Under the pieces are notes generated by a model. The model worked only from the letters and a program-made list of their open reading frames with translations, did no database searches and was not told the DNA's origin. A program made the translations under genes and the position numbers. From Omnitrophica bacterium RIFCSPLOWO2_12_FULL_50_11 (GTDB lineage: Bacteria > Omnitrophota > Omnitrophia > Omnitrophales > Danuiimicrobiaceae): a stretch of DNA of 33,899 nucleotides. Positions 1-33,899 of this stretch are shown here, piece by piece; positions within the stretch are counted from its first letter, which is position 1, and each line of letters begins with the position of its first letter. The DNA is taken from the NCBI GenBank assembly GCA_001804315.1, contig MHFT01000060.1:1-33899 (forward strand), in the 5' to 3' direction.

Positions 1-42
1 ACGTAACGCCCCATAAATAAAACGTAACGCCCCATAAATAAA
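1..42. repeat. 21-bp direct tandem duplication at the window edge
   Basis: Two identical, adjacent 21-bp units occupy positions 1-21 and 22-42. Because 21 is a multiple of three, the duplication is in frame with the minus-strand membrane glycosyltransferase that crosses it, and the encoded heptad FIYGALR is read twice. It may be a genuine in-frame duplication or an assembly artefact, since it lies exactly at the end of the supplied sequence. Confidence 0.9.
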
Positions 43-1212
43 AAAGGGTAAACACAGAAAATAAAGAATTCCAATCTGATCACTCATTCCACCAAACTTT
101 TCGGGGTGAGCAAACAGGTTCCAATAAACCAGAATGAAGTCCATGAAACTCCTTCCCATTCCATATTTCTCATATTCTAGTCCGGGTATCGGATCTGTTC
201 CGAACAACTCACCGTAAAAAGGATAAAATGGATTTTTAGTCCGATACCAACTCAGAAGAAGCCAATATCCGCTGCCCATGATGATTCCAAAAACCCATAA
301 AGAAAATTTGCCAATATGGTTGAAGTTTGTTTTCTTGCCCACAAGCTTAAATAACCACACGCCACCTAAGGCAATAATCCCAAGAAGCCCAAGATATTTA
401 ATGGAAATTGCACAACCTGCCAAGAGACCGCTTAATAAATAAGCACCGCTGGATTCTTGTTCAAAAGCGTTGATCAGCATCAAAAGCGACACAAAGATAA
501 AAAAAGCGAGAGCCACGTCCACATAAGTAGTGGACAACATATTGAATATTCCTGGAGTTAACCAAACAATCAGTGCAGAGAAAATTGCCATGCTCGCCTT
601 CTTTGTCGTTTGATGAACAACCTCTCGAACGCCGAAGAAGAGAAGAAGTCCACAAACGAAATGAAACAGTTTGGCTGTCAAAACTCCACCCGTGGCGAGC
701 CCGATTAAATACAAGTTGTAAAAAAAAAGTGGGAAGTAAGAATTAATGTCATAATACAAGGGAGAAAGTGAGCCTCTTTTTAAAAAAATCTTGGGCAAAT
801 TTAAGTGATAACATAATGCATCGCCACCAGTTTCTGGTGAAGCAACGCCCGTTAATAGAAAAATGAATGAGACAATGAACAAGACATTTAAAAGAGTTGT
901 GCTTCTATGTTCTGGTCCCTCGAAGCTTCGCCAAACCGCTCGCAGCCAATCTAAAAGTTCGGCAAACAATTGAAATCTTAAAATCACTATGCTGAACAAG
1001 CATGCCCAAATTACCCATCGATTCAACAAGCCTAAAAAGTCTAATACGACAACTCCGTATGACAGGCAAACCATGCCGAGTGCAAACAAAACGATTCCAC
1101 AAAGAATTTTTTCTCGGATTGAAAAGAATCGTTTAAAGGATCGTCCACAAAAAAAGACCGCCGGAAAAATAATGACCCAGGCAAAAATACCGTCGAGAAG
1201 TTTTAAAAACAT
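1..1212 (-). CDS. Membrane glycosyltransferase, GT39/RgtA-like (partial, runs off the left edge)
   Basis: Reading the minus strand from the ATG at 1212 gives 404 codons with no stop, so the gene is open at position 1 and its C-terminus lies outside the window. The product is very hydrophobic with many predicted transmembrane segments. After the first helices there is an acidic loop, SPETGGDALCYHLNLPKIF (about residues 127-145), of the kind found in GT39 or ArnT-type transferases that use polyprenyl-phosphate sugars. The start is supported by GGAAG 10 nt upstream. The ATG lies 6 nt after the stop of the upstream family-2 glycosyltransferase, so the two are probably one operon: the GT2 may charge a lipid-phosphate sugar that this enzyme uses. 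The membrane family assignment is fairly safe; donor and acceptor are unknown. Confidence 0.82.
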   Translation of the reverse strand, partial: MFLKLLDGIFAWVIIFPAVFFCGRSFKRFFSIREKILCGIVLFALGMVCLSYGVVVLDFLGLLNRWVIWACLFSIVILRFQLFAELLDWLRAVWRSFEGPEHRSTTLLNVLFIVSFIFLLTGVASPETGGDALCYHLNLPKIFLKRGSLSPLYYDINSYFPLFFYNLYLIGLATGGVLTAKLFHFVCGLLLFFGVREVVHQTTKKASMAIFSALIVWLTPGIFNMLSTTYVDVALAFFIFVSLLMLINAFEQESSGAYLLSGLLAGCAISIKYLGLLGIIALGGVWLFKLVGKKTNFNHIGKFSLWVFGIIMGSGYWLLLSWYRTKNPFYPFYGELFGTDPIPGLEYEKYGMGRSFMDFILVYWNLFAHPEKFGGMSDQIGILYFLCLPFFIYGALRFIYGALR

Positions 1213-1218
1213 GGATCG

Positions 1219-2073
1219 TTATCTTCCAAGGCGGATTTCTTGCGTTCTCCCTGTAGAAGCTGAGAAACTACCAGAATGAGGTGGTTTTATTTCAAGGCCA
1301 GCAAAATTAAGATGGCGTCTTCCTCTCTGAATTCCTTCGAGGATTGAATACCGAACCAGATTCCAAGAATGCAACCTATATCGAAAAGCGACCCTAAGAA
1401 CCCCAAGTGAATACTGTAAACCATTCCAAAAACTGATCGAAGATGCATCTGGAAAATACTTAGTAGGACACGAAATTTCACCGACTTTGAAACCTGAATA
1501 AAAAACTTGAGCTAAAAGTTGGTTATCAAAGACGAAGCCGTCCGAATTCTTTACAAATGGAATCGTTTCTAAAACGCGACGTGAATAAGCACGATATCCC
1601 GTATGATACTCGGACAAGTGTTGCCAGAGAAGGATGTTTTCAATAAGCGTTAAGATGCGGTTGCCAACATATTTATAAACCGGCATCCCACCGCTTAACG
1701 TGCTGTTCCCGAGTAAACGAGAACCGATCGCCACGTCATAAGTTTCATGTGCAATGAGCCACGCTAACGGTTCAATTAGGGCAGGCGTGTATTGATAATC
1801 GGGGTGAAGCATGACCACAATGTCAGCATTACGCTTCAGAGCTTCCTCGTAGCATGTTTTTTGGTTTCCACCATATCCCCGATTGGTACGATGTTCAATA
1901 ATGACTTGGACGCCTAATCCCCTGGCGATTTCTACCGTTCTGTCTTGACTGGCATCGTCGACTAGGATGACTTCGTCAACCGTGTCAAATGGAATCTCAC
2001 GATAAGTACGCTCTAGGGCCTTTTCTGCATTATAAGCAGGCATTGTCAGAACAACTTTTTTGTTTCGGATCAT
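1219..2073 (-). CDS. Family-2 glycosyltransferase, DPM1/polyprenyl-phosphate type
   Basis: The 284-residue product starts MIRNKKVVLTMPAYNAEKAL. It carries the GT2 nucleotide-binding pattern (EVILVDDASQDRT, about residues 35-47) and the metal-site region MLHPDYQY near residue 90, as in dolichyl- or polyprenyl-phosphate sugar synthases. No long C-terminal membrane domain is visible, so it is probably membrane-associated through its partners. The reading frame is open up to 2190, but the ATG at 2073 is chosen because AGGAG and GGGG purine stretches precede it and homology begins there. The upstream extension would run back into the decayed insertion sequence. It lies 6 nt before the GT39-like gene. 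The sugar transferred cannot be deduced. Confidence 0.9.
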   Translation of the reverse strand: MIRNKKVVLTMPAYNAEKALERTYREIPFDTVDEVILVDDASQDRTVEIARGLGVQVIIEHRTNRGYGGNQKTCYEEALKRNADIVVMLHPDYQYTPALIEPLAWLIAHETYDVAIGSRLLGNSTLSGGMPVYKYVGNRILTLIENILLWQHLSEYHTGYRAYSRRVLETIPFVKNSDGFVFDNQLLAQVFYSGFKVGEISCPTKYFPDASSISFWNGLQYSLGVLRVAFRYRLHSWNLVRYSILEGIQRGRRHLNFAGLEIKPPHSGSFSASTGRTQEIRLGR

Positions 2074-2191
2074 ATTCCCCTGACTCCTAGCTAGAATCCA
2101 GTAAAAAGAAGAAGCCTCCGTTGTTATAATGGATTTGGCAAGGATCCCTTTTTCACCAAATGGGCGAAAAAAACAAACAACGGGAGGCAAA

Positions 2192-3258
2192 ATGATCTTA
2201 ACCGGAAAGTTGGATCAAGTCACGTCAAAAATGTCCAAAACGGATGTCACGGGGCAGATGGGATTAAGCTGGATCGAGCACAGCACGAGGCATTTTGGGC
2301 GCGAGGAGATGCTGGATCGGCGAATGCCGGTAAGCAGAGAGTCGAATCGGGAGATTAAAGCAAGTCGGAAGGTGATGGCGGGGATGTTGAGTTTGATCGC
2401 GTGGGTGGAGAAGGTGGAAGAGGATGAAGAGGAGCGAACATGAGGCATTCACCTATGACGGGGATGCACATATGTTGACTTTGAGAAGGACAGTGCGACG
2501 TATTCGTATCAGATGAAGAAGCAGCATAGCGGGATGCTGGGATTTATCGCGGAGCTGGGGATCTACAATACGACGGATTTCCGGCCTGGGCATGTGAGTG
2601 CGCAGACAGGGGTATTGAATTCGTTGCGCAAGGCTTGGCACAGCAAAGGCCGCGAGCAAGAGGATCGCGTGGGCGCGCGTGGATTTGGCAGGTCATCAGG
2701 AAAAGGTGTTTGCGGTTTGCCAAGAGGAAGGGATCCATGATTACATCAGCCAGGATAAGAATGCGGCGCTCAAAGAGATCATACCAGAGACCCCTGAGGA
2801 AGAGTGGAAAGCAATCGTAGATTCCGATGGAGAATCGGGGGCGGAAGGTCAAGTGGGCTGAGACGGTCTACAGCACGAATGCGGGCTCGACGATGCGGAT
2901 ACTGGTCTTACGGTGGGCCAATCCCCAACCGGATCTCTTTGAACAGGAGAAGTCCTGTTGTCATGCGACCGGGACCAATGACAATGAGCTCGAGGCGATG
3001 GCGTAGCTAGAGTTTCACAACAGGCGGATCCATTCTGAGAATGACAACAAGGAGCTTCAAGAAGGGCTGAATGCAGGGTATGCGCCGAGTCACGATTTCC
3101 ATACGGACAGGTTCTATTTTCTCTTGAATGTGCTGGTTTACCATATGTTGCAGGTCATGAAGCTGTTTGATTTGGGCCAAGAAACCCCGACTAAGGAAAA
3201 ACACACGGGGAGCAGAGAAAAAGACAGGCACGTTATGCCTTCTCGAGGTATTGTTTGA
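2192..3258 (+). pseudogene. Decayed IS1380-family transposase
   Basis: Pieces of one transposase appear in order in different plus-strand frames. The N-terminus (ATG 2192, preceded by GGGAGG) runs to a stop near 2443. A central part reads FEKDSATYSYQMKKQHSGML and then LGFIAELG and TDFRPGHVSAQTG (about 2480-2620). Next comes DLAGHQEKVFAVCQEEGI with DYISQDKNAALKEIIPETPE (about 2679-2830). The C-terminal part contains ETVYSTN, RILVLRWANPQPDLFEQE, the HNRR..SENDNKELQEG acidic segment and YFLLNVLVYHMLQVMKLF, ending at a stop at 3258. This order matches IS1380-type DDE transposases. At least three frameshifts, an in-frame TAG at 3004 and an apparent internal deletion near 2445 make it non-functional. 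Terminal inverted repeats and target duplication were not found convincingly. The remaining 275 bases to the next gene show no recognisable gene. Confidence 0.8.
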
Positions 3259-3533
3259 GGCCTTCGCTGTTTTAGGAGCATACAAAGAGCGCCGGCAAGC
3301 CTTATGGGGATCTGAGAAACCGATCCGCAAAAAAAGATTCCAAAAAATCAGCCCAAAACACCCGGCCTCCTCTCTCAATAGGATTTTGGGACACACCCGG
3401 ATATTGCCTTTTGCTTGTTTAACAGAACTAGCTGTGGTATCTTAATGCGATTTTTGCGAAGATGAAGATGTAGTAACCGATTGAAACATAAGGGCTTCAA
3501 ACACTAAACCTGAGCATTATACCAAACCCTAAG

Positions 3534-4436
3534 GTGCTACTGCTTTTGAAACTTTATCGAATCTTTTTACAGATCTTCTGTATTCCTGTTTTCCTAAGCG
3601 ACTTTCTCGACCGATCAACTGGAAAGGAACATAGTGTCAGCGTTTGGAGGAAGCTTTCACTAATCTTCAAGATGATTCGAAATAACCGAAAAATTATCTC
3701 GGGTTCCACATTTATCGAACACATAGCAATTGCAACCACCATCTTGAGGATTCCTAAAGACACAGAAGGAGTTGTGGTAGAGTGTGGCACTTATAAAGGA
3801 GTTAGCGCCGCAAATTTGTCCCTGGTATGTGCTTTCGTAAATCGCAAACTCGAAATTTTTGACTCCTTTGAAGGCCTACCCACTCCTTCTCGACAGGACG
3901 CAGTTCACACGCTCCTTTCACGCAGAGAAATCCACACCTATGAAAGAGGAGCGTGGAACGGAACGCTTGATGAGGTGAAAAACAACATCCAAAAATATGG
4001 ACGTCCCGATGTTTGCTACTTCAATAAAGGATTTTTTGATCAAACTCTTCCCAATTTTAAACAGAAAGCAATATTGGTTTGGGTGGATGTCGATTATCGC
4101 AGCTCGCTTGAAACTTGCGTCAAATATCTTTGGCCCTTGCTTCAAGACGGAGGTTATTTTTTTACTCACGAAGTAGAACATTCAGAAATTGCGTCGCTTT
4201 TCTTTTCTGAATCCTGGTGGCGAGAAAATTTAAATACAGCACCTCCAGGTATGATCGGAGCTGGTACGGGTCTTGGCTTTAAAATTTTGACCGGTTCTCA
4301 TTTTAGCAGTTCACTAGGATATACAATTAAGAACCCAAACAAACAAGCTTTTGCCGAAGTTCCGCAAATTGGCGGTATGAAAGTGAATCTCAGTTCTTCA
4401 TTCAAACTCACATCATGCGAAAAGGGCAGAAGCTGA
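3534..4436 (+). CDS. TylF/MycF-like SAM-dependent O-methyltransferase
   Basis: The 300-residue product contains a Rossmann SAM-binding signature, VVVECGTYKGVSAANLS (about residues 80-96), followed by LEIFDSFEGLP. That SFEGLP element is characteristic of the TylF/macrocin O-methyltransferase family, which methylates sugar hydroxyls. A later VDVDYRSSLETCVKYLWPLL segment with DGGYFFTHE fits the metal-dependent core. The first 25 residues are hydrophobic and may tether the protein to the membrane. The start is uncertain: GTG at 3534 is the open-frame start, but TTG at 3546 with AAGG 11 nt upstream is also possible. The next gene starts one base after the stop, so they form a transcriptional pair. 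A role in methylating an exported glycan is inferred from the neighbours. Confidence 0.8.
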   Translation: MLLLLKLYRIFLQIFCIPVFLSDFLDRSTGKEHSVSVWRKLSLIFKMIRNNRKIISGSTFIEHIAIATTILRIPKDTEGVVVECGTYKGVSAANLSLVCAFVNRKLEIFDSFEGLPTPSRQDAVHTLLSRREIHTYERGAWNGTLDEVKNNIQKYGRPDVCYFNKGFFDQTLPNFKQKAILVWVDVDYRSSLETCVKYLWPLLQDGGYFFTHEVEHSEIASLFFSESWWRENLNTAPPGMIGAGTGLGFKILTGSHFSSSLGYTIKNPNKQAFAEVPQIGGMKVNLSSSFKLTSCEKGRS

Positions 4437-4437
4437 A

Positions 4438-5331
4438 ATGACCATTACTTTACATGCAACACAGCCAACCAGTGAAGCCATCTTTTCTTACCAGCGTTGG
4501 ATACCGCAGTTACCAAGACTAAAAGAAATCTACCGCAATAATTTACCTTTTCCCCACATTGTTTTGGACCATTCTCTTAGTGAAGACGCCGCAGAAAATG
4601 CCCTAAAGGAATTTCCGCAGGTCGATTCTGAAACATGGATTCACTATATTCACGTCAATGAAAGAAAATTTGGAAAAACTGACCTTTCCAGCTTTGAGCC
4701 TACACTTCAAGCAGTTATTCAAGAACTAAATTCAGAACGTTTTCTTCATTTCTTATCCGAACTTTCTGGCATTAAAGGCCTGTTTGCTGATCCAACTTTG
4801 GAAGGGGGCGGTCTTCACCAATCAAGGCGCGGCGGATTTTTGAATATACATGCCGACTTTACAGCTCATCCGCATCACCGGGATTGGCAGAGGCGTATCA
4901 ACGTACTTGTTTACTTAAATCGGGACTGGAAATCAAATTGGGGCGGTCATCTCGAACTTTGGGATAAGTGTATGAAGAAAAAAGTTCGGAAGATCGCGCC
5001 GTTCTTTAATCGCTGCGTCATTTTCAACACCGATGCGGATGCCTTTCATGGTCATCCGCAACCGCTCACTTGTCCAGAGGGAGTAACCCGAAAATCGATT
5101 GCGCTTTATTACTTCACAAAAGAAAGTAACTTGTTCGTTCGGTCTACCGAATACAAAGCCAGACCCAACGACGGGGTCAAAAGTGTTTTCATTTTCTTTG
5201 ACAAATGGGTTTTACGGATTTACGACCACGTCAAGCGCAGAACAGGAATAAACGACCGCCTCGCCAGCAAAATGCTGAGCATTCTCCATAGGATCAAAAC
5301 GAAAGCCGCTTCTTTTTTCAAGCAAAAATAG
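4438..5331 (+). CDS. 2-oxoglutarate/Fe(II)-dependent oxygenase
   Basis: The 297-residue protein carries the non-haem iron triad of the prolyl-4-hydroxylase-type double-stranded beta-helix fold. It has HxD at His138-Ala-Asp140 (FLNIHADF), a distal histidine in FHGHPQPL (His204 or His206), and Arg218 in TRKSIALYY as the likely 2-oxoglutarate-binding residue. INVLVYLN and WGGHLELWD between them are typical core strands. It should hydroxylate or oxidise a substrate using O2 and 2-oxoglutarate. It begins one base after the methyltransferase stop, suggesting both act on the same glycan or lipid. Its stop codon directly abuts the stop of the convergent SDR gene with no spacer. The family call is strong; the substrate is unknown. 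Confidence 0.85.
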   Translation: MTITLHATQPTSEAIFSYQRWIPQLPRLKEIYRNNLPFPHIVLDHSLSEDAAENALKEFPQVDSETWIHYIHVNERKFGKTDLSSFEPTLQAVIQELNSERFLHFLSELSGIKGLFADPTLEGGGLHQSRRGGFLNIHADFTAHPHHRDWQRRINVLVYLNRDWKSNWGGHLELWDKCMKKKVRKIAPFFNRCVIFNTDADAFHGHPQPLTCPEGVTRKSIALYYFTKESNLFVRSTEYKARPNDGVKSVFIFFDKWVLRIYDHVKRRTGINDRLASKMLSILHRIKTKAASFFKQK

Positions 5332-6066
5332 TCAACCTGGCGGTGCAGGATTGACTTGAACCTGTCCATGCCGAATGACAACGTCCCTACCCGATTCCAC
5401 TTGGATTTTTCCGGTTGCACAGTCAAAAATTTGGTGCGCTACGAAGTCGGCGCTTTGTTGTTTTTTGGCGTCCTCTTCTCCAAAAAGCGAAGCTCGCATT
5501 CGAGTGTTCATTCCCCCAGGACATATCGTAATGCACTTCACATGATGCTTCACATTTTCTTTAGCGATACACTGGGACAACGCCACAACGCCAAATTTAC
5601 TAATGGAGTAAGGAGCAAGTCGCGGTACGGCTCTCTTCCCTGCCATGGAAGAAATGTTAATAATAAGACCGCGGCCTTGCTCCTTAAAAACTGGGATCAC
5701 ATATTTGCAGACAAAAAATGTCGAATAGAAATTAGATTCGATATGTTTCTGCAATTCCTCTCGTGAAACTTGATCTACATACGACAATCGGCCGCCGTAT
5801 CCAGCATTGTTGATGACTAAGTCAATTGGTTTAAACTTTCTGTGGATAGAAGCAATTAGCTGACGGACCTGAGCCTCTCTTGTGGTGTTAAGTTGAAAAA
5901 GCTGGAAACGATCCCCAGGAACGACCGACAAGGCATTTTTCCAGTGCTTCCGTGTTAAACTAACTCCGATAACAAACCAACCTTCTTCGACAAATTTCTT
6001 GGACAGACTGAGCCCCAAACCGCTGCTCGCACCAGTAATGAAAACAACTTTTCGATTCACTTTCAA
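5332..6066 (-). CDS. Short-chain dehydrogenase/reductase (SDR)
   Basis: A classical 244-residue SDR. It has the nucleotide-binding motif TGASSGLG at residues 11-18, NNAG at 86-89, and the catalytic Ser139/140, Tyr153 and Lys157 (YSISK). It should interconvert an alcohol and a ketone using NAD(P)H. The predicted start is TTG at 6066, only 3 nt after the stop of the upstream cupin gene; GTG at 6060 is an alternative, and neither has a convincing Shine-Dalgarno. The gene is last in a three-gene minus-strand operon (UXS-like epimerase, cupin, SDR), so a nucleotide- or lipid-linked sugar substrate is plausible but unproven. Confidence 0.88.
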   Translation of the reverse strand: MKVNRKVVFITGASSGLGLSLSKKFVEEGWFVIGVSLTRKHWKNALSVVPGDRFQLFQLNTTREAQVRQLIASIHRKFKPIDLVINNAGYGGRLSYVDQVSREELQKHIESNFYSTFFVCKYVIPVFKEQGRGLIINISSMAGKRAVPRLAPYSISKFGVVALSQCIAKENVKHHVKCITICPGGMNTRMRASLFGEEDAKKQQSADFVAHQIFDCATGKIQVESGRDVVIRHGQVQVNPAPPG

Positions 6067-6069
6067 CGA

Positions 6070-6480
6070 TTATTTTGATTTGAGCTGTGGGTTTAAATAA
6101 CCTTCGATGACTTGATACGCCATCGTATCTCCTTCATATTTACCACTTTCCCTTTGACGCGTCGATAGGGCGAGAAACACAGAATCTTTCGTAAATTTTT
6201 GGGCATGTGCAATATAGGGCGGGGTAGAGACAATGTCGCCAGGCCGAACAGTGAGCACTTGTTTTTTCTCAGGATTCCTCAGATCACACGAATGACTTTC
6301 ATATTCACCACTGATCAAATAAATATATTGATGATCCTTCTTGTGGTAATGATTGGCGCGCACCGAACCTTTCTTAGAAGTAATCAAAGCGACGTGTTCT
6401 ATGCGTCCTTCAAAAATGTTAAAAATATCTCCACGATCATCGTGACAAGCTGAATTAATATGTTCGATTGTTTCCATCAT
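6070..6480 (-). CDS. Small RmlC-like cupin protein
   Basis: The 136-residue protein has one cupin barrel. Motif 1 is RANHYHKKDHQYIYLISGEY (about residues 41-60) and motif 2 is VRPGDIVSTPPYIAHAQKF. The single-domain size and position between sugar-nucleotide enzymes recall the sugar-modifying cupins (FdtA/QdtA 3,4-ketoisomerases, WxcM-like) and the RmlC fold. The FdtA RGxHAHK signature is only partly matched (RANHYHKK), so a specific reaction should not be assigned. Two ATGs in tandem at 6480 and 6477 follow AGGGGAG directly, and the second has the better spacing. It lies 18 nt downstream of the UXS-like gene and 3 nt upstream of the SDR. It could also be a binding or regulatory cupin. Confidence 0.75.
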   Translation of the reverse strand: MMETIEHINSACHDDRGDIFNIFEGRIEHVALITSKKGSVRANHYHKKDHQYIYLISGEYESHSCDLRNPEKKQVLTVRPGDIVSTPPYIAHAQKFTKDSVFLALSTRQRESGKYEGDTMAYQVIEGYLNPQLKSK

Positions 6481-6498
6481 CTCCCCTATTTCTCATTT

Positions 6499-7593
6499 CT
6501 ATTCGCCACTGAACCATCTGATCGTTCGCTGTAGGCCCTTCTCCAAACTATAACGCGGATTGAAATCAACAAAAGATTTTAACTTGGAGATATCGGGACA
6601 TCTTCTTTTTGGATCGCTTGAAGCGTAGACAGCGTGTGGAGGATCGATTTTTACTAGTCCCACTTTAAAGGGCATGGCCGTGGCAACTGTTTTGGCTAAC
6701 TCCTCAATCGATATTTCCGGTTCAGGATTGCCAACGTTGAAAGCTTCGCCGTTGACATCTGAAAAAAGCAGTTTGAAAACGGCTTCCACCGCATCACTGA
6801 TATAACAAAACGAGCGTGTGTTTCTTCCATCTCCATGGATCGGTAGGGGTTCTCTCCGAATGGCGTGTTCGATAAAATTAGGTAAGACTCGATAATCATC
6901 CGGCCTAATTCCTGGACCATAAACATTGAATGGGCGGACAATTTTCACAGGAATATGATAAACTCGCCAAAAGGTAAGACACATCGTTTCCCCAAATCTT
7001 TTTGATTCGTCATAGCAAGACCGCGGGCCGGTCATCGAAACATTTCCGTTGTAAGTTTCTGGAGTTGGTACATGTTTCACATCAGGGTCACCATACACCT
7101 CACTCGAACTGGTAAATAAAAAGCTCTTTACTTTCTTGTCACGCGCTAAGTCCAACATATTTCGTGTGCCGATCGTACCGACATCCATCGTCTCTATAGG
7201 ATATTTGGTGTAATAAACTGGAGAAGCAATGCCGGCCGCATGAATGATATAATCAATTGGTTTTTCCGTTTGCAAAGGTTCGATGACGTTATGTCTTTTA
7301 AAAACTAGGTGCTCATCTGCTCCAATTTGTTGCTCATATCCCGTAATAAAGTTGTCTAGAAGCAAAGCTGATACCTTGTCCTCAAGCAGATGCTCATTTA
7401 AATACTTGAGCAGAAAAACCATGTACTTTCCAAGGAAACCGCCTGCGCCAGTAATCAAGAACGTTTTTCCAGCGAAACCTTCCAGATGATCACAAAGTGC
7501 TCGCGCTAAATTGGCAACATCCTCCGCGATAATCAAAGAATCATCTGAAGTCTTTGGTGTTATTACTTTTGTATTTTGTTTGGCTTTGTTCAT
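6499..7593 (-). CDS. NAD-dependent epimerase/dehydratase, UDP-glucuronate decarboxylase-like
   Basis: A 364-residue extended SDR. A roughly 40-residue N-terminal extension precedes the Rossmann motif TGAGGFLG (about 48-55). The active site is Ser162-164 with Tyr194 and Lys198 (CYDESKR). The stretch IVRPFNVYGPGIRPDDYRVLPNF is typical of UDP-glucuronate decarboxylase (UXS) relatives, and the C-terminus has the usual NVGNPEPEISIEELA and RRCPDISKLK elements. It probably acts on a UDP-sugar, but the long N-terminus and divergence from the second UXS-like gene at 15761-16708 leave room for a different specificity. It heads a minus-strand operon with the cupin and SDR genes and diverges from the GT2 gene at 7651. 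Confidence 0.83.
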   Translation of the reverse strand: MNKAKQNTKVITPKTSDDSLIIAEDVANLARALCDHLEGFAGKTFLITGAGGFLGKYMVFLLKYLNEHLLEDKVSALLLDNFITGYEQQIGADEHLVFKRHNVIEPLQTEKPIDYIIHAAGIASPVYYTKYPIETMDVGTIGTRNMLDLARDKKVKSFLFTSSSEVYGDPDVKHVPTPETYNGNVSMTGPRSCYDESKRFGETMCLTFWRVYHIPVKIVRPFNVYGPGIRPDDYRVLPNFIEHAIRREPLPIHGDGRNTRSFCYISDAVEAVFKLLFSDVNGEAFNVGNPEPEISIEELAKTVATAMPFKVGLVKIDPPHAVYASSDPKRRCPDISKLKSFVDFNPRYSLEKGLQRTIRWFSGE

Positions 7594-7608
7594 TCATATA
7601 CCCTGGTC

Positions 7609-7637
7609 TTGACAATTGCCTACAATTAGACTACCCT
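7609..7637 (+). promoter_or_regulatory. Candidate sigma-70 promoter for the GT2 gene at 7651
   Basis: TTGACA (7609-7614) is separated by 17 bp from TACCCT (7632-7637). The -35 is perfect and the -10 is weak. Initiation about 7 nt downstream of the -10 would leave only a 6-7 nt leader before the ATG at 7651, and there is no Shine-Dalgarno there, so translation may be nearly leaderless. The site lies in the divergent spacer between 7593 and 7651. Confidence 0.5.
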
Positions 7638-7650
7638 TTTTTTATTCAAT

Positions 7651-8457
7651 ATGTCTGACGATATGTCTAACGAACCCCTGATAAGCTTTATTGTTCCAGT
7701 TTTCAACGAAGAACTTAATATCACTAACTTCGTCAATAACTTACATACAGTTCTTGATGCCCATCCTTTTTGGAATTGGGAAGTTATCGTTATTGACGAT
7801 GGGAGTACAGATGATACCCGAAATACCCTTCTTGAAGCAATTAAAAACTATCCAGGTTTTCAACTGATCCTTCACGATAAAAATCAAGGATATACATGCT
7901 CTTTGAAAGACGGAATCGCGCAGGCAAAAGGCAAGTACTTGATGTACATTGGAGCCGATGAAGAATTCGATTGCTCCGAGCTTCCTAATTTCGTAAGCCT
8001 TCTGCTGAAGGACGAAACGGATGTTGTTCTGGGAGTGAGATGGCAGCGCAACGCATATCAACTCTTCCGCTTTTTCCTTTCAGTCATTTACATCTTCCTG
8101 CTCAACTACTTGTTTAAACTCCGGGTCAACGATTACAATTGGTCACAAGCATGGCCAAAAAAATTATTTGATCAAATTGAACTTCGTTCCAAGTCGCTTT
8201 TTGTTCTTCCGGAAATTATCATCAAAGCCCATGACCTGAAGTATCGAATCAAGGAAGTGCCTTCCAATCACCGCGGCAGGCAATTTGGAAAATCGTCTGT
8301 CAATCTGAAAATTATGGGACGCGCACTCCTAGATGCCTTTCTCTTCTGGCGTGATCGCAGTTCTCAGCACTATGTACCGGCAGTCAAACCAAACCTGACT
8401 AATGAATCAAATTTCAAAAGCAGTTCCTGTCAATCTCACCCTCCTATTGCTACATAA
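7651..8457 (+). CDS. Family-2 glycosyltransferase, polyprenyl-phosphate sugar transferase-like
   Basis: The 268-residue protein has the GT2 N-terminal motif ISFIVPVFNEELNI and the VIVIDDGSTDDT nucleotide-binding loop (about residues 46-57). The metal-site region reads MYIGADEEFD rather than a plain DxD. A hydrophobic segment (FRFFLSVIYIFLLNYLFKL, about 136-154) suggests membrane association. The core otherwise follows bacterial DPM1/ArnC-like enzymes that make undecaprenyl-phosphate sugars. ATG 7651 is the first start, and a second ATG at 7663 is also possible; neither has a Shine-Dalgarno. The gene stands alone between two minus- and plus-strand units. The donor sugar cannot be inferred. Confidence 0.87.
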   Translation: MSDDMSNEPLISFIVPVFNEELNITNFVNNLHTVLDAHPFWNWEVIVIDDGSTDDTRNTLLEAIKNYPGFQLILHDKNQGYTCSLKDGIAQAKGKYLMYIGADEEFDCSELPNFVSLLLKDETDVVLGVRWQRNAYQLFRFFLSVIYIFLLNYLFKLRVNDYNWSQAWPKKLFDQIELRSKSLFVLPEIIIKAHDLKYRIKEVPSNHRGRQFGKSSVNLKIMGRALLDAFLFWRDRSSQHYVPAVKPNLTNESNFKSSSCQSHPPIAT

Positions 8458-8488
8458 ACCTGTACACTGCAAAAATGTAACTAAGATC

Positions 8489-8537
8489 TTCACAATCCGT
8501 CGACTATTAATTAGAATAAGACAGTGACGTAGGTCAC
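8489..8537 (+). promoter_or_regulatory. Candidate promoter with downstream inverted repeat, ahead of the radical SAM gene
   Basis: TTCACA (8489-8494) and TAGAAT (8512-8517) are separated by 17 bp and each matches the sigma-70 consensus at five of six bases. Immediately after the -10, at 8524-8537, lies the inverted repeat GTGAC-GTAG-GTCAC, which would cover the transcription start and could be an operator. The radical SAM gene begins 36 bp further on. Confidence 0.5.
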
Positions 8538-8573
8538 AGACGTAATTTCCATTTCTTTGATAAGCAAGACGGA

Positions 8574-10046
8574 ATGAAAACGTACTTTTTAAATCCTACC
8601 CTTTCCGGCAGAACTCCTTATATCCGCGAAGGGCGCTGCATGCAGAAAACGTCCTCATGGGCAACCCCTTGGCCTCCGATCACTTTGGGCGTCTTAGCCG
8701 CCATCGCAAGAGAAATTGGGCCTGTGCGGCTTGTTGACGGTAACGTAGCGACAATGTCTTTAAAAGAGTTGCTCAAGGATATCTCTGCCATTGACCCGGA
8801 TTTGATTGTGGTCAATACAGGGTTTCCCTCAATTGAGGACGACATGGCGGTTGCCGCAAAAATACGGGAGAACTTTCCAGAAGCCAAAATTTTGGCCTTC
8901 GGCGTGTATTTTACACTGCTTGGCAAAAAGGCGCTAGAACGCCACCCGCAGCTTGATTTTGGCATTGTGGGAGAACCAGAAGAGGTTTTTCGAAAGTTTC
9001 TTACCGTTTTAGAATCTGGAAGTCGACGATACAACCAGGTTGCCGGACTCCTTTACAAAGATACGTCAGGTATCGAGTTTACAGTCGCTCATCCTTATGT
9101 AGAGAACATCGATCAACTACCTTTTCCGGCGCGGGATCTTTTTCAAAACGACCATTATCGGCTTCCGCACAACAACAAGGTTTTCACCCTGATTAATGTA
9201 GCCCGCGGATGTCCTTATCCTTGCATTTACTGCATCGTGCCGCCTTATTACGGGAGCCGAGTTCGGAAACACAGCGTGGCGTATGTAATGGAAGAAATTA
9301 AAGAGTGTCTCTTTCGTTATGGAATCGAGGAATTTTTATTCTGGGAAGAAGTGTTCACGCTCGACCGAAAGTTCGCCTTTGCACTGTGTGAGGCCATTTT
9401 AAAAAATGAACTTTCCATCCGCTGGGCCGCTACGACCAGGGTGGGACTGCTTGATCAGGACCTGCTCAGGATCATGAAGCGGGCTGGGTGTTATCTCCTC
9501 GGTCTTGGCATAGAAAGTGGCAATCAAGAAATTCTCGATGGCGCAAAGAAAAAACAGACTGTTGCTGAGATTAAAAAGGCCGTTCAAACGTGCAAAAAAG
9601 CTCGAATACAAACCATGGGGCATTTTATTTTTGGACTGCCCGGCGAAACCAGGGAAACAGCGCAAAAAACGATCGACTTTATGCTTTCGCTCGGGCTCGA
9701 TTACATGCAAAGTTACTGTGCCGTACCTTATCCAAAAACGGAGTTTGGAGAAATGGCTGCGAAACACGGATGGATCCGCTCCAACCAATGGTCCGAATAC
9801 GATTTCGGCGGTCATTCCATAGTAGACAACGGCACCATAACGCCCGAGGAAGTAACACGCTTTCGAGAAAAAGCCTTCCGGGATTTTTATTTTCGCCCCT
9901 CTTACTTTTTTAATCATGTGCTGAAAAATTTCCCGTTGAAACAGCTTTTGAAAATCCTCCGATTCGCGCAATGGATGCATCCTAAAAAACAGAAGGACCG
10001 AGAAATGCCTCATGGAAGTCAGTGTTGTCATCCCATGTCTGAATGA
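8574..10046 (+). CDS. Radical SAM protein with N-terminal B12-binding-like domain
   Basis: The 490-residue product has two parts. Residues 1-150 form a Rossmann-like region (WPPITLGVLAAIA, DLIVVNTGFPSIEDD, FGIVGEPEEVF) like the cobalamin-binding domain of B12-dependent radical SAM enzymes; the DxHxxG lower-ligand motif is not visible. The radical SAM domain has the 4Fe-4S motif at Cys213, Cys217 and Cys220 (RGCPYPCIYC) and later LGLGIESGNQEIL and GHFIFGLPGET. Proteins of this class methylate or rearrange unactivated carbons, including on lipids and sugars. Its 3' end overlaps the next GT2 gene by 35 bp, so the two are translationally coupled, and a glycolipid or polyprenyl substrate is a reasonable inference. 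The exact reaction is unknown. Confidence 0.87.
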   Translation: MKTYFLNPTLSGRTPYIREGRCMQKTSSWATPWPPITLGVLAAIAREIGPVRLVDGNVATMSLKELLKDISAIDPDLIVVNTGFPSIEDDMAVAAKIRENFPEAKILAFGVYFTLLGKKALERHPQLDFGIVGEPEEVFRKFLTVLESGSRRYNQVAGLLYKDTSGIEFTVAHPYVENIDQLPFPARDLFQNDHYRLPHNNKVFTLINVARGCPYPCIYCIVPPYYGSRVRKHSVAYVMEEIKECLFRYGIEEFLFWEEVFTLDRKFAFALCEAILKNELSIRWAATTRVGLLDQDLLRIMKRAGCYLLGLGIESGNQEILDGAKKKQTVAEIKKAVQTCKKARIQTMGHFIFGLPGETRETAQKTIDFMLSLGLDYMQSYCAVPYPKTEFGEMAAKHGWIRSNQWSEYDFGGHSIVDNGTITPEEVTRFREKAFRDFYFRPSYFFNHVLKNFPLKQLLKILRFAQWMHPKKQKDREMPHGSQCCHPMSE

Positions 10047-11163
10047 AGAGAAAAGCGTTGGCACCTGTGTTGAAAAAGCATTTCAGGCGCTGAAAAGCTT
10101 GGGAATCTCCGGCGAAGTCATTGTTGTGGACAACGGATCGCAAGATCGTTCAGTCGAGGTCGCCAAAAGCGCTGGGGCGCGGCTTGTTCTGCACGCAGAA
10201 CGAGGCTACGGAAGCGCCACTCTGCGGGGGATCCGCGAATCCCGCGGAACGTTGGTCATTATGGGAGATGCTGACGAGACTTATGACTTCTCCGAAATCC
10301 CGCAATTTATCAAACTGCTTCAAGAGGGTGTGGACTTCGTAATTGGGAATCGTTTTTCGGGTCGGGTGGGTCGAAAAGCCATGCCGTTGCTCCACCGCCT
10401 CCTTGGCACACCCATACTCAACTGGCTTCTCAGAATATTCTTCCACGCACATTTTTCGGATCTGAATTGCGGTTTCCGCGCGTTTCGGAAGGGGGTGATC
10501 GAACAACTGAACCTGAAGTGTACGGGCATGGAGTTTGCTTCTGAGATGTTGATCCGGATAGTTGAGGCGGGTCTCTCTATTAAGGAAATCCCAATCAGTT
10601 ATCACCCGGGGCCTTTCGGAAGACGTCCTCATCTGAGAACTTTCCAGGATGGCTGGCGGCATTTACGGCTCATGCTCGTTCTTTGCCCAAGGTACCTTTT
10701 TTTTATTCCAGGTATTGTTCTGTCGCTGTTAGGATTGATCCTACTCAACTTTGTTTACTTCACAGAGATTCGCATTTTTCACATGTCTTCTGGACTTTCC
10801 ACAGCGGTTTTCGCCAATGCCCTGCTGTTCATGGGGATCCAGATCACCCTGTTTGGAATCTATTCCATGATCCTTAACCGAGCGAGGGGAATTGCAACCG
10901 AAAACGGGATTACCCGGTTTTTTCAGAATCACTTCACCCTCGAAGCAGGTTTGATTCTTGGCGGATTTGTTCTCGCCTCAGGCGTTTTTTTGGGGTTCAC
11001 AACGGCATGTCTAATTTTCAAATTTGCGAACAATCTTCCCTATGTTCACATTCCCCTGGCCCGCCTGGCCATTTTTGCTATTTTCACATGCCTCATTGGC
11101 ATTCAAGCTCTCTTCAGTTCTTTTTACATCGGCCTTCTGAACCTGGACAAGACGTTGAAATAA
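10012..11163 (+). CDS. Membrane-anchored family-2 glycosyltransferase (GtrB/DPM1-like with C-terminal TM domain)
   Basis: The 383-residue protein starts MEVSVVIPCLNEEKSVGTC. It has the GT2 VIVVDNGSQDRS loop (about residues 37-46) and the DADETYD metal site near residue 86. NCGFRAFRKG and PISYHPGPFGRRPHLR are hallmarks of DPM1-type polyprenyl-phosphate sugar synthases. From about residue 225 there are four hydrophobic segments, giving a membrane anchor. It overlaps the radical SAM gene by 35 bp, so the pair is probably cotranslated. It likely makes an undecaprenyl-phosphate-linked sugar at the inner membrane. It ends 59 bp from the convergent GT2-GT39 gene. The intervening stem (11164-11186) lacks a U-tract and is not called a terminator. 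Confidence 0.9.
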   Translation: MEVSVVIPCLNEEKSVGTCVEKAFQALKSLGISGEVIVVDNGSQDRSVEVAKSAGARLVLHAERGYGSATLRGIRESRGTLVIMGDADETYDFSEIPQFIKLLQEGVDFVIGNRFSGRVGRKAMPLLHRLLGTPILNWLLRIFFHAHFSDLNCGFRAFRKGVIEQLNLKCTGMEFASEMLIRIVEAGLSIKEIPISYHPGPFGRRPHLRTFQDGWRHLRLMLVLCPRYLFFIPGIVLSLLGLILLNFVYFTEIRIFHMSSGLSTAVFANALLFMGIQITLFGIYSMILNRARGIATENGITRFFQNHFTLEAGLILGGFVLASGVFLGFTTACLIFKFANNLPYVHIPLARLAIFAIFTCLIGIQALFSSFYIGLLNLDKTLK

Positions 11164-11222
11164 GGCCAAGAGAAGCATTTCTGGCCGAGAACAGATTGAA
11201 TTAAGCAGATCTGCTAAAACTT

Positions 11223-13712
11223 TCATTTCAACCGATAAAGCTTGAGGAACAAGCCGTTTGCTTTTCGGGCTGCTAGATCTTTCCAAAGGAAAGGACCGCC
11301 AGTTAGAGGCTGACTGTCGATCGTCCATTCCTGCGCAGGATCCTTGTAGGGACTGAAGGTTTTCAAAAGCTCAGCTTCCCTTTCCAACTCTTTCCTAAAC
11401 TGCGCTTCGAAATTCTCATGAAAGCTACACAAAATTACATAATCAATTCCGTGCTCTTTTAACGACTCTAACTTGTAAGGCAGGGTCGGCTTCGAAAATA
11501 AAAACGCTTTTTCTTCACCTGCTTCGCCTAAGAAAAACAGATGATACCTCGGCGCTAGGCTTTCTTGAGCTTGTTTCGTCAAAAGTTCGATCCGCTTCCG
11601 CTGAAGCCCGCCGAGCTGTGCGGTTTCATCCGCTTTTTCTTTGAGCTGCGCCAAAGAAGGTTTCAATCTTGGCACAAAGAAGGCGACATCGAGCGCTACC
11701 TTACTTTGAGCCGGGATGTTTTGCTCGATCCATTCCTGAGCAACGGTTCGAACGTCTTTCCTGGTAAAAAGAGCGTTGGAAAGAAAAATCTTGGCCGCGG
11801 GCGAAATCAAAAGTACAGAAAAAAGCACAAACCCACCAACATTTCTAAGGGGGACAAAATTTACAACCGCAAGAAAACCGTCAGCTGCAAACAGAATAAA
11901 AAAAGGAATTAAAGGTAGCACATAACGGTCATAAGGCTGAGCGAAAAAACAAAGTACACAGCAATAGACAAAAATAAAAGAAAACAAAACGAAACGCTTC
12001 GCATCCTGGCGAAAAAGCAAGATCCCCATTCCAAACAGCGACAAACTTAACACGGGAAACCCAAGCCCCCCATTTAACGAATAGGTCAGATGATGCAAAA
12101 AACCAGTAAATGATTCGGTGCCTGCCTGAGTATGTAATTCACTTAAGAAAAAATTAAAATCAAGCCATGAAAAAGGATTGAGCACACTATAAGTCAGCAA
12201 GGAAACGCACCCTGCAATCAACAAATGAACTGAAGAAGCCTTGGAGGGGTGATTTTTCATCTTTAAGACATGCGCGACCAAAAAAGGGGCGAATATGAAA
12301 ACGCCATTGTATTTTATCGCCACGGCCGCTCCCACCAGACCTCCAAAGCGCGTATAATCCATCCAATTCCCCTCGTCCTCCAAAATACGGAAGATTGGAA
12401 AGAAGCTGGCAACCAGTATTAAAACCAACGGAATATCGGCATAAACATAATGAGAATCGCGGACGTGCAGGAAATTAACCCCCAGCAGAAAAGCGCTCAA
12501 AACAGCGTGAGGCATCGAGAGAAATGTCCGCGCCAAACGAAACAGAAGATAAATCGTGCTTGCTCCTAAAAGCGCGCCGATGAGAACGCGCGCGATTAAA
12601 TAAAAAGATGAAGGGTTGGTCAGAAAAAGGTATTGAAAATCCTCAAGACCGGAAAAAATTCCAACCCCTCGCCCGAAGAGATAATAAACCCCATAAGAAA
12701 TGAACAACAAATAGCTGACCAGCGGAGGAATCTTAAAGAAATGGGGATTTAAATCGCCAGTTCCATATGCCAGGGCATGGTTCACAACGATCGACTCATC
12801 AGCATGGTACAAGTGAGGAAGCCCGAAGTGGATGCCAATGATTCTTAACAGGAAACCTAAAACAAGAATGGCGGTGAGAATGAATCCTGCACGGCGCGCA
12901 TCCATGTTCAGCGCGCAATATTTTTCGCCTAAATGTAGGATTCGAATACGAAATAGGTCGATCAACATCCGTAGTGAATCGGTAAAAATACGAACCTTGC
13001 TTTCAGGTGAATTGACCCATCGAATGCCTATTTCGCTTATGCGATAGTTCATTTTTTGGGCTAAGTAGATGACTTCGACATCAAAGCAAAAGCTGTCGAG
13101 CCGCTGTCGTTCAAAAAGTCTCTGCGCCACAGTGCGCTTGAACGCCTTGAAACCGCACTGTGAGTCGTGGACATAGATGCCGCGAAATACAAGTTGGTTC
13201 GTGATCGCATTAAATACCCGGCCCATCGTTTCTCGAAACCAGCTCTGGTGAAGCTCAACCTGGGAACTTTGCACGGCTCTTGATCCGAATACAACGTCAT
13301 CCCCTTCTTCAAGACATTTTACCAGCTTGTCAAACTCTTCAATGGGCGTAGATAAATCGGCGTCCGTGAATAAGATGATTTTCCCTCCAGCTGCAAAAAC
13401 ACCCTGTCGAACTGAGAACCCTTTTCCGCGGTTCCGCCCATTAACCAAGATTTTGTGAGACACTGTGCTCATCTTTTCTTTGCATACTTCCACGGTTCTA
13501 TCCCCGCTGCCGTCATCGACGACAATAATTTCAAAAGAAACTTTCTTTTGGCGGAAGTAACGGATAATCTTCGTTAAGGAGACGCCAATCCGCTGCTCTT
13601 CATTAAAAGCTGGAATCACAATGGATACGTCACAACTCACCTTCTCTGTCATCGTTCCGTCATCTTTCTCAAGCGTGATTTCGTTCTGGTCGATCAAAAG
13701 ATCTTTAATCAA
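11223..13712 (-). CDS. Fusion of a family-2 glycosyltransferase with a GT39-like membrane glycosyltransferase
   Basis: The 829-residue protein has two fused domains. Residues about 27-265 are a GT2 domain of the ALG5/DPM1 type (VSIVIPAFNEEQRIG, IIVVDDGSGDRT, ILFTDADLSTP, HDSQCGFKAFKR). From about 273 onward there are multiple transmembrane helices with a PMT/GT39-like entry motif, LPHLYHADESIVVNHALAYG, where Asp and Glu would be catalytic. The C-terminal 150 residues are soluble. Such a fusion could make a polyprenyl-phosphate sugar and then transfer it across the membrane. The start is TTG 13712 (GGAA 6 nt upstream) or ATG 13652, where homology begins. It is the last gene of the long minus-strand run and sits 56 bp downstream of the palindromic element. 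Confidence 0.88.
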   Translation of the reverse strand: MIKDLLIDQNEITLEKDDGTMTEKVSCDVSIVIPAFNEEQRIGVSLTKIIRYFRQKKVSFEIIVVDDGSGDRTVEVCKEKMSTVSHKILVNGRNRGKGFSVRQGVFAAGGKIILFTDADLSTPIEEFDKLVKCLEEGDDVVFGSRAVQSSQVELHQSWFRETMGRVFNAITNQLVFRGIYVHDSQCGFKAFKRTVAQRLFERQRLDSFCFDVEVIYLAQKMNYRISEIGIRWVNSPESKVRIFTDSLRMLIDLFRIRILHLGEKYCALNMDARRAGFILTAILVLGFLLRIIGIHFGLPHLYHADESIVVNHALAYGTGDLNPHFFKIPPLVSYLLFISYGVYYLFGRGVGIFSGLEDFQYLFLTNPSSFYLIARVLIGALLGASTIYLLFRLARTFLSMPHAVLSAFLLGVNFLHVRDSHYVYADIPLVLILVASFFPIFRILEDEGNWMDYTRFGGLVGAAVAIKYNGVFIFAPFLVAHVLKMKNHPSKASSVHLLIAGCVSLLTYSVLNPFSWLDFNFFLSELHTQAGTESFTGFLHHLTYSLNGGLGFPVLSLSLFGMGILLFRQDAKRFVLFSFIFVYCCVLCFFAQPYDRYVLPLIPFFILFAADGFLAVVNFVPLRNVGGFVLFSVLLISPAAKIFLSNALFTRKDVRTVAQEWIEQNIPAQSKVALDVAFFVPRLKPSLAQLKEKADETAQLGGLQRKRIELLTKQAQESLAPRYHLFFLGEAGEEKAFLFSKPTLPYKLESLKEHGIDYVILCSFHENFEAQFRKELEREAELLKTFSPYKDPAQEWTIDSQPLTGGPFLWKDLAARKANGLFLKLYRLK

Positions 13713-13761
13713 GGACGTTTCCGATTCGTTCTAGAAGCCGTCTTAGTTTTTCTGTAACCGT
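13705..13761 (-). pseudogene. Probable displaced C-terminal tail of the rmd-like gene
   Basis: Just beyond the palindromic element a minus-strand reading frame encodes TVTEKLRRLLERIGNVLD and then TAA at 13707-13705. Its stop overlaps the TTG start (13712) of the GT2-GT39 gene by 8 nt, like the overlaps elsewhere in this run. An amphipathic helix is what the last part of an Rmd/GDP-sugar reductase would look like after the GWRPQIS motif. The segment also shares 18 of 20 bases with the coding sequence for SEKLRRL before the element, with both differences synonymous, so a small duplication is an alternative explanation. Confidence 0.4.
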
Positions 13762-13767
13762 TCAGCC

Positions 13768-13891
13768 CCGTCATCCTGAGCGGAGTAGCACTCAGAGTAA
13801 ACTCCGCGAAGGATCTCGTTTTTCGAGATTCTTCCGCCGGAGCCTGCCCTGAGCCAGAGATCCTTCGCCCCTTCGGGGCTCAGGATGACGG
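13768..13891 (-). repeat. 124-bp nested palindromic repeat element
   Basis: The ends are perfect 14-bp inverted repeats (CCGTCATCCTGAGC at 13768-13781 and its complement at 13878-13891). A second perfect 12-bp pair lies inside (GCGAAGGATCTC at 13806-13817 and complement at 13857-13868), and a small TCTCG-TTTTT-CGAGA hairpin follows at 13814-13828. The nested stems should fold strongly as DNA cruciform or RNA. The motif resembles the dispersed GTCATCCTGAGC/GAAGGATC family seen across environmental bacterial genomes. It contains no ORF. The right arm supplies the last codons and stop of the rmd-like gene. Confidence 0.85.
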
Positions 13892-14806
13892 CGAAGAAAT
13901 CTGAGGCCGCCAACCTGTAAGCCGCCTTAGCTTTTCTGATTTAAGCTCAATCGCCTGAATTTCGTCTTTTGCTATAAGATGAGAGTTTTTTTGGATCTTA
14001 ATTTCACGCTTTGGGATTCGCGACAACTCGATCATTCGGCTCAGTACCTCGGCCAGTCTGATTGAGCTGCCAGATGAAACATTGTACGCCTGCCCCACCT
14101 TACCCTTTTGCATAATAAGGTACAAGGCTCGAACGCAATCGCGGATGTCTAAATAATCTCTTTTCGAATCTAAATTACCAACTTTGACGACACGCGGCCT
14201 TTGATTCCGCTCGATCTGAGAAATTTGCTTGGCAATGTTCGGAACGGAAAAAATCGTTGACTGTCCAGGACCCGTTACGTTCGTAAGCCTCGCAATCACG
14301 ATTCGGTGGCCCAAAACAGAAGCATAAAGCCTGCCCAATATATCTAAAGAGCATTTGCTCAAGCTGTAAGGGTCCAAAGGATTTAAAGCAGACTCTTCTG
14401 ATATCCTTTTATGAGATCGATAAGTCGCGCCATAGATGGTACAGGATGACACCACAAGGACTTTAGCCTGAGAATGACATTCGCCAATCGCTCCAAACAA
14501 ATAGAGCCCGCCTAGAAAATTAACTTTGAATGTTTCTTCTGGCTCCAGCCAAGACCGGCGAATCGAACTTCGCGCGGCAAGATAATATATTTCATCGGGC
14601 CTTTGCTGTCGAATAACCTGAAGCAGACCAGCCTTTTTGGTGACGTCGCATTTGATGAAACGCACACTCTTGTCGTTGTGTGATGCAGGTAGGGTACGGT
14701 GGTACGTAGCAACGACTTTTTGGCCTTGACGCGCCAGGTAATTTGCAAGGTATCGGCCGATGAAACCAGACGCGCCGATGATGAGCGCTTTTTTAACACT
14801 TTTCAC
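13880..14806 (-). CDS. GDP-6-deoxy-D-mannose reductase-like epimerase (C-terminally truncated by a repeat)
   Basis: A 308-residue extended SDR. It has a Rossmann motif (LIIGASGFIGRYL), an AARSSIRRSWLEPEETFKVN segment and the active site SSCTIYG with PYSLSK. Next to gmd, this best fits Rmd, which reduces GDP-4-keto-6-deoxymannose to GDP-rhamnose; specificity is inferred from context. The frame is open to 14845, but GTG 14806 is chosen: it is preceded by GGAAG with 7-nt spacing and overlaps the gmd stop by 14 nt. The protein ends GWRPQISSPSS, where relatives continue for about 15-20 residues. The final codons and TGA come from the palindromic element, so the natural C-terminus is lost. Activity may be reduced or absent. 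Confidence 0.78.
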   Translation of the reverse strand: MKSVKKALIIGASGFIGRYLANYLARQGQKVVATYHRTLPASHNDKSVRFIKCDVTKKAGLLQVIRQQRPDEIYYLAARSSIRRSWLEPEETFKVNFLGGLYLFGAIGECHSQAKVLVVSSCTIYGATYRSHKRISEESALNPLDPYSLSKCSLDILGRLYASVLGHRIVIARLTNVTGPGQSTIFSVPNIAKQISQIERNQRPRVVKVGNLDSKRDYLDIRDCVRALYLIMQKGKVGQAYNVSSGSSIRLAEVLSRMIELSRIPKREIKIQKNSHLIAKDEIQAIELKSEKLRRLTGWRPQISSPSS

Positions 14807-15764
14807 TTTGCAACTTCCGTAAATCTTCGTCGACCATACAAGCAACCAACTCTTCGAACGACATTTTCGGTTTCCATTTTAGAACGCGGCGCGCTTTTGA
14901 AGCATCGCCGCACAACATACCTAGCTCCGTAGGTCTCACCAAAGTCTTGTCAATTTTTACGTACCGTCTCCAGTTCAAACCTGCGCGATGAAATGCCATG
15001 CGGACAAAGTCTTCAACGGAATAAGCTTTTCCTGTAGCAATCACATAGTCATCAGGCTGCTGCTGTTGAAGCATCAGATTCATCGCTTGAACGTAATCAC
15101 CCGCAAAACCCCAATCGCGTTTCGCTTTTAAATTTCCGAGGGTTAATTCCTTTGCAAGACCTAACTTGATACATGCAACGCCATAGGAAATTCGGCGTGA
15201 AACGAACTCTTTCCCGCGCCTCGGTGATTCATGATTGAACAAAATCCCAGAACAAATGAACATCTGGTAGGCCAGCCGGTAATTGATGCAAATCCAATGA
15301 GCGTAAGTCTTCGCCACCCCATAGGGATTACGCGGCTTGAGCGGAGTAGATTCATTTTGAGGAGATGCTTCGACCTCACCGAACATTTCACTGCTAGACG
15401 CTTGGTAGAACCGAATCCTTCGATCTACCAATCGAACTGCTTCCAGCAGACGAGTGACACCAAGAGCCGTAAATTCTCCTGTGAGAACGGGCTGCGCAAA
15501 AGACGTAGGCACAAAAGATTGCGCAGCCAAATTATAAATTTCGTCAGGTTTGATTTTTTTAATGAGGTTGATCAAAGAAAGCTGGTCTAAAAGGTCGCCC
15601 TGTATCAGTACAACATCTCGCAAAATATGGTGAATGCGTTCAAAATTTTCCGTGCTCGATCTTCGTACCATCCCATAAACCTTGTACCCCTTTGCCAAAA
15701 GCAGCTCCGCCAAATACGAACCATCCTGACCGGTAATGCCAGTGATGAGTGCCTTTCTTTTCAT
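14793..15764 (-). CDS. gmd: GDP-mannose 4,6-dehydratase
   Basis: The 323-residue protein has the diagnostic [19 protein letters not shown] start (residues 5-23), ASSSEMFGE with Glu126, Tyr148 and Lys152 in the NPYGVAK triad, and the family signature [16 protein letters not shown]. It converts GDP-D-mannose to GDP-4-keto-6-deoxy-D-mannose, the precursor of GDP-rhamnose, GDP-fucose and related sugars. The length is slightly under the usual 340-370. The start ATG overlaps the stop of the upstream UXS-like gene by 4 nt, and its own stop overlaps the rmd-like start by 14 nt, so the three are cotranslated. No GDP-mannose pyrophosphorylase is present, so GDP-mannose must come from elsewhere. Confidence 0.95.
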
Positions 15765-16708
15765 GATTTCACCGTCGCTGCAAGCAATCGAAAGTACGCT
15801 ATAGTTTTCTTTAAGCCTTCCCGGACGCTGACGACAGGTTTCCAGCCGAGAATCTCATACGCTTTTGTGATATCTGGTTTCCTTACTTTTGGATCGTCCT
15901 GCGGGAGATCATGAAACTCAATCTTGCTGTTTGAGCCGGTCAGCTCCAGAATGAGTTTTGCAATGCCGCAAACTGTGAGTTCGTCTGCGCCACCTAAATT
16001 GACGGGGTTATTGCAATCCGAGTCAAGGAGGCGACAAATGCCTTCCACCATGTCATCAATGTAACAAACGCTCCTCGTTTGTGAACCATCCCCGTATATG
16101 GTGATCGGCTGATCCGATAACGCCTGTGTGATAAAGTTAGGGATTGCACGACCGTCATCTCGCCTCATGTTCGGTCCGTAAGTGTTGAAAACCCTCGCGA
16201 TTTTTACATCGACGCCGTGGGTCCTGTGATACGCCAGTGCGAGCGCCTCCGCAAAGCGCTTAGCCTCGTCGTAAACCCCTCGCGGACCAATTGGATTCAC
16301 ATTTCCCCAGTAGCTCTCATTTTGAGGGTGCACCAGCGGATCGCCATAAACTTCCGACGTTGATGCAAGTAGAAAAACAGCGCCTTTTTCCTTTGCTAAA
16401 CCCAACGCATTGTGAGTGCCCAGTGATCCTACTTTCAACGTTTGTATCGGCAAGCGCCGATAATCCGCCGGGCTTGCCGGTGAAGCGAAATGAAGTACCG
16501 CATCAATTTTTTCGCTGATTTCGATGTGATTGGAAATATCGTGGGTGATCAATCGAAAGCGCTCATTCTTCTTAAGGGCTTGTATATTTTGCACACTCCC
16601 CGTCAAAAGGTTGTCGAGACAGATGACACGCTCTCCCTCCGCAACAAACCGCTCACAGAGATGCGACCCAATAAACCCAGCTCCGCCCGTAATCAGTATG
16701 GTCCTCAT
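15761..16708 (-). CDS. UDP-glucuronate decarboxylase (UDP-xylose synthase)-like
   Basis: The 315-residue extended SDR has [11 protein letters not shown] at residues 7-17. [26 protein letters not shown] is the classic UXS signature. It also has STSEVYGDP and Tyr146-Lys150 (VYDEAKR), then [23 protein letters not shown]. This is the standard length and motif set of bacterial UXS enzymes, which convert UDP-glucuronate to UDP-xylose. The UDP-glucose 6-dehydrogenase gene upstream would supply the substrate. It overlaps both neighbours by 4 nt (ATGA junctions). It is a paralogue, only distantly similar, of the gene at 6499-7593. Confidence 0.9.
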
Positions 16709-17664
16709 CGTTCAACGCTATGCATCAGACTTGAACCTGCAAACCACTGAACCGTCCTCTCAAGCCCGGGCCTGAAACGCGTTTGGACACTAAATCCTAA
16801 CCGCTCTTTTGCTTTGCTTATGTCTGCCAAGGTTCGGCGGACATCGCCGGGCCGCTTCGGCCGAAAAAGCGGTTTGATCGAATCTTTACCGAGTATCTGT
16901 CCCAGTAACTTAAAGATGTCCAGGATCGAGTGCTCTTCCTGACACGCAATATTGAACACCTCCCCTTGTGCTTCCTTCATACGTATCGCAAGCATATTGG
17001 CGTGCACAACATTGTCCACGTACGTAAAATCTCTTGCCTGTTTCCCATCCCAATGAATCTCGGGAGGTTCATTGTTTAAAAGAGATGCCATAAAAATCGG
17101 TATGACGGTGGAATATTTCGATTCCGGATTCTGCCGCGGCCCAAAGACGTTAAAATATCGTAGGCAAACTGTCTCAAGACCATAAAGTTGAGAAAAAATC
17201 CGACCGTAATACTCCCCCATCAGCTTCGAAGCAGCATACGGCGACAAAGGGTTCGGTTGGTCTTCTTCACAAAGCGGAAACTTTTCGGCATCCCCGTAAA
17301 CGGAAGAGCTAGAGGAATAAACCACCCGACGAGCGCCCTGATCCCTCGCGGCAAGCAACACGTGAAGAGTTCCGTTCACATTGGTTTCGGTCGTCTCTAT
17401 CGGATCATCGACTGAACGGGCAACAGCCCGAACCGCGCCAACATGGAAAACGTAAGAAACGCCGGTCATCGCACGCTGGACCGTCGCTAAATCCCTGAGA
17501 TCTCCTTCGATCACTTCAATTTCTTTGAGCACTTGACTTAAATTGTTTCGATTCCCGGTGGAGAAGTTATCCAGGACGCGCACCTTGTAACGCCGTTTGA
17601 CAAGCTCTTCGACGATGTGCGAACCAATGAAACCGGCTCCTCCGGTTACGAGACATTTCTCCAC
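16705..17664 (-). CDS. UDP-N-acetylglucosamine 4-epimerase-like (WbpP/GalE-type)
   Basis: A 319-residue extended SDR. It has [16 protein letters not shown] near the start, [22 protein letters not shown], a SSSSSVYGD active-site strand with [12 protein letters not shown] (Tyr and Lys of the triad), and [13 protein letters not shown]. These point to the WbpP/TviC group of UDP-HexNAc 4-epimerases more than to plain GalE, though substrate calls within the family are soft. The next gene upstream is WbpA-like, supporting a UDP-HexNAc-uronate route. The start is GTG 17664 (AAAGGGG 8 nt upstream) rather than GTG 17673, whose spacing is nil. It overlaps the UXS-like gene by 4 nt. Confidence 0.8.
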
Positions 17665-17692
17665 CGCGAACACCCCTTTCTAAAGATCACTC

Positions 17693-19018
17693 TTACAGCA
17701 GCACAATTTTGGAGCTGTATTTCTTAAACGAACTGAGCGCATTGCGCGTGTCCAAAATCAGCCGTGCTTTTTTAGCGACCAAGCCATAGTTGACACAGGT
17801 ATGATCTGTAATCAGGATGATCAGATCCTGGTTCCTTAAAAGCTTTGCTGTCAAGGGACGAGATCGAAGAACTGCGGATTCAAGCTCAAGTATTTTCACG
17901 AACGGATCGTGGTACTGAACCCGAGCTCCCCTTTTAAGAAGTTCTTGTATAATTTCTAGTGCCGGTGACTCTCTAATATCGCCCACGTCCCGTTTGTAAC
18001 TAACACCGAGGATCAAATTTCGAGCTCCTTTAATCGTTTTTCCCTGCGCATTCAACGTATCAATCGCCCGGCGAACCGCGTAACCCGGCATCGAAGCGTT
18101 GATCCGACTGGCAAGCTCTATAAAACGCAGTTCGGATCCAACCAGTTTTGCTTTCCACGACAAATAAAGAGGATCAATCCCGATACAATGACCGCCGATA
18201 CCAGGTCCGGGATAAAAAGGCATGTAACCGAATGGTTTGGTCCTTGCGGCCTCGATGGCCTCCCAGATATTCACATTTAACCGATGTGCGACGGGCACGA
18301 GTTCATTCATAAGACCAATATTCACAACGCGGAATGTGTTCTCCAAGAGTTTTGACAATTCCGCGACACGTGGCGAAGATACAGGCACCACTTCATCTAC
18401 GACGTGCCGATAAAGCGCAACCGCCAAACGGGTACAGGATTCGGTGATACCGCCTACTACTTTCGGAATTCTCGACAAGGGATATTCGCGATTTCCAGGA
18501 TCAATGCGTTCGGGCGAAAAGCAAAGAAAGAAATCGCGTCCTACTTCAAATCCGTCTCTCGCGATTTCGGATAAGACGATCTCTTCTGTCGTGCCTGGAT
18601 ATACGGTAGACTCCAAAATGACGAGCTGTCCTTTCCTAAGCCCGTTTCTAACCGCACGCGCGGCATCCAGTACAAACGAAATGTCAGGTTCTTTAACCTT
18701 ATTCAAGGGAGTTGGTACGCAAATAATAATACAGTCGCACTGTCCGAGACGAGTAACGTTCGTGGTTACCCAAAGTTTTTTTCCTTTCATCAGCGCCTTG
18801 AGATTGTTCGCATTGACGTCACGCGTGTCCAGGATGCCTCGCTTGATTCGGACCGCTTTTGCTTTGTCCTTGTCAATTCCCAGAACCGGAAATCCTGAAC
18901 GAGCAAATTCTACTGCTAAGGGAAGCCCAACGTATCCCAAGCCAATAACGGCTACTTTTGCGGTACGGCTTTGTATTTTTTGGCTCAGTTGACGTGCGAC
19001 TTGATTAACTTTTCCCAT
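17693..19018 (-). CDS. Nucleotide-sugar dehydrogenase, WbpA-like (UDP-HexNAc 6-dehydrogenase)
   Basis: A 441-residue UDP-glucose/GDP-mannose dehydrogenase-family enzyme. VAVIGLGYVGLPLAVEFA (residues 22-39) binds NAD, and FSPERIDPGN and GPGIGGHCIGIDPLYLSWKA place the catalytic Cys at 278. The HCIxIDPxYLSWKA form is typical of WbpA/TviB-type UDP-N-acetyl-D-glucosamine 6-dehydrogenases, distinct from the true UDP-glucose enzyme encoded at 21672. It should oxidise C6 of a UDP-HexNAc to the uronate. The start ATG has GAGGG upstream. It overlaps rmlD by 34 bp and is followed, 28 bp on, by the epimerase at 16705. Confidence 0.88.
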   Translation of the reverse strand: MGKVNQVARQLSQKIQSRTAKVAVIGLGYVGLPLAVEFARSGFPVLGIDKDKAKAVRIKRGILDTRDVNANNLKALMKGKKLWVTTNVTRLGQCDCIIICVPTPLNKVKEPDISFVLDAARAVRNGLRKGQLVILESTVYPGTTEEIVLSEIARDGFEVGRDFFLCFSPERIDPGNREYPLSRIPKVVGGITESCTRLAVALYRHVVDEVVPVSSPRVAELSKLLENTFRVVNIGLMNELVPVAHRLNVNIWEAIEAARTKPFGYMPFYPGPGIGGHCIGIDPLYLSWKAKLVGSELRFIELASRINASMPGYAVRRAIDTLNAQGKTIKGARNLILGVSYKRDVGDIRESPALEIIQELLKRGARVQYHDPFVKILELESAVLRSRPLTAKLLRNQDLIILITDHTCVNYGLVAKKARLILDTRNALSSFKKYSSKIVLL

Positions 19019-19914
19019 TCTTCCCTCAATGATTCATGCCAATACGCATCGACGGCTTCTTCCCACGATCTCATGCGGATTCCGAAATCATGATGGATCC
19101 GTGTCGTGTTCAAGATAGAGTTCCTGGGCCTCTTGGCCGGTCGATCGAGTTCTTCTGAAGTGATTCGCTCTATCTCCACTTCCGTTCCCAGTTTCTTAAC
19201 GATACGTTCTGCTGCCTTAAACCACGTGGTCCGTCCGCAATTAGCTAAATGATACACGCGCGAGCCGCTCTGCCGTCGATCGTGTTCTAATTGCTCAAGG
19301 ACAGGCCTGAGTGCCTTCGCCACATCTTTTGTGTACGTGGGTGCACCCTGTTGATCATCGACAACCTCGAGCTTTTCTCCGCGCGCGACCTTTTGAACAA
19401 TGGACCGGAAAAAGTTCTTTCCATTTTCACCAAATAGCCACGAGGTGCGGATCACATAAGCACAAATGGGTGCTGACTGTAGGAAGGTCTCGGCATCTCG
19501 CTTTGATCGGCCGTACGTATTCATTGGTTTTGGCACATCCTCTTCATCGTACGGTTCCATTTTGTTCCCATCAAATACATAGTCCGTGCTGATGAAAAAT
19601 AACGTCGCTCCGATCGTCGAACACGCTTTGGCAACTGACCGGGTCCCATCCGTATTCACAGAAACAGCCTGCTCGGGATTACGCTCGCAACCGTCCACGT
19701 CGGTATACGCTGCTGTATGAACTACCATTTCCGGTTTTATGTCGCTGAAAATATCGAGGATCGCGTCGGGCTTTGTAACGTCAGCCTCATAAAAACGAGT
19801 TCCGTATTTTTTGCCGCCGCGTCTGCTTAAGCCAAAGACGTCGTGATGTCCGCACAGCTCATAAACCAAATCCGATCCGAGCATACCGTTTGAACCGGTA
19901 ACCAAAATTTTCAT
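18985..19914 (-). CDS. rfbD: dTDP-4-dehydrorhamnose reductase
   Basis: The 309-residue RmlD/RfbD protein has the start KILVTGSNGMLGSDLVYEL, the VVHTAAYTDVDGCE motif, ISTDYVFDG (catalytic Thr/Asp region), NTYGRSKRDAE (Tyr and Lys) and RTSWLFGENGKNF. It reduces dTDP-4-dehydro-L-rhamnose to dTDP-L-rhamnose. rmlA and rmlB lie just upstream, but no rmlC gene occurs in the window. The 58-bp gap after rmlB contains a GC-rich imperfect hairpin without a U-run. Its 3' end overlaps the WbpA-like gene by 34 bp. Confidence 0.93.
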   Translation of the reverse strand: MKILVTGSNGMLGSDLVYELCGHHDVFGLSRRGGKKYGTRFYEADVTKPDAILDIFSDIKPEMVVHTAAYTDVDGCERNPEQAVSVNTDGTRSVAKACSTIGATLFFISTDYVFDGNKMEPYDEEDVPKPMNTYGRSKRDAETFLQSAPICAYVIRTSWLFGENGKNFFRSIVQKVARGEKLEVVDDQQGAPTYTKDVAKALRPVLEQLEHDRRQSGSRVYHLANCGRTTWFKAAERIVKKLGTEVEIERITSEELDRPAKRPRNSILNTTRIHHDFGIRMRSWEEAVDAYWHESLREEWEKLIKSHVN

Positions 19915-19972
19915 CTCGTGCCGTTCCCTACTGCCCTCGCCTCACGACGTGGCGCGAGATAAAGATGGGGAG

Positions 19973-20950
19973 TTATTTCAATGTGAATGGATCCTTCTTT
20001 AAGGGCTTCCACCAGGACTCGTGCTCACGATACCACTCAATGGTTTCTTTGAGCCGGTCTTCGATTACCGCATTCGGCTGAAAACCGAGGCGCTCGAGTT
20101 TGCTCGTATCCAGACTGTAACGGAAGTCATGCGCGGGCCGATCGGGCACGAATTGAATCGCCTCTTCCGCGCGGCTAAATTCCGCCAAGAGGAGACGGGT
20201 CAACGTCATATTCGTCATTTCGTGACTTGTACTTAGATTATAAATTTCGCCGATAGAACCCCGCCCTAAAACGAGATCGATTGCTTGCACACAATCGCCA
20301 ACGTACATCCACTCCCGTACATTTTCACCCTTCGCATAAAGCGGCACTCTCTTTCCCTCGATCAGATTCGTGATAAAGAGAGGAATCACCTTCTCCGGAA
20401 ATTGAAACGGGCCAAAATTATTACAACAACGAATAATCGTGACCGGCACGTGATGCGTGTTCCAATAGGCGAGTGTGAGCAAATCGCTTGCCGCTTTTGA
20501 CGCCGAATAGGGGCTTGACGGATTGAGCGGATCGTTTTCAGAAGACGAGCCGTTTCGCCGTGAGCCGTAAACCTCGTCTGTAGAAAAGTGGAGAAAGCGC
20601 TTAATTTTTGTCCCTGTAGCAGCTTCTAAAAGAACATTCGTGCCAACGACATTTGTCCGCACAAATTCGCCTGCCGAGGCGATCGAGCGGTCGACGTGTG
20701 TTTCCGAAGCGAAATGAATTACTTGATCCGCTCCATTCATCAGTTTCCGAACAAGTTTCGGATCACAGATATCACCGTGAATGAATTCATACCGTGGATC
20801 GCGCTCAAGGTCTCGGGTATTGGCCCGATTGCCGGCATACGTGAGTTTATCCAAATTGGTGATCGAAACGTCCGGATGCTGATTTAAATAGTATCGTATA
20901 AAATTCGATCCGATAAATCCCGAGCCACCCGTCACTAAGATATGCGTCAT
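19973..20950 (-). CDS. rfbB: dTDP-glucose 4,6-dehydratase
   Basis: The 325-residue RmlB has TGGSGFIGSNFIRYYL near the start and the acid-base trio Thr124-Asp125-Glu126 in FSTDEVYG. It also has Tyr148 and Lys152 in SPYSASKAA and RCCNNFGPFQFPEKVIPLFI. It converts dTDP-glucose to dTDP-4-keto-6-deoxyglucose using tightly bound NAD. The length and motifs match the family closely. The start ATG overlaps the rmlA stop by 4 nt (ATGA). With rmlA and rmlD it forms a dTDP-rhamnose pathway lacking the 3,5-epimerase here. Confidence 0.95.
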   Translation of the reverse strand: MTHILVTGGSGFIGSNFIRYYLNQHPDVSITNLDKLTYAGNRANTRDLERDPRYEFIHGDICDPKLVRKLMNGADQVIHFASETHVDRSIASAGEFVRTNVVGTNVLLEAATGTKIKRFLHFSTDEVYGSRRNGSSSENDPLNPSSPYSASKAASDLLTLAYWNTHHVPVTIIRCCNNFGPFQFPEKVIPLFITNLIEGKRVPLYAKGENVREWMYVGDCVQAIDLVLGRGSIGEIYNLSTSHEMTNMTLTRLLLAEFSRAEEAIQFVPDRPAHDFRYSLDTSKLERLGFQPNAVIEDRLKETIEWYREHESWWKPLKKDPFTLK

Positions 20951-21675
20951 CTTGATTTCTGAGCATTTCGCGCAATTAACGTGCCCGCTTTCTGAAGTGA
21001 TTCAAAGGTCCCCGCATCGGACCAAAAGCCTTTCAAGATATCGTACTCCAACGTCCTCGATTGGATGTAACGATTATTCACATCGCTGATTTCTAACTCA
21101 CCGCGGCTTGAAGGTTTCAGCGTTTTGATCATGTCAAAGACGCGCCGGTCGTACATATAAACACCGGTAACGGCGTATGGACTTTTCGGTTTCTTGGGTT
21201 TTTCTTCAACGGCGACAATTTCCCCTTTTTTAAATACGGGCACACCAAACCGCTGAGGAGAATTCACCTTCTTCAAAAAAATTCTTGCCCCTTTTTCCTG
21301 CCGGCGGAAGCGATTCACATAAGGCGTCAGGTCATCTTCGATAATGTTATCCCCGAGGATCACAACAATTTTTTCTCCTTCGGCGAAATGCTCGGCTAAA
21401 CCCAACGCTTCTGCGATACCGCCTTCTCCTCTTTGATAGGTGTAATAGAGATCCTTAAGTCCAAAGTCGGAGCCGTTTCCGAGCAGCTTCAGAAAGTCGC
21501 CGGCCGAATTACCGCCCGTGACGATCATAATATCCCGAATGCCGGCTTTGACCAACGTCCGGATCGGGTAATAAATCATCGGTTTGTCGTAGACAGGCAG
21601 CAGGTGTTTATTGGTCACAATGGTTAAAGGTGACAGCCGCTTTCCCAAACCACCCGCTAAAACAACCCCTTTCAT
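20947..21675 (-). CDS. rfbA: Glucose-1-phosphate thymidylyltransferase, short form
   Basis: The 242-residue nucleotidyltransferase begins MKGVVLAGGLGKRLSPLT (the GGxGxRLxPLT pyrophosphorylase motif), followed by NKHLLPVYDKPMIYYPI and ILGDNIIEDD. It joins a sugar-1-phosphate to a nucleoside triphosphate; with rmlB and rmlD it should make dTDP-glucose. It is about 50 residues shorter than E. coli RmlA and lacks the C-terminal extension that forms the usual allosteric site. That resembles the short StrD-like forms, so product inhibition may differ. It overlaps ugd by 4 nt. Confidence 0.9.
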   Translation of the reverse strand: MKGVVLAGGLGKRLSPLTIVTNKHLLPVYDKPMIYYPIRTLVKAGIRDIMIVTGGNSAGDFLKLLGNGSDFGLKDLYYTYQRGEGGIAEALGLAEHFAEGEKIVVILGDNIIEDDLTPYVNRFRRQEKGARIFLKKVNSPQRFGVPVFKKGEIVAVEEKPKKPKSPYAVTGVYMYDRRVFDMIKTLKPSSRGELEISDVNNRYIQSRTLEYDILKGFWSDAGTFESLQKAGTLIARNAQKSR

Positions 21676-22979
21676 GTGCTTTGCGCCTGACCCATTGAAT
21701 AGTACTGAAAACCGAGCGCTTTCATCGCGCTGGGATCGTAGATATTACGGCAATCGACCACGATAGGACGTTTCAGCAATTTCTTCACCTCTTTGAGATC
21801 TAATTCCTTAAATTCGTGCCAGTCGGTTAAAATGAGTAACGCGTCGGCACCGCGGCATGCTTCGTAAGCATTTGGTACGTATCGAACTCCATTTAAGACT
21901 TGCTTTGCTTGCGATATGGCCTGCGGATCGTACGCTTTTACCCTCGTTCCCTCTGACATCAACCGATTCAAAATAGAGATAGAAGGTGCAAATCTCATAT
22001 CATCAGTATCGGGTTTAAAAGCAAGCCCAAGTGCGCCGACGGTCTTACCCCCGAGATTCCACAATGCGCGTTGGACTTTAGCAACAAATTCCAATTTTTG
22101 GATCTCATTAATTTCCTGTACCCCTTTTAATAAACCGCAATTGACGTTCAACTTTTCTCCTATTCGAATGAACGCTTGCAGATCTTTTGGGAAGCACATA
22201 CCGCCAAAACCAACTCCAGCGCTCAGAAATGACGCTCCGATTCTCGGATCTGCACCCATTCCCTGCGCAACCTTCCGGACGTCCGCACCAACCCGGTCAC
22301 ACATTTGAGCGACTAAATTAATGAACGAGATCTTGGTTGCGAGAAAGGAATTGGACGCATGTTTAATCATTTCAGCACTGCGAATATCAGTAATCATGAT
22401 CGGCGCCTTGAAAGGCCGATACAAATCTAACAGTACGTTTTCCGCCCGCTTGCTTTGGATACCGAGAACAATCCTGTCGGGATGGAAGAAATCCTGAATG
22501 GCAGAACCCTCACGCAAAAATTCTGGATTGGAGGCAACGTCAAATGGAATCTTCTTCTTCGTCTTGTTGTGTGCCTTAATGGTCCCATGAACCTGAACAC
22601 CTGTTTCTACTGGCACAGTACTCTTTTCGACAATCACGCGATACTCAGTTAAATTCGCAGCAATTGCTTCCGCAACCGCCTCAATCGCAGACAAATCGGC
22701 TTCACCGTTTTCCCGCGACGGCGTTCCAACGCACAAGAAAATAATCTTTGAGAAATGAACCACTTCCCGCACGCTCGTTGAGAAACGCAATCGTTTCTCT
22801 TTACAGTTCTTGTGCACCATCTCCGCAAGACCAGGTTCGTAAAAGGGCATCCTGCCCCGGCGAAGCAAATTGATTTTTCCAATATCGTGGTCCATACAGA
22901 TCACTTGGTTTCCCAAATCGGAAAAGCAAGCGCCTGTCACCAACCCGACATGGCCAGATCCAATAATGCCAATATTCAT
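21672..22979 (-). CDS. ugd: UDP-glucose 6-dehydrogenase
   Basis: The 435-residue protein has MNIGIIGSGHVGLVTGACFSD (NAD-binding), FLCVGTPS, EKSTVPV, SNPEFLREGSA and the catalytic loop GFGGMCFPKD with Cys262. It oxidises UDP-glucose to UDP-glucuronate, the substrate for the UXS-like enzyme encoded downstream. Most family members have Ser before the catalytic Cys, whereas here it is Met261. It begins 34 bp after lptD, without an obvious Shine-Dalgarno, and overlaps rmlA by 4 nt. It is the first nucleotide-sugar gene of the run. Confidence 0.94.
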   Translation of the reverse strand: MNIGIIGSGHVGLVTGACFSDLGNQVICMDHDIGKINLLRRGRMPFYEPGLAEMVHKNCKEKRLRFSTSVREVVHFSKIIFLCVGTPSRENGEADLSAIEAVAEAIAANLTEYRVIVEKSTVPVETGVQVHGTIKAHNKTKKKIPFDVASNPEFLREGSAIQDFFHPDRIVLGIQSKRAENVLLDLYRPFKAPIMITDIRSAEMIKHASNSFLATKISFINLVAQMCDRVGADVRKVAQGMGADPRIGASFLSAGVGFGGMCFPKDLQAFIRIGEKLNVNCGLLKGVQEINEIQKLEFVAKVQRALWNLGGKTVGALGLAFKPDTDDMRFAPSISILNRLMSEGTRVKAYDPQAISQAKQVLNGVRYVPNAYEACRGADALLILTDWHEFKELDLKEVKKLLKRPIVVDCRNIYDPSAMKALGFQYYSMGQAQST

Positions 22980-23013
22980 GTCACTTTATTGGGCGCGATG
23001 ATCCACGAGCTTT

Positions 23014-25269
23014 TCAAACGGGAGGGGCTTCTGAAGTCAACGTCAGTGAAGAGGGTAAAGGTCCTTCTTGCACACCAGAATACATTCGGCCAATGCGCGG
23101 CCCAGAAAACGATGAGCGGTGACCTGTTTTTAAGCTCACCTCGGGTATGGCTTTTAACTGAAGCTCTACAAATACTTCTTTGTTGAACGTGCGTTCCAAA
23201 TCCGTTCGATCGGAATCACGGACATTGAAACCGACATCCAGGATCCAGTCGTGCAAATCGCGTCTTGCACGAATCTCCCACTCCTCAAGAACATTTTCGT
23301 TTGCTTCCCATCGGATGTAACCGCCAACGTCCCAACGCTCGTTGAGGTCATAGTTGACATCAACGGTCAGTTGACTGTCCGTATCCCGGCCTTCTGCCGT
23401 CGTTGTCTTCAAATTGCTGCTGTAACGGTGGCCCAACCCGAGCTGCAAACGCCCTGGCTCAAAGACGAGGTCCAGATTGTTGCGGTCAAAACCGGAATCC
23501 GCAAAGCTGTAAACCGAGTTATTTCGGATCAAAAACCAATCGTATGGCCGAACCTCTATTTCAACGCGGGTTTCCGTAAATTTGTTCGCGCGTGTTCTTA
23601 ATAAATCTGACCCCGGGCCAAAAGAGTAATCGAGAAAAGCATTAAAGCTCACGACGTCGACCCGGCCGACTCGTCGCTTCGTTTGGATCCGGTTTTCAAC
23701 GCCGAACGTAAGAATATCCTGATGATCGATATTGTCTCCACGACCGGTATTGATCACTTTAGAAGGATCAACCGTAGCCACTTTAATCGCATTGTATTGA
23801 AGAATGGGCTCCACGACATGACGGATCCCGCTAAATTCCATCCCAAACTTTTTCCCTTCATAATCCCACTCACGATAAAATCGTGTGCTCGAATCAAAAC
23901 CGAGTCCAAAAACCGTGCGCGAGATCTCTTCCTCTTTAGCTTTTCCGTCGGTATAGATATCCTCTCGAAAATTGATAAAGGGGATAAAGCTGTAAAACTT
24001 CGCGAGCCGTATGGGATAAGCCAACTCATGATCCGTGTAGATCTGGACGGTCTGGCGTAGTCGCGGCCCAAATGCCTTCGTCTCATTGAGATTAAGGAAA
24101 CCCTCTTCATTCGTATAATAGAAATTCGTGCCGAATAAAGGACGGCGCAGCCATGTAAAGGCTACTTCGGGAAGCTTTTCCGCAACACTCTGAAAGCGGT
24201 TCGTGCGCTTTTCAACGTGCCCAAGAAGGCTGTACCGGCTCGAATTTCTCGTTAACGTTGCAAAGGATTGTGGATTCACTTCCGCACGATGCTCCCGCTC
24301 GTAAAAATCCTGTAGAAAAACACCGTCGCTAAGTTCATACCACTGGAGTTGGAGTGTCGTCAACGGATCGAGTCGTGCTTTGTGCTTCCAAGTCACACGC
24401 CCGCGATTCCGGTCGTCGCGGTTCTTATTCTCAAAAGGATTATCCGCGCGCCCATTGGGAGCATTCTGATCCATAATCCCGTAGAGCTGAAGTCTTCCGG
24501 TCCCCAGCCGTTCAAATTTATAATCAGCTTCTGCGCCGAAACCAAACCCGCGTTTGCCATACCAATCAAAGAGCAATCTTCCCTTCACATTCTCAGTAAT
24601 CGCGACACCCTTAGACGTAAGGAGATAAGCGCCAAATTCGTCGGAATAGCCAGACTTCACACCTCCAAAATGATAATTCAACGGAATCACGAGATAGGGC
24701 CACCAAAAAACCGGAACCTCGAGAATCCGGAACACCACATTTTTTGCAACGATTTTATCCCCCGTGTATACCGTTGCTTCCTGCGCTTTGAGGTCGTAAT
24801 GAGGATGAGGAAAATCGCAGGAAGTAATGTAAACATTCCAAGCCTTAATGACTTTCTTCTGTTCTTGTTTCATCTCGTCGCCGTGGCCATACCAGGGAAA
24901 ATGGTAAAATCGTCCGTCCGGAATAGAACCTTGCGAAGTCTCAAAATCGAAAGACGCTTCTCTGCCCGAAAGCATTCCTTTGCCACGTTCCCGAAGTACA
25001 ACATGCCCTTCAGCCTGTGCTTGTTTTGTTTCGATATTCACTTCGGCACGATCGGCGGAAAGTTCCAAATCGCCTCGCACCACGACGACATTGCCTGCCG
25101 CTATGATCTTGTGCTCATCCTTTAAATATTGAAGATCGTCTGCGACCACTTCGATTTCTTCGGCCGGCTCCTCAGAATGTAGCGAGATGGGTAATGACAA
25201 GCAGCAAAACAAGACGGTCACAAGGACTGCGACGTATGATGTTTTTCTGCGCAAAAGACGGTCTGACAC
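23014..25269 (-). CDS. lptD: LPS-assembly outer-membrane protein LptD
   Basis: The 751-residue product has a signal peptide: basic VSDRLLRRK, then a hydrophobic core VAVLVTVLFCCLSLPISL and a likely cleavage before EEP. Residues about 38-150 are an LptA/OstA-type beta domain (EEIEVVADDLQYLKDEHKII, LSADRAEVNIETKQAQAEGH). The rest is an aromatic-rich beta-barrel with a YITSCDFPHPHYDL motif typical of LptD. It inserts LPS into the outer leaflet with LptE. The usual second pair of cysteines is not evident. The reading frame is open far upstream, but GTG 25269 is preferred: it starts one base after the transaldolase stop. Its presence marks a diderm. It is followed by ugd, linking LPS export to sugar synthesis. 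Confidence 0.88.
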   Translation of the reverse strand: MSDRLLRRKTSYVAVLVTVLFCCLSLPISLHSEEPAEEIEVVADDLQYLKDEHKIIAAGNVVVVRGDLELSADRAEVNIETKQAQAEGHVVLRERGKGMLSGREASFDFETSQGSIPDGRFYHFPWYGHGDEMKQEQKKVIKAWNVYITSCDFPHPHYDLKAQEATVYTGDKIVAKNVVFRILEVPVFWWPYLVIPLNYHFGGVKSGYSDEFGAYLLTSKGVAITENVKGRLLFDWYGKRGFGFGAEADYKFERLGTGRLQLYGIMDQNAPNGRADNPFENKNRDDRNRGRVTWKHKARLDPLTTLQLQWYELSDGVFLQDFYEREHRAEVNPQSFATLTRNSSRYSLLGHVEKRTNRFQSVAEKLPEVAFTWLRRPLFGTNFYYTNEEGFLNLNETKAFGPRLRQTVQIYTDHELAYPIRLAKFYSFIPFINFREDIYTDGKAKEEEISRTVFGLGFDSSTRFYREWDYEGKKFGMEFSGIRHVVEPILQYNAIKVATVDPSKVINTGRGDNIDHQDILTFGVENRIQTKRRVGRVDVVSFNAFLDYSFGPGSDLLRTRANKFTETRVEIEVRPYDWFLIRNNSVYSFADSGFDRNNLDLVFEPGRLQLGLGHRYSSNLKTTTAEGRDTDSQLTVDVNYDLNERWDVGGYIRWEANENVLEEWEIRARRDLHDWILDVGFNVRDSDRTDLERTFNKEVFVELQLKAIPEVSLKTGHRSSFSGPRIGRMYSGVQEGPLPSSLTLTSEAPPV

Positions 25270-25270
25270 G

Positions 25271-25948
25271 TTACGACGAGGCTCCGCGAATCTTGAGAAG
25301 ACCTGCTTTCGCGCCTTTTTCCCAGTCGGCAAGAAATCGCTCCAAGCCAATGTCGGTAAGTGGATGCTTGACCAGCTGCTGGAGGACTTGAAACGGCAGG
25401 GTGACAACATCAGCCCCTGCTTTGGCAGCTTCAAGCACGTGGAGCGGATTTCGTACACTGGCAGTTAAGATCTTGGTCTTGTAACCATAGTTGACGTAGA
25501 TTTGCTTGATATCACGAATCACGGCGAGGCCCTCATGTGAAATGTCATCGAGCCTGCCAACGAAGGGACTGACGTATGTCGCACCGGCTTTTGCGGCAAG
25601 CAACGCTTGATTAGCAGAAAAGCACAGTGTCACATTGACGTTAATACCCTCGGACGTGAGGATCTTAACGGTCTTTAAGCCTTCAACAATCAACGGGATT
25701 TTAACGACGACGTTCTTATGAATTCCGGCCAGTTCGCGCGCCTCCTCAACCATCTCTTCTCTTGTCAAGGAAACTACCTCAGCGCTAACGGGACCATTCA
25801 CCATCGTGCAGATTTCTTCAATCAGCTGTTTGAAATCACCACCCACCTTACTCACGAGCGATGGGTTCGTCGTCACCCCATCCAAGACACCCCAACTCGC
25901 TGCTTCTTCGATCTCATGGATATGCGCCGTATCTAAAAAAAACTTCAT
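25271..25948 (-). CDS. Fructose-6-phosphate aldolase/transaldolase (TalC/FSA type)
   Basis: The 225-residue small transaldolase has Asp6 (FLDTAH), TTNPSLV at 26-32 and the Schiff-base Lys83 in VVVKIPL, plus [25 protein letters not shown]. It is the single-domain MipB/TalC class. These enzymes act as transaldolases or fructose-6-phosphate aldolases, and the residues seen do not decide between them. A strong ribosome site (AAGGAGG 9 nt before ATG 25948) supports the start. The stop is one base before the lptD start. It sits 26 bp after the GGDEF gene. Confidence 0.92.
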
Positions 25949-25974
25949 TACCTGAAGCCTCCTTTTCCCAACAC

Positions 25975-27387
25975 CTATGAATACGACACCACTCGATTCC
26001 GGCCTTCCTCTTTGGCTCGGTATAAAGCTTGATCCGCTTTTTCGATGAGTTCTCTCGACTCGGCTTCCGAGCTCTCTAACACTTGTGCTCCACGCACATC
26101 TTCCGGAAAAGAGCTCGCCCCTACGCTCAGGGTCACGCGTGTTTCCACATCGTAGATCGAGAAGCGCCTTCTCGCAATAGAGGAACGGACACGTTCCGCA
26201 AGTTCTAGACCTTTTCGCTTTTCAATTTCTGGTGCGACAATGATGAATTCCTCACCCCCGTACCGGCCAATGACATCGACCCGGCGCACGTTCTCACGGA
26301 TCACTTGCGCCACTTCCCGAAGGGTACGGTCACCGACGAGATGACCAAATTTGTCATTATAACTTTTGAAATCATCAACGTCTACCATTAAAACCGAAAG
26401 TGGAAACCGATAACGCACTGCTCTTTTCAACTCCTCGCGGAAACGTTCCAAAAAATGACGCCGCACGAAAACGTGCGTCAAGCCGTCGATAATCGAAACT
26501 TCCTTAACCGTTTCATAGAGCCTGATTTTTTTGACTTGCAGCGAAAGTTGAGAGGCCAGAATCTCGAAACTTGCAAGATCATTCTCCGACCCTCCTTCAA
26601 CAACCATCAAGGCGATACGCTCGTGCTCCACACAAAGTGGAAACACCCACACCGGCCACTCGGTTTCACAACGCTCGAACTGATTTGCTTCCTCAATACC
26701 AGCCGCCTCTAATTTGACTAACTGCTCTGAATCTTGGGCAGCGCGTATACATGCGTCAGCAAATTGCTGATGGATGCCGTCCCCGATGCGCTTTTTCGGA
26801 CCAAAACTTAGGATTTGGCTGACCCGACCTTTGTCTTCAGGGAGCGAAGAAAAAAGGATGAGCGTTCCTTTGGTGAATTCTAGATGGGGAGCTATTTTTT
26901 TGGCCAGAACAGCAACCAATTCAGATAGACTTAAACACTCATTGAAATCTCTTGCTCTTTCAAATAACCGAAGCAAACCGCCCACACGCTGCTCAAGATG
27001 CGTGAGGCTTTCCATTCGCGCTTCGTATCGCTGCCGAAGCAGCTCGGTTTCCTTTTTTGCGGATCCTTTCCGTAGATCTGCGCCGCGAATTTTCCGATCC
27101 CAGTGTTTCAGATAAAGAAAAAGGGCGCCAACCATGAAGGCGCCGAGAACTGGCAGTACAAGAAAAAGAATCGCACGTTTCTCGACAGAAGCCCACAAAC
27201 TCAAAGCAAGCCAGAAGACCCCGAAGGAGAGCAGTAAAGCCCGATCTGAAACGATGAGAAGATAGAAGGCATACAAAAACGCAAATGGGAAAAGAAAAAG
27301 GAGCGCCTTCGGATCGCGCGCTGTCACGAGGTATAGACCTAAGACCAAGAGGGCAGAAGAAACAACGACCCCTAATCGCCTCCACAT
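25975..27387 (-). CDS. Diguanylate cyclase with TM segments and GAF-like domain, intact I-site
   Basis: A 470-residue protein. Residues about 1-93 hold three or four transmembrane helices. A coiled-coil (about 110-135) and GAF-like region (about 145-285) follow, then a GGDEF domain (about 295-468) with the active-site GGEEF at 377-381 and metal residue in VDVDDF. The inhibitory I-site RxxD is present as RRVD (368-371), so it should make c-di-GMP from two GTP and be feedback-inhibited. ATG 27387 (GGGAG 9 nt upstream) is preferred to TTG 27393. Its 5' end overlaps the upstream GGDEF gene by 16 nt, so the two are cotranslated. Confidence 0.9.
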
Positions 27388-28841
27388 ACGCAATTTCTCC
27401 CATTTTTTTTTGCTTTGTAAAGTCTCGCATCCGCGATTTGAATCAATCCTTCCGAATCGAGCGTATCTTCTGGAATCGAAGCGACGCCGATCGAAATCGT
27501 CATGGGAATCGCTTCTCTTCGGACCGTCACATTCATCTGCTCAAGATCCCGGCGAATCGTTTCCGCAAGGGATAATCCTTCTCGGCGTGCCAGCCTCGGC
27601 AGCAAAATTGAAAATTCCTCGCCTCCATATCGAGCGACGATCCCATGCTCCGCACGAGTACGAAGCAGATCCGATGTTTTGGTCAAGATCAAGTCACCGA
27701 TCCCATGTCCATAGCGGTCATTACATGCTTTGAAATGGTCCAAATCACACATGAGCAGCGTTAAGGCTACGCCGGACATGAGGCTGCGCTTGTGTTCGTC
27801 ATTGAGCCGCTCTAGAAAGTACCGCTGGACGTAAAGTCCGGTCAGCGAATCTTTGATCGCCAGTTCTTCTGTTTTGTGAAATAGGATTGAATTCGACACG
27901 GCTGAGGATGCAAGCGTCGAAATAGCATCTAAGATACGGAGGTCGTCCGTTGTAAATGAAGACGCATGGGGTGACTGCATCCTCATCGTTCCCATTGCTT
28001 TTCCTTCGTGGATGATCGGTGAGGAGATTAAACTTCGAATCTCTCTAGATTCGGCTGTTTTTTTAAGGTCAAATCGGAAGTCTTTTTGCGTATCCGCCAC
28101 GATCAGTGACTGCCGGTTTCGGAGAATCCAAAAATCAAAGATGTCGCCGCTTTTTGACTTGATGCTTTTCTCGCTCGGCAAACTTTTCGACGCCATCAAG
28201 GAAAGATTGCCTCCTTCACCTTCCGATAGCAGCAGCAAACAGGACGCAGGAGCGGCATTTAAACCTGCCCCCACGAGACCCATCGTCCTTGTCACGATCG
28301 TCTGACACAACTCTTTTAGCGATAAGGTAGATGAAAACTCGTTCGCCAGACTTCTCAGATTGTAATAGCTCGTGTATTTTTTAAAAAAGGCACTAATGCC
28401 GATCCCCTTTTCTTGATAGGCGATTTCCAAGTCGTTTTTCTCATTAATCGCTTTTTCGATTTCGACGTTGCAATCGATAATCTGAGCGCCTTTTTTCTGA
28501 TCGACATAAAAAAGCAGGAGACAAAATACAACATGAGCAGGAATAAAAATGAGAAATAAAGGTGAATGCGTTACCGACGACGTCAATACAGCCAGCGAGC
28601 CCGAAAAAGGTAAAAAAAGGATCAATCCGAGACTGCGAAAACTAATCCAAGAAAGGCCGACTGGAATAAAGGAAGCAGATAAGATCAGCGCCAGCTGAAC
28701 TTGTGCGTGCGCGACATCCGTAGAAAACCGATTCAGTTGGAACAAGCAGAAATAGGTCAAAACAATGAGGAACAAGAAGGCGGATGCAAGCAGGAGGTGT
28801 TTTGTCCAGTTCTGGTAATGCTGGGGGACAAATCTTTTCAT
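27372..28841 (-). CDS. Diguanylate cyclase-like GGDEF protein with GAF domain, I-site missing
   Basis: A 489-residue protein. It has several transmembrane helices in residues 15-115, a coiled-coil linker, a GAF domain (about 165-320), then GGDEF (about 325-485) with DSLTGLYVQR and GGEEF at 406-410. Signature, metal residues (CDLDHF) and length fit an active cyclase. At the I-site position the sequence is AEHG instead of RxxD, so c-di-GMP feedback control should be absent. It shares architecture with the downstream paralogue and overlaps it. ATG 28841 has only a weak Shine-Dalgarno. The 112 bp upstream carry no gene. Confidence 0.88.
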   Translation of the reverse strand: MKRFVPQHYQNWTKHLLLASAFLFLIVLTYFCLFQLNRFSTDVAHAQVQLALILSASFIPVGLSWISFRSLGLILFLPFSGSLAVLTSSVTHSPLFLIFIPAHVVFCLLLFYVDQKKGAQIIDCNVEIEKAINEKNDLEIAYQEKGIGISAFFKKYTSYYNLRSLANEFSSTLSLKELCQTIVTRTMGLVGAGLNAAPASCLLLLSEGEGGNLSLMASKSLPSEKSIKSKSGDIFDFWILRNRQSLIVADTQKDFRFDLKKTAESREIRSLISSPIIHEGKAMGTMRMQSPHASSFTTDDLRILDAISTLASSAVSNSILFHKTEELAIKDSLTGLYVQRYFLERLNDEHKRSLMSGVALTLLMCDLDHFKACNDRYGHGIGDLILTKTSDLLRTRAEHGIVARYGGEEFSILLPRLARREGLSLAETIRRDLEQMNVTVRREAIPMTISIGVASIPEDTLDSEGLIQIADARLYKAKKNGRNCVCGGD

Positions 28842-28953
28842 CCAGATGGATTCATACGAGACGCGTCATTCATAAGTACCACGGCCAAACGCTTGCGTAA
28901 AGACGAGTTTGAAACCACTCCCGACGTACACAGAACGCGTTCGTTAAATAGGA

Positions 28954-30057
28954 TCAGGCAATCGCTTCTTCTGTTTTCGGATCAAAGAAATGAGCCTTGG
29001 ACATATCAAACACGAGCTGCAGGTCTTGATTCGTTGTTGCTGTATCTTGATTTCCAACGCGCACAATCAGGTTGTTCCGCCCAACCGAAAAATAGAGATA
29101 AATCTCGGATCCCATGGGTTCTACCAAATCCACAGAGGCAGTAATCGTGAATTCTTCGGAAGCGTCCTGGGCAAACAGTTTGTCATAAACGTCCTCCGGC
29201 CGGATGCCTAAGAGGACCGGTTTGTTCACATGAGGAATTAAGGATGCGCGATGCTGTCTCAGGATTTTTAAATCGATCCCGTCGTCAACAAAGTGGAGCT
29301 CCCCATTTTTCGAAATGATACGGCCCTGCAGAAAATTTGCCGGCGGAGACCCGATAAATCCAGCAACAAATTTATTCACGGGGTTCTCGTACAAACGGAC
29401 CGGATCTGCGATCTGCTGAATGACACCTCCGTTCATCACGACAATGCGATCTCCCAGAGTGAGCGCCTCGACCTGATCATGAGTGACATAGATCATCGTC
29501 GACTGGAGCCGGTTGTGGAGTTTCTGGAGTTCCATCCGCATTTGAACCCGCAGCTTCGCATCTAAGTTGCTCAAAGGTTCGTCAAACAAGAACACCTTCG
29601 GTTTCCGCACAATGGCACGTCCAACGGCGACCCGTTGTCGTTCCCCTCCGGACAACTCCTTTGGCTTTCGTTTCAAGCAATCCGATACGCCAAGAATCTC
29701 TGCTGCCTCCTTCACTCGTCTGTCTACTTCCCTTGTTGGAAATCGACGGAGACGCAAACCAAACGCAAGGTTTTCATACACATTCATGTGCGGATAAAGA
29801 GCGTAGTTCTGGAAAACCATGGCAATGTCACGGTTCTTGGCCGGTACGTCATTGACAATCTGCCCGTTAATCGAGACCGTTCCACGCGTGATCGGCTCAA
29901 GGCCTGCGATCATCCGCAAGATCGTTGATTTTCCACATCCCGACGGCCCCACGAGTACAACGAATTCCTTGTCCGCAACATCGAGATTGATACCGTTGAC
30001 GGCTAAAACACCGCCATCGTAAATTTTTGTGACCTCTTGAATCACCACGCGAGCCAT
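28954..30057 (-). CDS. Sugar ABC transporter ATP-binding protein, UgpC/MsmK type
   Basis: The 367-residue ATPase starts MARVVIQEVTKIYDGG. Walker A GPSGCGKST is at 37-45, a Q-loop lies in VFQNYALYPHM, the signature LSGGERQRVA is near 133, and Walker B FLFDEP and the H-loop VTHDQVEA follow. A C-terminal TOBE domain ends the protein (about residues 240-367). It powers import of sugars or glycerol-3-phosphate-like solutes. No permease or binding protein accompanies it, so it may serve several importers, as MsmK does. The frame opens at GTG 30066, but ATG 30057 (GGTGG 5 nt upstream) is favoured. It starts 18 bp after accD. Confidence 0.92.
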   Translation of the reverse strand: MARVVIQEVTKIYDGGVLAVNGINLDVADKEFVVLVGPSGCGKSTILRMIAGLEPITRGTVSINGQIVNDVPAKNRDIAMVFQNYALYPHMNVYENLAFGLRLRRFPTREVDRRVKEAAEILGVSDCLKRKPKELSGGERQRVAVGRAIVRKPKVFLFDEPLSNLDAKLRVQMRMELQKLHNRLQSTMIYVTHDQVEALTLGDRIVVMNGGVIQQIADPVRLYENPVNKFVAGFIGSPPANFLQGRIISKNGELHFVDDGIDLKILRQHRASLIPHVNKPVLLGIRPEDVYDKLFAQDASEEFTITASVDLVEPMGSEIYLYFSVGRNNLIVRVGNQDTATTNQDLQLVFDMSKAHFFDPKTEEAIA

Positions 30058-30075
30058 GCGTGCCACCGCCCTCCG

Positions 30076-30933
30076 CTAGGTACAGTACTCAATCAACTTC
30101 GAGATGGTCGTCTTTAAATCTTTTCGCTCTACCACAAGATCAATCATCCCGTGTTCGAGCAAAAATTCTGAAGTTTGAAATTCAGACGGCAATTTCTGCC
30201 GGATCGTCTGCTCAATCACACGCGGCCCCGCAAACCCAACGAGAGCCCGGGGCTCCGCAATGATAAAATCACCCAGAGAAGCAAAACTTGCCATCACTCC
30301 GCCCATCGTTGGATGGGTCAAGACCGACACGTAAGGCAGTCTGGCATGAGAATATCGTGCGAGCGCCGATGCGGTCTTGGCCATCTGCATCAAACTAAGA
30401 GCTCCTTCATACATACGCGCGCCGCCACCGGAGCCTGAAACGATAACAAGCGGCAGCTGACGCGCATGAGCGTGTTCAATGAGTCGTGTCAATTTCTCCC
30501 CGACGACAGACCCCATTGATCCCATAATGAATCGTGAATCGGTAACGCCAAACGCGATCCGCTTCTTGAAACATTCACCCTCCCCTACCACGGCAGCTTC
30601 CTCGAGACCTGTTTTTTCCTGGTCTTGCTTCAACTTGGTCAGATACGGTTTGGCGGCTTTGAAATTGAGCGGATCTTCCGTTTTCAAATTCATACACATT
30701 TCCTTAAAGGTGTCACGGTCGATCAAAAGTTCTACTCTTTCCCGTGCACCGATCACGAAGTGGTAACTACACTTTGGACATACGGATAAATTTTCATGTA
30801 GTGCTTTGGTATACACGACATGCCCGCATGATGGACACTTCGTCCATAAGCCCTCCGGAACACTTTTCTTACGCGGCGTTGTCTCTTCTGCCACCTGCGG
30901 TCGAGAGCCTCTTAAAATCACCCACTTAAGCAA
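30076..30933 (-). CDS. accD: Acetyl-CoA carboxylase carboxyltransferase subunit beta
   Basis: The 285-residue protein has the N-terminal zinc finger Cys33-Cys36 and Cys52-Cys55 (TKCPSC and VCPKC). The carboxyltransferase core has TDSRFIMGSMGSVVGEK, VSGSGGGARMYEGALSLMQM and LTHPTMGGVMASFASLGD. It pairs with AccA, which is not in this window, to make malonyl-CoA for fatty acids. The N-terminus MLK..(about 24 residues)..PEG resembles the B. subtilis protein and supports the TTG start at 30933. No Shine-Dalgarno precedes it, and the codon lies 2 nt past a terminator-like U-tract. Alternatives are GTG 30921 and GTG 30894. Confidence 0.93.
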   Translation of the reverse strand: MLKWVILRGSRPQVAEETTPRKKSVPEGLWTKCPSCGHVVYTKALHENLSVCPKCSYHFVIGARERVELLIDRDTFKEMCMNLKTEDPLNFKAAKPYLTKLKQDQEKTGLEEAAVVGEGECFKKRIAFGVTDSRFIMGSMGSVVGEKLTRLIEHAHARQLPLVIVSGSGGGARMYEGALSLMQMAKTASALARYSHARLPYVSVLTHPTMGGVMASFASLGDFIIAEPRALVGFAGPRVIEQTIRQKLPSEFQTSEFLLEHGMIDLVVERKDLKTTISKLIEYCT

Positions 30934-30935
30934 TC

Positions 30936-30968
30936 AAAAAAAATACCACGCCAGGCTTACTCGTGGTA
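30936..30968 (-). terminator. Intrinsic terminator-like hairpin in the accD leader
   Basis: On the minus strand a 7-bp perfect stem (UACCACG pairing with CGUGGUA, 30962-30968 with 30944-30950) closes an 11-nt loop and is followed by eight U residues (30943-30936). It lies only about 20 nt after the predicted accD transcription start and 2 nt before the predicted accD start codon. No U-tract exists on the plus-strand side, so it acts on leftward transcripts only. Confidence 0.7.
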
Positions 30969-30983
30969 GGGTCTCATAACCAT
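30957..30983 (-). other. Possible 8-codon leader peptide upstream of accD
   Basis: ATG at 30983 opens MVMRPYHE and stops at TAA 30959-30957, inside the terminator loop. Translation would cover the 5' arm of the hairpin. There is no Shine-Dalgarno, so this could be chance. Confidence 0.25.
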
Positions 30984-30993
30984 AAATTTTGTC

Positions 30994-31022
30994 ATTATAA
31001 CGAGAGATTATTAGGTTGTCAA
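30994..31022 (-). promoter_or_regulatory. Perfect-consensus sigma-70 promoter for accD
   Basis: On the minus strand TTGACA (31022-31017) and TATAAT (30999-30994) match the consensus at all twelve bases with the optimal 17-bp spacer. Transcription should start near 30987, about 54 nt before the accD start. Confidence 0.85.
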
Positions 31023-31082
31023 CATCAACGTAACATATTTCAAACGAGGAACTTATAACACATCGACAAACTGAAAACCGCT

Positions 31083-31111
31083 TTGACAATATGCTGAAAC
31101 AGTGATACTCT
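31083..31111 (+). promoter_or_regulatory. Promoter for rpoN, predicting a leaderless mRNA
   Basis: TTGACA (31083-31088) is followed by a 17-bp spacer ending in the extended -10 TGA, then TACTCT (31106-31111). Only six bases separate the -10 from ATG 31118, so the transcript would begin at or next to the start codon. Confidence 0.6.
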
Positions 31112-31117
31112 TTTTTC

Positions 31118-32548
31118 ATGGAACATCGCCTCGCTCAAACGCAAACCCAGAAACTTATTCTCGTACCTCAATTCAGACAATTTCTTACTTTGCTTCAGCT
31201 CCCCGTCTTTGAACTTGAGCAGAAAATAGAGCAAGAGTTAACGCAAAACCCAGTGTTGGAAGAGGTTCCAACAAATGACCAGGAGGAAATCTCGACGGAG
31301 CCAGAGCTCCTTAATGAATCGCCTGCCAAAGAAGATCGAGTCTCCGATACGCTCCAGATGATAGAGTCCTATAATGGAAATCTGAACGACCAGGAATTTT
31401 CGACTGATTTTTCAGAACGAGATCCACTAGAAGCTCAGCGTAAACGTGATTATCAGCAGTCCAGTCTGACGAAACCCCCTACCTTGTCTGACTATCTCGA
31501 ATGGCAACTCGGCATATTAGAACTTTCATCGATGGACAAGACAACCGCTCAAGAAATTATTGGAAACATCAATGACGACGGACGTCTGGTCGCATCTGTC
31601 GAAGAACTGGTACATGCTATTGGACAAGACGCCAAAGAGATAGAAAAAGTACTGACACGTATCCAGTCGTTAGATCCACCCGGCGTTGGCGGAAGATCAC
31701 TCCAAGAAACTTTATTAATTCAGCTTCGAAAACAAGAGGACTCTAACTTAGCTCAGACCATCCTGGAACACCACTTTGACCTCTTTAAGCGAAAGGATTT
31801 CCATGCCTTAGGACGGGCACTCCATACAACGGCCCCCGTTGTCAAAGCTGCCTACGAACAAATTACCCGTCTGGAACCGAAACCAGGGAGAATTTTCTAT
31901 CATGAAAAACCTCAATGCGTTATCCCGGACGCGAAAATCTCTATGGCACCGGACCGCGAAGAGGAATTCACGATTGAAATGAATCAGGAATCAGTGCGAG
32001 AACTTCGAATCAGCCCTATGTATCGTCAAATCCTCAGAAACAAAGGAACGGACAAAAAAACCTTGTCTTTCATCCGCGAGAGGATCCAGTCCGGACTCGA
32101 TCTGATACGCGCCCTTGCCCAGAGGAAAAGCACGATCAGACTGATTACAGAAGAACTTCTGCGCGCACAACTTGATTTTTTCACAAAAGGTTTCTCTCAC
32201 CTGAAACCCTTGAGACTAAAAGACGTGGCTCAGAGAATCAAATTGCATGAGTCGACGGTCAGCCGCGCGATACACGGAAAATATGTCGAAACGCCGCAGG
32301 GCACAATCCCCTACAAAAGCTTCTTTTCCACCAAGCTCGTCAGTGAGAATGGAACCGTAGAGTCGCAGAAAAGTGTGATGGAGGTAGTGAAACGGCTGGT
32401 TGAACATGAAGACAAAGCAAAACCTCTCACTGATGCCAAACTGGTTGAGTTGCTACAAAAAGAGGGAATCAAAATTGCCCGTCGCACCGTTGCCAAATAT
32501 CGCGACGTACTGAAAATTCTGCCTGCACACCTGCGAAAAAAAAGCTAG
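31118..32548 (+). CDS. rpoN: RNA polymerase sigma-54 factor
   Basis: The 476-residue protein has the three RpoN regions. The N-terminal region I is glutamine- and leucine-rich (LAQTQTQKLILVPQFRQFLT, about residues 5-24) and binds activators. An acidic linker follows (about 50-110), then a core-binding domain and HTH (about 385-410, VAQRIKLHESTVSRAI). The RpoN box ARRTVAKYR at 454-462 reads the -24 element. Sigma-54 directs activator-dependent transcription, often of exopolysaccharide, motility or nitrogen genes. No enhancer-binding protein lies in this window. ATG 31118 has no Shine-Dalgarno, consistent with the leaderless promoter. Its stop overlaps the convergent CPBP gene by 4 nt. Confidence 0.95.
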   Translation: MEHRLAQTQTQKLILVPQFRQFLTLLQLPVFELEQKIEQELTQNPVLEEVPTNDQEEISTEPELLNESPAKEDRVSDTLQMIESYNGNLNDQEFSTDFSERDPLEAQRKRDYQQSSLTKPPTLSDYLEWQLGILELSSMDKTTAQEIIGNINDDGRLVASVEELVHAIGQDAKEIEKVLTRIQSLDPPGVGGRSLQETLLIQLRKQEDSNLAQTILEHHFDLFKRKDFHALGRALHTTAPVVKAAYEQITRLEPKPGRIFYHEKPQCVIPDAKISMAPDREEEFTIEMNQESVRELRISPMYRQILRNKGTDKKTLSFIRERIQSGLDLIRALAQRKSTIRLITEELLRAQLDFFTKGFSHLKPLRLKDVAQRIKLHESTVSRAIHGKYVETPQGTIPYKSFFSTKLVSENGTVESQKSVMEVVKRLVEHEDKAKPLTDAKLVELLQKEGIKIARRTVAKYRDVLKILPAHLRKKS

Positions 32549-33600
32549 CCTCTCCTCGTCTCATCCTGGGCAAGCTCACCGCGCAACTCACCTAATGGCT
32601 TATTTGAAATCAAAACGACAGGCAACCGATACAGCCGATCCAGCTTCTTAAAGTTAAGCGTCAGAAGACATTTGAGCGTGTCGCGCTTGAAATTCTTAAA
32701 ATTACGACGCCACATCAGCGACGATTTCCAGGCGTAAACCCTCACCTCAGGAAACTCCGAACGGAACGCCGCATAATCGTCCTGACCCAATACGACAAGC
32801 GCCGGTTCCAGCAATTGCAAAAATTCCTTGAGATTGTCAAAGTCACGGATCGGATAAACTCGACCATCGAAATAATCCGAAAAACTTCTTGGGATCTGAC
32901 TTGGAATAAATTCCGCAATTTTGTGCTCCGGCGTTAACGATTGGGCGATCAAACCACGAGTTGGGCCAAGAGAATCTGGTCCAACTCGGTAACTGTCTGA
33001 GATCGCATGAGCAGGTTTCAAGGTGACGATAAAAGTAAGAGAAAGCATCCCGTGCAGGAACCCCACCGCGAACAAATTTCGCCATTTCCAAAAAAAATAC
33101 GACAGGTACATCCCGCCGAAAAAGGCAATCAGCATCAAATCCGGGTTCGGAATGTGAAACAAACCAAACGTCAGTGCAGCCAGTAGTACGGCGAACCATT
33201 TTTTCCCGACGATCGCTTGATACCGCAGTAAAAAATAGGACTGAACGACCCCTTGCTGAAAAGTGCCCCATAAGAAAAAAGTGAGGAATTCATTCGCCTG
33301 TGGCCACCGGCCCATTCGTTGTTTGACTGCGAGCACTACGAGGCAGAGCGACACGATCGCCACTAACGGCACGGCAGTTGCCTTAAGACTCGCTGGCAAA
33401 TTATCGAATCGAATCCCGTACGTTTTTAATCCTTCCCAATGCCGAACGACCGAATACACAAAGGCAATCACTAATAAGAAAAAATTTACAGTTACGGCAA
33501 TCAAACTTCGCTCAAAGTAGATGAGATGCCACAGCACGTGAAAAAACAGGAACAAAATCAGAATTAATTCAGTGATTTTTTCAATTTTGGATCGGTTCAT
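32545..33600 (-). CDS. CPBP/Abi-type intramembrane protein with changed catalytic residues
   Basis: The 351-residue protein has several transmembrane helices in residues 8-195 and the CPBP (Rce1-like, CAAX protease) layout. A motif-1 region reads FQQGVVQSYFLLRYQ, followed by His149 in FGLFHIPN and His183 in GFLHGM. In active members motif 1 is EExxxR; here both Glu and the Arg are Gln (Gln115, Gln116, Gln120). The catalytic dyad looks missing, so it may be a pseudoprotease or use another chemistry. Residues about 200-351 form a soluble C-terminal domain with no family I recognise. ATG 33600 has GGAA 4 nt upstream. It is convergent with rpoN. Confidence 0.72.
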   Translation of the reverse strand: MNRSKIEKITELILILFLFFHVLWHLIYFERSLIAVTVNFFLLVIAFVYSVVRHWEGLKTYGIRFDNLPASLKATAVPLVAIVSLCLVVLAVKQRMGRWPQANEFLTFFLWGTFQQGVVQSYFLLRYQAIVGKKWFAVLLAALTFGLFHIPNPDLMLIAFFGGMYLSYFFWKWRNLFAVGFLHGMLSLTFIVTLKPAHAISDSYRVGPDSLGPTRGLIAQSLTPEHKIAEFIPSQIPRSFSDYFDGRVYPIRDFDNLKEFLQLLEPALVVLGQDDYAAFRSEFPEVRVYAWKSSLMWRRNFKNFKRDTLKCLLTLNFKKLDRLYRLPVVLISNKPLGELRGELAQDETRRG

Positions 33601-33709
33601 TTGGTTCCGCTTTGGCGCACACGGTCAGGAGGATGCGCGGCCCGATGGAGCTATCTTGCTAGAATTATTCGAACATTCTTGTCGGCAGCTCGCAGCGCAG
33701 TGCTTAGGC

Positions 33710-33735
33710 CAATTTTCGGAGCGCTCCGAAAATTG
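33710..33735. repeat. Perfect 26-bp palindrome
   Basis: Two 13-bp arms (CAATTTTCGGAGC and its exact complement) meet with no spacer. It is about 110 bp upstream of the CPBP start and 98 bp from the tRNA. It lacks a following U-tract on either strand, so it is more like a dimer-binding site or cruciform than a terminator. The remaining bases between 33601 and the tRNA show no gene. Confidence 0.9.
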
Positions 33736-33832
33736 TGTTACTTCGATACACCTTTAAAGCACCGTAAACGTAATCCCTACCGAAAGATAGATCTTTTTTC
33801 AGCGAGAGACCTGATCTTACAAAAAATAGGTG

Positions 33833-33899
33833 AGCTGGCGGTGGGACTTGAACCCACGACCTGCGGTTTACGAAACCGCTGCTCTACCGGCTGAGCTAC
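33833..33899 (-). tRNA. tRNA-Thr (anticodon CGU), 5' end cut by the window
   Basis: On the minus strand the sequence contains a D-stem GCTC/GAGC, anticodon stem GCGGT/ACCGC with loop TTCGTAA, and T-stem GTGGG/CCCAC around TTCAAGT. The anticodon CGT (33870-33872) reads ACG, threonine. The acceptor 3' strand CGCCAGC ends at 33834 with discriminator U; no CCA is encoded. The first six bases of the acceptor stem lie beyond the window edge. Confidence 0.93.

Follow-up and report, generated by a model that had tools for sequence, protein, structure and literature searches.

The accD gene of Omnitrophica bacterium RIFCSPLOWO2_12_FULL_50_11 is likely preceded, in its 5' untranslated region, by a promoter-proximal intrinsic terminator that would serve as an attenuator or set-point for accD. 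In the window, the whole stretch of 33,899 nt of DNA that we analysed, an upstream promoter, a GC-containing hairpin and a U-tract before the gene start all lie on one strand (Table 1), which is how elements of this type are defined. The kind of element is already known; accD as its gene in Omnitrophota is a new case.

Table 1. Features of the accD upstream region in the window
Feature	Position	Strand	Remarks
accD	30076..30933	minus	acetyl-CoA carboxylase carboxyltransferase beta subunit; Zn_ribbon_ACC and Carboxyl_trans domains
Putative terminator hairpin	30944..30968	minus	7-bp stem TACCACG/CGTGGTA, 11-nt loop; covariation; single genome-wide match of model R1
U8 tract (T8 in DNA)	30936..30943	minus	predicted 3' end of a terminated RNA of ~50 nt
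8-codon leader ORF MVMRPYHE	ATG 30983 to TAA 30957	minus	terminates inside the loop; no counterpart conserved
Pre-hairpin leader, ~19 nt	30969..30987	minus	spacing conserved, sequence variable
Sigma-70 promoter, 12/12	30994..31022	minus	TTGACA 31022-31017, 17-nt spacer, TATAAT 30999-30994
rpoN (sigma-54)	31118..32548	plus	divergent, conserved neighbour of accD

Both the consensus sigma-70 promoter and the 7-bp stem with eight Us before accD (30968-30936), as given in the original prediction, were confirmed. The stem arms (30968-30962 and 30950-30944) enclose the loop AGTAAGCCTGG (30961-30951), and the accD transcript is predicted to start near 30987; transcription start sites and start codons are predictions throughout. 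Perfect promoters with spacers of 16-18 nt occur at seven places in the window's genome (2.24 Mb in 107 contigs), as opposed to none for a reversed-pattern control. Another of the seven (L185, G000:C107:17263-17291) drives a LexA-like gene and holds in its spacer a palindrome, GAACGTCCGTTC, as would suit an SOS repressor that controls its own gene.

The best named matches of the encoded AccD are from Candidatus Omnitrophota. The TTG codon at 30933 does sit 2 nt past the U-tract and has no Shine-Dalgarno sequence, as originally described, but its role as the true accD start is uncertain: AccD N-termini vary among relatives, and the frame may instead open at GTG 30921 or GTG 30894. As in the window, almost every locus of the order whose contig extends far enough has rpoN in divergent orientation upstream of accD, and the same divergence is seen outside the order (L030, L146). 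Since rpoN points away and no gene on the same strand points into the hairpin, the hairpin is not the 3' terminator of another gene. A search for a sigma-54 promoter, prompted by the rpoN neighbour, gave no -24/-12 match near accD. Relatives of family f5 share a conserved motif, TTGTAAAG, upstream of the accD -35 element (equivalent window region, 31023-31117), which resembles the -35 element of a divergent rpoN promoter (CTTTACA). The conserved TGTAAAG was considered as an operator and set aside, its opposite strand probably representing that rpoN element. No comparable leader precedes accA or accC in the window's genome, where accA follows another gene and accC an accB-like gene, so a leader common to these genes was rejected.

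Taken alone, the window hairpin is modest. The folding energy of 30987-30934 is -11 kcal/mol (z -1.2) and that of the stem-loop -7.7 kcal/mol, and 69 of 400 dinucleotide-shuffled leaders gave a hairpin that scored at least as high, which is not significant for a single sequence. The case therefore rests on the comparison with relatives. In the sampled parts of this genome (20 stretches, crude gene calls), gene ends do not commonly carry a recognisable intrinsic terminator, as seen from 7 of 31 convergent gaps that have one.

The relatives comprise 47 draft genomes placed in the same order, the publicly titled ones being metagenome assemblies, and accD upstream regions were read at 34 loci. A hairpin with a U-tract lies between the promoter and accD at 16 of them, distributed over three families (f1: L001-L004; f7: L007; f5: L010, L016, L020-L023, L025, L027-L029 and L111). 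All 16 have an 11/12 or 12/12 promoter in the equivalent position and a U-tract after the stem. Between the end of the -10 element and the stem lie 22-28 nt at 13 of the 16 loci and 51, 53 and 131 nt at the remaining three; the distance between predicted start and stem is 16-22 nt, again in 13 of the 16. Even the locus with the longest distance (L025) keeps the hairpin, despite having about 105 bp more promoter-to-stem sequence than most relatives. This extra sequence (G039:C229) appears to be highly self-complementary and possibly represents a small element that was inserted.

Compared with 400 shuffles each, the leaders of L002, L023 and L027 were equalled by none and that of L004 by seven. 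Among 14 aligned sequences, the lower stem CCACG/CGUGG is nearly invariant, and the adjoining pair alternates between A-U, G-U and G-C. Paired cells make up 92.6% of this alignment, three pairs changed on both sides, and the covariation was equalled by none of 500 shuffles. The attenuator layout proposed from the window alone is thus borne out across relatives, with a conserved stem, a conserved U-tract and covarying pairs. The other 18 of the 34 loci have no hairpin, so it is dispensable for accD; at one of them, L005 of family f1, a possible hairpin remnant (CCACGTTAACGTG) is present and the U-tract is absent. Mapped onto an AccD tree, the hairpin requires a minimum of five state changes; shuffles averaged 10.2, and none of 500 went as low. 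In the well-supported clade g14/g18/g21/g28 all nine members carry the hairpin. In other phyla, where 78 of 80 accD loci could be scanned, terminator matches upstream of accD are scattered.

Near-invariant CCACG/CGTGG halves would also fit an operator in the DNA just past the start site, bound by a dimeric regulator, with the U-tract being incidental. However, the spacing of the half-sites differs widely between families, G-U pairs are frequent (7 of 14 sequences at one pair), and the T-tract is always found on one side, all of which renders an operator very unlikely. A further point against it comes from the f7 locus L007, where the stem in the equivalent position, CCCCGCAC/GUGCGGGG, is unrelated in sequence; this argues that selection acts on the hairpin itself.

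The hairpin might instead stabilise the 5' end of the mRNA or aid translation initiation through a U-rich S1-type site, without termination. Family f1 would be compatible with such a role, as its likely start codon comes soon after the U-tract with no clear Shine-Dalgarno sequence, but several f5 loci keep the U-tract even though the likely start is ~40-180 nt past the stem. In addition, the loci without a hairpin have no U-tract at the equivalent place. We consider this explanation decidedly improbable.

The element appears to be specific to accD. The pattern CCACG-loop-CGTGG-T5 is found at one place in the window's genome. A covariance model (R1) was built from the 14 leaders; its top match is accD in all 14 training genomes, whose E-values are good by construction, and in the window's genome (G000) accD is the sole match at E up to 1. 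A generic terminator sequence of the lineage was accordingly rejected. Other R1 matches are weaker; of the two that were inspected, one (L165) is an ordinary terminator at a gene end and the other (L164) a hairpin ahead of pyrR. At the latter locus (L164 1501-1533; G030:C17:32990-33022), the hairpin and a long U-tract immediately precede a pyrR-like and then a pyrB-like gene, which is the layout of a classic pyrimidine attenuator. A known riboswitch or Rfam leader family was also rejected, because the Rfam scan of the window returned only a partial tRNA, with no model matching the accD leader, and those leaders of relatives that were scanned gave no match.

The 8-codon ORF that was reported to end in the loop exists, yet a function as leader ORF is not supported, as the ORF is unique to the window's genome; it probably arose by chance. 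An ATG ORF terminating within the loop is what ribosome-mediated attenuation via a leader peptide would call for, but this ORF has no Shine-Dalgarno sequence and is absent within the family, L002 having no ATG ORF and L004 a 3-codon ORF that ends before the stem. The leaders of relatives share neither an ORF that ends in the hairpin nor a conserved mutually exclusive structure: pairing between the 5' segment and the 5' arm is no better than in shuffles in most leaders, with L027 as the strongest exception. An antiterminator switch is consequently not supported. Given that neither the ORF nor an antiterminator is conserved, control by a translating ribosome is extremely unlikely.

A short terminated RNA is still expected, as originally suggested, but its interpretation as a small RNA has become weaker. 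According to that interpretation, the ~50-nt RNA would act in trans, and accD would be expressed by leak-through as a by-product. The very strong promoter and the U8 tail are in line with this, and Escherichia coli GraL combines the roles of leader and trans-acting small RNA (PMC6829880). On the other hand, loop and pre-stem sequences vary between genera, and loops between families, leaving no conserved seed, and in the window's genome the RNA abuts accD with no room for a second promoter before the TTG. The Hfq profile TIGR02383 gave no match in any genome of the order (0 of 47); controls including E. coli and B. subtilis were positive. An Hfq-dependent small RNA was rejected on the grounds of the undetected Hfq and the non-conserved seed, and any trans-acting small RNA is unlikely.

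According to the preferred reading, a promoter-proximal terminator, RNA polymerase would initiate near 30987 from the consensus promoter; about 20 nt further on, the nascent RNA would fold into the CCACG/CGUGG hairpin, followed by U8, and some transcripts would end at about 50 nt. Only read-through transcripts would encode AccD, as the gap between the U-tract and the reading frame is 2 nt here and the upstream gene is divergent. Read-through thus appears to be the only evident route to accD mRNA in the window's genome, and since AccD would depend on it, the read-through fraction would set, and may regulate, the AccD level. As far as can be judged from sequence, the cell probably sets the amount of AccD by the frequency at which polymerase passes the terminator. 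We infer that termination occurs with some efficiency and that it is modulated. Candidates for this modulation are factors that act generally on RNA polymerase, as with GraL/greA, antitermination by cold-shock proteins, and autoregulation by AccD.

Premature terminators are a common feature of bacterial leaders (PMC2965389, PMC7815308). The closest parallel to the proposed arrangement is GraL of E. coli, which has 19 nt before the terminator and at which about two thirds of greA transcripts are ended, with feedback by GreA plus an unidentified factor and a cis effect that is independent of Hfq (PMC6829880). The accD leader resembles GraL/greA in having a promoter, ~19 nt and an intrinsic terminator before the gene. 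It differs in the gene, no sequence relation is expected, and termination at accD is deduced from sequence. The greA leaders have been suggested to form an antiterminator (PMC2965389), whereas none is conserved in accD leaders. The fabH-leaders (Naville and Gautheret 2010, PMC2965389) are predicted premature terminators before a fatty-acid synthesis gene and resemble the accD leader in that respect, although the gene is a different one; the main texts of PMC2965389 and PMC7815308 make no mention of accD. Our literature search on accD attenuation found nothing relevant.

For E. coli, a review (PMC3896788) reports that AccD binds the mRNAs of accA and accD and controls their translation, and that sequence analysis found no transcriptional regulation of these genes. 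Control of accD through its own mRNA would be common to both organisms, and the zinc ribbon is present in the AccD encoded in the window. The E. coli feedback, however, is translational, in contrast to the leader terminator predicted here.

In E. coli, cold-shock proteins of the CspA family suppress termination at intrinsic terminators (PMC4347634, PMC9765468), and csp genes are present in all 47 genomes of the order. Weak matches of the accD model upstream of csp genes led us to a separate csp leader terminator, which is conserved in many csp genes of the order (L211, G000:C45:9197-9272, minus strand; L213-L249), the csp regions being a sample and not the complete set. Its consensus reads GUAGUAAGCAAAGAGGUAGAACA..UUUGU-ACCGCAAGGU-loop-GCCUUGCGGU-U6. 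A covariance model of this leader (R2) found matches in 27 of the 47 genomes, with E-values down to 1e-14 and most matches just upstream of cold-shock genes; Rfam gave no match for eight csp leader loci. The csp and accD elements differ in sequence and share a common layout. Because many csp genes of the order carry a leader terminator of the same design, antitermination by cold-shock proteins is a testable guess for accD, made by analogy with the E. coli CspA family. An RNA-binding protein, most plausibly a cold-shock protein that has such a leader itself, or else AccD, could relieve the accD terminator and couple lipid synthesis to the cold or growth state; we regard this as a doubtful, if conceivable, proposal.

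The carboxyltransferase of which AccD forms one half commits carbon to fatty acids. A conserved transcriptional brake on accD, if confirmed, would be a second way to set the level of acetyl-CoA carboxylase, in this case in uncultured bacteria that keep the brake at a constant spacing from a promoter of near-consensus sequence. Should the cold-shock proposal prove true, membrane lipid synthesis would be tied to cold or to growth state through antitermination. The element is less than 100 bp long, and hence its effect on accD can be tested in a laboratory host.
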